Assembly (NCBI GenBank): GCA_026393115.1 | Contig: JAPLAU010000014.1 | Coordinates: 1 to 64,000, forward strand | Source of the DNA: Actinomycetota bacterium | GTDB lineage: Bacteria; Actinomycetota; Actinomycetes; S36-B12; CAIYMF01 | Direction: 5' to 3' | DNA length: 64,000 bases | Shown here: one piece after another, positions 1-64,000 of the stretch | Position numbering within the stretch: position 1 is the stretch's first letter | How the letters are laid out: each line of letters opens with the position of its first letter | Notes under the pieces: model-generated | Database searches by the model: none | Seen by the model: the letters and a program-made list of their open reading frames with translations, nothing else | What the model was told of the DNA's origin: nothing | Position numbers and translations under genes: made by a program

Positions 1-90
1 AGCATCGGATTCGACTCACAGACCCTGCAAGTGATGACGTTCATCACCCGTCGCGCAGTGCCTGACATCGCCTATGACCATCCGATGTAG
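1..90 (+). CDS. C-terminal fragment of an upstream gene (partial)
   Basis: Reading from base 1 in frame gives 29 codons ending in TAG at 88-90, with final residues ...RRAVPDIAYDHPM. Third codon positions are mostly G or C, as in the neighbouring genes, which supports real coding sequence. The gene begins left of the window. The fragment is too short to name a family, and I do not recognise it. About 90 bp of non-coding sequence separates it from the next gene. Confidence 0.55.
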   Translation, partial: SIGFDSQTLQVMTFITRRAVPDIAYDHPM

Positions 91-181
91 GCAATCTGAC
101 CTCTAGATATTGGTGACAAATGAGATTTCATAGCGCATCATAAAGGCACGCATACTCGCCGGCAGACAAGGAACTCACGCC

Positions 182-1816
182 ATGAGCCCTCAGCGGTTAA
201 CATCTCGCCGGCAGGTGGCGTCGATGATCTCGCTCTTGATCGGACTCGCTCTCGGGCTTGCATTCGTGAGTCCGTCTACTGCCGTCGTCGGAACTCCGTG
301 GTCGGCTGGGGCCGGGCGTTGGCCCAACGTTGTTGTGTCGCCCACCGGAGCGGTCGCGGCTTGGGTTGCGAGGTCCTCGCCCGCCTCGCCCGATAACCGA
401 GTCGTGGTCTGCGTCATGAAAGCAGGCGGCAGCGCCTGTGCCCATAAAACGACACTTGCCTACACCTGGGGACCCACTCCACCGGGGCCACAAATCCTCG
501 GGAATACTCGCCCCGCAGTATCGGTGCAGTTCAACCACGTGCGAGTCGCAGTAGCCGGATCGGTATTCGGCCCAGGTCTTGGCGTCGCGGTGTGGACCTC
601 ATTGGACGGTGGGCTCACCTTCACGGGCCCCGTTTTGGCCGGCATCGTGCAGGAAAACCTCGGCGGACTCGTCTTCAACGAATGCTTATTTTGCTCCCCA
701 AGACTCTACGCGTGGAGTTTGAACTATGCGGGCGGTGCCATGGTGTCGGTACTCGATCCGGCCGGACCAGTCATCCTCGGAAGCGTCGTCGTCGATGCCG
801 CTGCACGGTATTCCACTCCCGGAGGCGGACTCGCGGTGGCAAGTAACGGGGACCTGCTCCTCGCGGCGTATTTAAGCAACGAGGTGCGGGTATACCGCGC
901 CCTCGCGGCCGCCGATCCACTTCAGTCTGCCAACTGGACACGCGTCCTGACCGCCTCGGGCGAAGAACTTGGCAACCTGTGGCCCGAGGGACTCGTTTCC
1001 ACTCCGGGCGTCACGACCTTCAAGTACCTCTCACTCGTCACAAGCCGGCTCAGTGATGGTGCACCACGGGTGCGCCGATGGATCGGAAGCGCCTTCACCA
1101 GCGCGCTGACCGTCCCGCCAGGTACCGGCTACGCCCATCCGGTCACGGCAGCGCTCGACGGAACGGGACGCACGTGGGTTTTCAACACCTCCCCTGACTC
1201 GACCTCGCTCATCGTTGCTCGCCCAGTGAAGACAGCGGTCGGTCCGTTCACGCGGATCGTGCCGTATTCCTCGACCGGCTTCAACATCGGCGAGCCGGCC
1301 GCCTCGCTCGGCGGAAACGGGTACGGCCTCTACGCGTACGCAGTCAACAATGGTGGCGGCAACTTCACACAACGCTTTGTCGCCCTGAAAGTTCCCCACT
1401 CAGTGAGCGTCAAGGCACCCACATCGGCCACCGTTCACCGCTATACCCTCACCGTCACCCTTCCCAGCTCTGAAGTCGCGGGTGCCAAGCTGACGATCAC
1501 AGTCACCTCGGCTGGAAAGACCACCACGCTTAAGAGTGCGATCACAATCCCTGTCACTGGGGTCTACAAGTTATCGGTGAGGCCTACTCAAAAGGGAACG
1601 GTCTACCGGGCCTACGTGGGAGCAGGCGGCTGGTGGACGGCTCGGACAGTGTCCATCCAAGCTCGGCCCATCCGAAATCGGTTTCGAAAACGGCGATCGC
1701 CGACGTGGGGTACTTCATTTCTAGCCGCTCAAGGGAGTCGCCACGTGAACTACCCGCCAACCACGACGCAAGGAATTCGGTTCCGGGGTTATGGCCCACG
1801 AGTAGCACCGTGCTGA
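182..1816 (+). CDS. Secreted protein with an Asp-box (BNR) motif and C-terminal beta domain
   Basis: The ATG at 182 follows an AAGGAA ribosome site. Residues 1-34 form a Sec signal peptide: basic start, a hydrophobic run around 17-30, then a small-residue cleavage region (SPSTA). The body is rich in Gly, Thr and Val and contains SLDGGLTF near residue 140, an Asp-box (S-x-D-x-G-x-T-W/F) typical of sialidase-like beta-propellers. A Thr/Val-rich, probably Ig-like domain follows at about 415-497. I infer an exported surface protein; the substrate is unknown. The last ~45 residues (from about base 1680) are Arg/Pro-rich and antisense to the conserved core of sixA, so they look like run-on translation rather than a domain. 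The natural end may have been near base 1670. Confidence 0.65.
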   Translation: MSPQRLTSRRQVASMISLLIGLALGLAFVSPSTAVVGTPWSAGAGRWPNVVVSPTGAVAAWVARSSPASPDNRVVVCVMKAGGSACAHKTTLAYTWGPTPPGPQILGNTRPAVSVQFNHVRVAVAGSVFGPGLGVAVWTSLDGGLTFTGPVLAGIVQENLGGLVFNECLFCSPRLYAWSLNYAGGAMVSVLDPAGPVILGSVVVDAAARYSTPGGGLAVASNGDLLLAAYLSNEVRVYRALAAADPLQSANWTRVLTASGEELGNLWPEGLVSTPGVTTFKYLSLVTSRLSDGAPRVRRWIGSAFTSALTVPPGTGYAHPVTAALDGTGRTWVFNTSPDSTSLIVARPVKTAVGPFTRIVPYSSTGFNIGEPAASLGGNGYGLYAYAVNNGGGNFTQRFVALKVPHSVSVKAPTSATVHRYTLTVTLPSSEVAGAKLTITVTSAGKTTTLKSAITIPVTGVYKLSVRPTQKGTVYRAYVGAGGWWTARTVSIQARPIRNRFRKRRSPTWGTSFLAAQGSRHVNYPPTTTQGIRFRGYGPRVAPC

Positions 1817-2114
1817 CTTCGTCAGCCACGTCGGCCAACACTTCAAGCAGTTCACTGACACTGGCTTCGTAGATGCGCGGCTCGGACTGCCACCGTGGAA
1901 TGGAATTGAGCTGCGCCGACGCAATCTGCCACGTCTGTTGGGTGCGCGTAGCCGACGAAACAAGTGCCAGATCGACAGTCGGCACATTGGCGTCAAGCCA
2001 CGTCCCTGCCAGGGCCGCTTCGCGACGTCCACGCGGGGCAAGCGGTCGGTCGTGATCGCGAACACCTACCGGGTAGTCGGACTTCGCATGCCGCAACAGC
2101 ACTAAGCGGCGCAT
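1584..2114 (-). CDS. sixA: SixA-type phosphohistidine phosphatase
   Basis: This 176-aa member of the histidine phosphatase (phosphoglycerate mutase-like) superfamily has LLRHAKS at residues 6-12, where His9 is the expected phospho-acceptor, and VGHNPG with the second His at 108. SixA proteins dephosphorylate phosphohistidine on proteins; the actinobacterial substrate is not evident here. The gene ends the fabG-fabI-sixA minus-strand group, 3 bp after fabI, and is preceded by a GGGAG-like site. Its last 233 bp overlap the convergent secreted-protein gene. The conserved core through KYPTSAIAVFE is intact; only the last ~30 residues are poorly conserved. Confidence 0.85.
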   Translation of the reverse strand: MRRLVLLRHAKSDYPVGVRDHDRPLAPRGRREAALAGTWLDANVPTVDLALVSSATRTQQTWQIASAQLNSIPRWQSEPRIYEASVSELLEVLADVADEVSTVLLVGHNPGTEFLASWLAGSSRGDSLERLEMKYPTSAIAVFETDFGWAELGWTLSEPSTSRLLPRRPGRPFPFE

Positions 2115-2117
2115 CCC

Positions 2118-2885
2118 TCACGCTCCCTGAGAGTGTGCGCCGCCATCCACGTGAATGATTTCACCCGTGGTGGCCGGAAACCAGTCGGAAAACAGCGCGA
2201 TGCAGGCGCGTGCTGCTGGCTCGGGGTCATTGACATCCCAACCAAGAGGCGCGCGCGTTGCCCACACGTCTTCGAACTGTTCAAACCCAGGAATATGCGA
2301 CGCGGCGATGGTGCGAATCGGTCCGGCAGCCACAAGGTTCACCCGAATCCCCTGCCTGCCGAGATCGCGGGCCACATAGCGCGCGGTCGATTCGAATGCG
2401 GCCTTGGCAACACCCATCCAGTCGTACTTCGGCCACGCAACTGTGGCGTCGAAGTCAAGACCGACCACACTTCCGCCACTGCTCATCAGCGGAAGGCACG
2501 CCATCGCTAGAGACTTGAGCGAGAACGCAGAGACGTGAACCGCCGTCGCGACGTCGGGCCACTCGGTATTGAGGAAATTGCCACCGAGTGCTGCCTCCGG
2601 TGCATACCCAATGGCATGCAGCACACCGTCGAGGTGATCAACGTGTTCGCGCAGTGCTGCCGGCAACGCAGCGAGACCTTCAGGGTCGGTGACGTCAAGT
2701 TCAACCACAGGCACCGGCTTCGGAAGTCGTGACGCAATGCGCTTTGTGAGCGGAAGGGCGCGCCCGAAGGAGGACAGCACCACAGTGGCGTCCTCTTGCT
2801 GAGCCAAACGCGCAACGTGGAATGCGATCGAGGCGTCGGTGAGAACGCCTGTGATCAGCAGTGACTTGCCTTCGAGCAGTCCCAC
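2118..2885 (-). CDS. fabI: Enoyl-[acyl-carrier-protein] reductase, FabI/InhA type
   Basis: FabI performs the NAD(P)H-dependent reduction of trans-2-enoyl-ACP, the last step of each type II fatty-acid elongation cycle, in the cytoplasm. The 255-aa length fits the family. Visible features are ITGVLTDASIAF near the N-terminus (the FabI nucleotide-binding variant), HAIGYAP around residue 90, and the Tyr-x6-Lys pair at Y154 and K161 (YDWMGVAK). The C-terminal stretch ending SDWFPATTGEIIHVDGG is typical of actinobacterial InhA-like enzymes. The GTG start has GGAGGA upstream. It lies 24 bp after fabG, consistent with one transcript and consecutive steps of the same cycle. Confidence 0.95.
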   Translation of the reverse strand: MGLLEGKSLLITGVLTDASIAFHVARLAQQEDATVVLSSFGRALPLTKRIASRLPKPVPVVELDVTDPEGLAALPAALREHVDHLDGVLHAIGYAPEAALGGNFLNTEWPDVATAVHVSAFSLKSLAMACLPLMSSGGSVVGLDFDATVAWPKYDWMGVAKAAFESTARYVARDLGRQGIRVNLVAAGPIRTIAASHIPGFEQFEDVWATRAPLGWDVNDPEPAARACIALFSDWFPATTGEIIHVDGGAHSQGA

Positions 2886-2909
2886 AATTCCTCCGGGTGA
2901 TGAGAGTGG

Positions 2910-3614
2910 TCAGTGACCCATTCCAAGGCCACCGTCGACAGGAATGAGAGCGCCGGAGATGTATCCGCCGGCATCGGATGCCAAGAAGGTGACAACATCA
3001 GCAATCTCGGCTGGCGTCGCGTAGCGACCCAATGGAATCTGCGACAACACCTGTGAACGCACGTCTTCATCGAGCACGGCCGTCATGTCGGTTTCGACAA
3101 ACCCCGGCGCCACAATATTCGCGGTGATTCCTCGGGACCCAAGCTCACGCGCCAACGACCGGCCGACTCCAATCAGCCCAGCCTTGGACGCGGCGTAATT
3201 GACCTGGCCTGCGGAGCCGGTCATGCCGACCACGCTTGAAATCAGTACGACGCGACCCCATCGGGCGCGCAACATACTGCGAGCAGCTCGTCGGGCGACG
3301 CGAATGGCGCCCACAAGGTTGGTATCAATGACCGATGTGATGTCGTCATCAGACATGCGCAGAAGCAGCGTGTCATTCGTGATTCCGGCATTAGCCACCA
3401 CGATGCCGACAGGACCATATGCCTTCTCGACCTCGTCAAAGGCCGCATCGACGCTCGCGGTGTCGGTGACATCGCACACGACACTGTGGAACCCCTCAGG
3501 GGCGTCGCCACTGCGACTCGCGACAACAACGGTATGCCCCGCGGCAGCCAGGCTCTCGGCGCACGCGCGCCCAATGCCTCGATTACCGCCGGTGACTAGA
3601 GCCACGCGTTCCAC
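2910..3614 (-). CDS. fabG: 3-oxoacyl-[acyl-carrier-protein] reductase
   Basis: FabG reduces beta-ketoacyl-ACP with NADPH in fatty-acid elongation. The 234-aa protein is a classical short-chain dehydrogenase: TGGNRGIG at residues 8-15 binds the cofactor, NAG lies at 75-77, and the catalytic set is Ser126/127, Tyr140 and Lys144 (YAASK). The GTG start at 3614 is preceded by AAGGAG. It is first in the fabG-fabI-sixA group, an order like mabA-inhA in other actinobacteria. A 16-bp dyad (3645-3660) overlaps its likely -10 (minus-strand TACGGT at 3640-3645), so repression or activation of fatty-acid synthesis at this point is plausible but unproven. Confidence 0.95.
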   Translation of the reverse strand: MERVALVTGGNRGIGRACAESLAAAGHTVVVASRSGDAPEGFHSVVCDVTDTASVDAAFDEVEKAYGPVGIVVANAGITNDTLLLRMSDDDITSVIDTNLVGAIRVARRAARSMLRARWGRVVLISSVVGMTGSAGQVNYAASKAGLIGVGRSLARELGSRGITANIVAPGFVETDMTAVLDEDVRSQVLSQIPLGRYATPAEIADVVTFLASDAGGYISGALIPVDGGLGMGH

Positions 3615-3644
3615 GTCGTCTCCTTACTATGACGTGCCCACCGT

Positions 3645-3660
3645 ATCGGTTACACCCGAT
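3645..3660. promoter_or_regulatory. Inverted repeat in the fabG/tldD divergent promoter region
   Basis: The dyad ATCGG-N6-CCGAT lies 31-46 bp upstream of the fabG GTG and overlaps a TACGGT hexamer that could be the fabG -10. The position suits an operator for a fatty-acid-synthesis regulator. The arms are only 5 bp, so chance cannot be excluded. Confidence 0.35.
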
Positions 3661-3699
3661 CAGCTGTGCGTTTGGCGACATGCGCCGAACGGTGGGACT

Positions 3700-3705
3700 T
3701 AGGGT
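3700..3705 (+). promoter_or_regulatory. Leaderless -10 hexamer for tldD
   Basis: TAGGGT matches TANNNT and ends exactly 6 nt before the tldD GTG start. No Shine-Dalgarno sequence suits that start. I infer transcription starting at or beside the G of GTG. Confidence 0.55.
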
Positions 3706-3711
3706 AGGTCC

Positions 3712-5226
3712 GTGAGCCATGACATTGATGAGGATTTTCTTGCCCTTCCACTGCGGATTCTGACTGACGCCGCACTCTCGCGGGCAGCGGAACTCGGAGC
3801 TGAACACGCCGACGTGCGAGTGATGCGTACGCGGCGCCTCATGACCTCCGTGCGCGATGCCAAGGTCGAGAACAACGGAACGGATGAAGCGCTGGCGTTT
3901 GCAGTGCGTGTCGTACACGACGGTTCGTGGGGATTCGCCGCGAGCGACGTACTCACGGCTGACGAGGCGGCCAGACTTGCCGAACGGGCCGTTGCGCTGG
4001 CACAAGTGTCGCGTCCTCTCGCGACGAGCCCTGTCACGTTGGCCTCCAACGCCGTGCAAGGAAGTCATGATGCACCTGCTCGTTGGGTGTCGGACTATCT
4101 CATCGACCCTTGGACTCTCGACGACACCACCCGCTCGCAACCCCTCATTGAGTGGACCGCCTCGCTCCGCGCCGCCGGCGTCGACCATGCCGATGCCTCC
4201 AGCGATGCAGTGCGCGAAAACTCGTACTACGCCGATCTGTCTGGCACAGCGACTCTGCAACAGCGTCTGCGCATCGAGCCATCACTCACCGCGGTGATGA
4301 TCGATGCGACGTCTGGTGACTTCGATTCGATGACGACCACTGCTCCGCCCACCGCCCGAGGCTGGGAGTACATGACGGGCGATGGATGGGATTGGGCAAC
4401 GGAGATCGCCCAACTTCCGCAATGGTTAACTGAAAAACTCAAAGCGCCCTCAGTCGAAGCCGGCCGGTACGACCTCGTGATCGACCCCACCAACCTGTGG
4501 CTCACGATTCACGAATCCGTGGGGCACGCAACGGAACTCGACCGCGCCCTCGGCTATGAAGCCAACTACGCAGGTACCTCGTTCGCGACCCCTGACAAAC
4601 TCGGAACCCTGCAATACGGTTCCGCGGAAATGTCGATCGTCGGCGATCGGCAAACTCCACACGGTTTGTCGACCGTGGGATGGGACGACGAGGGAGTGTC
4701 CGCACAGCGCTGGGACATTGTGCGCGACGGTGTCCTCGTGGGGTACCAACTCGATCGGGCGATGGCGGGCAATTCCGGGGTGACCTCGAACGGATGTGCC
4801 TACGCCGATTCTGGCTTGCACGTGCCGATTCAACGAATGCCCAACGTGTCACTCGAAGCCGATCCCCATGGCGGAACGACTGACGACCTGATCGCCGGTG
4901 TCGACAATGGGCTGTATGTCGTAGGTGACAAGTCATGGTCCATCGACATGCAGCGCTACAACTTCCAATTCACCGGTCAGCGTTTCTTCCGCATTCGCAA
5001 CGGACGACTCGAGGGTCAGGTGCGCGATGTGGCGTATCAATCGAACACCCTGACTTTCTGGAACTCCTTGGCTGCGCGAGGTGGGCCCTCGACGTATCTA
5101 TTAGGTGGCGCTTTCAATTGCGGCAAGGGGCAGCCCGGTCAGGTTGCGGCTGTGAGCCATGGCGCTCCGAGCGCACTCTTTCGAGATGTGAATATTCTCA
5201 ACACCGTTGCGGAGGCGGGACGATGA
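3712..5226 (+). CDS. tldD: TldD family metallopeptidase subunit
   Basis: TldD pairs with TldE/PmbA to form a zinc protease that degrades unfolded peptides, known in enterobacteria for microcin B17 maturation and CcdA turnover. The 504-aa protein carries the HExxxH zinc motif as HESVGH at residues 267-272, inside the conserved block followed by ATELDRALGYEANYAG. The GTG start directly follows a leaderless-type promoter. It overlaps tldE by the ATGA tetranucleotide, so the two subunits should be translated together in similar amounts. The partner peptide in this organism is unknown. Confidence 0.92.
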   Translation: MSHDIDEDFLALPLRILTDAALSRAAELGAEHADVRVMRTRRLMTSVRDAKVENNGTDEALAFAVRVVHDGSWGFAASDVLTADEAARLAERAVALAQVSRPLATSPVTLASNAVQGSHDAPARWVSDYLIDPWTLDDTTRSQPLIEWTASLRAAGVDHADASSDAVRENSYYADLSGTATLQQRLRIEPSLTAVMIDATSGDFDSMTTTAPPTARGWEYMTGDGWDWATEIAQLPQWLTEKLKAPSVEAGRYDLVIDPTNLWLTIHESVGHATELDRALGYEANYAGTSFATPDKLGTLQYGSAEMSIVGDRQTPHGLSTVGWDDEGVSAQRWDIVRDGVLVGYQLDRAMAGNSGVTSNGCAYADSGLHVPIQRMPNVSLEADPHGGTTDDLIAGVDNGLYVVGDKSWSIDMQRYNFQFTGQRFFRIRNGRLEGQVRDVAYQSNTLTFWNSLAARGGPSTYLLGGAFNCGKGQPGQVAAVSHGAPSALFRDVNILNTVAEAGR

Positions 5227-6617
5227 GCACCTACGCGATTCCTCCTCACGAGGTGGCCGAGCGCGCGGTATCACTCGGCGGTGAAGGAACGGTGGCTGTT
5301 GTCACGGTGACAAGTGAAGCCGACCTCCGGTGGGCCAATTCGATGCTCACCACCAACGGTGAACGTACGTCGCTGAGTCTCACGGTGGTGTGCACGGCGC
5401 CAGTCGACGGAGGAACGGCAATTGGCGTTGCCTCGGGGCGCGCTGCTGACCAATCTGAGATCGACGAGTTGGTTGCGCAGGCGAGCCGTGCAGCGCAAGC
5501 AGGAACCGCGGCGGATGACGCGGGTCCTCTTATTGACTCCGCGCCCACGGCGCTTGATTGGGATCGACCCGTTGCGACCACCAGTGGGGCAGCCTTTGCG
5601 CAACTCGCACCAGAACTGGGCGACGCATTCGCACGTGGGCGCGACGACGGTATTGAACACTTCGGCTATGCCGAACACCAGGTGTCGACTGTGTTCGTGG
5701 CATCATCGACAGGGCTTCGCCAACGTCATTCCCAACCCACGGCGAAAGTTGAAGCAACGGCGAAGTCTCATTCGCGTACCCGGTCGTCGTGGGCTGGGCG
5801 GGCTGGACGTGAGATGACCGAATTCGCGTTCGCCGACGTCGATGCAGAATTGCGGCGCGGGCTTGCCTGGCAAGCCACAGCGAGCACGATTGAACCTGGT
5901 CGACACACCGTGATTCTCACTCCGTCGGCCGTCACCGACCTGATGATTTACCAGTACTGGACTTCGTCGGCGCGTGATGCCGCCGAAGGCCACACGGTGT
6001 TCAGCGCGCCAGGTGGCGGCACGCGACTTGGTGAGCGACTCACGGAGTCTCGTATCACCATTTCGTCAGATCCGTATGATGCGGAAATTGCTGGCGCGCC
6101 ATTCACTACCGCGCCATGGAGCTCGGGTCTCACCAGCGCCTTCGACATCGGCCTTCCACTTGAAAAGACCACGTGGGTTGATGAAGGGTCTCTGGCGCAT
6201 CTGGTCACCACCCGTCACTCAGCGAGTGAATTGGGGCTGGGAGTGACTCCGTTGATCGACAACATACGGCTCACCCATGGCGAGGGGCACGGAACTCTCG
6301 ATGACGTCATCGCGCGCACTCAGCACGGACTACTCATCACGTGCCTGTGGTACATCCGTGAAGTCGACCCGCGCTCGCTGCTTTTGACCGGCCTCACGCG
6401 CGATGGTGTCTACCTCATTGAAAACGGTCAGGTGGTCGGCTCTGTGGGCAATTTCCGATTCAACATGAGTCCCGAGGATGTGCTTTCGCAGACCATCGAT
6501 GCGGGAGACACCGTAATGACCCTGCCTCGTGAGTGGGGCGAGGACTTTGCTCGCGCTGCCGCTCCCCCACTGGTCGTCGACGGTTTCAATCTGTCAACGC
6601 GCAGTGACGCCCTTTAG
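5223..6617 (+). CDS. TldE/PmbA family protein, partner of TldD
   Basis: This 464-aa protein starts at the ATG overlapping the tldD stop (ATGA, 5223-5226). An open frame continues upstream to 4935 but lies wholly inside tldD in another frame and is not the start. The C-terminal half (VTPLIDNIRLTHGEGHGTLDDVI and the later NGQVVGSVGNFRFNMSPEDVL region) matches the modulator-of-gyrase fold. Unlike TldD it has no HExxxH motif, as expected for the non-catalytic structural subunit. It probably forms the heterodimer with the upstream product. Its stop shares a TTAG tetranucleotide with the convergent dodecin gene. Confidence 0.88.
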   Translation: MSTYAIPPHEVAERAVSLGGEGTVAVVTVTSEADLRWANSMLTTNGERTSLSLTVVCTAPVDGGTAIGVASGRAADQSEIDELVAQASRAAQAGTAADDAGPLIDSAPTALDWDRPVATTSGAAFAQLAPELGDAFARGRDDGIEHFGYAEHQVSTVFVASSTGLRQRHSQPTAKVEATAKSHSRTRSSWAGRAGREMTEFAFADVDAELRRGLAWQATASTIEPGRHTVILTPSAVTDLMIYQYWTSSARDAAEGHTVFSAPGGGTRLGERLTESRITISSDPYDAEIAGAPFTTAPWSSGLTSAFDIGLPLEKTTWVDEGSLAHLVTTRHSASELGLGVTPLIDNIRLTHGEGHGTLDDVIARTQHGLLITCLWYIREVDPRSLLLTGLTRDGVYLIENGQVVGSVGNFRFNMSPEDVLSQTIDAGDTVMTLPREWGEDFARAAAPPLVVDGFNLSTRSDAL

Positions 6618-6826
6618 GCATCCTCAAGTCGGAATCCGACCTTCATCCCCACTTGGTAGTAGGCCACTTCACCCTCGTGTACATTGCCTCGAATCTCGGT
6701 GACCTCGAACCAGTCGACATGCCGCACGGTCTGCACCACGCGCCCGATGCCGTTGCGGATGGCGGACTCGACGCTCTCGTCCGAAGTACCCACGATTTCG
6801 GTGATGCTGTAGGTGCGGTTCGCCAC
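6614..6826 (-). CDS. Dodecin family flavin-binding protein
   Basis: The 70-aa product has the dodecin length and pattern: an N-terminal strand (RTYSITEIVGTS), a helix with the motif ESAIRNGIGR, WFEVTEIRG with the Trp that stacks on flavin, and a C-terminal YYQVGMKVGFRLE strand. Dodecins form hollow dodecamers that store or buffer riboflavin, FMN or FAD in the cytoplasm. The start is GTG behind AGGAGG. The gene is single and convergent to tldE, with the stops overlapping by 4 nt. Confidence 0.93.
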   Translation of the reverse strand: MANRTYSITEIVGTSDESVESAIRNGIGRVVQTVRHVDWFEVTEIRGNVHEGEVAYYQVGMKVGFRLEDA

Positions 6827-6963
6827 GACGATCCTCCTGTTGCTGATCCCCGCCTGTCGGGGTGAAACCCATCATGGCAGTCCGCCGCCATGAACTCCGA
6901 ACCCCTCCCGGTGGCGCCGATGCCGGGGCGGTCATAGTGTGGAATCAGCCGACGAGGAGTGTG

Positions 6964-7263
6964 ATGATCCCGAGCAAGCGCACCGAAGCCGAACCTGAGG
7001 TGTTCTCGATTACCGGAGCGCATGTCCCGCTCTCCGAGGACCAAAGCGCGCGTACCCGCCGCTACCTGTTTTCAATGGCACTGCGAACGTTGTGCTTCAT
7101 CGGTGCCGTGCTCGCCAGCGGTTGGCTGCGGTGGGTTCTCGTGGCGGGCGCGGTCTTCTTGCCGTACATCTCTGTGGTCATCGCGAACGCGGGCCGCGAG
7201 AGCCGTCGTATTCCCGCGCCTCAAACCCGAATGGACGATGACGCTCGTACTCTCAGCAGCTGA
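6964..7263 (+). CDS. DUF3099 family small membrane protein
   Basis: I place the start at ATG 6964, about 4 nt after GAGGAG; the preceding GTG at 6961 is too close to it. A -10-like TAGTGT lies at 6935-6940. The 99-aa product opens with FSITGAHVPLSED...RRYLFSMALRTLCF, the DUF3099 signature, followed by two closely spaced membrane helices (about residues 37-55 and 57-77) ending in the conserved PYISVVIANAG. The function of this actinobacterial family is unknown. It sits 50 bp before the SURF1 gene, which has its own promoter, so cotranscription is uncertain. Confidence 0.88.
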   Translation: MIPSKRTEAEPEVFSITGAHVPLSEDQSARTRRYLFSMALRTLCFIGAVLASGWLRWVLVAGAVFLPYISVVIANAGRESRRIPAPQTRMDDDARTLSS

Positions 7264-7301
7264 TTACGCGCACCTCAACCATTCATGCCATGACGCGCAC
7301 G

Positions 7302-7307
7302 TAGGCT
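7302..7307 (+). promoter_or_regulatory. Leaderless -10 hexamer for the SURF1 gene
   Basis: TAGGCT ends 6 nt before the GTG at 7314, the same geometry as at tldD, ctaA and others in this window. No ribosome-binding site precedes the GTG. Confidence 0.5.
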
Positions 7308-7313
7308 ACTGAC

Positions 7314-8081
7314 GTGTACCGCTTCCTGCTCCAAGGCCGATGGATTGCGCTCACCTTGCTGTTGGTGGTGCTTGTGCCCTTGAGCGTTGTGGCGGCCGAC
7401 TGGCAATGGAATCGATGGGAATCTCGCAAGGCCCTCAATGCGTCGGTGACAGGCAACGGATCGAAAGCGCCAGCTACCCTCGCGCTGGTTGCGCCCCCAG
7501 GCTCAATGGTCGATGACACTCGTGAATGGCGCCAAGTGACGGCAACGGGAACGTATCTCAACGACCAGACACGACTGTTACGACGCCAAGTCGTACAAGG
7601 ACAAAGTGGCTTCATCGTTGTCACGCCCTTGGCCACCGCCGATGGCCACGTCGCTCTCATCGAACGCGGCTTCATGCCACTGCCGCCATCGGGAGTTCAC
7701 GTAACCGCGCCTCCGGGCGCAACGGGCGAAGTCACCGTGATCGGCAGATTGCGCGCGATTGCCGACAATGACGCCGTGATTCACCCCAACGATGTGCCCG
7801 CCGACCAGATCAATCGCATCGACACCGCAACATTTGCCGCCGCCACGGGACTCACCGTTTTCCCCGGAATTGTTGAACTCACCGGGTCGATTCCTCCGAT
7901 GGCTGATGGCCTCACTCCCCTACCGGCTCCCGCGCTCGATGAGGGTCCGCACCTGTCGTACGTGGGTCAGTGGGGGCTCATCGGTCTGGCATCGATCGTG
8001 GTGTGGATCATCATGGTGCGGCGCGAGGGCCAGCATCAGCGAGAACTCAGGAAGATCACGGCGCCCGACGCTTCCAGCTGA
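7314..8081 (+). CDS. SURF1 family cytochrome oxidase biogenesis protein
   Basis: SURF1 proteins help insert heme A into aa3-type cytochrome c oxidase. The 255-aa product has the expected shape: an N-terminal membrane helix at about 8-28, a periplasm-facing domain with the conserved WQWNRWESRK start and a RREWRQVTATGTY-type strand (here TREWRQVTATGTYL), and a C-terminal helix at about 218-237. The GTG start follows a leaderless promoter. Its last 26 bp overlap the convergent LD-carboxypeptidase-like gene. The heme-A genes ctaA and ctaB elsewhere in the window support the role. Confidence 0.92.
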   Translation: MYRFLLQGRWIALTLLLVVLVPLSVVAADWQWNRWESRKALNASVTGNGSKAPATLALVAPPGSMVDDTREWRQVTATGTYLNDQTRLLRRQVVQGQSGFIVVTPLATADGHVALIERGFMPLPPSGVHVTAPPGATGEVTVIGRLRAIADNDAVIHPNDVPADQINRIDTATFAAATGLTVFPGIVELTGSIPPMADGLTPLPAPALDEGPHLSYVGQWGLIGLASIVVWIIMVRREGQHQRELRKITAPDASS

Positions 8082-9015
8082 TACTCGAACGTGTCGGATT
8101 GAGTTCAACGTATTGACCTAGGGGGATGTATCGCTGGGGGCGACCGTGTCCGAGGGCTACATCGACTATCACCGGCACCTGGTATTCGCCGATTCTTTCC
8201 AGCACCACATCGAGCGGATTGTGGCCGCAGTCGATGAATGAACCGAGGACGAAACCGACGACTCCGTCGAACCATCCACTGCGACGAAGATGGGTCAGGC
8301 TTCGATCGATTCGGCGCGCTGGCTCGCCAATGTCCTCCAACAGGACAATGCAACCGCGCGCAGGTATGGCATCCCTTGTTCCGAGCAGGCTCTCAACAAG
8401 GGTGAGAGTTCCCCCGATCACCGGTGCCCTCACAACGGCACCATCACGTGCGGTGGTGCCCACTAGTTCAGTACTCGCTTCGACATCAAAGAGCGCGTTG
8501 TACAGCGAATCGCGCGTGTCGGAGTCAGGATTTTCGCCGACCACAGCATCAGTTGCAATCATCGGCCCAAAGATTGAAACCGCAGCCGAGTGAGCCGCCA
8601 GGGCAAGGTGGAGTCCGGTCACGTCGCTTGAGCCGACCAGGATGCGCGGCGTTGCTGCCGCGATTGCCTTCCACTGGGCATCACCGAGCAGTTCAAGTGT
8701 GCGCCCCACTCCCGTTCCGCCACGAGCGCACACGACGGCGGAAAGGCCAGGACGAGTCATCGCGTTGAAGAAATCACTCGCCCGATCGGCATCCTCGCCA
8801 GCCAAATGGGGGTGTCTGCCTGCATCGAGGACATGCGGAAAGACCTCCACCTCAAGGTTCCAGCTCTGCAGCAACTCAACACCGGCCGCGAGCAGTTCTG
8901 GTTGGACCGGACTGCCGGGCGCAATCACGGCAATCCGGTCACCTGCCCTGACCGCCGGCGGTAGCGCTCGTTGTGCGCCCGTCTGGGTGAGCGGCGCTGG
9001 GTTCGTCGACGGCAT
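8056..9015 (-). CDS. LD-carboxypeptidase family (peptidase S66) protein
   Basis: Family S66 enzymes remove the terminal D-Ala from murein tetrapeptides during cell-wall recycling; some relatives cleave microcin C7. The 319-aa product contains VGSSDVTGLHLAL (nucleophile Ser in the GxSD element), LLEDIGEPARRID with the conserved Glu, and DVALGHGRPQRYIPLG with the catalytic His. I chose ATG 9015 because domain homology begins just after it and a minus-strand TACCGT hexamer sits 6 nt upstream (9022-9027), a leaderless arrangement. The long frame to 9735 runs antisense through the SDR gene and is not coding. The gene is divergent from the SDR by 27 bp. Confidence 0.87.
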   Translation of the reverse strand: MPSTNPAPLTQTGAQRALPPAVRAGDRIAVIAPGSPVQPELLAAGVELLQSWNLEVEVFPHVLDAGRHPHLAGEDADRASDFFNAMTRPGLSAVVCARGGTGVGRTLELLGDAQWKAIAAATPRILVGSSDVTGLHLALAAHSAAVSIFGPMIATDAVVGENPDSDTRDSLYNALFDVEASTELVGTTARDGAVVRAPVIGGTLTLVESLLGTRDAIPARGCIVLLEDIGEPARRIDRSLTHLRRSGWFDGVVGFVLGSFIDCGHNPLDVVLERIGEYQVPVIVDVALGHGRPQRYIPLGQYVELNPTRSSISWKRRAP

Positions 9016-9021
9016 GACGAC

Positions 9022-9027
9022 ACGGTA
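9022..9027 (-). promoter_or_regulatory. Leaderless -10 hexamer for the S66 peptidase gene
   Basis: Minus-strand TACCGT ends 6 nt before ATG 9015. It lies in the 27-bp gap between the two divergent genes, leaving almost no room for a separate leader. Confidence 0.45.
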
Positions 9028-9042
9028 CGGCACGATGGAGGA

Positions 9043-9834
9043 ATGGATCTCGGGCTCGACGGACGGTGCTTCCTGGTCACCGGTGGTTCCAAGGGAATGG
9101 GCCGGGCCACAGCACAGGTGCTGCTCGAAGAAGGTGCCAATGTCGTTGTCGGTGCCCGTGACGCATCCGTCCTTGAGGCCGCCGTCCGGCACATGTCTGA
9201 GACGAGTGCTGGCCGTGTCATCGGCGTGGCGGCAGACCTTGCCGATCCTTCCGCTGCCGAACGGCTTGCCGCAGCCGCCGTGGCGCGCTTTGGGCGACTC
9301 GATGGGGTACTGATTAACGGTCCTAGCCCCCGTCCGAGCCGTGCTCTCGAGACATCGGACCCGGCGTGGCATGAGGCACTCGACAGCGTCATCATCGGCA
9401 CGCTGCGACTCGTTCGGGCCACCGTTGGTGCTGTAGGGGGCGCCGCCCAGAGTGGAGCCGGCGGCGGTTGTTCCATTGTCATGATCATCTCGACGAGCGC
9501 CCGCCAACCCATCGAGGGGCTGTCGGTGAGCAATGTGTTGCGGCCGGGTCAGGCCATGCTGGTGAGAGAACTGTCCGACGAACTTGCTCCGTATGGGGTA
9601 CGCGTCAACGGTCTTCTGCCGGGACGCATCGCCACCGACCGAACGTTTGCTCTTGACTCTCGCGACGGAGCACCCGACGCAGTGCGTCATAAGAAGGAGC
9701 TCGAAATTCCCCTCGGTCGTTATGGAGACCCACAAGAGGTCGCCCGGGTCGCTGCTTTCTTGCTGTCACCTGCTTCTTCGTACGTCACCGGCACTTTGCT
9801 TGCAGTCGATGGCGGAATGCTGCGCAGCGCTTAG
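9043..9834 (+). CDS. Atypical short-chain dehydrogenase/reductase lacking the Tyr/Lys pair
   Basis: The 263-aa protein starts at ATG 9043. GGAGGA directly abuts this ATG, an unusually tight spacing. The N-terminal TGGSKGMG loop and the C-terminal YVTGTLLAVDGG are classical SDR features. At the active site, where fabG in this window reads YAASK, this protein reads SNVLR, so the catalytic Tyr is Ser and Lys is Arg; Ser is also displaced within STSARQPIEG. Some SDR subfamilies share this SN-x-LR form. It may use different chemistry, bind without catalysis, or act on an unknown substrate. The stop overlaps the convergent ABC transporter by TTAG. Confidence 0.85.
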   Translation: MDLGLDGRCFLVTGGSKGMGRATAQVLLEEGANVVVGARDASVLEAAVRHMSETSAGRVIGVAADLADPSAAERLAAAAVARFGRLDGVLINGPSPRPSRALETSDPAWHEALDSVIIGTLRLVRATVGAVGGAAQSGAGGGCSIVMIISTSARQPIEGLSVSNVLRPGQAMLVRELSDELAPYGVRVNGLLPGRIATDRTFALDSRDGAPDAVRHKKELEIPLGRYGDPQEVARVAAFLLSPASSYVTGTLLAVDGGMLRSA

Positions 9835-11708
9835 GCGACCTCAGCCTCATCTCGGCTGAACTGCGTACGGTAGAGATCGGAGTACAACCCACCGGCCTCG
9901 AGGAGTTCGGTATGGGTCCCCTGTTCGACCACCCGGCCATCATCGATCACCAAAATCTGATCGGCGTTGCGCACAGTGGACAGTCGGTGCGCGATGACTA
10001 GGGACGTGCGCCCGGCGAGGGCCTTGTCGAGGGCATTTGACACCGCGAGTTCACTCTCACTGTCGAGGTGTGCGGTTGCTTCGTCGAGCACCACAATGCG
10101 CGGCGCTTTAAGCAGCAGGCGAGCGATCGCCAGACGTTGTTTCTCGCCACCCGACAAGCGATAGCCGCGGTCTCCCACCACCGTGTCGAGCCCATCGGGA
10201 AGCGACTGGATGAGAGTGAGAATCTGTGCGTCGCGTAGGGCATCGAGCAGTTCGTCTTCGGTTGCTTCGGGACGGGCGTAGAGCAGGTTGGCTCGGATGG
10301 TGTCATGGAACATGTGCGCGTCTTGGGTGACGACACCAATGGCGTCGCGCAGATCGTGCGTCGACGCATCGCGCACATCAACGCCGCCCACTCGTACTGA
10401 ACCGGACGTTGCGTCGTACAGACGAGCGGTCAGGGCTGTGATCGTGGTCTTTCCCGCACCCGACGGACCCACCAGTGCCACCATCTGTCCTGGTTCAGCC
10501 GTGAACGTGAGTTCGTGCAACACCAATTCGCCGGTCGCTGACGATTCGGGACGGGCCACCGACTCGAGCGATGCCAGCGATACTTCATCGGCCGTGGGGT
10601 ATCGGAACACCACGTGGTCGAACTCGACTCCTAGTGCGCCAGCGGGGATCGCAATGGGATCGGTGGGCTCCTTCACCAACGGAGGAAGGTCGAGAACCTC
10701 AAATACTCGCTCGAACGACACCAGCGCCGTCATGATGTCGACTCGCACGCTTGAGATCGAAGTGAGCGGTCCGTACAACTGGGCCAGTAACCCCACGAGC
10801 GCTAGAAGCGTCCCGAGTGTCATCGCGCCGGCGATGACCGCGTTACCGCCCGCTCCGTACACCAATGCTGTGGCAAGTGCAGCGACAAGCGTGAGCGCCG
10901 TCATGAACACGCGACTCGACATCGCGATCTGAATACCAGTGTCGCGCACGCGCGCAGCCTTAGCCGAGAAGTTGACGTCTTCTTCCTCCGGCCGGCCAAA
11001 GAGCTTGACCAATAGCGCCCCCGACACATTGAAGCGCTCGGTCATCTGACTGCTCATGTCGGCGTTCAACTGCATCTGCTGACGGGTGAGGCTCTGAAGT
11101 TTGCGGCCCATCCATCGGGCCGGCAGCAAGAACACGGGGAGCAGAATCAGTGAGACGAGAGTGATTTGCCACGAGAGCAGGAACATCGTGACAAGGACAA
11201 CGACGAGACTGATCATGTTTCCGAGCACGTTCGACAGTGTTGATGTGAACGCCTGCTGAGCCCCGATGACATCGTTGTTCAAGCGTGAAACCAGCGCACC
11301 CGTTTGCGTTCGGGTGAAGAACGCAACGGGCTGACGCTGAACATGCGCAAAGACCTCGGTGCGTAGGTCGTAGATCAGTCCCTCGCCGATTCGGCTGGAA
11401 AAGCTCCGACTGACAAGCCCAAGACCGGCATTGACGATCGCTACCAGAGCCACAAGAAGTGCTCCCATTGTCACCACGGCGGCATTTCCGGGGGTGATTC
11501 CTTGGTCAACGATTCGACGGAACAGCAACGGCTGCGCCACCACGAGGAACGAATCAATCACCAAAATCACGATGAACAGCACCACCAGCGTGCGATAGGG
11601 CCGTGCGTACGAAATGATCCGTTTGGTGGTCCCGGGCGCGATGGTGCGCTCTTTGACTGATTGATCAGCCGTCATTGAACGATAGGCAGCCCAGTTGGCG
11701 TGCGACAT
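9831..11708 (-). CDS. ABC exporter, fused membrane and ATPase domains
   Basis: The 625-aa half-transporter has a type I exporter membrane domain (six helices, about residues 35-320) and a C-terminal ATPase (about 355-610). Visible motifs are Walker A GPSGAGKT, the LSGGEKQRLAIARLLL signature, Walker B IVVLDEAT and the H-loop IAHRLST. Such proteins work as homodimers or heterodimers exporting lipids, peptides or drugs; no partner half-transporter lies nearby, so a homodimer is more likely. The substrate cannot be read from sequence. The ATG start follows AAGGAAGGA. It is 81 bp downstream of the crotonase-fold gene on the same strand. Confidence 0.93.
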   Translation of the reverse strand: MSHANWAAYRSMTADQSVKERTIAPGTTKRIISYARPYRTLVVLFIVILVIDSFLVVAQPLLFRRIVDQGITPGNAAVVTMGALLVALVAIVNAGLGLVSRSFSSRIGEGLIYDLRTEVFAHVQRQPVAFFTRTQTGALVSRLNNDVIGAQQAFTSTLSNVLGNMISLVVVLVTMFLLSWQITLVSLILLPVFLLPARWMGRKLQSLTRQQMQLNADMSSQMTERFNVSGALLVKLFGRPEEEDVNFSAKAARVRDTGIQIAMSSRVFMTALTLVAALATALVYGAGGNAVIAGAMTLGTLLALVGLLAQLYGPLTSISSVRVDIMTALVSFERVFEVLDLPPLVKEPTDPIAIPAGALGVEFDHVVFRYPTADEVSLASLESVARPESSATGELVLHELTFTAEPGQMVALVGPSGAGKTTITALTARLYDATSGSVRVGGVDVRDASTHDLRDAIGVVTQDAHMFHDTIRANLLYARPEATEDELLDALRDAQILTLIQSLPDGLDTVVGDRGYRLSGGEKQRLAIARLLLKAPRIVVLDEATAHLDSESELAVSNALDKALAGRTSLVIAHRLSTVRNADQILVIDDGRVVEQGTHTELLEAGGLYSDLYRTQFSRDEAEVA

Positions 11709-11789
11709 GTAGTTCCTTCCTTGCCGTCAGAGATGACAGCGGTACCGCAGGCAACAACACATCTGAGTGCCTAGGTATGCCCGCGTGGG

Positions 11790-12584
11790 TTATGAACCGA
11801 AGCCGGCGAGAGCCGCCAATTCGCGCAGGCGTTCACGCTGGGCATCTCTTTCGGCGGCCCGCTGGTCGACCGGATGACGATGCGCGGCCCCTCGCAGCAG
11901 GTGCTTGGTGGCGGTGACCGACCCTGCGGGGTTGGCCACAATGGGCGCGATGAGCGACGCGAGCACCCCGTTGATCTCACCGGCTGCAGCCACTGCAACC
12001 ACGAGACCGATGCGCAAGGCCTCCTCGGCACCGACACTTCTCGAGGAGGTGCAGATCTCGAGGGCTCGGGAATACCCGACGGCCTCAACGAGCGGGGCGG
12101 TACCCGCCAGATCAGGAACAAGTCCGAACGAAGGCTCCTTCATGCTGAACAGGGCGGTTTCGTCGGCCACGATCAGATCGCAGCCGAGCGCGAGTTGAAA
12201 TCCTGCACCAATCGCATGACCTTGGACCGCCGCAACAGTGATGGCATCACTTGCCCGCCACCAGGTGAATGCATCTTGGTAGGCGCTGATCTGCGCGTCG
12301 ATTTCGTCGTCAGAAGCCGCGGCGAGACTCAACAGCGAAGGTTCGCCGGGGATCCCGTCGGGAGTGAACATTCTGCGGTCGAGACCAGCCGAGAACGTGG
12401 GTCCGGCACCGCGCAATATCACCACTCGCACGTCGGGCGTCAGTTCGCGTCCCACGTGCACCAGAGCCGCCCACGTGGCGGGCGTCTGAGCGTTGCGCGC
12501 CTCGGCGCGGTCGAGGGTGACGGTCATGACCGCGCCGTCGACTTCGACTCTGACGTTGCCAGCAGCAAGAAGGGATGCGTCCAT
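11790..12584 (-). CDS. Enoyl-CoA hydratase/isomerase family protein
   Basis: The 264-aa crotonase-fold enzyme begins at ATG 12584 behind a GGGGGT stretch; the longer frame upstream has no family similarity. AIGAGFQLALGCDLI forms the CoA-binding/oxyanion-hole region. Both acidic positions used by true hydratases appear retained: the Glu in SMKEPSFGL and the Glu in RALEICTSS. It could hydrate 2-enoyl-CoA in fatty-acid breakdown, but crotonase paralogues are diverse and the substrate is uncertain. It lies between the ABC-F gene (28 bp) and the ABC exporter, neither of which is a beta-oxidation gene. Confidence 0.87.
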   Translation of the reverse strand: MDASLLAAGNVRVEVDGAVMTVTLDRAEARNAQTPATWAALVHVGRELTPDVRVVILRGAGPTFSAGLDRRMFTPDGIPGEPSLLSLAAASDDEIDAQISAYQDAFTWWRASDAITVAAVQGHAIGAGFQLALGCDLIVADETALFSMKEPSFGLVPDLAGTAPLVEAVGYSRALEICTSSRSVGAEEALRIGLVVAVAAAGEINGVLASLIAPIVANPAGSVTATKHLLRGAAHRHPVDQRAAERDAQRERLRELAALAGFGS

Positions 12585-12612
12585 ACCCCCATCCTGACGT
12601 ACGCCTCGCGTG

Positions 12613-14211
12613 TCAGGCGAGGGAGACCAAGTCGACGTAATCGTCAGACCACAGATCCTCAACGCCGTCAGGTAACAGCAGCACGCGCTCGGGGGCGAGC
12701 GCGAGTACGGCTCCTTCATCGTGGGTGACGAGCACTACGGCACCTTCGTAACTACGCAGTGCACCCAGGATCTCTTCGCGGCTCGCTGGGTCAAGGTTGT
12801 TGGTGGGTTCGTCGAGTAGCAGCACGTTGGCCTTGCTCACGACGAGGGTGGCCAGCGCCAATCGTGTCTTCTCGCCACCCGAGAGTGTTCCGGCCAACTG
12901 ATCGACCACATCTCCGGAAAACAGGAATGATCCGAGGACGCCCCGCACTTCGGTATCGGTGAGATCGGGAGCCGAGCTGCGCATGTTTTCGAGCACAGTG
13001 CGCTTGGGATCGAGAGTCTCGTGCTCCTGGGCGTAGTAGGCCAATCGCAGCCCATGCCCTGGTTCAACTTCCCCAGTGTCCGGAGAGTCAGCGCCGGCCA
13101 GAACGCGCAGCAGCGTCGTCTTTCCAGCACCGTTGAGACCAAGGATCACCACTCGGCTGCCGCGGTCGATCGCAAGGTCAACATCAGTGAACACCTCGAG
13201 CGAGCCGTACGACTTCGACAGTCCGGTCGCCGTGAGCGGAGTGCGTCCACACGCGGCGGGCTTGGGGAATCTCAATCGTGCGGTGCGATCGGACACACGA
13301 ACATCTTCTAGGCCCCGCACGAGTCGCTCGGCCCGTTTGGCCATCGACTGAGCAGCCTTCGCCTTGGTTGCCTTGGCTCGCATGCGGTCAGCCTGCGATT
13401 GCAGGGCCGCCGCTGTCTTCTCGACATTGGCGCGCTCACGTTTGCGGCGACGCTCGTCGGTCTCGCGTTGTTGAAGGTACGCACCCCAACCCACGTTGTA
13501 GGTATCGAGAGCCCCGCGATTGGCGTCAAGGTGCAGTACTCGGTTGACGACGGCATCAAGCATTGCCGCATCGTGAGAGATGACGACCAGCCCGCCGCGG
13601 TAGGCGCGGAGGTATTCGCGCAACCACACGATGGAATCAGCATCGAGGTGGTTCGTCGGCTCATCGAGCAACAATGTTTCGCTCTGGCCGAACAGGATGC
13701 GTGCGAGTTCGACGCGGCGGCGCTGACCACCTGACAGTGTGCCCAAAGGTTGGGCGAGGATCCGCTCCTCAAGGCCCACGCTCGAGGCAATGGTGGCCGC
13801 TTCACTCTCGGTCGCGTAACCGCCCGCGCTGAGGAAGTCTGTCTCGGCCGAGGTGTACCGGCGCATGGCCTTCTCGCGCGCTTCGCCGTCATTGGCTGAC
13901 ATCGCCTGCTCAGCCTCTCGCATGCGGCGAATAGCCCCGTCGAGTCCCCGTGCCGAAAGAATACGATCACGCGCGATGACCTCAAGATCGCCGGTGCGTG
14001 GATCCTGTGGCAGGTATCCGACCGGACCGCTGCGAGTGACCGTACCGGCCGCGGGTGCCCGCTCGCCGGCCAAGACCGAGGTGAGGGTGGTCTTGCCAGC
14101 TCCGTTACGGCCCACGAGGCCAATGCGGTCGCCAGCAGACACGCGGAGGCTGGCTCCCTCGAGCAGAAGGCGGGCCCCGGCGCGCAGCTCAAGGTCAGTG
14201 GCGACGATCAC
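12613..14211 (-). CDS. ABC-F family ATPase (ribosome-associated)
   Basis: The 532-aa protein has two ATP-binding cassettes without membrane segments: Walker A GLVGRNGAGKTT near residue 37 and GLNGAGKTTLL near 359, signatures TLSGGQRRRVELARIL and TLSGGEKTRLALATLV, and Walker B TLLLDEPTNHLD and VLLLDEPTNNLD. A charged linker of about residues 245-310 (ERRRKRERANVEK...) is the P-site tRNA interaction motif region of ABC-F proteins. These proteins act at the ribosomal E-site, resolving stalls or protecting from antibiotics. GTG start. No antibiotic-resistance leader is visible, so a housekeeping role is the simpler reading. Confidence 0.93.
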   Translation of the reverse strand: MIVATDLELRAGARLLLEGASLRVSAGDRIGLVGRNGAGKTTLTSVLAGERAPAAGTVTRSGPVGYLPQDPRTGDLEVIARDRILSARGLDGAIRRMREAEQAMSANDGEAREKAMRRYTSAETDFLSAGGYATESEAATIASSVGLEERILAQPLGTLSGGQRRRVELARILFGQSETLLLDEPTNHLDADSIVWLREYLRAYRGGLVVISHDAAMLDAVVNRVLHLDANRGALDTYNVGWGAYLQQRETDERRRKRERANVEKTAAALQSQADRMRAKATKAKAAQSMAKRAERLVRGLEDVRVSDRTARLRFPKPAACGRTPLTATGLSKSYGSLEVFTDVDLAIDRGSRVVILGLNGAGKTTLLRVLAGADSPDTGEVEPGHGLRLAYYAQEHETLDPKRTVLENMRSSAPDLTDTEVRGVLGSFLFSGDVVDQLAGTLSGGEKTRLALATLVVSKANVLLLDEPTNNLDPASREEILGALRSYEGAVVLVTHDEGAVLALAPERVLLLPDGVEDLWSDDYVDLVSLA

Positions 14212-14335
14212 GGTGAGCTCAGTCTAAGCGAACCCGAGGGCTCACCCCGCCACAGTGCCGTTGAACAGGGCATGGCGGGCAACCGTGACATAACCTCATG
14301 CTCAGAACGTGGAGTGATTCCTGACCGGAGGACCG

Positions 14336-15325
14336 ATGGAGTTCGACGACGACAAGATCGACCTATCTGAACTCGACGATAGGCGCGGCCAATCTGGTGC
14401 TTCCGGCGGCGGCGCGTTCGGGGGCGGCGGCCTCAGCGGCGGTGGCGGCGGTGGTGGCGGTCTCGACGCGGGTGGACTCGGCAGCATTGTGGCCGGGGGC
14501 CTTGCGGGTAAATCGCTGGGAAGCATGGGCGGCATCGGCCTCATCATCATCGTGGCACTGCTGGTTCTTAGCCAGTGTCAAGGCGCGAGTCAGTCCTCCT
14601 CCCAGTTGCAGGGAAGCGGCAGCACCAACCAGACGGTGGCGTCGGGCGACCCCAACAACATGGCGACTCGGTGCGTCACGAAGGAGGCGATTGCCAAGTA
14701 CGACGACTGCTACATCCTCAAAAGTCACAACGAGATCAACGAGGTGTGGACTTCGTACTTCGCGACCAAGGGCCAGCAGTACCGCAAGCCCAAGTTGGTG
14801 TATTTCACCAAGTCAGTGCGCACAGGCTGCGGAATGGCCCAGAGCAATGCAGGCCCGTTCTATTGCCCGCCTGACCAGTCGGTGTACATCGACCTTGACT
14901 ACATGAACACCCTGTTCAAACAGATCGGGGCTTCTGGTCGCTATGCGCAGACGTACGTGATCGCCCACGAAGTAGGACACCACCTGCAAACCTTGCTCGG
15001 AACTGAAGCGAAGGTGCGCAAACTGCAACAGCAAAACCCGCGGCAGGAAAACGCGCTCAGCGTGAAGATGGAATTGCAGGCCGACTGCTATGCAGGGGTT
15101 TACGGCAATCGCGCGAACAAGCAGGGTAACCAGAAGATTACGCAGGCAGAGTTTGATCAAGCACTGCAGGCAGCGGCCGCGGTCGGTGACGACAAAATCA
15201 TGGCCAGTGCCGGTATGCGTGTGAACCCCGACAATTTCACACACGGCAGCGCGGCAGACCGCCAAAAGTGGTTCAACATCGGATTTAAGTCCGGCGACAT
15301 CAGCAGTTGCAACACCTTCGCCTAA
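14336..15325 (+). CDS. Membrane-anchored neutral zinc metallopeptidase (YpfJ family)
   Basis: The 329-aa protein starts at ATG 14336 after GGAGGA. Residues 21-66 are an extreme Gly/Ser-rich segment, followed by one membrane helix at about 67-80 ending in a Cys. The extracytoplasmic domain carries HEVGHH at 211-216 (zinc ligands His211 and His215, catalytic Glu212) and a downstream MELQADCYAGVYG supplying the third acidic ligand, matching the YpfJ/zinc_peptidase family. Four other Cys in the domain could pair. Its substrate is unknown. It converges on the suf operon with a 6-bp gap. Confidence 0.9.
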   Translation: MEFDDDKIDLSELDDRRGQSGASGGGAFGGGGLSGGGGGGGGLDAGGLGSIVAGGLAGKSLGSMGGIGLIIIVALLVLSQCQGASQSSSQLQGSGSTNQTVASGDPNNMATRCVTKEAIAKYDDCYILKSHNEINEVWTSYFATKGQQYRKPKLVYFTKSVRTGCGMAQSNAGPFYCPPDQSVYIDLDYMNTLFKQIGASGRYAQTYVIAHEVGHHLQTLLGTEAKVRKLQQQNPRQENALSVKMELQADCYAGVYGNRANKQGNQKITQAEFDQALQAAAAVGDDKIMASAGMRVNPDNFTHGSAADRQKWFNIGFKSGDISSCNTFA

Positions 15326-15331
15326 CGAAGG

Positions 15332-15661
15332 TCAGACGTTGAAGCCCAGGGCGCGCAGCATCTCGCGACCCTCGTCGGTGATCTTGTCGGGGCCCCACGG
15401 CGGCATCCAGACCCAGTTAATGCGGTAGTCGCTGACGAGCCCGTCGAGGGCAGCTCGTATCTGGTCTTCGATGACGTCGGTCAGAGGACATGCGGCTGAG
15501 GTCAACGTCATGTCGACGGTGGCGGTATTTGAGTCGTCGACGTCGACTGCGTACACGAGCCCGAGGTCAACGACGTTGATCCCCAACTCAGGGTCAACCA
15601 CGTCATGCAAGGCTTCCATCACGTCGTCGGCCGACGTAGGCGCGGTAGTGGTCTCGGTCAT
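15332..15661 (-). CDS. sufT: SufT-like iron-sulfur cluster assembly factor (MIP18/DUF59 family)
   Basis: The 109-aa protein has the MIP18 pattern: DVMEALHDVVDPELGINVVDLGLVY, then TLTSAACPLTDVIEDQI with the conserved Cys that may hold a cluster or metal, and a C-terminal WMPPWGPDKITDEGREML. SufT proteins help Fe-S maturation under high demand. It is the last gene of the suf operon; its ATG overlaps the sufU stop by 1 nt, showing tight coupling. Confidence 0.9.
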   Translation of the reverse strand: MTETTTAPTSADDVMEALHDVVDPELGINVVDLGLVYAVDVDDSNTATVDMTLTSAACPLTDVIEDQIRAALDGLVSDYRINWVWMPPWGPDKITDEGREMLRALGFNV

Positions 15662-16127
15662 CAGTCCAGCTCCTCCTCATGGGCTGCGGCGGCCTGAGCC
15701 ACCGCGTCCTTCAACGCCATCCAACCTAGGAGGGCGCACTTGACTCGTGCGGGGTACTTCGAAACGCCTTCGAATGCCACGGCGTCACCCAAGATCTCTT
15801 CGTCGGGCTCTGCCTCGCCGCGACTGTGCATCACGTGCAAGAACTCTTCCTGAGCCCGCAGTGCATCGTCGACCGTTTCTCCGGCCACCAAGTCGAACAT
15901 CACACTGGCGCTTGCTTGCGAGATCGAGCAACCTTGAGATTCGTAAGAAACGTCCTCGATGACCATGTCGTCACCGAATCCGCTGATCAACACTCTGAGG
16001 GTGATCTCATCACCACAAGTCGGGTTGACGTGATGCACCTCGGTGTTGAAAGGCTCACGAAGTCCGCGACCGTGAGGGCGCTTGTAATGATCAAGAATAA
16101 TCTCTTGGTACAGAGCTTCGACCTGCA

Positions 16128-16128
<1 letters not shown>
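15661..16128 (-). CDS. sufU: SufU iron-sulfur scaffold / sulfur-transfer protein
   Basis: SufU accepts sulfur from SufS through a zinc-bound site in Gram-positive Suf systems. The 155-aa protein begins LYQEIILDHYKRP and carries the Cys ligands at C38 (NPTCGD), C67 (QGCSISQAS) and in VKCALLGW near the C-terminus, the family spacing including the SufU-specific insertion. It follows sufS with the stop and start overlapping by 1 nt. Pairing with SufS next door strongly supports a persulfide-transfer role. Confidence 0.94.
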
Positions 16129-18189
<2,061 letters not shown>

Positions 18190-18193
<4 letters not shown>

Positions 18194-18525
18194 GAGGGCG
18201 ATCCCTTCGTGATGTCGACGCAGATCATTGCGTCGTCTCCTGCGCCCTCGATGCTGACGGCATAGACAGGAACGGGTGTAATGGCTGGCAGCCCAGTGGG
18301 CATGCCCGTACGCAGATCAAAACGGCTGCCGTGTAACCAGCATTCGAGCGTGCACCCGTCGACTTCACCCTCGGAGAGGGAGACGTCGGCGTGTGAACAG
18401 ATGTCGTTAATCGCGAAGACTTCACCCTCGGCGTGCACGAGGGCCACCGGCGTGCCTTCAATGGTGACGAGCTTCGCAGTGCCTTCGGCAAGGTCGGCGA
18501 GCCGCATCGTGGGCTCGAATCCCAT
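18190..18525 (-). CDS. Rieske-type [2Fe-2S] ferredoxin in the suf operon
   Basis: The 111-aa cytoplasmic protein contains ICSHADVSL and ECWLHGSRFDL, i.e. the CxH...CxxH ligands of a Rieske cluster, and resembles the ferredoxin subunits of non-heme iron oxygenases. Similar genes sit between sufD and sufC in many actinobacteria. It may be an electron donor or a reporter of cluster supply; no oxygenase lies nearby. The ATG at 18525 overlaps the sufD stop (TGATG). An internal Met (MRLADLAEG) is another possible start. Confidence 0.9.
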
Positions 18526-19628
18526 CAGCCGGTCCCTTCGTCGAACGGGGCGTCGCCCAATTTCTCTTCGATACTGCGAATGATGTGCGCTGCAACCTCG
18601 TCGTCGGCAATGCGTGCGACCAAGTCGGCAAAGAATCCGCGTACGACGAGACGTCGCGCGGTATCGGGGTCAATACCCCGCGCCTGGAGGTAGAACAGTT
18701 GCTCATCATCGAAGCGACCGGTGGTGCTGGCATGTCCGGCACTCTCGACATTGCCCGTTTCGATTTCGAGGTTCGGAACAGAATCCGCTCGTGCGCCTTC
18801 TGTGAGCAGAAGGTTGCGGTTGATCTCGTACGTTTGTGTTCCAACTGCTTCGGCGCGAATGACGACATCGCCAATCCAGACTGAGTGGGCGCCATCGCCT
18901 TGCAAAGCACCCTTGTAGGCGACGCTGCTACGACAATGCGGCTGCGAGTGATCGACGAGCAGACGGTGCTCAATGTGCTGTCCTGCCTCGGCGAAGAAAA
19001 CGCCGAGAAGTTCGGCGTCGCCTCCGGGGGCGCTGTACTCGACGGTGGGAACGATGCGCACGACGTCGCCACCAAGAGTGGCCACCAGAGATCGGAACCG
19101 TGCATCGCGACCGAGGACCGCGTGTTGACGACCTAGGTGCACCGAGTCACCGGCCCAGTCTTGAATCGAAATTACTGTGAGGTCAGCGCCGTCGCCCACC
19201 TCGATTTCAATATTGGCGGAGAGCGTGATCGATCCGGTGTTCTTGATTACCACGACACCGCGTGAACCTCGTTCAGCGCGGATGACCAGATGCGTGAGCA
19301 CCGTCGAATCCACACCGCCACCAGTAATGGTCACCGCGGTGGGAACCGCGGAATCAGTGCCAGCAGGAATTGTCAGAACACCCGATTGGGTTGACGCCGC
19401 TCGCGCGAGGGCGGCAGGCCATTCGATGGGGCCGGATGCAGCAGGAAGTGAATCGGTTGCTACGTAGGCGAAAGCTGCCACGGGTGAGGTGACAACTGCA
19501 ACCTGAGCACCGACTGCACCTTCAACCGACTCGTGCAACCCACGCAACCTCGCGAGAGGCGTGAAACGCCACGCCTCTTCACGCCCGGTGGGCGCACCGG
19601 CAACAGGTGCATCTGCAATGACGGTCAT
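18525..19628 (-). CDS. sufD: SufD scaffold subunit
   Basis: SufD forms the SufB-SufC-SufD scaffold that builds Fe-S clusters. The 367-aa protein has EEAWRFTPLARLRGL at the N-terminus, a beta-helical core rich in Val/Thr, and the C-terminal block ASTTGRFDDEQLFYLQARGIDPDTARRLVVRGFF conserved with SufB. It begins 1 bp after sufB, and its stop overlaps the ferredoxin start. Confidence 0.95.
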   Translation of the reverse strand: MTVIADAPVAGAPTGREEAWRFTPLARLRGLHESVEGAVGAQVAVVTSPVAAFAYVATDSLPAASGPIEWPAALARAASTQSGVLTIPAGTDSAVPTAVTITGGGVDSTVLTHLVIRAERGSRGVVVIKNTGSITLSANIEIEVGDGADLTVISIQDWAGDSVHLGRQHAVLGRDARFRSLVATLGGDVVRIVPTVEYSAPGGDAELLGVFFAEAGQHIEHRLLVDHSQPHCRSSVAYKGALQGDGAHSVWIGDVVIRAEAVGTQTYEINRNLLLTEGARADSVPNLEIETGNVESAGHASTTGRFDDEQLFYLQARGIDPDTARRLVVRGFFADLVARIADDEVAAHIIRSIEEKLGDAPFDEGTG

Positions 19629-19629
19629 A

Positions 19630-21042
19630 TCAGCCGACTGCTCCTTCCATCTGCAATTCGATCAGCCGGTTGAGTTCGAGTGCGTATTCCATGGGCAGCT
19701 CGCGAGCGATGGGCTCGACGAATCCGCGCACGATCATCGCCATCGCTTCGTCTTCGGTCATGCCACGCGACATGAGGTAGAACAACTGGTCAGCGCTCAC
19801 CTTGGAAACCGTTGCCTCGTGCCCCATCGAGACGTCGTCTTCGCGCACGTCGACATACGGGTACGTATCGCTGCGGCTGATGTCATCGATGAGCAGAGCG
19901 TCACACTTCACGGTGCTCTTCGAACCATGTGAACCCTCAAGAATCTGGACAAGTCCGCGATAGGAGGTTCGGCCACCGCCACGCGCCACCGACTTCGACA
20001 CGATCGTCGACGAGGTATTGGGCGCGGCGTGCACCATCTTGGCGCCGGCGTCCTGGTGCTGACCTTCCCCTGCGAAGGCGATCGACAGCGTCTCACCCGT
20101 GGCGTGCTCGCCCATCAGCCAGACAGCGGGGTACTTCATGGTGACCTTGGAGCCGATGTTTCCGTCGATCCACTCCATGGTGGCGCCCTCAGCGGCTGTA
20201 GCGCGCTTGGTGACGAGGTTGTACACGTTGTTTGACCAGTTCTGGATGGTCGTGTACCGGCAGCGCGCACCCTTCTTCACGACGATTTCGACCACTGCCG
20301 AGTGCAATGAATCGCTGGAGTAGATCGGCGCCGTGCACCCTTCGACGTAGTGCACGTAGGCACCTTCGTCGACGAGGATGAGCGTGCGCTCGAACTGACC
20401 CATGTTCTCGGTGTTGATGCGGAAGTAGGCCTGAAGGGGAATCTCGACGTTCACGCCCGGCGGAACGTAGATGAACGACCCACCTGACCACACGGCGGTA
20501 TTGAGGGCCGCGAACTTGTTGTCGCCGGGGGGAATCACCGAGGCGAAGTACTCACGGAAGAGGTCTTCGTGCTCGCGAAGACCACTGTCGGTGTCGAGGA
20601 ACAACACTCCCTGCTCCGCGAGGTCCTCACGAATGGCGTGGTACACCACTTCGCTTTCGTACTGCGCTGCCACACCCGCGACGAGCCGCTGCTTCTCAGC
20701 CTCAGGGATACCGAGTCGGTCGTAGGTGTTCTTGATGTCGTCGGGCAGTTCTTCCCAGGATGTGGCTTGCTTCTCAGTTGAGCGCACAAAGTACTTGATG
20801 TTGTCGAAGTGAATGCCTGACAGGTCTGAACCCCAGTTAGGCATCGGCTTCTTGAAGAACAAGCGAAGACCCTTCAGACGCATGTCCAGCATCCACTCGG
20901 GCTCATTCTTCAGGGCGCTGATGTTGCGGACAACGTCCTCGTTGATTCCGCGTCGTGCATTGGCCCCCGCGACGTCTGCGTCGGCCCATCCAAATTCGTA
21001 TGATCCGATGCCGTCAAGTTCGGGGCGCGCAAGATCGGTCAT
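19630..21042 (-). CDS. sufB: SufB scaffold subunit
   Basis: SufB is the main site of cluster assembly in the SufBCD complex. I place the start at ATG 21042, giving 470 aa, the usual length; the frame extends to 21216 but that part lies antisense-free inside sufR in another frame. Conserved blocks include [60 protein letters not shown] and the C-terminal [24 protein letters not shown]. The start overlaps the sufR stop by 4 nt, so regulator and scaffold are translationally coupled. Confidence 0.97.
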
Positions 21043-21710
21043 GAGGCGTTCCTTCCAACAGAGGTTGTAACCCGGGGGACATGCGTAGTACACACACCAT
21101 CTCCGTGCCCGATGGTGGCCAAGCGAGTGACGTGACTCCCGAGAAGTCGCTCGAATGCTTCGGTTTCTGCCTCGCAGAATTGCGGAAACTCCTCGGCGAC
21201 GTGCGCCACCGGGCAATGGTGCTGGCAGAGTTGATCGGCGGTTGACGACGCGGGAGTGACGCTTGCCGCGTACCCATCGGCCGTCAGAGCGGCAGCGAGC
21301 ACGGCGACTCGTCGGCTTGCGTCGGCAACCGAGTCGACAACGGGTCGGTATCTGCGCTCAAGTTCAGAAACTCGCTGGCGGGCGAATTCGAGGACAGCAT
21401 CATCGCCATCGCGGTCTGCTAGGAATCGAAGGGCACCCACTGCCACATCGTCGTATTCCTGGTCGAAAACTCCACGGCCTTGAGAGGTCATCGAGTAGAC
21501 ACGCGCCGGTCGGCCTCGGCCGCGCTGACCAACGGGTCCGAAGGGTGCCCGGTCGCTGGGTGCGACGTCGCCATCGGCGAGCAGTTCGTCAAGGTGGCGA
21601 CGCACCATGGCGGGGGTGAGCTCGAGTCGTCGAGCCAGCTCGGTAGCGGTCGCTGGCCCCTCGTCGAGCAAGGAGCGCAGAACCCTCGTGGAGCCCGCCA
21701 ATGTTTTCAC
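21039..21710 (-). CDS. sufR: SufR, Fe-S-sensing repressor of the suf operon
   Basis: The 223-aa protein has an N-terminal winged helix ([27 protein letters not shown], residues 21-46) and a C-terminal sensor with [22 protein letters not shown], the SufR Cys set expected to hold an Fe-S cluster. SufR represses suf genes when clusters are plentiful and releases DNA when the cluster is lost. The GTG start at 21710 coincides with the first base of a perfect CAAC-N6-GTTG palindrome, pointing to autorepression. A GGAGGA lies too far upstream (about 18 nt) to serve the GTG well. Confidence 0.94.
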
Positions 21711-21723
21711 AACCCTATTGTTG
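21710..21723. promoter_or_regulatory. Probable SufR operator, CAAC-N6-GTTG
   Basis: The 14-bp element CAACCCTATTGTTG is a perfect palindrome in its 4-bp arms with a 6-bp spacer, the form described for SufR sites in cyanobacteria and Streptomyces. It encloses a minus-strand TAGGGT hexamer (21712-21717) that may be the sufR -10, and it begins at the GTG start codon. Bound SufR would block both polymerase and initiation. The divergent ABC gene starts 53 bp away. Confidence 0.75.
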
Positions 21724-21763
21724 CGTATTTCCTCCCGCGCGCAAACCGGGGGTTGCCTCTGCC

Positions 21764-21769
21764 TAGGAT
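21764..21769 (+). promoter_or_regulatory. Leaderless -10 hexamer for the ABC-2 ATPase gene
   Basis: TAGGAT ends 6 nt before the GTG at 21776. No ribosome-binding site is present in the 6-nt gap. No convincing -35 is seen. Confidence 0.5.
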
Positions 21770-21775
21770 CAACGG

Positions 21776-22699
21776 GTGACGGAGTCAGCGCTCGAGGTGG
21801 TGCAGTTGTGCAAGCGCTACGGGTCTGTCACCGCGCTGAACGAACTGTCGTTCGCCGCTCCCGCGGCCAAGGTCACCGCGGTTCTCGGCCCCAATGGGGC
21901 AGGCAAGACAACTGCGCTCGAAATCTGCGAAGGATTCCGTACCGCTGACTCTGGGGTGGTACGAGTCCTCGGGCGCCATCCACGCAGTGACGCCGCCGCC
22001 CTGCGTCCACGACTTGGCGTCATGCTGCAGTCGGGCGGAATGCATCCCGGCGCGAGCGCTGCGACGCTGCTCGACCACGTGGCGTCGCTCTACGCCACTC
22101 CGCTCAACACGGCTGCTCTGTCTGAGCGCCTCGGACTATCTGGTCTTGGACGAACACCTGTCCGCAGACTGTCAGGCGGTGAGCAACGTCGTCTGGCTTT
22201 CGCGTTAGCCATCGTCGGACGTCCGGAGTTGGTCGTTCTCGATGAACCCACCACCGGCCTTGACCCTCAGGCCCGACTGGCGGTGTGGGATGTCGTGCGC
22301 GAACTCACCCAGGCTGGAGTCACGATCGTGCTCACCACGCATTTGCTCGAGGAGGCGGAGCGGGTCGCCGACCATGTGGTGATCATCGATGGGGGCACAA
22401 CCGTGGCCGAGGGTACCTTGCCTGAACTCATCGGCGCTGAGTCTGCGTCAGTGCTGACGGTGCGAACGCGCGAGCCCATTGCGGTCAACGATCTTGCAGC
22501 CGTGGTGCCCACCGGGGTCACTGTGCGCGAAGTGAGCCCCGGTCACTACCTGCTCACCGGTGAGGTGGGTCCAGACGTCACCGCCCGAGTTGCCACGTGG
22601 TGCACCGAGCACTCAGTGGTTGCCTCGGAACTATCGCTGCGGCAGCGTTCACTTGAAGATGTGTTCCTCGACCTCACCGGACGCGAGCTTCGCCCATGA
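21776..22699 (+). CDS. ABC-2 type transporter, ATP-binding subunit
   Basis: The 307-aa ATPase has Walker A GPNGAGKTT (about residues 41-49), the signature RLSGGEQRRLAFALAI, Walker [14 protein letters not shown] and the H-loop TTHLLEEAERVADH. The C-terminal ~90 residues are an extension typical of drug or polysaccharide exporters of the DrrA/CcmA group. It overlaps the permease gene by 4 nt (ATGA). The substrate is not evident. In other actinobacteria an ABC-2 pair is often found between sufR and ctaA, so the placement is conserved rather than accidental. Confidence 0.92.
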   Translation: MTESALEVVQLCKRYGSVTALNELSFAAPAAKVTAVLGPNGAGKTTALEICEGFRTADSGVVRVLGRHPRSDAAALRPRLGVMLQSGGMHPGASAATLLDHVASLYATPLNTAALSERLGLSGLGRTPVRRLSGGEQRRLAFALAIVGRPELVVLDEPTTGLDPQARLAVWDVVRELTQAGVTIVLTTHLLEEAERVADHVVIIDGGTTVAEGTLPELIGAESASVLTVRTREPIAVNDLAAVVPTGVTVREVSPGHYLLTGEVGPDVTARVATWCTEHSVVASELSLRQRSLEDVFLDLTGRELRP

Positions 22700-23466
22700 C
22701 CTCACCTCTCGACTACTCCCCCGCTCCCGGCGCCGCATCTGCCGGTCGCCGGGTGCGCAGTCAAACCGTGCTCGAACTCGGCACGACCTTGCGCAACGGG
22801 GAGCAACTGTTACTCACCCTCGGAATCCCCCTGATCTTGCTGGTGGCTCTCACTGTTGTTCCCATCCTCGATCTCGGAACATCGGCGCGCATCGATGTGG
22901 TGACTCCGGGCATCCTCGCGCTTGCCGTGATGTCGACCGCGTTCACAGGATTGGCTATCGCCACAGGCTTTGATCGACGAGCAGGGGCACTCAAATTCCT
23001 GGGCTCAACTCCGCTGAGTCGAGGCCAGCTACTCACGGCGAAGTTCTTCGCCGTCGTCGTCACGGAAGTCTTGCAAGTGGCATTGATTGCGGTGGTTGCG
23101 CTTTTGCTCGGCTGGCACCCGCACGGCTCACCCTTCGAGGTAGTGACACTGCTGCTCATGGGTACCGCGGCGTTCTGCAGTCTAGGTTTCGCGCTCTCAG
23201 GAGTCTTGCGCGCTGAAGCGACGCTCGCGGTGGCCAATGCGATCTATTTGCTGCTCCTACTCGGCGGTGGAGTCATTATTCCGACCGATCGGCTGCCGGC
23301 AGCGTGGTCGGCGATCGCGTCGGGACTGCCGTCTGGGGCTCTCGCCAATGGACTACGCACCGTGCTCATCACCGGTGCCACACTCCCCTGGTCATGCCTT
23401 GCCATCCTCGCAGTGTGGACAGTGATAGGTGTCATAGTCGCGGTTAAGACCTTCCGCTGGGAGTAG
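22696..23466 (+). CDS. ABC-2 type transporter, permease subunit
   Basis: The 256-aa protein has about six membrane helices (starting near residues 35, 62, 112, 142, 175 and 230) and a cytoplasmic loop with FDRRAGALKFLGSTPLSRGQLLTAKF, the conserved ABC-2 motif. It is the membrane partner of the upstream ATPase, with which it overlaps by 4 nt. Substrate and direction are inferred only from family (export). Confidence 0.9.
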   Translation: MTSPLDYSPAPGAASAGRRVRSQTVLELGTTLRNGEQLLLTLGIPLILLVALTVVPILDLGTSARIDVVTPGILALAVMSTAFTGLAIATGFDRRAGALKFLGSTPLSRGQLLTAKFFAVVVTEVLQVALIAVVALLLGWHPHGSPFEVVTLLLMGTAAFCSLGFALSGVLRAEATLAVANAIYLLLLLGGGVIIPTDRLPAAWSAIASGLPSGALANGLRTVLITGATLPWSCLAILAVWTVIGVIVAVKTFRWE

Positions 23467-23476
23467 TGGTCGGGCA

Positions 23477-23482
23477 TAGACT
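23477..23482 (+). promoter_or_regulatory. Leaderless -10 hexamer for ctaA
   Basis: TAGACT ends 6 nt before the ctaA GTG at 23489, again with no ribosome-binding site between. Confidence 0.5.
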
Positions 23483-23488
23483 CCATGC

Positions 23489-24415
23489 GTGAATGACCCA
23501 GCCGAACTCCCGAAGGCCGGGGCTTCCGGCGCTGTCAGCACCGTGACCTCTCGCATCTTGCTCGCCAACGTCGTGGCGCAAGCAGGCATCGTTGTCACCG
23601 GCGGTCTGGTGCGCTTAACCGGCTCGGGGCTCGGGTGCCCGACCTGGCCCGAATGCGTACCTGGCTCGTACACCCCCGTCCCCTACCAAGAGCAGCAATG
23701 GCACAAGTACGTTGAGTTCGGAAACCGCCTTCTGACTTTTGCCCTGGTGGCAATAGCCATCGCCACGTTCATCGCCGTGTGGCGTCATCGCCCGCATCGA
23801 GGGCCCCTGCTGCTGCTGGCGGCAGTGCCATTTCTCGGAACCTTCGGTCAAGCCGTTCTCGGCGGCATCACCGTGATCACCGGCCTCAACCCCTGGCTTG
23901 TCGCCTCGCACTTGCTGCTATCGATGGTGCTGATCGCCGCCGCCGTGGTGCTTTATGTCAGGGGCAATGAGAACGGTGACGGTCCGATCACGCTCATCGT
24001 GGCACCTGCTATCAGGATCTTGGCGTGGGCACTTGTGGTGGTCTCAGCGTGCGTGCTGTTCGTCGGTTCGATTGTGACCGGCAGCGGCCCTCATTCCGGC
24101 GACGCGGGCGCATCGACTCGGTTCCCGTTTGACGTTCGCTCGGTGGCGTGGCTTCACGCCGATCTCGTGCTGCTTCTCGTCGGGCTCATCATTGGAATCG
24201 TCGTGGCGCTGATCGCGACGAGCGCACCTCAACGCGCGCGCACCAGTGCATTGTGGGTGCTCGGTATTGCATTGGCACAGGGAGCGCTGGGCTACGCGCA
24301 GTACTTTGCAGGAGTTCCCTGGTTCGCGGTCTTGGTACACCAACTCGGGGCGACGCTCGTGTGGATTGCCGTGATCCGGCTGCTCATGTCGACACGCGAG
24401 CGAATGATCGACTAG
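23489..24415 (+). CDS. ctaA: Heme A synthase (COX15/CtaA)
   Basis: CtaA oxidises the C8 methyl of heme O to the formyl of heme A for aa3 oxidase. The 308-aa protein has eight membrane helices and the conserved His ligands: HKYVEFGNRLLTF, HLLLSMV, HADLVLLL and HQLGAT. The early TGSGLGCPTWPECVPG loop carries the two Cys conserved in many CtaA proteins. GTG start behind a leaderless promoter. The stop shares CTAG with the convergent Ser-rich protein gene. Works with CtaB and SURF1 in this window. Confidence 0.95.
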   Translation: MNDPAELPKAGASGAVSTVTSRILLANVVAQAGIVVTGGLVRLTGSGLGCPTWPECVPGSYTPVPYQEQQWHKYVEFGNRLLTFALVAIAIATFIAVWRHRPHRGPLLLLAAVPFLGTFGQAVLGGITVITGLNPWLVASHLLLSMVLIAAAVVLYVRGNENGDGPITLIVAPAIRILAWALVVVSACVLFVGSIVTGSGPHSGDAGASTRFPFDVRSVAWLHADLVLLLVGLIIGIVVALIATSAPQRARTSALWVLGIALAQGALGYAQYFAGVPWFAVLVHQLGATLVWIAVIRLLMSTRERMID

Positions 24416-25023
24416 TCCTGCGGCTCGGCCGTGGGTGTCGCTGCACCCGACCTGGGGCTGGGCGCGGAGCCCTGCGAACTGGAACCGCTGTTACTGCCGT
24501 TACTGCCGTTACTGCCGTCACTTCCGTTACTTCCTGATTTACCACTGCCCTTGCCCGACGACTCGGACTCGGATTGAGACTGGCTGGCCTCAGACTCAGT
24601 CGTCGTTGACTCGTCGGAGGTGGGGCGTGCCGACGTCGATGAGTCGTGGGAGGGCTCAGTCGAATCGGAAGACGTGCCAGTCGTGCGGCTCGAGGACGCG
24701 TCCGTGCTCACAGGCGGTTCTTGCGAGCGATCTGTCTGCGCTACAGCAAGATCACCCCCATCGTCATTGGCCGACTCCTCGGGCGTGAGTGAGGCGCTCT
24801 GTTTCGTCACCGGAGAAGCCAAACCGTCTACGGCATCCAGTGCAATGTCAGACCCGCCTGAACTTCCCGTGGCCACGGCTCTTTCGACATCTTCCTGGCT
24901 GAGTGGACGAACTGCGGTTTGCCCCACGCTACTTTGCACCGAAAGGACAGCGGCCAACCCCGCTCCCGCACTCACGAGGGCAAGTACGGCCCACAATCCG
25001 GTGAGCATGAGAATTCGTCGCAC
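24412..25023 (-). CDS. Ser-rich, low-complexity membrane-anchored protein
   Basis: The product (203 aa from GTG 25023) opens with one hydrophobic segment (MLMLTGLWAVLALVSAG-like, about residues 4-28), then a short conserved-looking stretch QTAVRPLSQEDVERAV, and ends in a disordered, strongly Ser/Thr/Glu-rich tail from about residue 95. GGAGG abuts the GTG, so ATG at residue 6 (MLTGLWAV) is an alternative start. I do not recognise a family. It is divergent from a two-component system and shares its promoter region, so it may be a target or accessory sensor. The tail contains a 9-bp tandem repeat. Confidence 0.65.
   Translation of the reverse strand: MRRILMLTGLWAVLALVSAGAGLAAVLSVQSSVGQTAVRPLSQEDVERAVATGSSGGSDIALDAVDGLASPVTKQSASLTPEESANDDGGDLAVAQTDRSQEPPVSTDASSSRTTGTSSDSTEPSHDSSTSARPTSDESTTTESEASQSQSESESSGKGSGKSGSNGSDGSNGSNGSNSGSSSQGSAPSPRSGAATPTAEPQD
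24490..24534. repeat. Five tandem 9-bp repeats (GTTACTGCC-type)
   Basis: Five consecutive 9-bp units on the + strand, three exact and two with substitutions (GTCACTTCC, GTTACTTCC), encode Gly-Ser-Asn/Asp triplets in the tail of the Ser-rich protein. Unit changes keep frame, so copy number could vary between strains and alter tail length. Confidence 0.85.
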
Positions 25024-25058
25024 CTCCTTAGTATCGGCTCTTATTCCGGAATCAATAC

Positions 25059-25078
25059 CTAAGGGACGGCTAAGGGAC
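25059..25078 (+). promoter_or_regulatory. Direct repeat CTAAGGGAC x2, candidate response-regulator site
   Basis: Two identical 9-bp copies of CTAAGGGAC (25059-25067 and 25070-25078) are spaced 11 bp start to start, about one helical turn. That is the tandem arrangement bound by OmpR-family regulators. A related CTAAGGAG lies on the opposite strand beside the Ser-rich gene start. The site is about 80 bp before the regulator gene. Confidence 0.5.
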
Positions 25079-25135
25079 CCACAACCTTTTATCGGTAACC
25101 GTCCGCCATGGCACCGGCTAGTGGCCTGACGCGGC

Positions 25136-25141
25136 TACGGT
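25136..25141 (+). promoter_or_regulatory. Leaderless -10 hexamer for the response regulator
   Basis: TACGGT ends 7 nt before GTG 25149. The earlier in-frame GTG at 25140 lies inside this hexamer, which favours 25149 as the start. Confidence 0.45.
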
Positions 25142-25148
25142 GGGACTC

Positions 25149-25832
25149 GTGGCTGTACTGCATTTGATTGAGGACGACCCGGCGATCCGGTCGGCGATGA
25201 TCCGCGCTCTCAGCGACCGCGGACATGTCGTGACCAGCAGCCCGGACGCTATGTCGGGTCTGCAGTCGGTCATCGATCGGATGCCTGACCTGATCATCCT
25301 CGACTTGGGTTTGCCCGACCTCGATGGCGTCGAACTGTTGCGCATGCTGCGCGCAGTGACCGACACCCCCGTAATTATTGCGACAGCCCGCGACGACGAC
25401 GTTCAGGTAGTGAGGGCGCTTGACGCTGGCGCCGACGATTATGTGGTGAAGCCTTTCTCGGCCGAAGCGCTGGATGCGCGTGTGCGGGCGGTGTTGCGAC
25501 GAAGCCGCGCTGAGGAGGAACCCGGTCCCATCCAGGTCGGTGGGCTCATCGTCGATCCGCGCAGCCGCTTGGCAAGTCTGGATGGTCGAAGTCTTGACCT
25601 TGCCCCGCGTGAATTCGATCTGCTGGCTTATCTCGCCGCTCGTCCGGGTCAAGTGGTGTCAAAGCGAGACCTCCTTGCCGATGTGTGGCGCCTGCCGTAC
25701 GGCGGCACCGACAAAACCGTTGACGTGCACCTCTCGTGGTTGCGGCGCAAAATGGGTGAAGCCGCCACCGAGCCCCGTTATCTGATTACGGTGCGCGGCG
25801 TGGGTGTCAAGCTCATTGAGCCCGAGGACTAA
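25149..25832 (+). CDS. OmpR-family response regulator
   Basis: The 227-aa protein has a receiver domain (residues 1-115) with the acidic pair E8-D9-D10, phospho-acceptor D52 in LIILDLGLPDLDG, conserved Thr in IIATARDD and Lys in DDYVVKPFS. A winged-helix domain (about 130-225) follows, with LDLAPREFDLLAYLAARPGQVVSKRDLL and the recognition segment KTVDVHLSWLRRKMGE. It is followed 6 bp later by the kinase gene. I chose GTG 25149 from promoter spacing. The signal sensed is unknown; the divergent Ser-rich gene and a direct-repeat site suggest auto-control. Confidence 0.93.
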   Translation: MAVLHLIEDDPAIRSAMIRALSDRGHVVTSSPDAMSGLQSVIDRMPDLIILDLGLPDLDGVELLRMLRAVTDTPVIIATARDDDVQVVRALDAGADDYVVKPFSAEALDARVRAVLRRSRAEEEPGPIQVGGLIVDPRSRLASLDGRSLDLAPREFDLLAYLAARPGQVVSKRDLLADVWRLPYGGTDKTVDVHLSWLRRKMGEAATEPRYLITVRGVGVKLIEPED

Positions 25833-25838
25833 ACTGCC

Positions 25839-27179
25839 GTGGCCCGACGGCTCATGCTTACGTTCTTGGCGGCAACCAGTTTGGTGATGCTGGGTTTTCT
25901 CGTACCGCTGTGGATCATGATCGGCAATCTGGTCGACGCTCAAGCCCAGCAAGCCGCCGTCCGTTCGGTGCAACCGTTGGTTGTCCAACTCCCCCTGGTC
26001 GCCACAAAACGCCTCCCCGTGGTCGTCGACGCGCGCAACACTGACGGGCGCACCACCGTCTTTCTCGCCGAGGGCACCGTGCTCGGTACTCCTGCGCCCG
26101 CCGGACCCGAGGTGACGTTGGCGCAGCGTGGGTCGTTCTTCCAGAACACTGCCGAAGGTCAAGTCCTCTACGCACCCATTGCTGACATGCCCGGTGGTAC
26201 TGCGGTCATTCGCTACGTCACACCCGAAGACGACATCAACGGGCCGATCCTGCGAGCACGCCTAGTGCTCGTCACATTGGGGCTGCTGCTTCTAGCAGTG
26301 GCGGCCTTCGTCATGTGGCGACTGGCTCGAAGTGTCCTGCTTCCCGTCGAGGCGCTAGCGCATACGGCCGAGAGTTTGGGCTCAGGAGATCTGTCAGCAC
26401 GTGTCGAGCCCGCGGGTCCACCGGAGATTCAGGAGATCGGCACACTTCTTAATCGACTTGCCGATCATATTCAAGTGCTGCTTCAGCTGGAGCGCGAGGG
26501 AGTCGCCGACGTTGCCCATCGTTTGCGCACTCCGGTCACCGCCTTACGACTCAACGCAGAAGCGTTGACAGACCCGGAAGAGCGCGTGCGTCTTTCCCGA
26601 GATGTCGATCGCATGGAAATGATGGTTGACGACGTCATCCACGAGGCGCGGCGACCCATCGACGTAGGTGCAGCAACTGCGTGCGATGCGGTCGACATCG
26701 TCCGCAGCCGCACTGCGTTCTGGAGAGTGTTGGCCGAAGATCAAGGACGCGTGATGACCGTCGAATGGGATCTAGCTTCGATCGCGGTCAGTTCGGATGC
26801 CGCTGCACTTGCCGATGCGCTTGACGCACTGATCGGCAACGTTTTTGCTTATACCCCTGATGAGGCGCCCTTCTCAGTGACCGTTCATTCACGAGCGGAG
26901 GGTGGGGCCATCGTGGCCGTAAGCGATGGCGGGGCAGGATTCGATCCCGCCATCGTCACGCGTGGCTCCTCAGGGTCAGGTTCAACGGGCCTCGGACTCG
27001 ATATCGCCCGCCGTACCGCCGAGCGATCTGGCGGATCGCTACTGATCTCGCAATCAACGCTGCTCGGCGGAGCATGTGTCAGTTTGGTGCTCGGTGGTGC
27101 TTCATCGCAAAGCGTGATCGCGGTTAAAAGAGGAAAGGATCGACAGCCACGGCGAGGAACAACAGCGAAAGGTACGTAA
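25839..27179 (+). CDS. Sensor histidine kinase
   Basis: The 446-aa kinase has two membrane helices (about 8-30 and 145-167) around an extracytoplasmic domain of roughly 115 residues, then HAMP (168-222), the H-box [21 protein letters not shown] with the phospho-His near residue 230, and an ATPase domain with [12 protein letters not shown] (N box), [11 protein letters not shown] (G1) and [11 protein letters not shown] (G2). The N box has Asn, so catalysis should be intact. GTG start. The last ~18 codons (Lys/Arg-rich) overlap ctaB by 56 bp and probably contribute little. Confidence 0.93.
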
Positions 27180-28047
27180 TCGATCCGTGGAAAAGGCGCA
27201 TCGCCTTCACGTCGGCGTCACCTCTGTCAACGCGTGATTTCAGCGCATAAGCCTCACGCAAGAACCACGCGCCTAAGACGACCGCCGCTACGCCATACAC
27301 CCAGCCTGTTCCGGCCACGGGGATGAGCAGCAGGGACGCAGCGACCATGGCCCAGGAGTAGATCAGGATCTGTCGTACCACCGTTGACACATCGGCCACG
27401 ACCGGCAACATCGGAACGCCGGCGGCGGCGTAGTCGTCGACGTACCGCAATGCAAGCGGCCAGTAATGCGGTGGGGTCCACAGGAAGACGATGAGGAACA
27501 GAACGGCAGGCGCCCAACTCAACGACCCCGTCACTGCCGCCCAGCCGATCAGCACCGGGAAACAGCCGGCAGCTCCACCCCAGACGATGTTCTGCGGTGT
27601 GCGGCGCTTGAGCATCAGTGTGTAGACGATGACGTAGAACAAGATTGCCGCGCCGGCCAGAATGCCGGAGAGCGGATTGACCGCCACCCACAGCAGCGCC
27701 ACCGACAACACCGAAAGGAACAGTCCCCAGATCAGTGCGACCAAGGGCGTGATCTCGCCCGTGACAAGGGGACGTCGTCCGGTGCGTTGCATGAGGACGT
27801 CGATGTCTCGATCGATGAATTGATTGAGAGTGTTGGCGCCCCCTGCCGCCAGTGCGCCACCGGCGAGGGTGATGAGCACCGTGTTCAGTGGGGGCAGGCC
27901 ACCAGCGGCTAAAAACATCGTGGGCAGCGTGGTGACCAGAAGCAGTTCGATGATGCGGGGTTTGGTGAGGGCGACAAGTGCTCGAGCAGTGCCCATCACG
28001 CTGCTGCCAGCGGAATGGGTGCCTGTGCCCGGGTCGACTGCGGTCAC
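27124..28047 (-). CDS. ctaB: Protoheme IX farnesyltransferase (heme O synthase)
   Basis: CtaB farnesylates heme B to heme O, the substrate of CtaA. The UbiA-family protein has the prenyl-diphosphate motif [18 protein letters not shown] (N-x3-D-x3-D) and a second [13 protein letters not shown] loop, with about nine membrane helices. I start it at GTG 28047 (GAGAGGGG upstream), giving 307 aa, the usual length; the ATG at 28110 would add a non-hydrophobic stretch with no similarity. It is divergent from tkt, as in many actinobacteria. Confidence 0.94.
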
Positions 28048-28170
28048 GCGCGCCCCTCTCGGGTTCCAACGAACTGAGGAGGTCGCCTCAGAACGAGCGG
28101 GATACAACATACAGCGTCACCGCTTCGAGAACTCTACCCTCAGACCGCCCCGCGCGGTCACCGGGATCGC

Positions 28171-28176
28171 TAGGGT
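28171..28176 (+). promoter_or_regulatory. Probable -10 hexamer for the tkt operon
   Basis: TAGGGT followed by about 35 nt to the tkt GTG, with AGGTGAGGG as the ribosome site, indicates a short leadered transcript here. It lies in the 164-bp ctaB/tkt divergent gap. Confidence 0.4.
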
Positions 28177-28211
28177 AATCACGTTGCTTCCGACCACAGG
28201 TGAGGGCTGAC

Positions 28212-30290
28212 GTGAGCGAAATTGTGTGGACCGAACTCGACCAACGCGCCGTCGACACCGCTCGGGTGCTGGCCGCCGACGCGGTGCAGAAGGCCGGGCA
28301 CGGACACCCTGGAACAGCGATGGCACTTGCTCCCGCCGCCTACCTGATTTTCCAGCGTTTTCTGCGGCATGACCCGGCCGATCCGTCGTGGCTGGGCCGC
28401 GATCGCTTCGTCTTGTCGTGCGGGCATTCGAGCCTGACCCTGTACATCCAACTGTTCTTCAGTGGTTACGGCCTCGAACTCAGTAATCTTGAGCAGTTCC
28501 GTAAAGCCGATTCGCTCACCCCAGGACACCCGGAATTCGGACACACTCGCGGCGTTGAGACCACGACCGGCCCACTTGGTCAGGGACTGTCGACGGCAGT
28601 CGGGATGGCGATGGGACAACGGTACGAGCGCGGCATGCTCGATCCCGATGCCGCACCCGACACGAGCCCCTTCGACCACCATGTGTGGGTTATCTGCTCC
28701 GATGGCGATCTTGAGGAAGGCGTGAGCAGCGAGGCGTGCTCACTGGCGGGCACCCAGCAATTGGGCAATCTGACGCTGGTCTGGGACGACAACCACATTT
28801 CCATCGAAGACGACACCGCCATCGCCTTCGGTGAAGACACGTGCGCACGGTTTGAGTCGTACGGCTGGCACGTGCAGCACGTCGCACTCGCAGCCAACGG
28901 CGCCGTTGATGTTCAGGCGCTCGCCGCCGCCCTCGATAGTGCGCGCGCCGAAACCGAGCGGCCCTCGTTCATCCAGTTGCACACCATCATCGGATGGCCG
29001 GCACCACATCTTCAGAACACTTACAAAGCGCACGGATCGGCGCTCGGCGAGGCGGAAGTGGCTGCGGTCAAGACCGAACTCGGGTTCGACCCCAACGCAT
29101 CTTTCGCGGTCGATCCGGAGGTGTTGGCACACGCCCGGCAAGTGCAAGCACGCGGAAGTGCACTTCGCGCGCAATGGAACAACTCCTTCCAGGCATGGCA
29201 GATCGCTCAGCCCGAGCGCGCGGCGCTCTTGGCCCGCATCCAATCCAAGCAATTGCCCGCCATCGAGTTGCCCGAATTCGAGGCCGGAACCTCGGTTGCC
29301 ACTCGCAAGGCATCGCATTCGGTAATCCAGTCACTCGCCGCCGCAATGCCCGAATTCGTGGGCGGTTCGGCTGATCTGGCCGAAAGCAACCTGACCTCGA
29401 TCGAGGGTGGCGGATCATTCCTTCCTTCAAGTATCACCTTGAAGAGCGACTCCCCCTTTGCAGGCGGGGGCAGTCCGTATGGGCGCATTTTGCATTTTGG
29501 AATCCGCGAGCATGCGATGGGTTCCATCCTCAATGGAATGGCGCTCTCGGGGTTGCTGAAGCCGTTTGGCGGCACGTTCTTTGTGTTCAGCGATTACATG
29601 CGCGGAGCGGTGCGGCTCGCGGCACTCATGCAGACCGCGGTCACCTACGTGTGGACACACGACTCAATCGGCCTCGGCGAAGACGGGCCGACCCACCAGC
29701 CCGTCGAACACCTGTGGTCGTACCGTGCGATTCCTGGGTTGGCCATCGTTCGACCCTGCGATGCCAACGAGACCGCTGTCGGGTGGGCCACGGCACTGCG
29801 ACACCACGCTCCGGCCGCCCTCGTACTCAGCCGTCAAGGACTTCCTGTGCTCGACCGCACTTCTCTGGCCTCAGCAGAGGGTGTCGAACGCGGCGCCTAC
29901 GTGCTGGCCGACGCACCGTCGGGCACGCCGGATGTGCTCCTCATTGCGACGGGTTCCGAGGTGTCACTCGCGCTCGCGGCGCGCGACCTACTGGCCGCTG
30001 ATGGCGTCGCTGCCCGCGTGATTTCAATGCCATGCATCGAGTGGTTTGAGGCGCAGGATGCCGCATATCGCGAGAGCGTGCTCCCCCCTAGTGTTTCGGC
30101 TCGTGTGTCAGTGGAAGCGGGCATCGCCCAAGGTTGGTGGAAGTACGTCGGTAGTCAGGGTCGCTGTATCAGTTTGGAACACTTTGGTGAGAGCGCCGAT
30201 CCGACGCACATGTTCACCAAGTTCGGTTTTACTCCCGAGGCGGTCGCCGACGCGGCGCGCGCTTCACTCGCAGACGTTCGGGCTTCATAG
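28212..30290 (+). CDS. tkt: Transketolase
   Basis: Transketolase moves two-carbon units between pentose and hexose phosphates using thiamine diphosphate. The protein (692 aa from GTG 28212) has [15 protein letters not shown] near the start, the ThDP motif GDGDLEEG...[15 protein letters not shown], and [16 protein letters not shown] in the pyrimidine-binding domain. The GTG at 28200 would add four residues but lies inside the ribosome site. It heads a five-gene pentose phosphate operon with 23 bp before tal. Confidence 0.96.
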
Positions 30291-30313
30291 CCCCTCAGTA
30301 GAAAAGGCCCTCC

Positions 30314-31426
30314 ATGACTAACGTTCTGGCTCAACTCACCGATCTCGGTGTGTCGATTTGGCTCGATGATCTCGACCGAGAGCGCATCGAGTCCGGTGGC
30401 CTTGCAGCACTGCTCGCCTCACGCGACATTCTTGGAGTTACGACCAATCCGTCGATTTTCGATAAAGCCATCAGTTCTGGCGCGGCCGCCTATGCCGAGC
30501 AGGTCGCAGATCTTCGGGTGCGCGGGGTCGACGTCGGCGAGGCAGTGAGGGCCATCACCACACACGATGTCCGCGCTGCATGCGATGTGTTGCGCCCGGT
30601 GCACGATCTTCGGGGACTTGGCGACGGCCGTGTGTCGATCGAAGTCGATCCGCGACTCGCTCGAGACACGGAAAAGACGATCGCTGAGGCGCGCGGATTG
30701 TGGTGGATGGTCGACCGACCCAATCTCTACATCAAGATTCCGGGAACGGTTGAAGGCTTGCCCGCCGTCACCACCGCGCTGAGTGAAGGCATCGGCGTCA
30801 ACGTGACTCTGATCTTCTCGGTCGATCGCTATCGCGAAGTCATGGCTGCGTGGATGGGCGGCCTAGAAGCCGCACTTGCCGCTGGTCGGGATATCTCCGG
30901 TGTCGCCTCGGTCGCCTCGTTCTTCATCAGCCGTGTCGACTCCGAAGTTGATCGCAGACTTGATGAACTCCGATCGCCCGAAGCCGACGCGCTTCGCGGT
31001 CAGGCAGCCATCGCCAATGCGTGTTTGGCGTGGGGTGCCTACGAAGAAGTAATGGCCTCTGATCGTTGGGCGGCTCTGCGGCAGGCCGGCGCTCAGCCCC
31101 AGCGCCCGCTCTGGGCATCAACGGGCGTCAAGGACAAGGCGTACGACGACACGCGATACGTCATCGACCTCGCCGCACCCGGATGCGTCAACACGATGCC
31201 GGAGGCGACTCTGGAGGCGGTCTTTGACCACGGCGTCTTCAAGGGTGACACGGTCACGGGTACAGCCGCGCAGGCCGCCACCGTCTGGGAAGGTCTGGAA
31301 GCGCTGGGCATCAAGGAAGACGATGTGGTCACCGTTCTCGAAGATGAAGGTGTTCAGAAATTCAACGAGGCGTGGGAGGAACTACTCGCGAGCCTGAGTA
31401 AATCTCTGGCGGGCGGTGGCGCGTGA
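30314..31426 (+). CDS. tal: Transaldolase
   Basis: Transaldolase transfers dihydroxyacetone units between sedoheptulose 7-phosphate and glyceraldehyde 3-phosphate. The 370-aa length and sequence fit the long actinobacterial type: GVTTNPSIFDKAI, ANVTLIFS-like IGVNVTLIFSVDRY, the Schiff-base Lys in NLYIKIPGT, and SVASFFISRVDSEVD. The ATG follows AAGG. The stop overlaps zwf (GTGA). Confidence 0.95.
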   Translation: MTNVLAQLTDLGVSIWLDDLDRERIESGGLAALLASRDILGVTTNPSIFDKAISSGAAAYAEQVADLRVRGVDVGEAVRAITTHDVRAACDVLRPVHDLRGLGDGRVSIEVDPRLARDTEKTIAEARGLWWMVDRPNLYIKIPGTVEGLPAVTTALSEGIGVNVTLIFSVDRYREVMAAWMGGLEAALAAGRDISGVASVASFFISRVDSEVDRRLDELRSPEADALRGQAAIANACLAWGAYEEVMASDRWAALRQAGAQPQRPLWASTGVKDKAYDDTRYVIDLAAPGCVNTMPEATLEAVFDHGVFKGDTVTGTAAQAATVWEGLEALGIKEDDVVTVLEDEGVQKFNEAWEELLASLSKSLAGGGA

Positions 31427-32949
31427 CCTTGGCGGCCAATCCGCTCCGCGATGCGCGCGATCGGCGTCTACCCCGCATCGCGGGACCATGTGGACTTGTT
31501 GTCTTCGGCGTCACGGGAGATCTCGCTCGCAAGAAGATCATGCCGGCGATCTACGACCTGGCCAATCGCGGACTCTTGCCACCGAGCTTCGCACTCGTCG
31601 GATTTGCCCGTCGAGAATGGGCCGACCAAGACTTCACCCAGATTGTTCACGATGCAGTGCGCGAGCATGCACGCACGGAGTTTCGCGAAGACGTGTGGAC
31701 TCAATTAGCTGAGGGAATTCGCTTCGTCATGGGCGATTTCGACGATGACAACGCTTTCGACGAATTGGCGAGCACACTTGGCCAACTTGATGCGGTGCGC
31801 GGAACCCGCGGCAACCATGCGTTTTACCTCTCGATCCCACCACGGTTCTTTGGCACCGTGGTGCAGCAACTGAGCCGATGCGGTCTGGCAACGCCAGAGG
31901 GCGAAGCGTGGCGACGGGTAGTCATCGAAAAACCTTTCGGACACGATCTGGAAAGTGCCGAAGCACTGAACTCAGTCGTTGATGTGGTGTTCCCGCCGGA
32001 AGCCGTCTTTCGCATCGATCACTACTTAGGCAAAGAAACAGTGCAGAACCTGTTGGCGATCCGTTTTGCCAACAATTTGTACGAGCCGATCTGGAATTCG
32101 AACTACGTCGACCATGTGCAGATCACGATGGCTGAAGACATCGGTATCGGCAGCCGTGCTGGCTACTACGACGGAATTGGCGCAGCACGCGACGTCATGC
32201 AAAACCACCTCTTGCAGTTGCTGGCGCTCACTGCAATGGAAGAACCTGTCTCCTTCGATGCCGAGTCCGTGCGCCGTGAGAAAGAGAAAGTCCTCTCGGC
32301 AGTGTCACTGCCCCGGCGTCTCGAGCTGCATTCTGCACGTGGTCAGTACGCCGAGGGGTGGCAAGGCGGTGTACCGGTGAAAGGGTATTTGCAGGAGGAC
32401 GGTGTTCCCAACGATTCACGCACCGAGACCTATGCGGCACTGCGCGTTGATATCAATACCCGACGGTGGGCGGGTGTTCCCTTCTACTTGCGTACTGGCA
32501 AGCGACTTGGTCGACGTGTCACCGAAGTGGCGGTCGTGTTCAAGAAGGCTCCACACCAGCCTTTCTCTCAGTCTGCAACTGAGGAACTCTCGAACAACGC
32601 GGTGGTCTTTCGCGTGCAGCCCGATGAAGGCATGACTGTTCGATTTGGTTCGAAAGTGCCCGGCACCGCGCTTGAACTTCGCGACGTCACCATGGATTTC
32701 CAATACGGCGATTCATTTAGCGAGGCGAGTCCCGAGGCGTACGAACGATTGATTCTTGATGTGCTACTCGGCGATCCGCCGCTGTTCCCTCGGTACCCAG
32801 AAGTTGAGATGGGCTGGCGCATTCTCGACCCGGTTCTCGACTATTGGGCCGAGCATGGTCGACCTGAGCAGTACGCAAGCGGTGGCTGGGGTCCCCAGTC
32901 CGCGTACGAGATGCTTGCCCGTGACGGACGATCCTGGCGGCGACCATGA
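31423..32949 (+). CDS. zwf: Glucose-6-phosphate 1-dehydrogenase
   Basis: Zwf oxidises glucose 6-phosphate to 6-phosphogluconolactone, making NADPH. The 508-aa protein has the nucleotide-binding GVTGDLARKKIMPAIYDL, the substrate motif RIDHYLGKETVQN with catalytic His, and FYLRTGKRL. GTG start overlapping tal by 4 nt. OpcA, the next gene, is a known partner needed for full activity in actinobacteria and cyanobacteria. Confidence 0.97.
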   Translation: MTLAANPLRDARDRRLPRIAGPCGLVVFGVTGDLARKKIMPAIYDLANRGLLPPSFALVGFARREWADQDFTQIVHDAVREHARTEFREDVWTQLAEGIRFVMGDFDDDNAFDELASTLGQLDAVRGTRGNHAFYLSIPPRFFGTVVQQLSRCGLATPEGEAWRRVVIEKPFGHDLESAEALNSVVDVVFPPEAVFRIDHYLGKETVQNLLAIRFANNLYEPIWNSNYVDHVQITMAEDIGIGSRAGYYDGIGAARDVMQNHLLQLLALTAMEEPVSFDAESVRREKEKVLSAVSLPRRLELHSARGQYAEGWQGGVPVKGYLQEDGVPNDSRTETYAALRVDINTRRWAGVPFYLRTGKRLGRRVTEVAVVFKKAPHQPFSQSATEELSNNAVVFRVQPDEGMTVRFGSKVPGTALELRDVTMDFQYGDSFSEASPEAYERLILDVLLGDPPLFPRYPEVEMGWRILDPVLDYWAEHGRPEQYASGGWGPQSAYEMLARDGRSWRRP

Positions 32950-33926
32950 TTCGACTCGAAGACACCAACGGCAACGTGGTGGCCGCGGCGATTGCGAGTG
33001 AGCGCTCCCGGATGGGTTCCAGTGCCACTGGCATGGTGCTCACCTTGCTCGTCATGGCCTCAGAAGAAACCCAGGCCGATGCCGTACTGGCTGCCAGTCA
33101 GGCCGCGCGCGAACACCCGATGCGCATCCTGGTGTTTATTCCGCGCAAGGAGCGGGGCCCCGCACGCCTTGATGCAGAGATCAGTGTGGGCGGCGATCAG
33201 GGGCCCGGTGAACTCGCGATTTTGCGACTGCGTGGCGCCCTTGCCGCACACGCCGGTTCGGTGGCGATTCCACTTCTCCTTCCCGATACGCCCGTCGTGG
33301 CGTGGTGGCCCGGACAGGCTCCCGACGATCTTGCCGACGACCCCATCGGCCGCCATGCAATTCGTCGCATCACCGACGCCAGTACCGTCAGCCGTTCGCT
33401 CCACGTGCTCGACATCCGACGGTCAAACTACGCACCGGGCGACACCGACTTGGCGTGGACGCGCGTCACGCCATGGCGTTCCATGCTCGCCGCCGCTCTC
33501 GACCAGCCGACAGCGCCGATCACGGGCATCGAGGTGACGTGTGAGCGGTCAAACCCCTCCGGGCCGCTGCTGGCGTCGTGGCTGCACTTGAAACTCGGCA
33601 GTCCGGTGACGCTCAAAACTTCGCGTGCCCCGGGAATCAGCACTGTTGAACTCACCACGACAAACGGCTCGATCTCGCTGACCCGTCCCGACGGCCACAA
33701 GGCCACCCTGAGTATCACCGGCCATGCACCGGCCACGGTGGCCCTTTCGCGACGCGATCTCACTGAGTTGTTGGTGGAGGAACTACGCCGACTCGATCCC
33801 GATGAGGTGTATTCAGAGGCGTTGCTCGGACTGCCGCACCTGCTTGAGCACGTTGACTCAGCGGCCGCCAAGAGGGCCGTGCGCACGTCAGCGGGCACCA
33901 CATCCACAAGAAAGGCGCGCCCATGA
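32946..33926 (+). CDS. opcA: Glucose-6-phosphate dehydrogenase assembly protein OpcA
   Basis: The 326-aa protein carries the OpcA conserved blocks PLLLPDTPVVAWWPGQAPDDLADDPIG and RRITDA, with a C-terminal LDPDEVYSEALLGLPHL. OpcA binds and activates glucose-6-phosphate dehydrogenase, affecting redox control. It overlaps zwf by ATGA and pgl by ATGA, so the three proteins are coupled in translation. Confidence 0.93.
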   Translation: MIRLEDTNGNVVAAAIASERSRMGSSATGMVLTLLVMASEETQADAVLAASQAAREHPMRILVFIPRKERGPARLDAEISVGGDQGPGELAILRLRGALAAHAGSVAIPLLLPDTPVVAWWPGQAPDDLADDPIGRHAIRRITDASTVSRSLHVLDIRRSNYAPGDTDLAWTRVTPWRSMLAAALDQPTAPITGIEVTCERSNPSGPLLASWLHLKLGSPVTLKTSRAPGISTVELTTTNGSISLTRPDGHKATLSITGHAPATVALSRRDLTELLVEELRRLDPDEVYSEALLGLPHLLEHVDSAAAKRAVRTSAGTTSTRKARP

Positions 33927-34663
33927 CCCCCGAGATACTCGTCGCTCCTGATCACGAGAGTCTTGCTGCCGCGGTGGCCGCCCGCGTCATCACCGGGTTG
34001 ATCGATGCGCTGGCGGCTCGCCCCGTCGCCCATCTGTGCCTCACCGGAGGCACCATCGGCACCGACAGTCTTGCGGCGATCACGGCCTCCCCTGCGAGTA
34101 CCGCAGTTGATTGGTCTCGGGTTCATATCTGGTGGAGTGACGAGCGATTTGAGCCCACGGGCGATCCGCTACGCAACGAGACCGGGGCACGAGCCGCACT
34201 GCTTGATCATGTTCCGCTGAATCCCACTCATGTGCATCCGATGCCCGCTCCCGGAGGTTCCTGGGGTGACGACGTCGAGGCGGCCGCAGCCGCGTACGCG
34301 ACAGAGTTGGTTTCAGCGGGCGACGGTGCCGAATCACCCGTTTTTGATCTCCTGCTGCTCGGAGTTGGCCCTGACGGCCATGTCGCATCGCTGTTCCCAG
34401 GTTTCCCGGAAATCGACGCACCGGGCACCGTGTGCGGCGTTAAGGGATCGCCCAAGCCGCCGCCGATTCGTATCTCGTTCACCCTGGCGGCGATCAACAT
34501 CGCTCGTGAGGTGTGGCTGGTCGCATCGGGAGCCGAAAAGGCACATGCCATCGCCGCCGCCATCACTTCAGGCGCTGCTTCACAACTGCCCTCGGGCATG
34601 GTGCACGGAACCGAGCGAACTCTGGCACTACTCGATGTGAGCGCAGCGTCGGAGTTGGCTTAG
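33923..34663 (+). CDS. pgl: 6-phosphogluconolactonase
   Basis: Pgl hydrolyses 6-phosphogluconolactone from Zwf. The 246-aa DevB-type protein has LTGGTIGTDSL near the phosphate site, IWWSDERFEPTGDPLRNE and the catalytic GVGPDGHVASLFPG. It ends the tkt-tal-zwf-opcA-pgl operon. A gnd gene is not in this window. Its stop shares TTAG with convergent rbpA. Confidence 0.94.
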   Translation: MTPEILVAPDHESLAAAVAARVITGLIDALAARPVAHLCLTGGTIGTDSLAAITASPASTAVDWSRVHIWWSDERFEPTGDPLRNETGARAALLDHVPLNPTHVHPMPAPGGSWGDDVEAAAAAYATELVSAGDGAESPVFDLLLLGVGPDGHVASLFPGFPEIDAPGTVCGVKGSPKPPPIRISFTLAAINIAREVWLVASGAEKAHAIAAAITSGAASQLPSGMVHGTERTLALLDVSAASELA

Positions 34664-34998
34664 CGCTTGTCGGCCCGGTGCTTCTCGAGTGCCTCGTTCA
34701 AAATTGCGTCGCCGTCGACGTCGTTGCGGCGTTCCTTGACGTAAGCAAGGTGCGTCTTGTAAGGCTCGATCTTCGGGGGCGGCGGCGGATTTTCGCGGTC
34801 GTTGCTCGCGGGTTGACCACACTTGGGGCAGTCCCACTCTTCGGGAATCTGCGCGTCAGTCGCAAATGACGGCTTCGACTCGTGACCATTGGCGCACCAG
34901 AATGACATGCGGATACGTGGCGCTGCATCACCGCGCTCGGCCTCACCCATCGGCCCAGCTCCGACACGGCTACCCTTGATCGCACTGCCACTTCCCAC
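34660..34998 (-). CDS. rbpA: RNA polymerase-binding protein RbpA
   Basis: RbpA is an actinobacterial factor that binds sigma and core polymerase and stabilises the open promoter complex. The 112-aa protein has the RbpA order: basic N-terminal tail, zinc-binding core with SFWCANGHESKP and WDCPKCGQPA, a basic linker, and the sigma-interaction domain THLAYVKERRNDVDGDAILNEALEKH. GTG start after AGGAGG. It is last in the gap-pgk-tpiA-secG-rbpA direction, 50 bp after secG. Relevance to the leaderless promoters here is plausible but general. Confidence 0.96.
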   Translation of the reverse strand: MGSGSAIKGSRVGAGPMGEAERGDAAPRIRMSFWCANGHESKPSFATDAQIPEEWDCPKCGQPASNDRENPPPPPKIEPYKTHLAYVKERRNDVDGDAILNEALEKHRADKR

Positions 34999-35048
34999 GA
35001 TATTTCCTCCTGCGTTATTGGTGCGGCGGACTGAATTGCCAGAGCGAC

Positions 35049-35294
35049 TTACCGACCAGTGGAGAGAAGCAAACCTAACCCGACAACGCAGGCGGCCCAG
35101 ACCAGGCCAATGCCCAAAGTGATGCGGTCGAGGTTGCGCTCGGCGACACTCGAACCGCCGACGCTGCTACTGACACCTCCACCGAACATGTCTGACAAGC
35201 CACCGCCCTTGCCGCGGTGTAACAGGATCAGCAGAATCAGCAACAGGCTGGTGATGACGAGAATGATCTCGAGCAACATGGTCATGACACTCAT
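35049..35294 (-). CDS. secG: SecG preprotein translocase subunit
   Basis: SecG is the small accessory subunit of the SecYEG channel. The 81-aa protein has two membrane helices (about 5-22 and 57-76) with LLHRGKGGGLSDMFGGG between, the SecG signature. The start ATG 35294 is supported by minus-strand TATTGT ending 6 nt upstream (35301-35306). The frame to 35456 runs into tpiA and is not used. Confidence 0.94.
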   Translation of the reverse strand: MSVMTMLLEIILVITSLLLILLILLHRGKGGGLSDMFGGGVSSSVGGSSVAERNLDRITLGIGLVWAACVVGLGLLLSTGR

Positions 35295-35300
35295 GGTCGA

Positions 35301-35306
35301 ACAATA
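35301..35306 (-). promoter_or_regulatory. Leaderless -10 hexamer for secG
   Basis: Minus-strand TATTGT ends 6 nt before ATG 35294, in the 46-bp gap after tpiA. It would let secG and rbpA be transcribed apart from the glycolytic genes. Confidence 0.5.
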
Positions 35307-35340
35307 CGACAGTCGGAACTGCACACAGAACGTGCGTCCC

Positions 35341-36135
35341 CTATTCGACCGGAATGAGGCGGAAGCGGCAGAGCGCGACAAACTCATCCGGGTCGATACT
35401 GGCGCCACCAACGAGCGCTCCATCGACGTCGGGCATCGCCATAATTCCGGCCACATTGCTGGCCTTCACTGAGCCTCCGTACAGGATTCGCACCGCATCG
35501 GCGAGATCGCCAGAGTACAACTCGGCAAGTCGGGTACGAATCGCTGCGCACACTTCCTGCGCGTCGTCAGGTGTTGCCACTTCACCGGTGCCGATTGCCC
35601 ACACAGGTTCGTAGGCAATCACCATGGTGCGCGCCTGATCGGCGGAGACACCCTCGAGGCCTGCGTTAACTTGTGCGAGCGTGTGCTGCACGTGCTCGCC
35701 TGCCTGTCGCACATCGAGACCTTCGCCCACACACAGAATGGGGATCAGTCCGTGACGCAGGGCTGCCAGCACTTTGGAATGACACACCGCATCGTCGTCA
35801 CCGTTGAACTGGCGACGCTCGCTGTGCCCGACCAGCGCGTAGGTGCACCCGAGCTTCGAGAGCATTGAGCCGCTGATTTCACCCGTATGCGCTCCGGCAT
35901 CATGCTGTGAGAGATCTTGCGCGCCATAAACGAGCTTCAGTCGATCGGCGTCAGTCAGCGTCTGCACTGAGCGAATGTCGGTGAAGGGTGGAATGACTGC
36001 GACTTCGCACGCGTCGAAATCGTCAGAGTTCAGTGCAAACGCCAACTTCTGCACCAGCCACGTTGCCTCAATGTGATTGAGGTTCATCTTCCAGTTGCCC
36101 GCCATCAAGGGGCGGCGGCCGGTGGTGCGACTCAT
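35341..36135 (-). CDS. tpiA: Triosephosphate isomerase
   Basis: TpiA interconverts dihydroxyacetone phosphate and glyceraldehyde 3-phosphate. The 264-aa TIM barrel has the active-site Lys in GNWKMNLN, His in VGHSERRQ, Glu in [11 protein letters not shown], and the phosphate-binding ILYGGSVKA. It overlaps pgk by 4 nt and lies in the gap-pgk-tpiA operon. Confidence 0.97.
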
Positions 36136-37339
36136 GATGTCTCCTCAAGTGCAGCAAGGCCGGGCAGTGTCTTACCCTCAAGGAACTCGAGGGACGCTCC
36201 ACCACCGGTTGAAATATGCGAGAAACCTTCGGCCGGCACACCGAGAAGGTGCACCGCAGCTGCTGAGTCTCCCCCACCGACAACCGACATGCCATCGATC
36301 GCTGACACAGCGAGAGCCACCTCGCGAGTGCCCGCGGCGAACGGTGCCTTCTCGAAAACTCCCATCGGCCCATTCCAGACCACCGTGTGTGCATCAGCGA
36401 GTCTGTCGCGGAACAGGGCGATGCTCTCGGGGCCAATGTCGAGTCCGATCAGATCTGCCGGAATGGCGTCGACACGCACGATCTGGGTATCGGCCGTGTC
36501 ACTGATCTCACTGGCCACCACGACATCGACGGGCAGCACCAACTCGACTCCACGAGCAGCTGCCTGCTCAATGAATCCGCGCACCGTGTCGATCTGATCC
36601 GCCTCAAGAAGTGACCGACCAACGCCATGACCCTGCGCCGCGAGGAAGGTGAAGCACATGCCCCCACCGATCAGTAACCGATCGACGCGCGGCAGCAGGT
36701 GAGCGATAACACCCAACTTGTCGCTCACTTTCGATCCGCCCAGAACCACCACGTAGGGACGTTCGGGGTCGTTGAGTACGCGAGTGAACACCGCTGCCTC
36801 TGCACCAACCAAGTCGCCCGGGTAACTCGGCAGAAGTCGGGCGATATCCGACACGCTCGCCTGCTCACGATGCACGACACCGAAGCCATCGCTCACGAAG
36901 GCATCGCCCAGCGACGCCCATTCACCGGCCAAGGCAGCGCGCTCGGCAGCGTCCTTGCTGGTTTCGCGGGCGTCGAAGCGCACGTTTTCAAGCATGACCA
37001 CGTCGCCATCAGACATCGCAGCCACCACAGCGCGGGCAGATGGTCCGCTCACGTCTTCGGCGAGCACCACATCGCGCCCCAGTAACTCGCCGAGTCGGAT
37101 GGCTGCTGGCGCGAGGGAATACGCCGGGTCGGGTTCACCCTTGGGTCGCCCGAGGTGAGCCAGCACCACGACTCGTGCTCCGGCATCGGCTAAACGGCGA
37201 ATGGTTCCGACACTCGCCCGAATGCGGCTGTCGTCGGTGATGACCGGACTCCCGCTCGCATCTGTGGCGAGCGGGACATTGAGGTCACTGCGCACGAGTA
37301 CCGTGCGCCCGGATGCTGCGAGGTCGTCGAGCGACCGCA

Positions 37340-37340
<1 letters not shown>
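36132..37340 (-). CDS. pgk: Phosphoglycerate kinase
   Basis: Pgk makes ATP from 1,3-bisphosphoglycerate. The 402-aa protein has VRSDLNVPL, the substrate-binding [36 protein letters not shown] and the C-terminal [13 protein letters not shown] nucleotide loop. Its ATG overlaps the gap stop by 1 nt and its stop overlaps tpiA by 4 nt. Confidence 0.97.
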
Positions 37341-38425
<1,085 letters not shown>

Positions 38426-38470
38426 TCAGCCTACCGAACAGCGGGGTCTCAGAGCCAGCAGCCCCAGAGC

Positions 38471-39457
38471 CTAAAGGTCGTCGGCGAGCCCATCGGGTGA
38501 CAGGCCGCTCTCAGTATCGGGAATTCCTAGATCAGCGGCCCGCTTATCGGCCATCGCAAGAAGCCGGCGGATCCGGCCAGCGATCGCATCCTTGGTCAGG
38601 GGTGGATCAGCAAGCGCGCCGAGTTCCTCAAGACTGGCCTGCTTGTTATCGAGCCGCAACCGGCCAGCGACCTCGAGGTGGTCGGGAATGTCGTCACCGA
38701 GAATCTCCAGTGCACGCTCAACCCGCGCGCCCGCCGCTACCGCAGCCCGTGCCGACCGGCGCATGTTGGCATCGTCGAAGTTGGCGAGGCGATTGGCCGT
38801 AGCACGCACTTCGCGCCGCATCCGACGCTCTTCCCACGCCAAGACTGATTCGTGTGCGCCCATGCGCGTGAGCATGGCGCTGATGGCGTCTCCATCGCGG
38901 ATGACCACGCGGTCGACTCCGCGCACCTCACGAGCTTTGGACCCTATTCCGAGCCGACGGGCTGAGCCCACGAGCGCGAGGGCCGTCTCTGGCCCTGGGC
39001 AGGTGATTTCAAGTGAACTGGAGCGACCGGGCTCAGTCAGCGAACCGTGTGCGAGGAAGGCACCGCGCCACGCCGCCTCAGCGTCGCAGACCGCTCCGTT
39101 CACCACTGCCGGAGGAAGCCCGCGAACCGGGCGCCCTGTTCCGTCGACAAGCCCGGTCTGGCGCGCGAGTTGATCGGCGCGGTCGAGCACGCGAACGACG
39201 TACCGTGTCCCCTTGCGCACTCCAGAGCCGTGGACGACCGCCAACTCACCGTCTTGGCCGTACACATCGTGCAAATCGCGGCGCAATCTGCGGGCGGTAG
39301 CACCCGAGTCGAGTTCAACTTCGATCACAATGCGGCCCGCGACGACGTGCAGTCCGCCCGCGAAACGAAGCAGCGCCGACACCTCCGCCTTACGACAGCA
39401 GGTCTTCGTGACGGTCAGATGTGAGAGTTCGTCCTTCACCGACGACGTCATTGCCAT
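38471..39457 (-). CDS. whiA: WhiA DNA-binding protein
   Basis: WhiA has a degenerate LAGLIDADG-homing-endonuclease domain and a C-terminal helix-turn-helix; in Streptomyces it controls sporulation and division genes, and in other bacteria chromosome or division functions. The 328-aa protein starts [33 protein letters not shown] and ends with [29 protein letters not shown]. It overlaps yvcK by 10 nt. Presence here does not imply sporulation; the rapZ-yvcK-whiA trio is general in Gram-positives. Confidence 0.95.
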
Positions 39458-40455
39458 GGGCTGATCCTGTCATGCCGGGTCGGGCGACGCAGGAGCGAGC
39501 CGAAAGCCGCTGCCAAGAGGTCTGAATCATGGCGCGAGGAATCGTCATCACGCCCAATGGGACGAACGACCACGGTGGCACCTAACGAGGCGGCCGCCCG
39601 CACGAGAGGTTCAATCTCTGCAACAGATTCCGCGTCGGCTAACACCGTGTCGAAGCGCACCTCCGGGAGTAAACGATGGATGACATCGAGGTGCATCTCC
39701 GGCTTGAAGCCGGATGTTTCACCCGGTTGCGGGGTGCGATTGAGTACCAGGATTCGTTCGGCATGTGACGAAACGACCGCCTCCGTAACCCCAGGCACCA
39801 GGAAATGCGGCAGAACGCTGGTGAACCACGATCCGGGTCCAACCACAATTGCGTCCGCCGAGGCGATCGCTTCCAGTGCTTGTGGGCAGGCGGGTGGGTT
39901 CGGTGGTTCGAGCCGCAGATCCACCACCCGACCCGGCGTCGTAGCAATGGCTACTTGACCGAAGACTGTGTCGATTTCGGTCGGGTTCGACGGTTCGAGG
40001 CCCGCGACACTCGCCACGATGTCAAGGGGTACGACCGAAACTGGCAGGACTCGACCGTGTGCACCTAACAGTGCGCCAACCCAGCGAAGTCCTTCGACGA
40101 TGTCGCCGGTCTCCTCCCACACCGCTGCGATCAGGAGGTTGCCGAGTGAGTGGCCCCCAATCTCGCCCTCACCTTCAAAACGATGTTGAACAACCCGACT
40201 CCACGTACGACCCCAGCCGTCATCTCCGCACAGGGCTGCCAGGGCCATGCGCAAATCCCCCGGCGGAAGTACCCCTAATTCACGCCGCAGGCGGCCACTC
40301 GAACCACCGTCGTCGGCCACGCCGACCACCGCGGTTAACCGATCTGTAACCCTGCGCAGTGCCCGCAAACTGACCGCCAACCCGTGCCCTCCACCGAGGG
40401 CGACCACTGAGGGCCCTGTCGCCGTCGACGGAACACGCGCGTCGAGCGGAATCAT
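39448..40455 (-). CDS. YvcK/CofD-like gluconeogenesis and cell-shape factor
   Basis: The 335-aa protein starts at ATG 40455, which overlaps the rapZ stop as ATGA; the frame to 40563 is inside rap[19 protein letters not shown] and [26 protein letters not shown] are the nucleotide-sugar binding motifs. In Bacillus, YvcK is needed on gluconeogenic media and binds UDP-GlcNAc; in mycobacteria (CuvA) it affects polar wall growth. Here it lies between rapZ and whiA. Confidence 0.94.
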
Positions 40456-41327
40456 TCGCGACCCAAGTCTCGATGCGTCACGAAGGTTTCGACCCCCGAC
40501 CGCACCAGCCGAGCAGACAGGTTCTCGGCGATCGCGACACTGCGATGCTTTCCGCCCGTGCACCCAACGGCGATGGTGACGTAGCGCTTACCTTCGCGCA
40601 GGTAGCCACCAGCAACAAGGTCGATGATGGCGCTGTACTGCTGCAGGAATTCGCGCGCCTCTGGCTGGTTGACCACCGCATCGTTGACTGCTGGATCGAG
40701 TCCGGTGAGCTCGCGAAGTTCGGGGTTCCAGAAAGGGTTCGGCAGGAATCGAACGTCGGCAACGAAGTCGGCATCAACGGGAATGCCATATTTGAATCCG
40801 AAGGACATTACGGTCGCCCGCAATTGAACGCGCTCAGGGTCGGCGAAAGCGGCATCAACGCGGCGTCGCAGGTCATGAACGTTGAGGTCGCCGGTATCAA
40901 TCACGAGGTCGGCCGAGCCGCGCACGTCGGCGAGGAGTGCACGTTCACGCGCGAGACCGTCAATCACCCGCCCCGCAGCTTGCAGCGGATGCGGTCGTCG
41001 GTTGGACTCAAAGCGCCGCACGAGAACCTCGTCAGTTGCCTCAAGGAACAGCACTCTCACATCGCTGCCCTCGTGATCGAGCGCATCCAGACTGCTCTGG
41101 AACTCCTCGAAGAAGGACCGCCCGCGCACGTCGATGACGACTGCGACCTTGGGGGTTTCCGCCGTGCGGGAGAGTAGCTGCACCGTGGCTGGAAGCAGTG
41201 AAGGTGGCAGGTTGTCGATCACGAACCAGCCGAGGTCTTCCAGTGCCCGGGCTGCTGTCGATCGCCCTGCACCTGACATGCCGGTAACGAGGAGCAACTC
41301 TGGGGATGAGGGCGATGGAGGGCTCAT
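40452..41327 (-). CDS. rapZ: RapZ-family nucleotide-binding protein
   Basis: The 291-aa protein has an N-terminal P-loop [21 protein letters not shown], with Arg in the usual Lys position as in other actinobacterial members, DNLPPSLLP, and the C-terminal [22 protein letters not shown] domain. RapZ in E. coli is an RNA adaptor for glmZ decay; in Gram-positives the role is less clear but linked to wall precursors. It overlaps uvrC by 4 nt. Confidence 0.94.
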
Positions 41328-43276
41328 GGAGCACCATCTTCCCCGAGAATCTCTCCGGTTGTGACATTCACGGCCGACGCGCTTTGATTCGCGTCAAGAA
41401 CGTCACGAATCGACACCGCGGTGCGCGGTCCAATTCCTGGCACCTCGGCGATCTCCTCCAGTGAGGCGACGCGCAGCGCCTTGAGCGAACCAAACCGTCG
41501 CAGCAAGGCCTTGCGCCGCACGTCCCCTAGTCCGGGAACCTCGTCAAGCAAACTATCCACGAGCCGCTTGCTGCGTTTTTGCTTCTGATAGGCCAGCGCG
41601 AATCGGTGGGCCTCGTCCCTGATCCGTTGAAGCAGATACAACCCTTCGCTGGTGCGAGGAAGCAGCACCGGATCGGGATTGCCCGGCAACCACACCTCTT
41701 CAAGTCGCTTGGCCAGGCCCGCCACGGAAATGTCATCAATACCCAATTCCATGAGAGCACGCGCAGCAGCAGCCACCTGAGGCGCTCCCCCATCGACGAG
41801 AAGCAACTGCGGCGGGTACGCGAAACTGGGCCGCGTAGCAGAACCCTCGGCCAACAGCTCTGGATCAGTTGCGGCGACCTGCTCATCCAGATATCGCCGG
41901 AATCGCCGAGTGACCACCTCGTGGATAGCGCGCACATCGTCCGAGCCTTCGAATCCCTTGATCGCGAATCTCTTGTAGTGGCTCGTGCGAGGAAGGGCGT
42001 CCTCGAACACCACCAACGAGCCGACAACGTCGATGCCCTGGAGGTGGGAGATATCCAGACACTCAATGCGTAGGGGGGCCTCGGGAAGCGACAACGCGGT
42101 TTGCACTTCTTCCAGCGCCAAGGCACGCGTACTGAGATCGCCAGCCCGCTTGAGCTTGTGCTGCGCCAGCAGTTGACGCGCGTTGGCACCCACGGTGTCT
42201 CCGAGCACCCGCTTGTCACCACGAACCGGCACTCGAAGTCGAACGCGCGAACCTCGACGTTCACTCAGCCACAGCTCGGCAACTTCCGGCTCGGGAGGAA
42301 GGATAGGAACGAGAACCTCATGAGGAACTTCCGAGCCTTCGCTACTTCCGTAGAGCTGCTGGAGCAGTCGCTCGATGAGGGCCGACTCGTCGACATCGTC
42401 GACCCTGTCAACGACGAATCCATGTTCCCCACGCACTCGTCCACCGCGCACATAGAACACCTGCACTGCTGCCTCTAACGGCTCGGCCGCCATTCCAATG
42501 ATGTCGACATCGGTGCCGTCGGGGAGCACCATGGTGTTGCGCTCAAGTGCGCGCTCAAGCGCTGCGATGTCATCTCGCCGGCGTGCTGCCCGTTCGAAAT
42601 CCTCGTCGGCGGAGGCGTCGAGCATCTGTTGCCGCAGGCGACCAATCAGCGGATCAGCGCGGCCCTCAAGGAAGGCGATGAAGTCATCGACCAGTACTCG
42701 GTGTTCGTCCTGCGAGATTCTCGCCACGCACGGCGCGCTGCACTTGTCGATGTACCCGAGCAGGCACGGTCGGCCAACCTGTCCCGCTCGCCGAAAAACA
42801 CCATTCGAGCAGGTGCGCACGGGAAATACGCGCAAGAGCAGATCAACCGTCTCTCGAATCGCCCACGCATGCGAGTACGGGCCGAAATAGCGCACGCCTG
42901 GTCGTTTGGCTCCACGCATCACCGTCACCCGTGGAAAGGGATCGCCAACGGTGATAGCGAGGTAGGGGTACGACTTGTCATCGCGGTAGCGCACATTGAA
43001 GCGCGGTTCGTAATGCTTGATCCACGTGTATTCAAGTTGAAGTGCTTCCACTTCATTCGCGACAACGGTCCAGTCCAGACCCGCAGCGGTGGCCACCATC
43101 GTGCGGGTTCGCTGATGCAATGTGTGCGGTTCGGCAAAATACGACGTCAGGCGCGAGCGCAGGCTCTTGGCTTTTCCGACATAGATGACGCGCCCATGTG
43201 CGTCGACAAAGCGATACACACCAGGCAGATCCGGAATTTCACCGGTCGCCGGTCGGAAGGAAGGGCGCACAGCCAC
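41324..43276 (-). CDS. uvrC: UvrABC excinuclease subunit C
   Basis: UvrC cuts both sides of a lesion in nucleotide excision repair. The 650-aa protein has the GIY-YIG domain ([23 protein letters not shown], residues 16-38), a UVR segment near 210-245, the RNase H-like domain ([11 protein letters not shown] and [11 protein letters not shown]), and tandem helix-hairpin-helix ([23 protein letters not shown]). GTG start, with TAGGCT 6 nt upstream. It heads uvrC-rapZ-yvcK-whiA. Confidence 0.97.
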
Positions 43277-43282
43277 GGCCCC

Positions 43283-43288
43283 AGCCTA
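43283..43288 (-). promoter_or_regulatory. Leaderless -10 hexamer for uvrC
   Basis: Minus-strand TAGGCT ends 6 nt before GTG 43276, in the 24-bp gap after the Rieske lipoprotein gene. Confidence 0.5.
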
Positions 43289-43300
43289 GGGCCCCGCGAA

Positions 43301-43741
43301 TTAGGCCAGCGTGATGCTGGTTCCCGAAACCGTGATCGGCACCGAGATGAGGCCGGTAGTGGCGGGGCCCTGAACCACGTCACCGGTGTCTACGCCGAAA
43401 CGACTGCCGTGGCAAGGACAGTCGATGGTGCCATCGGCAACTTTGCTGCAGTTGCACCCCTGATGCGGGCACACTGCGCTAAAGCACTTGTACGTACCGG
43501 TCACAGGCTGAGTGATCACATAGGACTGCCCGTCGCTTTCGACGACCACGCCTCCGCCACTGGGGACGTCGGTAGTAGATGCCAACGCGCCAGAGCCAAC
43601 GGTGGGACTCTCCGATGAAGGGTCGGGAGCCGCTGACGATGATGCTGCGCCACCGCCTCCCGAACCGCACGCGGCGAGCGCGACTGCACTAGCAACGACA
43701 GCAGTTCCGATCAGGACTTGGCGACGCTCAACGGTAGACAT
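43301..43741 (-). CDS. Exported Rieske [2Fe-2S] lipoprotein
   Basis: The 146-aa protein begins with a twin-arginine-like ERRQVLIGT, a hydrophobic stretch and a lipobox LAAC (Cys near residue 25), then a Gly/Ser/Pro linker and a Rieske domain with FSAVCPHQGCNCSKVA and IDCPCHGSRFGVDTG. It is probably exported folded through Tat and lipid-anchored. No redox partner is beside it. ATG 43741 has minus-strand TAGTAT 6 nt upstream, overlapping the uvrA stop. Confidence 0.9.
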   Translation of the reverse strand: MSTVERRQVLIGTAVVASAVALAACGSGGGGAASSSAAPDPSSESPTVGSGALASTTDVPSGGGVVVESDGQSYVITQPVTGTYKCFSAVCPHQGCNCSKVADGTIDCPCHGSRFGVDTGDVVQGPATTGLISVPITVSGTSITLA

Positions 43742-43747
43742 GCGCTG

Positions 43748-43753
43748 ATACTA
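43748..43753 (-). promoter_or_regulatory. Leaderless -10 hexamer for the Rieske lipoprotein gene
   Basis: Minus-strand TAGTAT ends 6 nt before ATG 43741. Its first three bases are the uvrA stop codon, so one short site serves two purposes. Confidence 0.5.
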
Positions 43754-46684
43754 GACGGCGGCAGCCTTCTTGCGTGGTTTGCGACTCGCAGACTTCGTGA
43801 CCGCCGGGATTCCCGGCAAACCGGGCAGTAAATTGCTCAGGAAGTGCCCCGTATGACTTTCGGTCACAGCCGCGACGTCTTCGGGTGTACCTGCGGCGAC
43901 GATGGTTCCGCCTCGCGAACCGCCTTCGGGTCCGAGATCAATCACCCAGTCGGCGCATTTGATCACATCAAGATTGTGCTCAATCACGACCACTGAGTTG
44001 CCCTTGTCGACCAGGGACTGCAACACCCCGAGAAGTTTGCGGATGTCTTCGAAATGCAAACCTGTCGTTGGCTCGTCTAGGACGTAGATTGTGCGGCCGG
44101 TAGAGCGCTTCTGCAGTTCTGAACTCAATTTCACCCGTTGCGCCTCACCACCAGACAACGTGGGCGCCGACTGACCCAGTCGAACGTAGCCCAGCCCCAC
44201 GTCAACCAGAGTGCGCAGGTGACGGGCAATCGGGGGTACTGCCTCAAAGAACTCCAGCGCCTCTTCAATCGGCATGTCGAGTACTTCGGCAATGGTGCGT
44301 CCCTTGAAGTGAACTTCAAGGGTTTCGCGGTTGTACCGAGCGCCGTGACACACCTCGCACGGGACGTACACATCGGGCAGGAAGTTCATCTCGATCTTGA
44401 TTGTGCCGTCACCTGAGCATGCCTCGCAGCGTCCGCCCTTGACGTTGAACGAGAATCGGCCCTGCAAGTAACCGCGCATCTTTGCTTCGGGTGTTTCGGC
44501 GAAGAGTTTGCGAATGTGGTCGAAAACTCCTGTGTACGTCGCGGGGTTGGATCGAGGCGTTCGACCGATCGGGCTCTGATCAACGTGCACCACTTTGTCG
44601 AGCTGGTCGAGTCCGGTGACTCGGGTGTGACGGCCAGGGACAATGCGTGCCCCGTTGAGCTCGCGTGCCAGTACCGAATACAGCACATCATTAATCAGCG
44701 TCGACTTTCCAGAACCTGAAACCCCTGTCACCGCCACGAAACAGCCGAGTGGCACATCGACCGAAACGTCCTGCAGGTTGTGCTCACGGGCTCCCACAAT
44801 GCGCAGACTTCGGTCGAACGAGCGCCGTACCGATGGCACCTCAATCGAACGTCGACCGGACAGGTACTGACCCGTCAACGATTCGGGGTTGGCCAGAAGG
44901 TCAGCGACTGTTCCGCTCGACACGATGCGACCGCCATGCTCACCGGCTCCCGGGCCAATATCGACAACCCAGTCAGCGGTTCGAATAGTGTCTTCGTCGT
45001 GCTCGACAACGATGAGGGTATTGCCGAGATCACGCAGTCTCACGAGCGTCTCAATCAAACGCCGATTGTCGCGCTGGTGAAGTCCGATGCTCGGCTCATC
45101 GAGCACATACAGCACACCGACCAGCCCTGAACCAATCTGAGTGGCAAGCCGAATGCGTTGTGCCTCTCCGCCCGCCAGTGTTGCCGCGGGACGATCGAGG
45201 CTGAGGTAATCGAGCCCCACGTCGATCAGGAATCGCAGTCGCTCGTTGACCTCTTTGAGCACCCGCTCGGCAATCTGCCGGTCACGGGCACCGAGGGTGA
45301 GAGAACCAAGCAGTTCGGCACACTCGCCAATCGGCAGGCCGGCGACCTCGGCGATCGACCGGCCATCGATGCGTACTGCCAGACTCAATGGCTTAAGCCG
45401 AGCTCCGCCACAAGCAGGACAAGGAACCTCGCGCATGTAACCGGCATAGCGCTCGCGTCCGGTGTCGGTATCGGCTTCGCTGTGCCGACGCTCGATGAAC
45501 GGAACGACCCCTTCAAACCCCGTGTGATACGAGCGCTGCCGACCGTATCTGTTCTTGTAGCGCACGTGCACTTCGTGATCGTGACCAGTGAGAATGGCGG
45601 TTCGTACCTTGGCGTTGAGTTTGTTCCATGGAGTGTCAAGGTCGAAGCCGAGTTCATCGCCGAGCGCAGCCAGGAGTCGTTCGAAATAGTCACTGACGTG
45701 CCCGCTCGACCACGGAGCAATAGCGCCTTCGGCGAGGGTCAGTCGATTATCAGGCACGAGCAACTCTGGATCGACTTCCATTCGGGTACCGAGTCCGCTG
45801 CAATCGACACATGCCCCGAATGGGGAGTTGAAGGAGAACGATCTCGGTTCGAGTTCCTCGAAGGACAAGTCGTCGTCAAGGCACGCAAGATGCTCACTGA
45901 AGACGCGTTCGCGATGTGGGTCTGTTTCCGGGAGATCAACGAAGTCAAGGGTGATGAGACCGCCGGAGAGCCCAAGTGCCGTTTCGACCGAATCGGTAAG
46001 CCGGCGCTTGGCTGAGGCCTTGACCGCAAGCCGGTCGACGACGACGTCGATGCTGTGCTTCTCTTGCTTCTTGAGCGTTGGCACTTCAGTCAGCGGGTAC
46101 ACGACACCGTCGACGCGCGCCCGCGAGAACCCCTGCGTCTGCAATTGGCGAAACAGTTCCGAGTACTCACCCTTACGTTCACGGATAACCGGGGCCAGCA
46201 CCTGAAAGCGGGTGCCTTCATCAAGTTCGAGCACCCGATCGACGATCTGCTGAGGAGTCTGCCGCGCGATGAGTTTGCCGCATTCGGGGCAGTGGGGCTT
46301 TCCGATGCGCGCGTAGAGCAGGCGAAGGTAGTCGTACACCTCAGTGATCGTCCCGACGGTTGACCGCGGGTTGCGCGATCCACCTTTTTGGTCGATGGAA
46401 ACGGCGGGCGAGAGTCCCTCGATGAAATCAACATCAGGCTTATCCATCTGACCCAAGAACTGCCGCGCGTATGCACTGAGTGACTCGACGTATCGCCGTT
46501 GCCCTTCGGCGAAGATGGTGTCGAAAGCCAAACTGGACTTACCGCTTCCGGACAGGCCGGTGAACACGATGAGGGCATCACGCGGCAAATCAAGTGAGAC
46601 GTCGCGCAGATTGTGCTCGCGGGCACCCCTCACGATCAGCCGATCCACGAAAAGCCCTCCACTCGCACTGCCACCGGAATTCAC
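43751..46684 (-). CDS. uvrA: UvrABC excinuclease subunit A
   Basis: UvrA scans DNA for damage as an ABC-type ATPase dimer. The 977-aa protein has two cassettes: [14 protein letters not shown] and [15 protein letters not shown] as Walker [18 protein letters not shown] and [16 protein letters not shown] as signatures, and zinc modules [20 protein letters not shown] and CEACSGDG...[12 protein letters not shown] 46684 is the upstream start; a GTG at FVDRL (46648) is possible. A minus-strand TAGTGT at 46703-46708 may be its -10. No LexA box is visible upstream. Confidence 0.97.
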
Positions 46685-46746
46685 GCCTGCCTTGAGTTCC
46701 CCACACTAGATGCCGGGGGCGACAACCGCTTATTCAGACTGTCGAC

Positions 46747-48732
46747 TTAGCCCAGCGCACGCGGTGCTAGAGAATCCATCGCATTGACCAAAGTCGACCG
46801 ACTCAACACTCCTGGCTCGACCGGGATCGACCGGTAGCTAAACACGCTTCCATTGTCGATGCGCAGCAGGGGCTTTCCGGAATCATCGGTCTCGGTGGTC
46901 ACACCGGTGCCACCCCAGTTCACCACCCAGTTTCCCCCCGTCACCTTGCGGGCGCTGCCGCAGCAGCCAGAGAAATCGATGTGCTGGTCCGATACCTGAC
47001 TGACGATTTCAGCGGTGCGTGCAGAACTGTCGACTCGTAACTCGACCGCGCGAGGAACCCGGAAGAACTCCGAGCCATTGTCGAAGACTGTGATGTTGCC
47101 GTTTGCTATGCGGCGAGCGTCGTGTTGCGAGCCCAACAGCGGAGCGCGATCAGCGCCGAGAACCGACAGGCTCCGAGGTGTTGGAGTGCCGCCGAGCTTC
47201 CAGTCAATCGACCCGTCCGACTTGCGGATTCGATACACCGCATCAAGATGCCGCGCCGAGATGATGAGGCCATCACCGTCGTCTTCGATTGAGTTCACGT
47301 GATTAATATCCCAATACGTGAGGCCATTCATTACCAGCTTGTTCTGGGTGCGGTGGCTCTCGCTGTCGAGTCCTGACCATTCGTCAAAGGAGACATGATC
47401 GCGAAACTTCCAGGTCCACACCACGTTGTCGGAGGCGTCCAGTTTCACGATCTCCCCGTCGACGAGCGTGTCGGAGGCGGTTCCGCCGAAGGACGACATA
47501 TCAACGCATTCAACTCCGGGGCACGCACGATCGACGTAGCGAATGGCGTAGTGACCCCCACCAACCGCCGGTTCGAGTTCATGGTGATCGATACCGGCCG
47601 TCGCCCCCACGACAGACAGTGTTCGTCCGCTCCAGTCAGAAACGTGATACGTCGACCCGTACGAGTAGTTATAGCCAGTTTCTCCCCACACCAGATTGTT
47701 ACCCTCAAGTTGGGCTCCAATCGGCCGCTCGGGATTCACACCCTGCCACCACACGGGGGTTCCGTGGTTATCAGCGACCACGATGTAGTTCTTCCCAGCA
47801 CCTTGATTTGAACCACTTCCAAGATCGGGTGCCATCACATACCACTGACTATGTGGGGTCCCGGTACGAGTCACTGCCCACGAAGGAAAGTCCGATGGCA
47901 GGCAGCGTGCCTGCTGCGCGACGTCACGTGTACCTGGCACGCGCAGCGTCCACTTCAGCGATTGCCCAGGGGTCAACGAGACGGTGCGCACACCGTTGGA
48001 GGTGATGGTCTCACCATCGAGCAGAACGGAGGCGCCAAATCGCGCGACCACCCGTGCAGACACTGTTCCCCCCGCGCATGTCGCAATGAAGTCGGTGACT
48101 GTCGGTGAAACTTTTGGCAGCATCGACGTGCCCAGATCAACAGCAGCAGCTGGAACGAGGGTCGCGTCCAGCGCCAAGTACCCACCCCGGCGCTGCCAAC
48201 GGTACGTGCTCAACACGAATCGTTTGAGGGACGGCGACCAAATCCGTGCCGGTCCATTCGCCGGAATAATGGCGGTCACCCAACCAGCGGATCCGCGAGA
48301 ACACATCGTCGGTCCCGAGTCTGAAACCAAGGTCCACTCGTAACAGGTGTACTTCTGAATACGCGCGGTTCCACTCGGTGCGGTGACCCACAGCAGTTGC
48401 GCGGCAAATTCCAGACGCTTACGTACAGGTACCCAGACGTAGGCAGAGTTGACCCAGCCGCCCCGACGTGCCGAGTAGAGCTGGACGGAGATTCCTGTCA
48501 CTCGCGCCTGGACCCGATCAACAGAAGCGCGTCGGCACACGGTAGTCGCTGGCGGGGTGAAGCTGTATGAGTCACAGCGCAACCGGTTGAAGGCCCCTTG
48601 GACCATGGTGGGCGACGTCGCAGTCGGTGCCACAGCATTGGCACTCACAGGCGACAGGGTTCCAATGCTCACTGCGATGAGCCCGCCGACCAGCATCCAC
48701 AACGTCACGGCGGCACTGCGAGTTCGCTTCAT
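46747..48732 (-). CDS. Arylsulfotransferase (ASST) family exported protein
   Basis: The 661-aa product starts at ATG 48732 with a signal peptide (about residues 1-33). Residues to about 210 hold repeated Trp/Tyr-rich segments (GGWVNSAYVWVPVRKRL, GGYLALDATLV). From about 280 onward comes a beta-propeller with PEVYWQ-like VVADNHGTPVWWQGV, IDHHELEPA, TYWDINHVNSIEDDG and LGSQHDARRIANGNITVFDNGS, the pattern of Arylsulfotran_2 proteins. These transfer sulfate between phenols, or are non-catalytic propellers. It splits uvrA from the MBL gene, which are often neighbours. Confidence 0.82.
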   Translation of the reverse strand: MKRTRSAAVTLWMLVGGLIAVSIGTLSPVSANAVAPTATSPTMVQGAFNRLRCDSYSFTPPATTVCRRASVDRVQARVTGISVQLYSARRGGWVNSAYVWVPVRKRLEFAAQLLWVTAPSGTARIQKYTCYEWTLVSDSGPTMCSRGSAGWVTAIIPANGPARIWSPSLKRFVLSTYRWQRRGGYLALDATLVPAAAVDLGTSMLPKVSPTVTDFIATCAGGTVSARVVARFGASVLLDGETITSNGVRTVSLTPGQSLKWTLRVPGTRDVAQQARCLPSDFPSWAVTRTGTPHSQWYVMAPDLGSGSNQGAGKNYIVVADNHGTPVWWQGVNPERPIGAQLEGNNLVWGETGYNYSYGSTYHVSDWSGRTLSVVGATAGIDHHELEPAVGGGHYAIRYVDRACPGVECVDMSSFGGTASDTLVDGEIVKLDASDNVVWTWKFRDHVSFDEWSGLDSESHRTQNKLVMNGLTYWDINHVNSIEDDGDGLIISARHLDAVYRIRKSDGSIDWKLGGTPTPRSLSVLGADRAPLLGSQHDARRIANGNITVFDNGSEFFRVPRAVELRVDSSARTAEIVSQVSDQHIDFSGCCGSARKVTGGNWVVNWGGTGVTTETDDSGKPLLRIDNGSVFSYRSIPVEPGVLSRSTLVNAMDSLAPRALG

Positions 48733-48770
48733 CTGCCCATGCTGCCATACGAATCTGAGCGAACTCGCGG

Positions 48771-48776
48771 TAGCGT
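48771..48776 (+). promoter_or_regulatory. Leaderless -10 hexamer for the MBL-fold gene
   Basis: TAGCGT ends 7 nt before ATG 48784, in the 51-bp gap shared with the divergent ASST gene. Confidence 0.45.
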
Positions 48777-48783
48777 TCCATGC

Positions 48784-49440
48784 ATGTCCTATAACGGAAA
48801 CGTCACTGTCGGTGGCCCGGCGCAGAGCCATGAACTCGCGCATCTGACGATCACGAAGATCGCAGTTGGCCCGTTCAACAACAACTGCTACCTGCTCCGC
48901 TGCAGCAGCACCGGAGAGCAACTACTGATTGACGCCGCAGCCGAACCTGAGCGCCTCATCTCACTTATCGGCGATCCAGGAATCACCACCGTGGTCACCA
49001 CTCACCAGCATGCTGACCACTGGGGAGCGCTCGCCGAAGTGATCGAGGCTACCGGCGCACGACACGCTGCTCACCCCATCGACTCTGAGGGCATCCCATC
49101 GCCAGTTGATCTGCCGGTTGAAGACGGCGACACCGTCTTGGTTGGCGAATGTTCCTTGCGCGCGGTGCATCTCGTTGGCCACACCCCCGGATCAATTGCG
49201 TTGATCTATGACGACCCCGAAGGACCGCCGCATGTGTTCACGGGCGACTGTCTGTTCCCGGGGGGCGTGGGTAACACGCAAAAGGACGCCGAGCGATTCG
49301 ACACCTTGATCAGCGGCGTCACCACGAAACTCTTCGACGTACTCCCTGATGAAACATGGGTGTATCCGGGGCATGGGAGCGATACCACGATCGGTGCCGA
49401 GCGCCCCAGTATTGATGAATGGCGTGATCGAGGCTGGTAG
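48784..49440 (+). CDS. MBL-fold metallo-hydrolase (glyoxalase II-like)
   Basis: The 218-aa protein starts at ATG 48784; the frame upstream lies antisense to the ASST gene. It has the metallo-beta-lactamase signature THQHADHWGAL (HxHxDH), VHLVGHTPGS, the FTGDCLFPGG acidic ligand and WVYPGHGSDTTIG with the final His. The N-terminal VGPFNNNCYLL matches hydroxyacylglutathione hydrolase-like proteins encoded near uvrA in many actinobacteria. Substrate unknown. Confidence 0.91.
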   Translation: MSYNGNVTVGGPAQSHELAHLTITKIAVGPFNNNCYLLRCSSTGEQLLIDAAAEPERLISLIGDPGITTVVTTHQHADHWGALAEVIEATGARHAAHPIDSEGIPSPVDLPVEDGDTVLVGECSLRAVHLVGHTPGSIALIYDDPEGPPHVFTGDCLFPGGVGNTQKDAERFDTLISGVTTKLFDVLPDETWVYPGHGSDTTIGAERPSIDEWRDRGW

Positions 49441-49492
49441 TCGATCAGAGCAGCTAGTTCATAGCCACGGTCCCGATCGTGATTGCAGCGCA

Positions 49493-49512
49493 ATGTATTC
49501 AGCAGCGTACAT
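49493..49512. promoter_or_regulatory. Dyad ATGTA-N10-TACAT, copy A
   Basis: The 20-bp element ATGTATTCAGCAGCGTACAT has 5-bp arms and a 10-bp spacer. It ends 73 bp before the first paralogue's ATG. The same element stands at exactly the same distance before the second paralogue, which argues for a conserved protein-binding site. Confidence 0.6.
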
Positions 49513-49542
49513 TTCGCCCGGCGCCGATTAGCCCGGCTAGTA

Positions 49543-49566
49543 CGTTCACGTCATCTGCAGTGAACG
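49543..49566. promoter_or_regulatory. Inverted repeat CGTTCAC-N10-GTGAACG, copy A
   Basis: Seven-bp arms flank a 10-nt spacer just upstream of the ribosome site. The left arm overlaps TACGTT (49541-49546), a possible -10. In copy B the arms are kept (6 bp) but the spacer differs, so it may be an operator or an RNA hairpin. Confidence 0.55.
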
Positions 49567-49592
49567 CTGACCGAGGGACACCTGATGACCGA
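49561..49592 (+). repeat. 32-nt leader/start block, copy A (identical to 50331-50362)
   Basis: This block covers the second dyad arm, the ribosome site GAGGG, the ATG and the first codons of the paralogue. It is identical to copy B over all 32 nt, while adjacent coding sequence differs at synonymous sites. Confidence 0.9.
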
Positions 49593-50178
49593 GACACCGC
49601 CCGAGCCCAGAATGGGACCAGAAACGCCTGCCACCTCGACTCGGTCGACCCGTCGCACTCGATGCCGGTGGTCTGCAGTGGCTGCGGTGGTCGCTCTGGT
49701 GCTCATCGGGTCTATGGCTGGTTATTCGGCCGGTCGCGGGCAGTCGGGCGCGCAAGCGGGAGCGCTGACCAGTGCCGGGGCGAACGCGTCGATCATCAGC
49801 GGTTCCGCCACGACACTGAGGAACAATCAAATCATGTTCTTCGGATTTGGTGCGACGGCCGCCTCAACGAATGAGGCCCTGGTCCAAATGACAATGCCGA
49901 CGGCAGGAACCATCAGCAACCTGTGCATTAGTTTGTCGTTGGCTCCAGCAAATGGAACAGCGCTGTGGCAGTTTACTCTGCGCAAGAACCACGACTCAAC
50001 CTCAACTCCCGTTACCGTCCTGATCGGCGGCCCGAACCCAGTGGCATATGAGTGCGACCAATCCAACAAGCTCACCTTCGATGCCGGCGATCAGTTGTCG
50101 ATCTCCTCATCGCCGCAAGGCTCGCCGGCGGACACCCCATCGGTCACTTGGACCGCCGCCTTCGTCCCCAGCGCCTAA
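49585..50178 (+). CDS. Type II membrane protein with beta-sandwich-like ectodomain (paralogue A)
   Basis: The 197-aa protein has a short cytoplasmic tail ending RSTRRTR, one membrane helix (about 30-48) and an extracytoplasmic domain. The ectodomain from about residue 85 alternates hydrophobic residues and contains TAGTISNLCISLSLAP, WQFTLRKNHDS and FDAGDQLSISSSPQGSP, a pattern seen in jelly-roll or phage-tail-like sandwiches; two Cys could pair. No lipobox. I do not recognise a named family. It shares tail, leader and upstream dyads with the next gene. ATG follows GAGGG. Confidence 0.75.
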   Translation: MTETPPEPRMGPETPATSTRSTRRTRCRWSAVAAVVALVLIGSMAGYSAGRGQSGAQAGALTSAGANASIISGSATTLRNNQIMFFGFGATAASTNEALVQMTMPTAGTISNLCISLSLAPANGTALWQFTLRKNHDSTSTPVTVLIGGPNPVAYECDQSNKLTFDAGDQLSISSSPQGSPADTPSVTWTAAFVPSA

Positions 50179-50262
50179 CGCCCACCGATTCCCACAGCCG
50201 AGAAAGGTAGCGACAGCACATCGAGGAATAGCGCAAGCGTGTGAGGGCGTGCTCAGGGCACC

Positions 50263-50282
50263 ATGTACCTCCTGAGGTACAT
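50263..50282. promoter_or_regulatory. Dyad ATGTACCTC-CT-GAGGTACAT, copy B
   Basis: A perfect 20-bp inverted repeat with 9-bp arms and a 2-bp centre. The outer ATGTA...TACAT matches copy A, and the element ends 73 bp before the ATG, identical to copy A. Confidence 0.65.
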
Positions 50283-50312
50283 TTCCGCAGGCACCGGTCA
50301 CCGAGCGCGTTA

Positions 50313-50336
50313 CGTTCACCACACAAGCCATGAACG
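50313..50336. promoter_or_regulatory. Inverted repeat CGTTCA-N12-TGAACG, copy B
   Basis: The arms match those of copy A; the 12-nt spacer (CCACACAAGCCA) does not. The left arm again sits within TACGTTCAC at 50311-50319. An ATG at 50330 opens a 14-codon frame that overlaps the real start out of frame. Confidence 0.55.
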
Positions 50337-50362
50337 CTGACCGAGGGACACCTGATGACCGA
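50331..50362 (+). repeat. 32-nt leader/start block, copy B (identical to 49561-49592)
   Basis: Identical to copy A over 32 nt and offset by exactly 770 bp. Confidence 0.9.
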
Positions 50363-50879
50363 CACGCAGCCTGACACTGGCATGGGGTCTGAGAAACCAG
50401 TCACGACCTCGCGATCGACTCGCCGCACCCGACGCATCGGCATCATCGGTGCGCTCGCCGGTGTGGTCGTTATAGGTGCCGTACTCATCGGAGTGATGAC
50501 AGGTGGCTCTCGATCAGGGGCAATCGCGTCGTCGGCCACGCAAGTCTCGATTACCGCGACCTGTTCGACAATCCCAGGTGTGGAGAGAAGTTCATTCAAT
50601 CCGACGATACCGGCCAAGTCGAAGATCACCTTCACCGCTGACGCCTCAACTCACTTCGACGCAGCAACCACGGTGCAAGTGTGGTTGCGCACCTCCGTCA
50701 ATCCCGACGCGTACTCGGTTCAGACAACGGAAACGAACGCGGTTACTGCGACGGCAGGCGCCTACGCAGGGGATATCACATTCGTACACGCCGCTAGTGG
50801 CCAGACTTATGCAGTCTCGTGGGGAGGCGCGAATCACGTTGCCGACCCCTACTACTCCCTCGCGTGGTGCGCAAAGTAG
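50355..50879 (+). CDS. Type II membrane protein, paralogue B
   Basis: The 174-aa protein has the same layout as the upstream gene: MTDTQPDTGMGSEKP tail, RSTRRTR, one membrane helix (about 26-48) and an ectodomain. The ectodomain is unrelated or highly diverged: TCSTIPGVERSS, ITFTADASTHFDAATTVQVWL, and a C-terminal SLAWCAK, with Cys near each end suggesting a disulfide. No catalytic motif or lipobox is visible. Function unknown. The stop abuts the convergent SGNH gene without a gap. Confidence 0.72.
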   Translation: MTDTQPDTGMGSEKPVTTSRSTRRTRRIGIIGALAGVVVIGAVLIGVMTGGSRSGAIASSATQVSITATCSTIPGVERSSFNPTIPAKSKITFTADASTHFDAATTVQVWLRTSVNPDAYSVQTTETNAVTATAGAYAGDITFVHAASGQTYAVSWGGANHVADPYYSLAWCAK

Positions 50880-51818
50880 TCAGTGGCTCGCAACAGCCCG
50901 TTGCATCTCTCGATCAAGCAGAGCACGCAGTCGGGGCGCCATAATTCGGCGCATGAAGTATTGCGTGAGGTGATTGTCGTCCTTGTAAATGCGAAGTCCG
51001 TAGAGCACCGTGGGGCACCTGAGTTCCGGGCACAGCGCTGTCGACAGATTCGCATAAGTGACGTTGGGTAGCCCCTCGCCGGCCCTCTGCTGGGCCTTCC
51101 AGAGCGCATCACTCATGGTCTTCTTCCATGTTGAGCCGCACACGTTCGCATTGGCGAAATGAACACGCATGCACGAATCGAAGACCGGCTTAGTGACGGG
51201 CATGTCAGGCGTATCCCGCAACACCACGATGCGACCCACATGAGCCGACAACACACTCAACGTGCGCCGTTCTCCCGCTTCCCAAGCAGCAATACGGTCT
51301 GGCGCAAGAATGGCGGGGCCGGTGGCCTTGGTAAAAATAGTGTGGAATTGCCAACTTCCGAGAACGAGAACGTCGATGTGTCCCCACGTGCCCTTTGCAA
51401 TCTGCGCAAAAACACGCCGCCTCCAGGTGGGGCATTCGACGTAGCGCTGCGTGGTGAGGTAGCGGGCCACGGCGACGTCATCGGCCGGGCAGTGCGTCTT
51501 CGTAATCGACAGCAGTCGCCAGCCGCGAGCGGTGGCATTGGGAAGTAGCGCGCCAAACCATTCGGCGGCATGCGAGTCTCCGAAGAGTGCAAGCGTACGT
51601 TTCCCCGTTGCGCGCGCGTACGTGCACGCAATCGGCACCTCGTTGCCATCGCCTTGATGACATCCGTCGGAGTAGGTCAGCGGATTGTCATTTTCCGCCA
51701 CGTCAGGCGCGGGTAGGTAGCCCACCGGTTGCGCATTCACAGCAACTGGCGGTGTCGCAATGACTGCAACACATGAGACAAGCAGCGCCACGACGATACG
51801 CGCGGCGCCGGCTCGCAC
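50880..51818 (-). CDS. Secreted SGNH-type hydrolase / acyltransferase-like protein
   Basis: The 312-aa protein has a signal peptide (about 1-30, ending VAVNAQP). LFGDSHAAEWFGAL supplies the GDSH block with the nucleophile Ser, SWQFHTIF a possible oxyanion part, and DDNHLTQYFMRR the Asp-x-x-His catalytic pair. This is the SGNH domain usually fused to acyltransferase-3 membrane proteins; here it stands alone. It may add or remove acyl groups on envelope sugars. GTG 51818 overlaps the upstream small-protein stop by 1 nt (TAGTG). Confidence 0.85.
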   Translation of the reverse strand: MRAGAARIVVALLVSCVAVIATPPVAVNAQPVGYLPAPDVAENDNPLTYSDGCHQGDGNEVPIACTYARATGKRTLALFGDSHAAEWFGALLPNATARGWRLLSITKTHCPADDVAVARYLTTQRYVECPTWRRRVFAQIAKGTWGHIDVLVLGSWQFHTIFTKATGPAILAPDRIAAWEAGERRTLSVLSAHVGRIVVLRDTPDMPVTKPVFDSCMRVHFANANVCGSTWKKTMSDALWKAQQRAGEGLPNVTYANLSTALCPELRCPTVLYGLRIYKDDNHLTQYFMRRIMAPRLRALLDREMQRAVASH

Positions 51819-52096
51819 TAAATGACCCAGGCAATGAGCCCAAGGATACCGATGATGACGGCAGCCCCCACCATGAGCAAACCAGCAGCCATAATGCGCA
51901 GAGACGGTCGTTTACCGTGCATCGCGTAGTCGCCGACGTGTTTGGCGACCTCAGCAATCCTGGTGTCGTCTTGGCCAGGTGTCTCTTGGGTATCGCGCTG
52001 TGTCCAGTAGCCACGCTCACCTGAGCGCCCCGCCAGCACGAAGACCACACCGAACACGAACAACACCGCTGCGAACAGCAGGAGGGGAAGGGCCAT
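51818..52096 (-). CDS. Small two-helix membrane protein
   Basis: The 92-aa protein has a helix at about 3-22, a central soluble part (GYWTQRDTQETPGQDDTRIAEVAKHVGDYAMHGKRPSLR) and a second helix at about 69-91. I do not recognise a family. It is coupled to the SGNH gene by overlapping stop and start, suggesting a joint function such as anchoring. ATG 52096 has minus-strand TAGAGT 6 nt upstream (52103-52108). Confidence 0.75.
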   Translation of the reverse strand: MALPLLLFAAVLFVFGVVFVLAGRSGERGYWTQRDTQETPGQDDTRIAEVAKHVGDYAMHGKRPSLRIMAAGLLMVGAAVIIGILGLIAWVI

Positions 52097-52102
52097 TGGG
52101 CG

Positions 52103-52108
52103 ACTCTA
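52103..52108 (-). promoter_or_regulatory. Leaderless -10 hexamer for the small membrane protein gene
   Basis: Minus-strand TAGAGT ends 6 nt before ATG 52096. It overlaps the 3' end of terC. Confidence 0.5.
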
Positions 52109-53185
52109 CCGCGAGGAGTCGTTATCCGCGGGTGGTTCATCGGTCGGTGCGTCATGTTCGGGATCGGGAATGTGCGTGAGCGCCAGACCCGCCTCCTCCG
52201 CAGCGTCTTCCCCCACCTCTACCGCAGGAGACTCACCCAGCAGACTCGGATTGCGCTTAACGGCGATCAGACTCGTGATGACCGTTATCGCCAGAACGAG
52301 CACGATGACCGCTAAAGATAAGGCGATTCCAATCTCAGGCACCGGCAACGATGTCGTGGAGTGCAACGCCTCGAGGATGAGCTTGACGCCAATAAACGCC
52401 AAGATGACGGCAAGACCTCGGTTGAGATAGACCAATCGGTCGAGCAGACCATGAAGCAGGAAATACAACTGTCTGAGTCCCATGAGGGCAAAGGCGTTCA
52501 CGGTGAAGACGATGTACGCCTCATTAGTCAGACCGAACACAGCCGGAATTGAGTCGAGGGCGAAAATCAGGTCGGTGGTGCCAATTGCGATGATCACGAG
52601 CATCATGGGCGTCAAGTACCGAGTGCCGTCAACCGTCACCGTCCACTGATGCCCGTGATACTCACGCGTGACCGAAAACCGTTTCTCGATGAAACGAACG
52701 ACAGCATTTCCGTCGGGGTCTTGTTCCTCGTTGCCACTGGTACCCACCCGCCACGCAGTCCACAGCAGAAAAGCGCCAAAAACGAAGAACGTGGCGGTGA
52801 AACGGGTGAGAGCGGCTGCACCAATGAGGATCAGCACGGTGCGCAACACCAGAGCGAGAGCGACGCCAATCAAGAGAACTCGATGTTGAAGCACCGGCGG
52901 CACCGCGAAGGATGACATCAGAACAACGAAGACGAAGAGATTGTCGATGCTCAGGCTGTACTCGGTGAGATACCCCGCGACGAATTCTCCCGCGTGAGCA
53001 GAGCCGAAATACACGAGGATGAAGCCCGCAAACGCTGCAGCAAGCAACGCATAGAAGACAACCCATCGACCAGCTTCACTCGTGGTGAAGGGATGTTCAC
53101 GGCGCTCGACTATCCAAAAATCGAACGCCATAATCGCGACCACGAAAACTACCGTCGCTGCCCAGAGCCATCCAGGAACGTTCAC
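52106..53185 (-). CDS. TerC family integral membrane protein
   Basis: The 359-aa protein has about nine membrane helices with the acidic motifs of TerC/Alx proteins: [28 protein letters not shown] and [13 protein letters not shown]. These proteins are linked to manganese export or tellurite and pH response; the ion here is not shown. A charged C-terminal tail (about 310-359) is cytoplasmic. It overlaps uvrB by 4 nt, so it is likely on the uvrB transcript. Confidence 0.92.
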
Positions 53186-55260
53186 TGACCGCCCTCGCGC
53201 ATTCCCCGCAGTTCCTTCTTCAGATCGCTGATCTCATCACGGTATCTGGCTGCCAGCTCAAACTGAAGTTCGGCCGCTGCCTGATGCATCGAGTCAGTAA
53301 GTCCTGCAATCAACAATTCGAGCTCACGTTCGGGCAGGGAAGCTGATCGAACGACCCGCCCTGCGGTAGGTACAGGCGCTCTCCGTGTGTCTACAGATCC
53401 GAGCAGCGCCTCAGTGTCAGCATCCTCACGAGCAATGAGGTCGGTGATATCGCCGATGCGCTTGCGCAACGGTTGCGGATCAATGCCGCGCTCGAGGTTG
53501 TAGGCAACTTGCTTGGCGCGCCGACGATTAGTCTCGTCGATCGCCTTGGCCATCGACGGCGTGATGCTGTCTGCGTACATATGAACTTGCCCTGAGACAT
53601 TTCGGGCAGCACGCCCAATTGTTTGAATAAGCGACGTGCCAGAGCGAAGGAACCCTTCCTTGTCAGCATCAAGGATTGCCACCAGCGACACTTCGGGAAG
53701 GTCGAGTCCTTCACGCAGCAGGTTGATACCGACGAGGACGTCGTACGTACCCAGGCGCAGTTCGCGAAGAAGCTCGATGCGTCGCAGGGTGTCAACTTCC
53801 GAATGCAAGTAGCGAACTCGAATTCCCTGTTCAAGCAGGTAGTCGGTGAGATCCTCCGACATCTTCTTGGTCAGGGTGGTCACCAGAACGCGTTCGTCTC
53901 GTTCGCTGCGCAAACGGATCTCGTGAATAAGATCGTCGATCTGACCCTTCGTGGGCTTGAGAACGATCTCAGGATCGATAAGTCCGGTGGGGCGAATCAC
54001 CTGCTCGACAACGTCGCCGCCCACTTTTTCCATCTCGTATTTACCTGGGGTGGCCGACAAGTACACGACCTGACCAACGCGTTCGAGAAACTCTTGCCAC
54101 CGAAGTGGCCGGTTGTCCATGGCGCTTGGCAGGCGGAAACCGTGATCAACCAGCGTCCTCTTACGGGAACGATCTCCCTCGTACATCGCACCAATCTGCG
54201 GAACGGTCACATGCGATTCGTCGATGACCATGAGGAAATCCTCGGGGAAGTAATCGAGCAGGCAGTTGGGCGGACTTTCTGGTTCACGACCATCGATGTG
54301 TCGCGAGTAGTTCTCGATACCGCTGCAGAACCCAACCTGCTGCATCATTTCTATGTCGTACGACGTGCGCATTCGAAGTCGCTGCGCCTCAAGAAGGCTG
54401 CCCTGACGCTCGAGTTCGGCGAGTCGATCACGCAGTTCATCTTCAATTCCGACAATGGCCCGCTGCATGCGCTCAGGCCCAGCGACGTAGTGAGTCGCGG
54501 GAAAGATGTAGAGCAGTTCGTCCTCAGTGAGGATTTCGCCCGTGACCGGGTGCAAGGTCATCATTCGCTCAACCTCGTCGCCGAACATTTCGATGCGAAC
54601 AGGGTGCTCCTCGTACACGGGGAACACTTCGATGGTGTCGCCGCGCACGCGGAAGGTGCCACGAGTAAACGCCAAATCGTTGCGCGTGTACTGAATCGAC
54701 ACGAGTCGGCGAAGCATGTCATCGCGATCGTGTGATTCGCCAACGCGCAATGTCAGCATGCGATCGACGTATTCCTGCGGGGTACCTAATCCGTAGATGC
54801 ACGACACGGTGGCCACCACGATCACGTCTCGCCGGGTGAGCAGCGAATTGGTAGCCGAGTGGCGCAGGCGTTCAACTTCCTCGTTGATCGACGAGTCCTT
54901 CTCAATGAACGTATCTGTCTGAGGGATGTACGCCTCAGGTTGGAAGTAGTCGTAGTACGACACGAAGTATTCAACGGCGTTGTTGGGAAGCAGTTCACGA
55001 AATTCGTTAGCCAACTGCGCTGCGAGCGTCTTGTTCGGAGCCATCACCAATGTCGGACGCTGAACCCGCTCGATGAGCCACGCAGTGGTCGCGGACTTGC
55101 CAGTGCCGGTAGCCCCCAACAGCACGATGTCCTGTTCGCCAGCCGCAATACGCCGCTCCAACTCCTCGATGGCGGCAGGCTGATCGCCCGAGGGCGTGAA
55201 ATCGGAAACGACCTCAAAAGGGGCCACCGTGCGCTGAAGGTCAGTGGTGGGCCGGGTCAC
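53182..55260 (-). CDS. uvrB: UvrABC excinuclease subunit B
   Basis: UvrB is the damage-verifying helicase-like subunit. The 692-aa protein has [16 protein letters not shown] (Walker A), the beta-hairpin region [30 protein letters not shown] (DEAD-like box), GRAARN and a C-terminal UVR segment ([31 protein letters not shown]) that contacts UvrC. GTG start with minus-strand TAGTCT 7 nt upstream (55268-55273). TerC follows on the same strand. Confidence 0.97.
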
Positions 55261-55267
55261 GTCTCCA

Positions 55268-55273
55268 AGACTA
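55268..55273 (-). promoter_or_regulatory. Leaderless -10 hexamer for uvrB
   Basis: Minus-strand TAGTCT ends 7 nt before GTG 55260, in the 27-bp gap after coaE. GGAGAC between them could instead serve as a weak ribosome site. Confidence 0.4.
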
Positions 55274-55287
55274 CGGGCATCCGGCGA

Positions 55288-55893
55288 CTAGCAGTTCTCT
55301 TCGGCGGCCTCACGCAGCAACAGCCACACCTCATCGACACGATGCCGCAGGTCGTCGGGGCTTCCGTCGTTCTCAATAACAAAGTCGGCTACCGCAAGTC
55401 GGTCGTCGCGTGAGGCCTGCGCCGCCATTCGGGCCCGAGCGTCAATCTCGGTCATTCCTCGCTGGCTGACCAACCGGTCGATACGGACATCGTCAGGGCA
55501 GTCAACTACCAGAATCACGTCATACGCGTCATCGAGACCCTGCTCGACGAGCAAGGGTGAGTCGTGGACCACCACTGCATCCTCCGGCGCGGCTTCCTGC
55601 TCGGCGTGAGTGCGGGCTGCGATTCGCGGCAGCATGATCGCATTCAGGTCAGCAAGAGCCTTCGGGTCGTTGAAGACGATTTCGGCCAAGTCTTGTCGTT
55701 TCAGCGTGCCGTCGTCCGAAATGACCGCATCCCCAAACCTCTGGTGGATGGCGGTTAACGCTGGCTCACCCGGTTCGACGATCTCGCGGGCAATCCGATC
55801 AGCATCAATCACCACGGCCCCTAGGACGGCCAAACGGGCGGACACCGAGCTCTTTCCAGAGCCGATGCCGCCCGTCAGACCAACGGTGAGCAA
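55288..55893 (-). CDS. coaE: Dephospho-CoA kinase
   Basis: CoaE phosphorylates dephospho-CoA, the last step of CoA synthesis. The 201-aa protein has VGLTGGIGSGKSSVS (P-loop), VIDADRIAREIVEPG and VVVHDSPLLVEQG. No ATG or GTG fits; the best start is TTG 55893, 7 nt after the rpsA stop, giving the normal N-terminus. A longer frame running back through rpsA codes no CoaE sequence. Translation is probably coupled to rpsA termination. Confidence 0.92.
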   Translation of the reverse strand: MLTVGLTGGIGSGKSSVSARLAVLGAVVIDADRIAREIVEPGEPALTAIHQRFGDAVISDDGTLKRQDLAEIVFNDPKALADLNAIMLPRIAARTHAEQEAAPEDAVVVHDSPLLVEQGLDDAYDVILVVDCPDDVRIDRLVSQRGMTEIDARARMAAQASRDDRLAVADFVIENDGSPDDLRHRVDEVWLLLREAAEENC

Positions 55894-55900
55894 GTGGTAT

Positions 55901-57361
55901 TTACTCTTCGCCGGTGAGCTTGTCGCGCAGAGCCTGCAGAGCCTCGTCAGAGGCAAGAGCTCCCTCTTCCGGAGTCTCGGACGAGTAGGACGTGCCACCT
56001 TCGCCAGCGGCCTCAGCGGCCTCAGCGTCGGCCTTACGAGCTTCCTCGACCTGCTTCTGGTGTGTTGCCCAACGCTCGCGAGCCTCGTCGTACTGGCGCT
56101 CCCACTCGGTGCGCTGGTCTTCGAAGCCTTCCTTCCATTCGCCCGTTTCGGGGTCGAAACCCTCCGGGCCAATGTAGGCACCTGCGTCGTCGTACGAAGC
56201 GGGCATGCCGTACAGGTACGGGTCGAACGTCTCGCTCATGGAATCGCCCGCGGTGCCCTCGTTCGCCTGCTTGAGCGACAACGAGATGCGACGGCGCTCG
56301 AGGTCGATATCGATGACCTTGACCATGATGTCGTCGTTGACCTGAACAACCTGCTCGGGAATCTCGACATGACGCTCGGCGAGCTCGGAGATGTGCACCA
56401 GACCTTCGATGCCCTCTTCAACTCGCACGAATGCGCCGAACGGGACGAGCTTGGTGACCTTACCGGGAACAACCTGCCCCATCTGGTGCGTGCGGGCGAA
56501 GTGCTGCCACGGGTCTTCCTGAGTCGACTTCAGCGACAGGGACACGCGCTCGCGATCCATGTCGACGTCGAGCACCTCAACGGTGACCTCAGTGCCAACT
56601 TCGACGACCTCTGACGGGTGGTCGATGTGCTTCCAGGATAGCTCGCTGACGTGAACGAGGCCGTCAACACCGCCGAGGTCGACGAAGGCACCGAAGTTCA
56701 CGATGCTCGACACCACACCATTGCGGATCTGGCCCTTGGCCAAGTCGTTGAGGAAGTTCTGGCGAACCTCACTCTGGGTCTGCTCGAGCCAAGCACGACG
56801 CGACAGCACCACGTTGTTGCGGTTCTTGTCGAGTTCGATGATCTTGGCTTCGATGGTCTTGCCCACGTAAGGCTGCAAGTCGCGCACGCGGCGCATTTCG
56901 ACCAACGATGCGGGCAAGAAGCCTCGCAGACCGATGTCGAGGATGAGTCCGCCCTTGACGACCTCAATGACGGTACCTTCAACGACGCCGTCGGCTTCCT
57001 TAATCGCTTCGATCGAACCCCAAGCGCGCTCGTACTGGGCGCGCTTCTTCGACAGGATCAGTCGGCCTTCCTTGTCTTCCTTCTGGAGAACAAGGGCCTC
57101 GACGATGTCACCAACAGCAACAACTTCATTGGGGTCGACATCGTGCTTAATGGAAAGTTCGCGTGAGGGGATAACACCCTCGGTCTTGTAACCGATGTCG
57201 AGCAGAACTTCGTCGCGGTCGACCTTGACGATGATTCCTTCAACGATGTCTCCGTCGTTGAAGTACTTGATGGTCAGATCGATAGCCGCCATAAAAGCGT
57301 CGGCATCGCCGATGTCGTTAACGGCGATTTCTTTGGTGCGAGGGGTGTCAAGAGCGGTCAT
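55901..57361 (-). CDS. rpsA: 30S ribosomal protein S1
   Basis: S1 helps mRNA bind the 30S subunit. The 486-aa protein has four S1 (OB-fold) repeats at about 36-105, 122-190, 205-276 and 290-362 (for example DGDIVEGIIVKVDRDEVLLDIGYK and VPGKVTKLVPFGAFVRVEEG), followed by an acidic, low-complexity C-terminus, the usual actinobacterial form. ATG 57361 with TTTTCTCC just before; a frame continues upstream to 57490 but is not conserved. Shorter S1 fits genomes with many leaderless mRNAs, though this is only suggestive. Confidence 0.97.
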   Translation of the reverse strand: MTALDTPRTKEIAVNDIGDADAFMAAIDLTIKYFNDGDIVEGIIVKVDRDEVLLDIGYKTEGVIPSRELSIKHDVDPNEVVAVGDIVEALVLQKEDKEGRLILSKKRAQYERAWGSIEAIKEADGVVEGTVIEVVKGGLILDIGLRGFLPASLVEMRRVRDLQPYVGKTIEAKIIELDKNRNNVVLSRRAWLEQTQSEVRQNFLNDLAKGQIRNGVVSSIVNFGAFVDLGGVDGLVHVSELSWKHIDHPSEVVEVGTEVTVEVLDVDMDRERVSLSLKSTQEDPWQHFARTHQMGQVVPGKVTKLVPFGAFVRVEEGIEGLVHISELAERHVEIPEQVVQVNDDIMVKVIDIDLERRRISLSLKQANEGTAGDSMSETFDPYLYGMPASYDDAGAYIGPEGFDPETGEWKEGFEDQRTEWERQYDEARERWATHQKQVEEARKADAEAAEAAGEGGTSYSSETPEEGALASDEALQALRDKLTGEE

Positions 57362-57479
57362 GGAGAAAAGGACTCCGAACGGATAGTTATCGCAGTGGAA
57401 CGCACCCGACCCCCTCGCGCCCAGTCGCGGTGCCACACCATGCTGGGACGTGAGAGCGTGGCCTTCTCTGTCCGAGGAC

Positions 57480-57502
57480 ACGCAAGCCAAGCGCGCTTGC
57501 GT
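57480..57502. promoter_or_regulatory. Nested palindromes between rpsA and a methyltransferase gene
   Basis: ACGCAAGC-N7-GCTTGCGT (8-bp arms) encloses and overlaps a perfect 12-bp palindrome CAAGCGCGCTTG at 57488-57499. It is 20 bp before the methyltransferase ATG and about 120 bp before rpsA. It looks like an operator or stem; no T-run follows, so a terminator is unlikely. Confidence 0.5.
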
Positions 57503-57521
57503 TAAGGGTACGGGAGGCGCG

Positions 57522-58343
57522 ATGGACCCCCTGAGTCAGGGTGGCGAGGCTAGCTCGGCGCGACGCGAGCCACTCGACGCTATCGAGAGCGCGCGGGCAG
57601 CCCGACAGTGGTGGGATCGCGACAGTGCGGCCTACCTCGACGAACACGCCGACTTCCTCGATGGGGCCCTCGTGTGGGGACCTGAGGGGCTCACAGAGCT
57701 GGAAACCAGGCTCTTGGGCCTTGACCTCGACGGCCTCAGAGTGCTCGAAGTCGGATGTGGCGCGGCAGCGGGGTCAGCGTGGCTTGCCTCACAGGGAGCC
57801 TTCGCGGTTGGGCTTGATGTGTCCGGTGCGATGTTGGCTGCGGCAGCTACGCGGGACGAGCACGTTCCGTTGGTGCACGCGAGCGGAGACCGCCTGCCCT
57901 TCGTACCGGGTTCCTTCGACGCGGTGGTCAGCGCCCACGGAGCCCTTGCCTTTATGGGCGATCTTCACGCGACCTTGCGCGAAGTTCGACGGGTTCTCCG
58001 CGACGGTGGTCTTGTGGTGTTCAGCGTCACTCACCCGGTGCGGTGGGCATTTCCCGACGATCCAGGAATCGCCGGCCTGACCGCCACCATGTCGTACTTC
58101 GATCGCCGCGCCTACGTCGAGCGTGACCCTGCTGGTAATCCGGTCTATGTCGAGCACCACCGAACCATGGGCGACACCGTGATGGCTCTGGTGGAAACAG
58201 GGTTTTCGATTGAAGGCCTCATCGAACCCGAATGGCCAAGCGACAACGAACAGACATGGGGAGCGTGGAGCCCTCTTCGCGGAGGGTTATTGCCGGGCAC
58301 CGCAATCTGGAGCGCCCGGGCAATTAACTCTTCGACAGGTTGA
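57522..58343 (+). CDS. Class I SAM-dependent methyltransferase
   Basis: The 273-aa protein starts at ATG 57522 behind GGGAGG. LRVLEVGCGAAAGSAWLASQG (motif I), VGLDVSG, FDAVVSAHGALAFMGDL and LREVRRVLRDGGLVVFSVTHP are the standard Rossmann-type methyltransferase order. WWDRDSAAYLDEH at the N-terminus is common in an actinobacterial subgroup. Substrate unknown. It converges on the DUF3068 gene with a 20-bp overlap. Confidence 0.9.
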   Translation: MDPLSQGGEASSARREPLDAIESARAARQWWDRDSAAYLDEHADFLDGALVWGPEGLTELETRLLGLDLDGLRVLEVGCGAAAGSAWLASQGAFAVGLDVSGAMLAAAATRDEHVPLVHASGDRLPFVPGSFDAVVSAHGALAFMGDLHATLREVRRVLRDGGLVVFSVTHPVRWAFPDDPGIAGLTATMSYFDRRAYVERDPAGNPVYVEHHRTMGDTVMALVETGFSIEGLIEPEWPSDNEQTWGAWSPLRGGLLPGTAIWSARAINSSTG

Positions 58344-59352
58344 CGTTTCCAGAAGTTGCAGGCGGAGGCGTCGACGCTACTTCGTCATCACCTTCACCTT
58401 CTTTGGGGCGAGTGGCGAGGAAGAAGCCCAGGATCAGCGCGATGATTCCCAGGATTCCGCCCACGAGCGGCACGGTGTTGCCGAGAGTCTTCAGCAGATT
58501 GCCATTCGTACTGGCGCTCGCGGCAGTTTCGGAAACGTCTCTGGGGTCGGCGGTAAAGGCGGCGTCGATGATGGTCAGTGCTTCGGTTGTGCCATCAGTA
58601 CCGGCGAGGTACTGGTGCTGGTGCTGCTCGCCCTTGACGATTTGACCAGTGGTGGGCTCAACCCAGATGAGCGTCTTGGCCTCTGCGAAGCGATTGGCCT
58701 TGAAGGAGGCTTCAGTCGAGCCAACAAGTGAGCCAGGGACTTCGAGTTCACCCGACTGGTACGGCGCGATGGTCTGTTCGAATTTGTACATCTCGAAACC
58801 ATCAATGGTGTCAGTTCCGACGAACTTGGCCGGGGCCGTCTTATCGATGCCCGAGTCGTACCATTCGTAGTCCTTCTGCTCAACGTAGAAGGGGAACTTG
58901 AAGGGTGCGATGCCAACGAAATTGGCCTTTTCACCGTCAACGTTCACGCCACAGCAGTTGCTCAACTGCGAATCAAACCGGTTGAAGGCAACGCGAATCG
59001 TGCTCGCATCGATCGTCGTACCTTCATCATCGGTGACATTCGAGAATGAGTCGTAGATCGCCAAGTTTGCGGCCTCGGCCTCAGGAGTCGTAGCCGCCAA
59101 CACGTCACCGCGAGTGGTGCGCACAGCCTTCAGGGGCACGTTCTCACGTGTGGGGTTCTCGCCCGTGGCCAACTTGCCCGGGTAGAACAACTTAGCCGCA
59201 ACGCCGACATTGGTCGAGGTGCTGATGCCGTCAGTTCCGGGCGCCAGGGGCGCGACTGCCAATTTAGGCACCGCAACAAACTTCAGGAGCAAGGCGAGGA
59301 CGAGCAGGAATGCTCCAATCCCAGCGAGAATCACGCCGATGACGCGCTTCAT
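58324..59352 (-). CDS. DUF3068 family membrane protein
   Basis: The 342-aa protein (ATG 59352 after GAGGAG) has a helix at about 5-27, a large extracytoplasmic domain with FYVEQKDYEWYDSGIDKTAPAKFVG and EMYKFEQTIA, and a second helix at about 297-316 followed by a short Pro/Ser tail. This matches DUF3068, a family of actinobacterial envelope proteins related to PorA-type sequences. Function unknown. It is 13 bp downstream of the small DUF2613-like gene. Confidence 0.88.
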   Translation of the reverse strand: MKRVIGVILAGIGAFLLVLALLLKFVAVPKLAVAPLAPGTDGISTSTNVGVAAKLFYPGKLATGENPTRENVPLKAVRTTRGDVLAATTPEAEAANLAIYDSFSNVTDDEGTTIDASTIRVAFNRFDSQLSNCCGVNVDGEKANFVGIAPFKFPFYVEQKDYEWYDSGIDKTAPAKFVGTDTIDGFEMYKFEQTIAPYQSGELEVPGSLVGSTEASFKANRFAEAKTLIWVEPTTGQIVKGEQHQHQYLAGTDGTTEALTIIDAAFTADPRDVSETAASASTNGNLLKTLGNTVPLVGGILGIIALILGFFLATRPKEGEGDDEVASTPPPATSGNVNLSKS

Positions 59353-59365
59353 TTCAACTCCTCGA

Positions 59366-59506
59366 CTATTTGTTGCCGTAGACGATGTACGGCTTGTCAA
59401 CTGGTGCGGGAACGGCGGTCTGAGAGTTCACAAGGAGTGACGTACCACCAAAGGCCAACAACGCCCCAACTACGGCCGCAATGATGGCCCCAAGGATTCC
59501 GCTCAC
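59366..59506 (-). CDS. DUF2613-like small membrane peptide (46 aa)
   Basis: GTG 59506 follows GGAAGGGGAAAG and opens a 46-codon frame ending TAG 59366-59368. The product starts MSGILGAIIAAVVGALLAF, a membrane helix, and ends DKPYIVYGNK. Length, single helix and the Y-x-x-YG ending resemble DUF2613 proteins of actinobacteria. It lies directly before the DUF3068 gene, likely in one transcript, and may be an accessory subunit. The family link is by eye only. Confidence 0.7.
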   Translation of the reverse strand: MSGILGAIIAAVVGALLAFGGTSLLVNSQTAVPAPVDKPYIVYGNK

Positions 59507-59538
59507 GTCTTTCCCCTTCCTCTGACAGTGGCGTCACG

Positions 59539-61245
59539 CTACCACCGAAATCGCGCGGTTTCCCGGGAAACGCCGATGCGTGATGGTGTCGTTGTCAACG
59601 CGCTCGCGATTAGCGTGATGATTGCGAGCACCCACGCCAAGATCACCACCATGAGCCGCCACGGCGGTTGCTGCGTCGGCGGCGTAACAAGAGCGGCAGC
59701 GGGAACCTGATATAGCGTCAGATCCGGGCCGTCGTAACGCAGCGTAAGGCCGCTGAGCGTGGGGATTGGGCCCGGCGTCCCCTTTTCAACGAGTACCAAT
59801 CCCACTCCTTGACCCTGCAGTACGGGTACGAGCGGATCGCCCTGATCGATGGCTCGGCGGATCGCTGCACCCCTCGCGCTTTCCCCCGCCACGTCGACCA
59901 CCCCCTGGCGCGTCCCCACCAACAAGCGGTCATCTACCACGGTCGTGACCGGCAACCATCGAGGTGCCGGATCCAACTGGGTGCGTCGGGCATTCCAGCT
60001 AAATGAGCGGAAGGTCCCCCACGGCAGCACTGCCGTATCGGCCGGACTCTGCGCCACTAGTCCGCGCACAATCCCCCAATCAGAGGGCCACTGCACCGCC
60101 GTCACTCGTCCCGACACCCCCCACGCAGCATCGGGCGTCACAATGAATGGAAGTGCGATCAGGGCACCGATCAGAACACGCCGAGACACGGGCTCGGCAA
60201 TGCGCTGAGCGACCAAGCCGGCGCCAAGAGGGGCGGCCAGCGCCAGCGTGAGGGCTAATGGAGCCAGCCACTTTTGACCGTCTCGCAGCAGCCCTCCGCC
60301 CGGCACGTCAGACAAGACGACTGCAAGGGGCGTCAACGCAATGAGCAGTCCGCCCACTGACGTGAGAGCGAGAACCATCGCACCCGATCGACCGACTACT
60401 CGCGGGAGTGTGCGCGCACCCACCACGGCAAGCACGATCACGACGACTGTGCCTACGAGGCCAACGCCGGCAGTGCGCGAAGGGGGGATGACATCGGAGT
60501 TCCACACCCCGCCGGTACCGAGCGCCGTCAGTAGCGAACCCCACGCGCCCTCGGACCGGAATTCAAATGCGAAAGCCCCAGCGGGGTCTGCCGATCTGGC
60601 TACCGAACTGGTGACGGCCGGCACCAGCCACGGCAGTTGCAGGGCGAATGCCGCTGCCCCCACCAGGCAACGGGCTGCAAGAGAGCGAAGCGAGCGAGGA
60701 CCCACAGCGACGGGCAGACTCACAGCCAGTGTCAACAGACCGGCACTCGGTGCCAATGAACCCAACGCTACGAGCAGGACCAGTCGCCCACCGGCGCCCG
60801 GCACGCCGCGCCGAAATGCGAGCGCGTGCCACATCGCCCAAGGCATCACTGCGTAGGCAACCAACAGCGGCCACGAGCCCAACACCAGTCGTTCGACCAC
60901 ATAGGCAGACCACACGTAGAGAACCGCGCCGAAGACCCGTTGCCACGCTGGTTCTTCCCGGAGCAATCGAACAACTCCGGTGGCAGCTCCGACCACCACT
61001 CCGACCAGCATGAGGTGCTGCCAGAAAGCTCCCGGCACCACCATCGTGAGAAACGCCAGAACTGCGTCTTGCGGAACAGCCCTCGGAAGCACGTCTCCTA
61101 GCCCAAACACTGCGGGAATGAATGACTGCTGGGGGACAAACACCATGTCGTAGGTCAGTACATACCCCGGACCGAGCGCGGGCCCTAATAACGCGATGAC
61201 GAGGGCGGCAACGAGGAGCCACCAACGTAGACGCGCGTACGACAT
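59539..61245 (-). CDS. Large polytopic membrane protein, possible GT-C glycosyltransferase
   Basis: The 568-aa protein (ATG 61245 after GGAGGGAGGAG) has about 12-13 membrane helices. An early extracytoplasmic loop carries TYDMVFVPQQ with an Asp, where GT-C enzymes place a catalytic acid. After the membrane part (about residue 380) a soluble stretch with WPSDWGIVRGLVAQSPADTAVLPWGTFRSFSW and DDRLLVGTRQGVVDVAGE follows before a last helix. It resembles lipid-linked sugar transferases such as arabinofuranosyltransferases only in layout; neighbours (flippase, UbiA, DprE1) fit that. No exact family recognised. Confidence 0.75.
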   Translation of the reverse strand: MSYARLRWWLLVAALVIALLGPALGPGYVLTYDMVFVPQQSFIPAVFGLGDVLPRAVPQDAVLAFLTMVVPGAFWQHLMLVGVVVGAATGVVRLLREEPAWQRVFGAVLYVWSAYVVERLVLGSWPLLVAYAVMPWAMWHALAFRRGVPGAGGRLVLLVALGSLAPSAGLLTLAVSLPVAVGPRSLRSLAARCLVGAAAFALQLPWLVPAVTSSVARSADPAGAFAFEFRSEGAWGSLLTALGTGGVWNSDVIPPSRTAGVGLVGTVVVIVLAVVGARTLPRVVGRSGAMVLALTSVGGLLIALTPLAVVLSDVPGGGLLRDGQKWLAPLALTLALAAPLGAGLVAQRIAEPVSRRVLIGALIALPFIVTPDAAWGVSGRVTAVQWPSDWGIVRGLVAQSPADTAVLPWGTFRSFSWNARRTQLDPAPRWLPVTTVVDDRLLVGTRQGVVDVAGESARGAAIRRAIDQGDPLVPVLQGQGVGLVLVEKGTPGPIPTLSGLTLRYDGPDLTLYQVPAAALVTPPTQQPPWRLMVVILAWVLAIITLIASALTTTPSRIGVSRETARFRW

Positions 61246-61342
61246 GGGCTCCTCCCTCCGCTGTGCACGACCGAACTGAAGCCTCGCATAGTCTTGCGGC
61301 AGCGCACGCGGGATCGAACACCGCGCCAGATCAGGGAGGGAC

Positions 61343-62590
61343 ATGCCCAGCGAACGCGTTCGGTCGCTGCTCTCCGGCAGTCTGCTCGTCGCTATTGGCC
61401 TCGCTGTCGCGCAGGTACTCGCCTACCTGCTCAATTTGGTAGCCGCCCGACTTCTCGGTCCCCAGTCATTTGGTGCCTTCGCGGCGTTGATGAGCGTGAT
61501 GCTCATCGCCAGCACTGTTGGCCTCGGTCTCCAAGCAGCGTCCAGTAAGCGCATTGTGGCGACCGACAGTAATGAACGTGGAAGCGTTGGCTCCGGCTTG
61601 TTGTGGTTCGGTGTCAAAGTGGCAGCCCTTCTGGGGGCTATTGCGCTGGTCGCGTCTCCGGCCGTGGCAGGTCTACTGCGCCTCGACTCGCTCCTGCCCG
61701 CTGTATTGGTGGCGCTGATCATCGGCGCATTCACGCTCGGAGGCACCCAACTGGGCCTTGCCCAAGGCGCTGAGAGATTCGGTCGGTTGGGCTCGCTCTA
61801 CGGCTCGGTGCAACTGTGTCGAACGATCGGCGCCATGGCAGGTGCACTCATCGCTCAATCGCTCACCAGCACTCTGGTCGGCCTGCTCGTCGGTACCGCA
61901 GCAGGGGTGGTCGTCGGCCAGTTGATCATCGCCCCACTGGTGAGCCGTCCTGGAGTGCGCTCGGCCGACATCGGCTCAGAGACATGGCACGCCAGCCACG
62001 CGCTCCTTGCCCTGTTCGTACTCACGAATATGGACGTGTTGCTCGCTCGATTCTTCCTCACCGCCGATCAGGCTGGACTCTACGCAGTGGGTGTCCTCAT
62101 CGCCAAGGTCGCGTTCTTCCTTCCTCAATTCGTGATCGTCATTGCCTTCCCCACGATGTCGCGCCAGCAAAACCGCCGCTCGGTGTTTTACGCCGCAGGT
62201 GTGACCGCGGCAATCGGCTTGGTGGTGACACTGGTCGTGCGTTTCGCAGGTTCGCTGGTGGTAGCGGCAGTCGGCGGCTCGGCATACAGCGAGTTGACGT
62301 CGGAAGCCTGGCTCTTCGCCGCCGAAGGCGCCCTCTTCGCCGTGGCACAGGTGCTGCTCTATGCCCAGGTTGCTCGCGGAAACCGCCATGCGGTGATTTT
62401 CCTGTGGCTGGCAGCGGCAACGTTCCTTGCCGCGGTGACATTTGGCCCGCACGATTCGGTGCTCATCATCGTTGTCACCGCCCTGGGAATTGCCGCCGTC
62501 GTGGTTGTTGCTGGAATAGTGAGCAGTATGCGAGTCCGAAATGCCGAGCCCCTTACCCTCAATGAGATCGGCGAATTCCTTGAGCAGTGA
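61343..62590 (+). CDS. Oligosaccharide flippase (MATE/MOP superfamily)
   Basis: The 415-aa protein has about 12 membrane helices. NLVAARLLGPQSFGAFAALMSVMLI is the polysaccharide-biosynthesis (Wzx-like) N-terminal motif, and LARFFLTADQAGLYAVGVLIAKVAFFLPQ a second. Such proteins flip lipid-linked sugars across the membrane. ATG after GGGAGGG. It is divergent from the polytopic protein by 97 bp, and its end overlaps the next gene. Confidence 0.88.
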   Translation: MPSERVRSLLSGSLLVAIGLAVAQVLAYLLNLVAARLLGPQSFGAFAALMSVMLIASTVGLGLQAASSKRIVATDSNERGSVGSGLLWFGVKVAALLGAIALVASPAVAGLLRLDSLLPAVLVALIIGAFTLGGTQLGLAQGAERFGRLGSLYGSVQLCRTIGAMAGALIAQSLTSTLVGLLVGTAAGVVVGQLIIAPLVSRPGVRSADIGSETWHASHALLALFVLTNMDVLLARFFLTADQAGLYAVGVLIAKVAFFLPQFVIVIAFPTMSRQQNRRSVFYAAGVTAAIGLVVTLVVRFAGSLVVAAVGGSAYSELTSEAWLFAAEGALFAVAQVLLYAQVARGNRHAVIFLWLAAATFLAAVTFGPHDSVLIIVVTALGIAAVVVVAGIVSSMRVRNAEPLTLNEIGEFLEQ

Positions 62591-63485
62591 GACAGCCGTT
62601 TCTTCGCGAAGACCGTCCACACTCCGCGGCCTGATTGAGTCGATGCGTGTGCGTCAGTGGCTCAAGAACCTGCTCGTCTTCGCTGTCCCAGTCGCCGCAG
62701 GCGAGCTACTACAGCGCGACGTACTCATTGCCACACTCCTCGCGTTTGTTGCCTTCTGCTTCGCCTCATCAGCAACGTATCTGCTCAACGATGCGGTCGA
62801 CGTCGAGCGCGATCGAGCTCACCCGGTCAAGCGCAATCGTCCACTCGCTGCGGGCAGGGTGTCACGAAGTGCAGTTCTCACCACGGCCGCAATCCTGGCC
62901 GTCGCCTCCATCGCCCTTGGTTTCCTGACCACACGCGCGTTGGGCCTGAGTGTCATCGCCTATCTGGTGCTCACCGTGCTGTACAGCATGTGGCTCAAGC
63001 ACGAACCCGTCATCGAATTGGCACTCCTCACGGCCGGCTTCCTGCTGCGCGCAACGGCTGGTGCCGCAGCAACAGGAATTCCCATATCGAACTGGTTCCT
63101 GATCGTGGCCGGATTCGGTTCGTTGTTCATGGCTGTCGGGAAGCGCTACTCCGAAGTGATGAATCAGGGCCAACACACGGCAACCCGACGCAGTCTCGCC
63201 GGTTACTCCCCCGAGTTCCTGCGCTGGGCCGCTGGAGTTTCGGCGGCAGTCGCGATCACGGGATATTGTGTGTGGGCCTTTCAAGTGGCCGCTGAGACAC
63301 CGTCCTCGTTACCGTGGGCCGAGTTGTCAGTCATCCCGTTCGTGATGGCAATCCTGCGTTACGCCATTCGAATTCTCGCTGCGGAGGCTGAGGCACCGGA
63401 AGAGGCTGTTCTCGGCGATCGTGTACTAATCGCTTTGGCGTTGGTGTGGGCCATTATCTTCGCTTTGGGGGCTTACGGTGTCTGA
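62541..63485 (+). CDS. Decaprenyl-phosphate phosphoribosyltransferase (UbiA family)
   Basis: This enzyme joins decaprenyl phosphate and PRPP to give decaprenylphosphoryl-5-phosphoribose, the first step toward decaprenylphosphoryl-arabinose. The protein has RVRQWLKNLLVFAVPVAAG, the metal motif YLLNDAVDVERDRAHPVKRNRPLAAG and about eight to nine helices. The start is uncertain: ATG 62541 overlaps the flippase by 50 bp; ATG 62562, TTG 62580 or ATG 62643 are alternatives. The dprE1 start overlaps its stop, linking consecutive steps. Confidence 0.9.
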   Translation: MPSPLPSMRSANSLSSETAVSSRRPSTLRGLIESMRVRQWLKNLLVFAVPVAAGELLQRDVLIATLLAFVAFCFASSATYLLNDAVDVERDRAHPVKRNRPLAAGRVSRSAVLTTAAILAVASIALGFLTTRALGLSVIAYLVLTVLYSMWLKHEPVIELALLTAGFLLRATAGAAATGIPISNWFLIVAGFGSLFMAVGKRYSEVMNQGQHTATRRSLAGYSPEFLRWAAGVSAAVAITGYCVWAFQVAAETPSSLPWAELSVIPFVMAILRYAIRILAAEAEAPEEAVLGDRVLIALALVWAIIFALGAYGV

Positions 63486-64000
63486 CGTGCTGCTCAGCGG
63501 GTGGGGTCGAACCGCTCCTACCCGTGCGCACGTTGTTGAGGTCAGCGACGCGGCGCACGTCGCCGCCGCGCTCCTGCATGCACCGGCGCGCGGGCTCATC
63601 GCACGCGGCCTCGGACGATCGTACGGCGACCCTGCACAGAATGCCGGCGGCGACGTTCTCGACATCACCGGCTTGACCGGAATTACTTTCGATGCGGCAA
63701 ACGGCGTGGCGACAGTTGCTGCCGGCGTTTCGCTCGACGCGCTGATGCGCGAGTGCACACCGCAAGGCTGGTGGGTGCCTGTCACTCCCGGAACTCGGCA
63801 AGTCACGGTCGGCGGAGCAATCGCTGCAGATGTGCACGGTAAGAACCATCACGTCGACGGCACATTCACGGCGCACGTCGCCCGCATGGCACTCAGTCTC
63901 CCTGACGGCACATTGGTCAATGTCTATCCGGGCGATGCACTCTTCAACGCAACGGCCGGTGGCATGGGACTCACAGGCGTGGTTGTTGAGGCCGACATTC
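63478..64000 (+). CDS. dprE1: Decaprenylphosphoryl-beta-D-ribose oxidase DprE1 (partial)
   Basis: GTG 63478 overlaps the upstream stop by 8 nt; GTG 63487 is an alternative. Translation gives LLSGWGRTAPTRAHV, ARGLGRSYGDPAQNAGG and VTPGTRQVTVGGAIAADVHGKNHH, the FAD-binding (VAO-type) start of DprE1, including the His region that anchors FAD. DprE1 with DprE2 epimerises the ribose to arabinose on the lipid carrier. The gene continues past the right end of the window, so the catalytic Cys region cannot be checked. Confidence 0.92.
   Translation, partial: MSDVLLSGWGRTAPTRAHVVEVSDAAHVAAALLHAPARGLIARGLGRSYGDPAQNAGGDVLDITGLTGITFDAANGVATVAAGVSLDALMRECTPQGWWVPVTPGTRQVTVGGAIAADVHGKNHHVDGTFTAHVARMALSLPDGTLVNVYPGDALFNATAGGMGLTGVVVEADI

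Follow-up and report, generated by a model that had tools for sequence, protein, structure and literature searches.

Two tandem genes with a shared control region

The window, i.e., the whole stretch of 64,000 nt that was analyzed, belongs to a genome of 3.51 Mb (G000) and carries two tandem genes on the forward strand, as are all features of the pair given below. Gene 1 (49585..50178) encodes a protein of 197 aa, with a leader (residues 1-60) that includes a hydrophobic helix at approximately residues 31-49 and matches the leader profile of the family described below with E=1.6e-21. Gene 2 (50355..50879) encodes 174 aa, with a leader of residues 1-56, a helix at approximately residues 30-48, and an ectodomain with two Cys. 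The ATGTA-N10-TACAT dyad of gene 1 (49493..49512), one of three exact matches in the genome and a putative activator operator, and its counterpart ATGTACCTCCTGAGGTACAT in front of gene 2 (50263..50282), in which nine of ten pairs are self-complementary as judged by eye, each begin 92 nt upstream of the corresponding ATG (49585 and 50355) without any indel, the two copies being 770 bp apart. TACGTT hexamers of the type TANNNT (49541..49546 and 50311..50316) represent the predicted -10 elements, and that of gene 1 starts 38 nt past the dyad centre. A second inverted repeat, CGTTCAC-N10-GTGAACG (49543..49566), overlaps the predicted -10 and the predicted transcription start of gene 1, and a 32-nt block common to both copies (49561..49592 and 50331..50362) comprises the ribosome binding site and the start codon. 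An arylsulfotransferase-type gene (PF14269; 46747-48723, reverse strand) adjoins the locus; in the sister genome G001, the DNA bearing this gene is missing from the corresponding position.

Between -92 and -1, both control regions are identical at 62 of 92 positions, and the identity clusters in the dyad arms, in TACGTTCAC, and in the last 24 nt before the ATG. The dyad arms agree at 5/5 and 5/5 positions and the N10 core at 1/10; the 28 nt past the dyad agree at 14/28, TACGTTCAC at 9/9, the subsequent 8 nt at 3/8, and the region -27..-1 at 25/27, with complete identity over 32 nt from -24 to +8. A gap-free control region copied at an offset of 770 bp, with similar elements and diverged spacers, had been the core of the original prediction and is confirmed; the shared layout of the pair is real and above chance. 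Constant offsets of the elements to the ATG hold for the window pair, but not for the wider family, where the rigid spacing is that between dyad and TANNNT. The assumption that every conserved element is functional is not supported in this form, since the second inverted repeat is not retained family-wide.

Leader family and exported domains

The leader comprises approximately 56 residues, i.e., a polar/basic tail, the motif RSTRRTRR, one hydrophobic helix, and then GARSGA or a similar sequence. In the 17 members examined, the best 19-residue stretch shows a mean hydropathy of 2.0-2.9 and is directly preceded by 4-6 Arg/Lys, and no second hydrophobic stretch above 1.1 occurs. The leader end reads G-x-[RQ]-[SA]-G in 16 aligned sequences. 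Among these 16 leaders a Gly-Gly pair just before the motif was seen by eye in C2, C10b, and C97 only, and a conserved Gly-Gly cleavage site is absent as a family feature. Leader identity amounts to 50-80% among paralogues of the genus and to 37-52% for pairs with gene 1. Due to the fact that Pfam and NCBIfam matches to the leader are weak and generic (best NCBIfam E 3.2e-5), family members would be annotated as unrelated hypothetical proteins, even though their leader and promoter identify them as a single set. TIGR03793 (NHLP) is not among the ten families matched by 16 leaders at NCBIfam E<=0.5.

As anticipated in the original prediction, the window pair is accompanied by further members: the leader profile gave eight strong matches in G000 and five in G001, and a wider leader profile at least 23 matches with E<=1e-7 in nine of the 166 genomes of the order, this number being a lower bound because no more than 38 first-look candidates were scored in any genome. 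In the open-licence PMC literature searched, neither the leader family nor the palindrome regulon presented below is described in titles or the beginnings of abstracts. A phage or viral origin was considered and rejected, as gene 1 has no match in phage records and no relative of the leader was found in viral contigs. In a scan of 21 loci, three family members from three genomes proved to be close neighbours of a tRNA gene, at approximately 40-90 bp from its 3' end (L004:5460-5533, L080:1733-1807, and L082:1951-2024), possibly indicating an insertion hot spot.

The ectodomains of paralogues share 2-39% identity, mostly below 30%, the highest values being those of C2 with C23 and C12, which have an Lcl_C-like part in common. 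A Pfam scan of 14 members matched C2 to Lcl_C above the cut-off (4.6e-11) and C23 (6.9e-4) and the member of G044 (1.1e-5) below it; the other 11 members had nothing over the cut-off. Several types can be distinguished: Lcl_C domains, small domains that have a Cys close to each end, and the gene-1 type. No relative of the gene-1 ectodomain was found in the other 165 of the 166 genomes of the order, and the gene-2 ectodomain has an orthologue of 97% identity in G001. AlphaFold models of gene 1 alone (pLDDT 46) and of gene 2 with nine relatives (pLDDT 40) consist of strands and one helix and are too poor to assign a fold. The original prediction of a cassette in which promoter and membrane anchor are kept and the surface domain is swapped agrees with these data as far as the retained front part and the mostly different ectodomains are concerned. 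Among the four orthologous pairs of G000 and G001, three have ectodomains of 94-100% identity and the fourth of 74%; thus, swapping is not fast.

Family promoter in the genus of the window

Exact copies of ATGTA-N10-TACAT occur at three places in G000, compared to none for the reversed control, and all three begin 92 nt upstream of a leader-family gene. The third copy is situated on contig 31, 92 nt before the ATG of a gene whose product begins MTETSSDNDMGPDTPASPARSTRRTRR. With up to two mismatches the dyad is found at control level (343 vs 334 in G000 and 350 vs 347 in G001); hence, the dyad alone is informative only if exact, and only exact or profile matches were used. An exact dyad precedes five of the 13 members in the genus (3/8 in G000 and 2/5 in G001), or six if C6 with one mismatch is counted, and the other members retain chiefly the right half. 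Another exact dyad in G001 (C306, L041:1501-1520) was rejected as a family promoter due to an antitoxin-like start, recognized by eye, just downstream; located beside a PIN-like ORF, it is probably a toxin-antitoxin operator unrelated to the leader family.

In 11 of 13 members the dyad, or first element (TACATT or the near forms TACATC, TACGTT, and AACATC), is spaced by 33 nt from a TANNNT hexamer, either TACGTT or TACTGT, which in turn is situated 43 to 46 nt before the start codon (in case of C6 counted from its GTG). From spacing and conservation, we infer that TANNNT is the -10 element of an activator-dependent promoter. Family promoters lack a sigma-70-like -35/-10 pair, a weak negative result given that 0.6 would be expected by chance, and an Rfam scan returned nothing relevant. 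Among the 11 hexamer-bearing members, the second inverted repeat forms 6-7 of 7 pairs in five and 2-5 of 7 in the other six, and is for that reason not counted as a family element; with up to two mismatches its pattern also matches places outside the family. GTACAT-N28-TACGTT occurs exactly at six places in G000 and G001, every one a family promoter. With up to one mismatch there are eight places vs ten for the reversed control, so that only exact matches stand out.

A promoter profile (R1), built from ten family promoters, was searched over G000, G001, and G010, with 150 of approximately 3,000 first-look candidates scored per genome. Within this sample it recovered seven of eight family genes in G000 and four of five in G001 with E<=6.6e-11, ten of these 11 matches being training sequences of R1 and the eleventh the orthologous C142 copy; the orthologues C28 and C343 are without the promoter. 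Among the candidates scored in G000 and G001, nothing outside the leader family was found below E=0.003; the next match (E=0.0036) is the C241 palindrome on the other strand, followed by matches with E>=0.13. The leader gene of G010 gave no R1 match.

Palindrome regulon in genus g9

In genus g9, which belongs to another family of the order, all seven leader genes found are preceded by a different palindrome, ACCGTG-N4-CACGGT (with one mismatch in G120), whose centre is located 70-83 nt before the ATG. Except for one, these genes have a TANNNT exactly 30 nt past the palindrome centre. No exact ACCGTG palindrome was found at the leader genes of G010, G062, and G063 (L065, L080, and L082). With up to one mismatch the palindrome is enriched over the control in G021 (21 vs 7), G044 (19 vs 6), and G120 (27 vs 3), and is near control level in G122, G051, G062, and G063 (12 vs 10, 6 vs 5, 7 vs 5, and 7 vs 9, the order of the pairs not being tied to that of the genomes). 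Exact palindromes number at least 15 in G021, 16 in G120, and 4 in G044 among the matches listed. For 35 non-redundant exact dyads, taken from stretches chosen around listed exact sites, a TANNNT is present on one or both sides at offset 30 in 13 and absent in 22; offset 31 is represented six times and every other offset at most four times.

Genes downstream of g9 dyads encode NHLP-like precursors, short Gly-Gly peptides, an NHLM-type HlyD protein, LanM, amino-acid-binding lipoproteins, a PrsW-type protease, and a NarL-type regulator with its kinase (loci L117, L120, L126, L129, L130, L132, and L134 of G021 and G120). The NHLP and HlyD matches are below, and the LanM match is above, the curated cut-offs, and some dyads are not followed by a convincing gene. 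The NHLP-type exporter cluster of G000 (L194) bears none of these dyads.

The original prediction had assigned the window pair to a regulon of exported proteins under one regulator. The idea of a regulon holds in two forms. In the genus of the window it is the narrower one: further members carry the promoter, in G001 as well as in G000, but among the candidates scored below E=0.003 R1 retrieved the leader family only. In g9 the regulon is wider, with genes for peptides as well as for exported proteins, but uses another palindrome.

Evidence for recombination inside the promoter-leader module

At the window locus, G001 carries one gene with syntenic flanks, which combines the promoter of copy 1 with the body of copy 2. 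Of its 44 informative sites between -116 and -1, 40 agree with gene 1 and two with gene 2; between +1 and +30, all nine agree with gene 2 and none with gene 1. From +30 to +66 its leader is a mosaic of 15 sites, of which eight are gene-1-like, four gene-2-like, and three neither. According to this pattern, the two-gene and the one-gene state differ by a switch located in or next to the identical 32-nt block; the difference may go back to a loss in G001 or to a gain in G000.

G122 of genus g9 contains two tandem members 607 bp apart that are identical over 273 bp, from 2 bp before ACCGTG through the leader into the coding region. Synonymous changes number 0 in 41.7 sites of the leader vs 17 in 62.2 sites of the ectodomain (Fisher p=7e-5), corresponding to a dS of 0 in the leader and to a dS of 0.34 and a dN of 0.28 in the ectodomains. 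This pattern is consistent with a module that underwent gene conversion or was copied anew. G001 and G122 thus provide direct support for recombination within the promoter-leader module at two independent loci, albeit the genomes are contig sets, and an assembly error is possible for both the G001 hybrid and the G122 identity. Of the predicted swap, the exchange of promoter and leader was found in the G001 hybrid, but not the movement of one ectodomain between leaders.

The orthologues C2 and C142 (L053:3813-4436 and L058:877-1500) encode an identical protein within 5.3 kb of surroundings that are 94.7% identical. One synonymous change is present in the leader and none in the ectodomain, possibly due to a recent exchange or conversion.

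Proposed mechanism and alternative explanations

We consider it probable that the window pair is part of a dispersed multigene family that encodes small single-pass exported proteins and is organized around a common, recombining front module with a dyad-activated promoter. The module would consist of the operator dyad, the -10 hexamer, a short leader RNA with the ribosome binding site, and the leader of approximately 56 residues, and 11 of the 13 family genes in the genus have their own promoter copy. Most likely, a palindrome-binding activator at the dyad would stand in for a -35 element. This reading is suggested by the fixed distance of 38 nt between dyad centre and -10; spacing and conservation are observed, and the activator and the transcription start are predicted from them. 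Classical activator sites are centred at -42 or -61. The window dyad, whose hexamer begins 38 nt past its centre compared to the 30 nt expected for a centre near -42, would be centred near -50, so that activation is less certain here than in g9. Based on the helix and the basic residues preceding it, the leader is predicted to insert the protein with its N-terminus inside and its C-terminus outside, and the ectodomain would be displayed or freed after cleavage. Recombination between the front modules of paralogues would keep promoter and leader alike and reassort the bodies downstream, and the presumed benefit is the co-expression of varied surface or secreted domains under one signal.

The origin of the window pair by an ordinary old tandem duplication, with purifying selection on the elements, drift of the ectodomains, and no special role of recombination, would account for two adjacent genes of similar size, and conserved islands like those in the window would result if only promoter and anchor were under selection. 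This explanation is already weakened by the G122 pair, with its zero synonymous divergence in the leader beside an ectodomain dS of 0.34, and by the hybrid gene in G001; moreover, copies on other contigs carry the same module, and we regard it as improbable. Promoter-proximal palindromes are often repressor sites, and the second repeat, overlapping the -10 in five of 11 members, could be one. A repressor function of the window dyad itself is nevertheless unlikely, as it is situated upstream of the predicted -10 at a fixed spacing and the analogous g9 dyads show an activator-type geometry. Much less probable still is that the dyad is a terminus of some mobile or recombining element, although the identical block of G122 begins at the outer edge of the dyad and three family members have a tRNA 3' end no more than 90 bp away: its distance to the -10-like hexamer is fixed in both genera, and in g9 many dyads are found at promoter distance upstream of unrelated genes. 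A more serious alternative concerns the leader, which could be a long cleaved secretion signal, with products that are secreted rather than anchored. The conserved small residues past the helix (GARSGA) and the small two-Cys domains are in line with this. Signal peptidase I cuts nearer to the helix, however, and the conserved motif ends approximately 10 residues past it; secretion is accordingly a real possibility, but anchoring is preferred.

A candidate regulator is the NarL-type response regulator encoded at G000:C30:63365, an orthologue of the g9 regulator. Orthologues with 51-61% identity to the G021 protein are present in G000, G001, G044, and G120; in the other five genomes searched, the best matches are 29-32% identical or there is none. 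Since the enrichment of the g9 dyad tracks the regulator (21 vs 7, 19 vs 6, and 27 vs 3 where it is present, near control level where it is absent), and its gene is preceded by the dyad in three of three g9 genomes (an exact copy in G120, copies with one mismatch in G021 and G044), one might expect it to control the window dyad as well. It is, however, an exact g9-type palindrome, and not ATGTA-N10-TACAT, that adjoins the regulator operon in G000 and G001, for which reason this candidate was demoted to an alternative. Furthermore, the recognition-helix region is, by eye, much alike, no dyad was seen upstream of the regulator gene in G000 and G001, and the distance from dyad to hexamer differs (38 nt in the window vs 30 nt in g9). 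G122 has the g9 palindrome before three leader genes, yet no regulator orthologue was found in this genome, which is 90% complete. Control of the window dyad by this regulator appears improbable, to about the same degree as the simple duplication. The g9-type palindrome beside the operon rather suggests that the regulator kept its palindrome and that the window family came under a different one, i.e., a putative regulatory rewiring between lineages.

The g9 palindromes near the two-component operon have 11-bp arms (L153:11404-11419 in G000 and L154:6365-6380 in G001), and the one in G001 precedes a gene for a Nif11-domain peptide (L154:6430-6705). Over 546 aa, the two-component kinases of these two lineages, represented by G000 and G021, share 33% identity.

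Returning to the recombining front module, it is tempting to speculate that operator, promoter, and leader are inherited as one unit, which is homogenized by recombination, onto which exported domains are grafted, and whose control is rewired between lineages, a broader reading to which we give somewhat less than an even chance. Rewiring would have placed the module within a two-component regulon of peptide natural products in g9 and under a private palindrome in the genus of the window. If true, uncultured actinobacteria would possess a co-regulated, reassorting set of surface proteins.

Comparison with known systems

Class II activator promoters of NarL/LuxR-type (GerE) regulons have a dyad centre at about -42. 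The g9 dyads, centred 30 nt before TANNNT and thus at approximately -42 from the predicted start, resemble these, as does the presence of NarL-type regulator and kinase genes beside them; judged by co-occurrence and gene neighbourhood, the regulator is a candidate for binding the g9 palindrome. Unlike in g9, the window dyad has another sequence and a centre 8 nt further upstream.

In surface protein families with antigenic variation, a conserved expression sequence is combined with variable domains and kept by gene conversion. The window family is similar in its conserved 5' region and leader, its differing exposed domains, and its signature of gene conversion, a homogenized 5' module with a divergent exposed domain being found in G122 (dS 0 vs 0.34) and in the G001 hybrid. 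It differs in that no single expression site was seen, the promoter being present in 11 of 13 copies of the genus, in that there is no host or immune context, and in that ectodomain turnover is slow in three of four sister-species pairs. With the cases of G001 and G122, the cassette idea can be put to the test in additional genomes from these lineages.

NHLP/Nif11 RiPP precursors form families with multiple copies per genome, in which a conserved leader is followed by a hypervariable part (PMC2887384). The window family is alike in being multicopy, with a conserved leader and a variable part downstream of it, and in g9 NHLP-like precursors and the leader family of the window are found behind the same palindrome. 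Unlike these precursors, family members contain a hydrophobic helix and domain-size parts instead of short core peptides, and they lack a conserved Gly-Gly as well as any match to NHLP or Nif11. Through the g9 regulon, NHLP/lanthipeptide-type genes and these exported proteins are both linked to a NarL-type two-component system, suggesting a possible role of the surface proteins in peptide-based cell-cell interactions. Lcl_C (PF07603) domains occur in surface proteins; in the family of the window, Lcl_C, clear in C2 and weaker in C23 and G044, is one of several ectodomain types.
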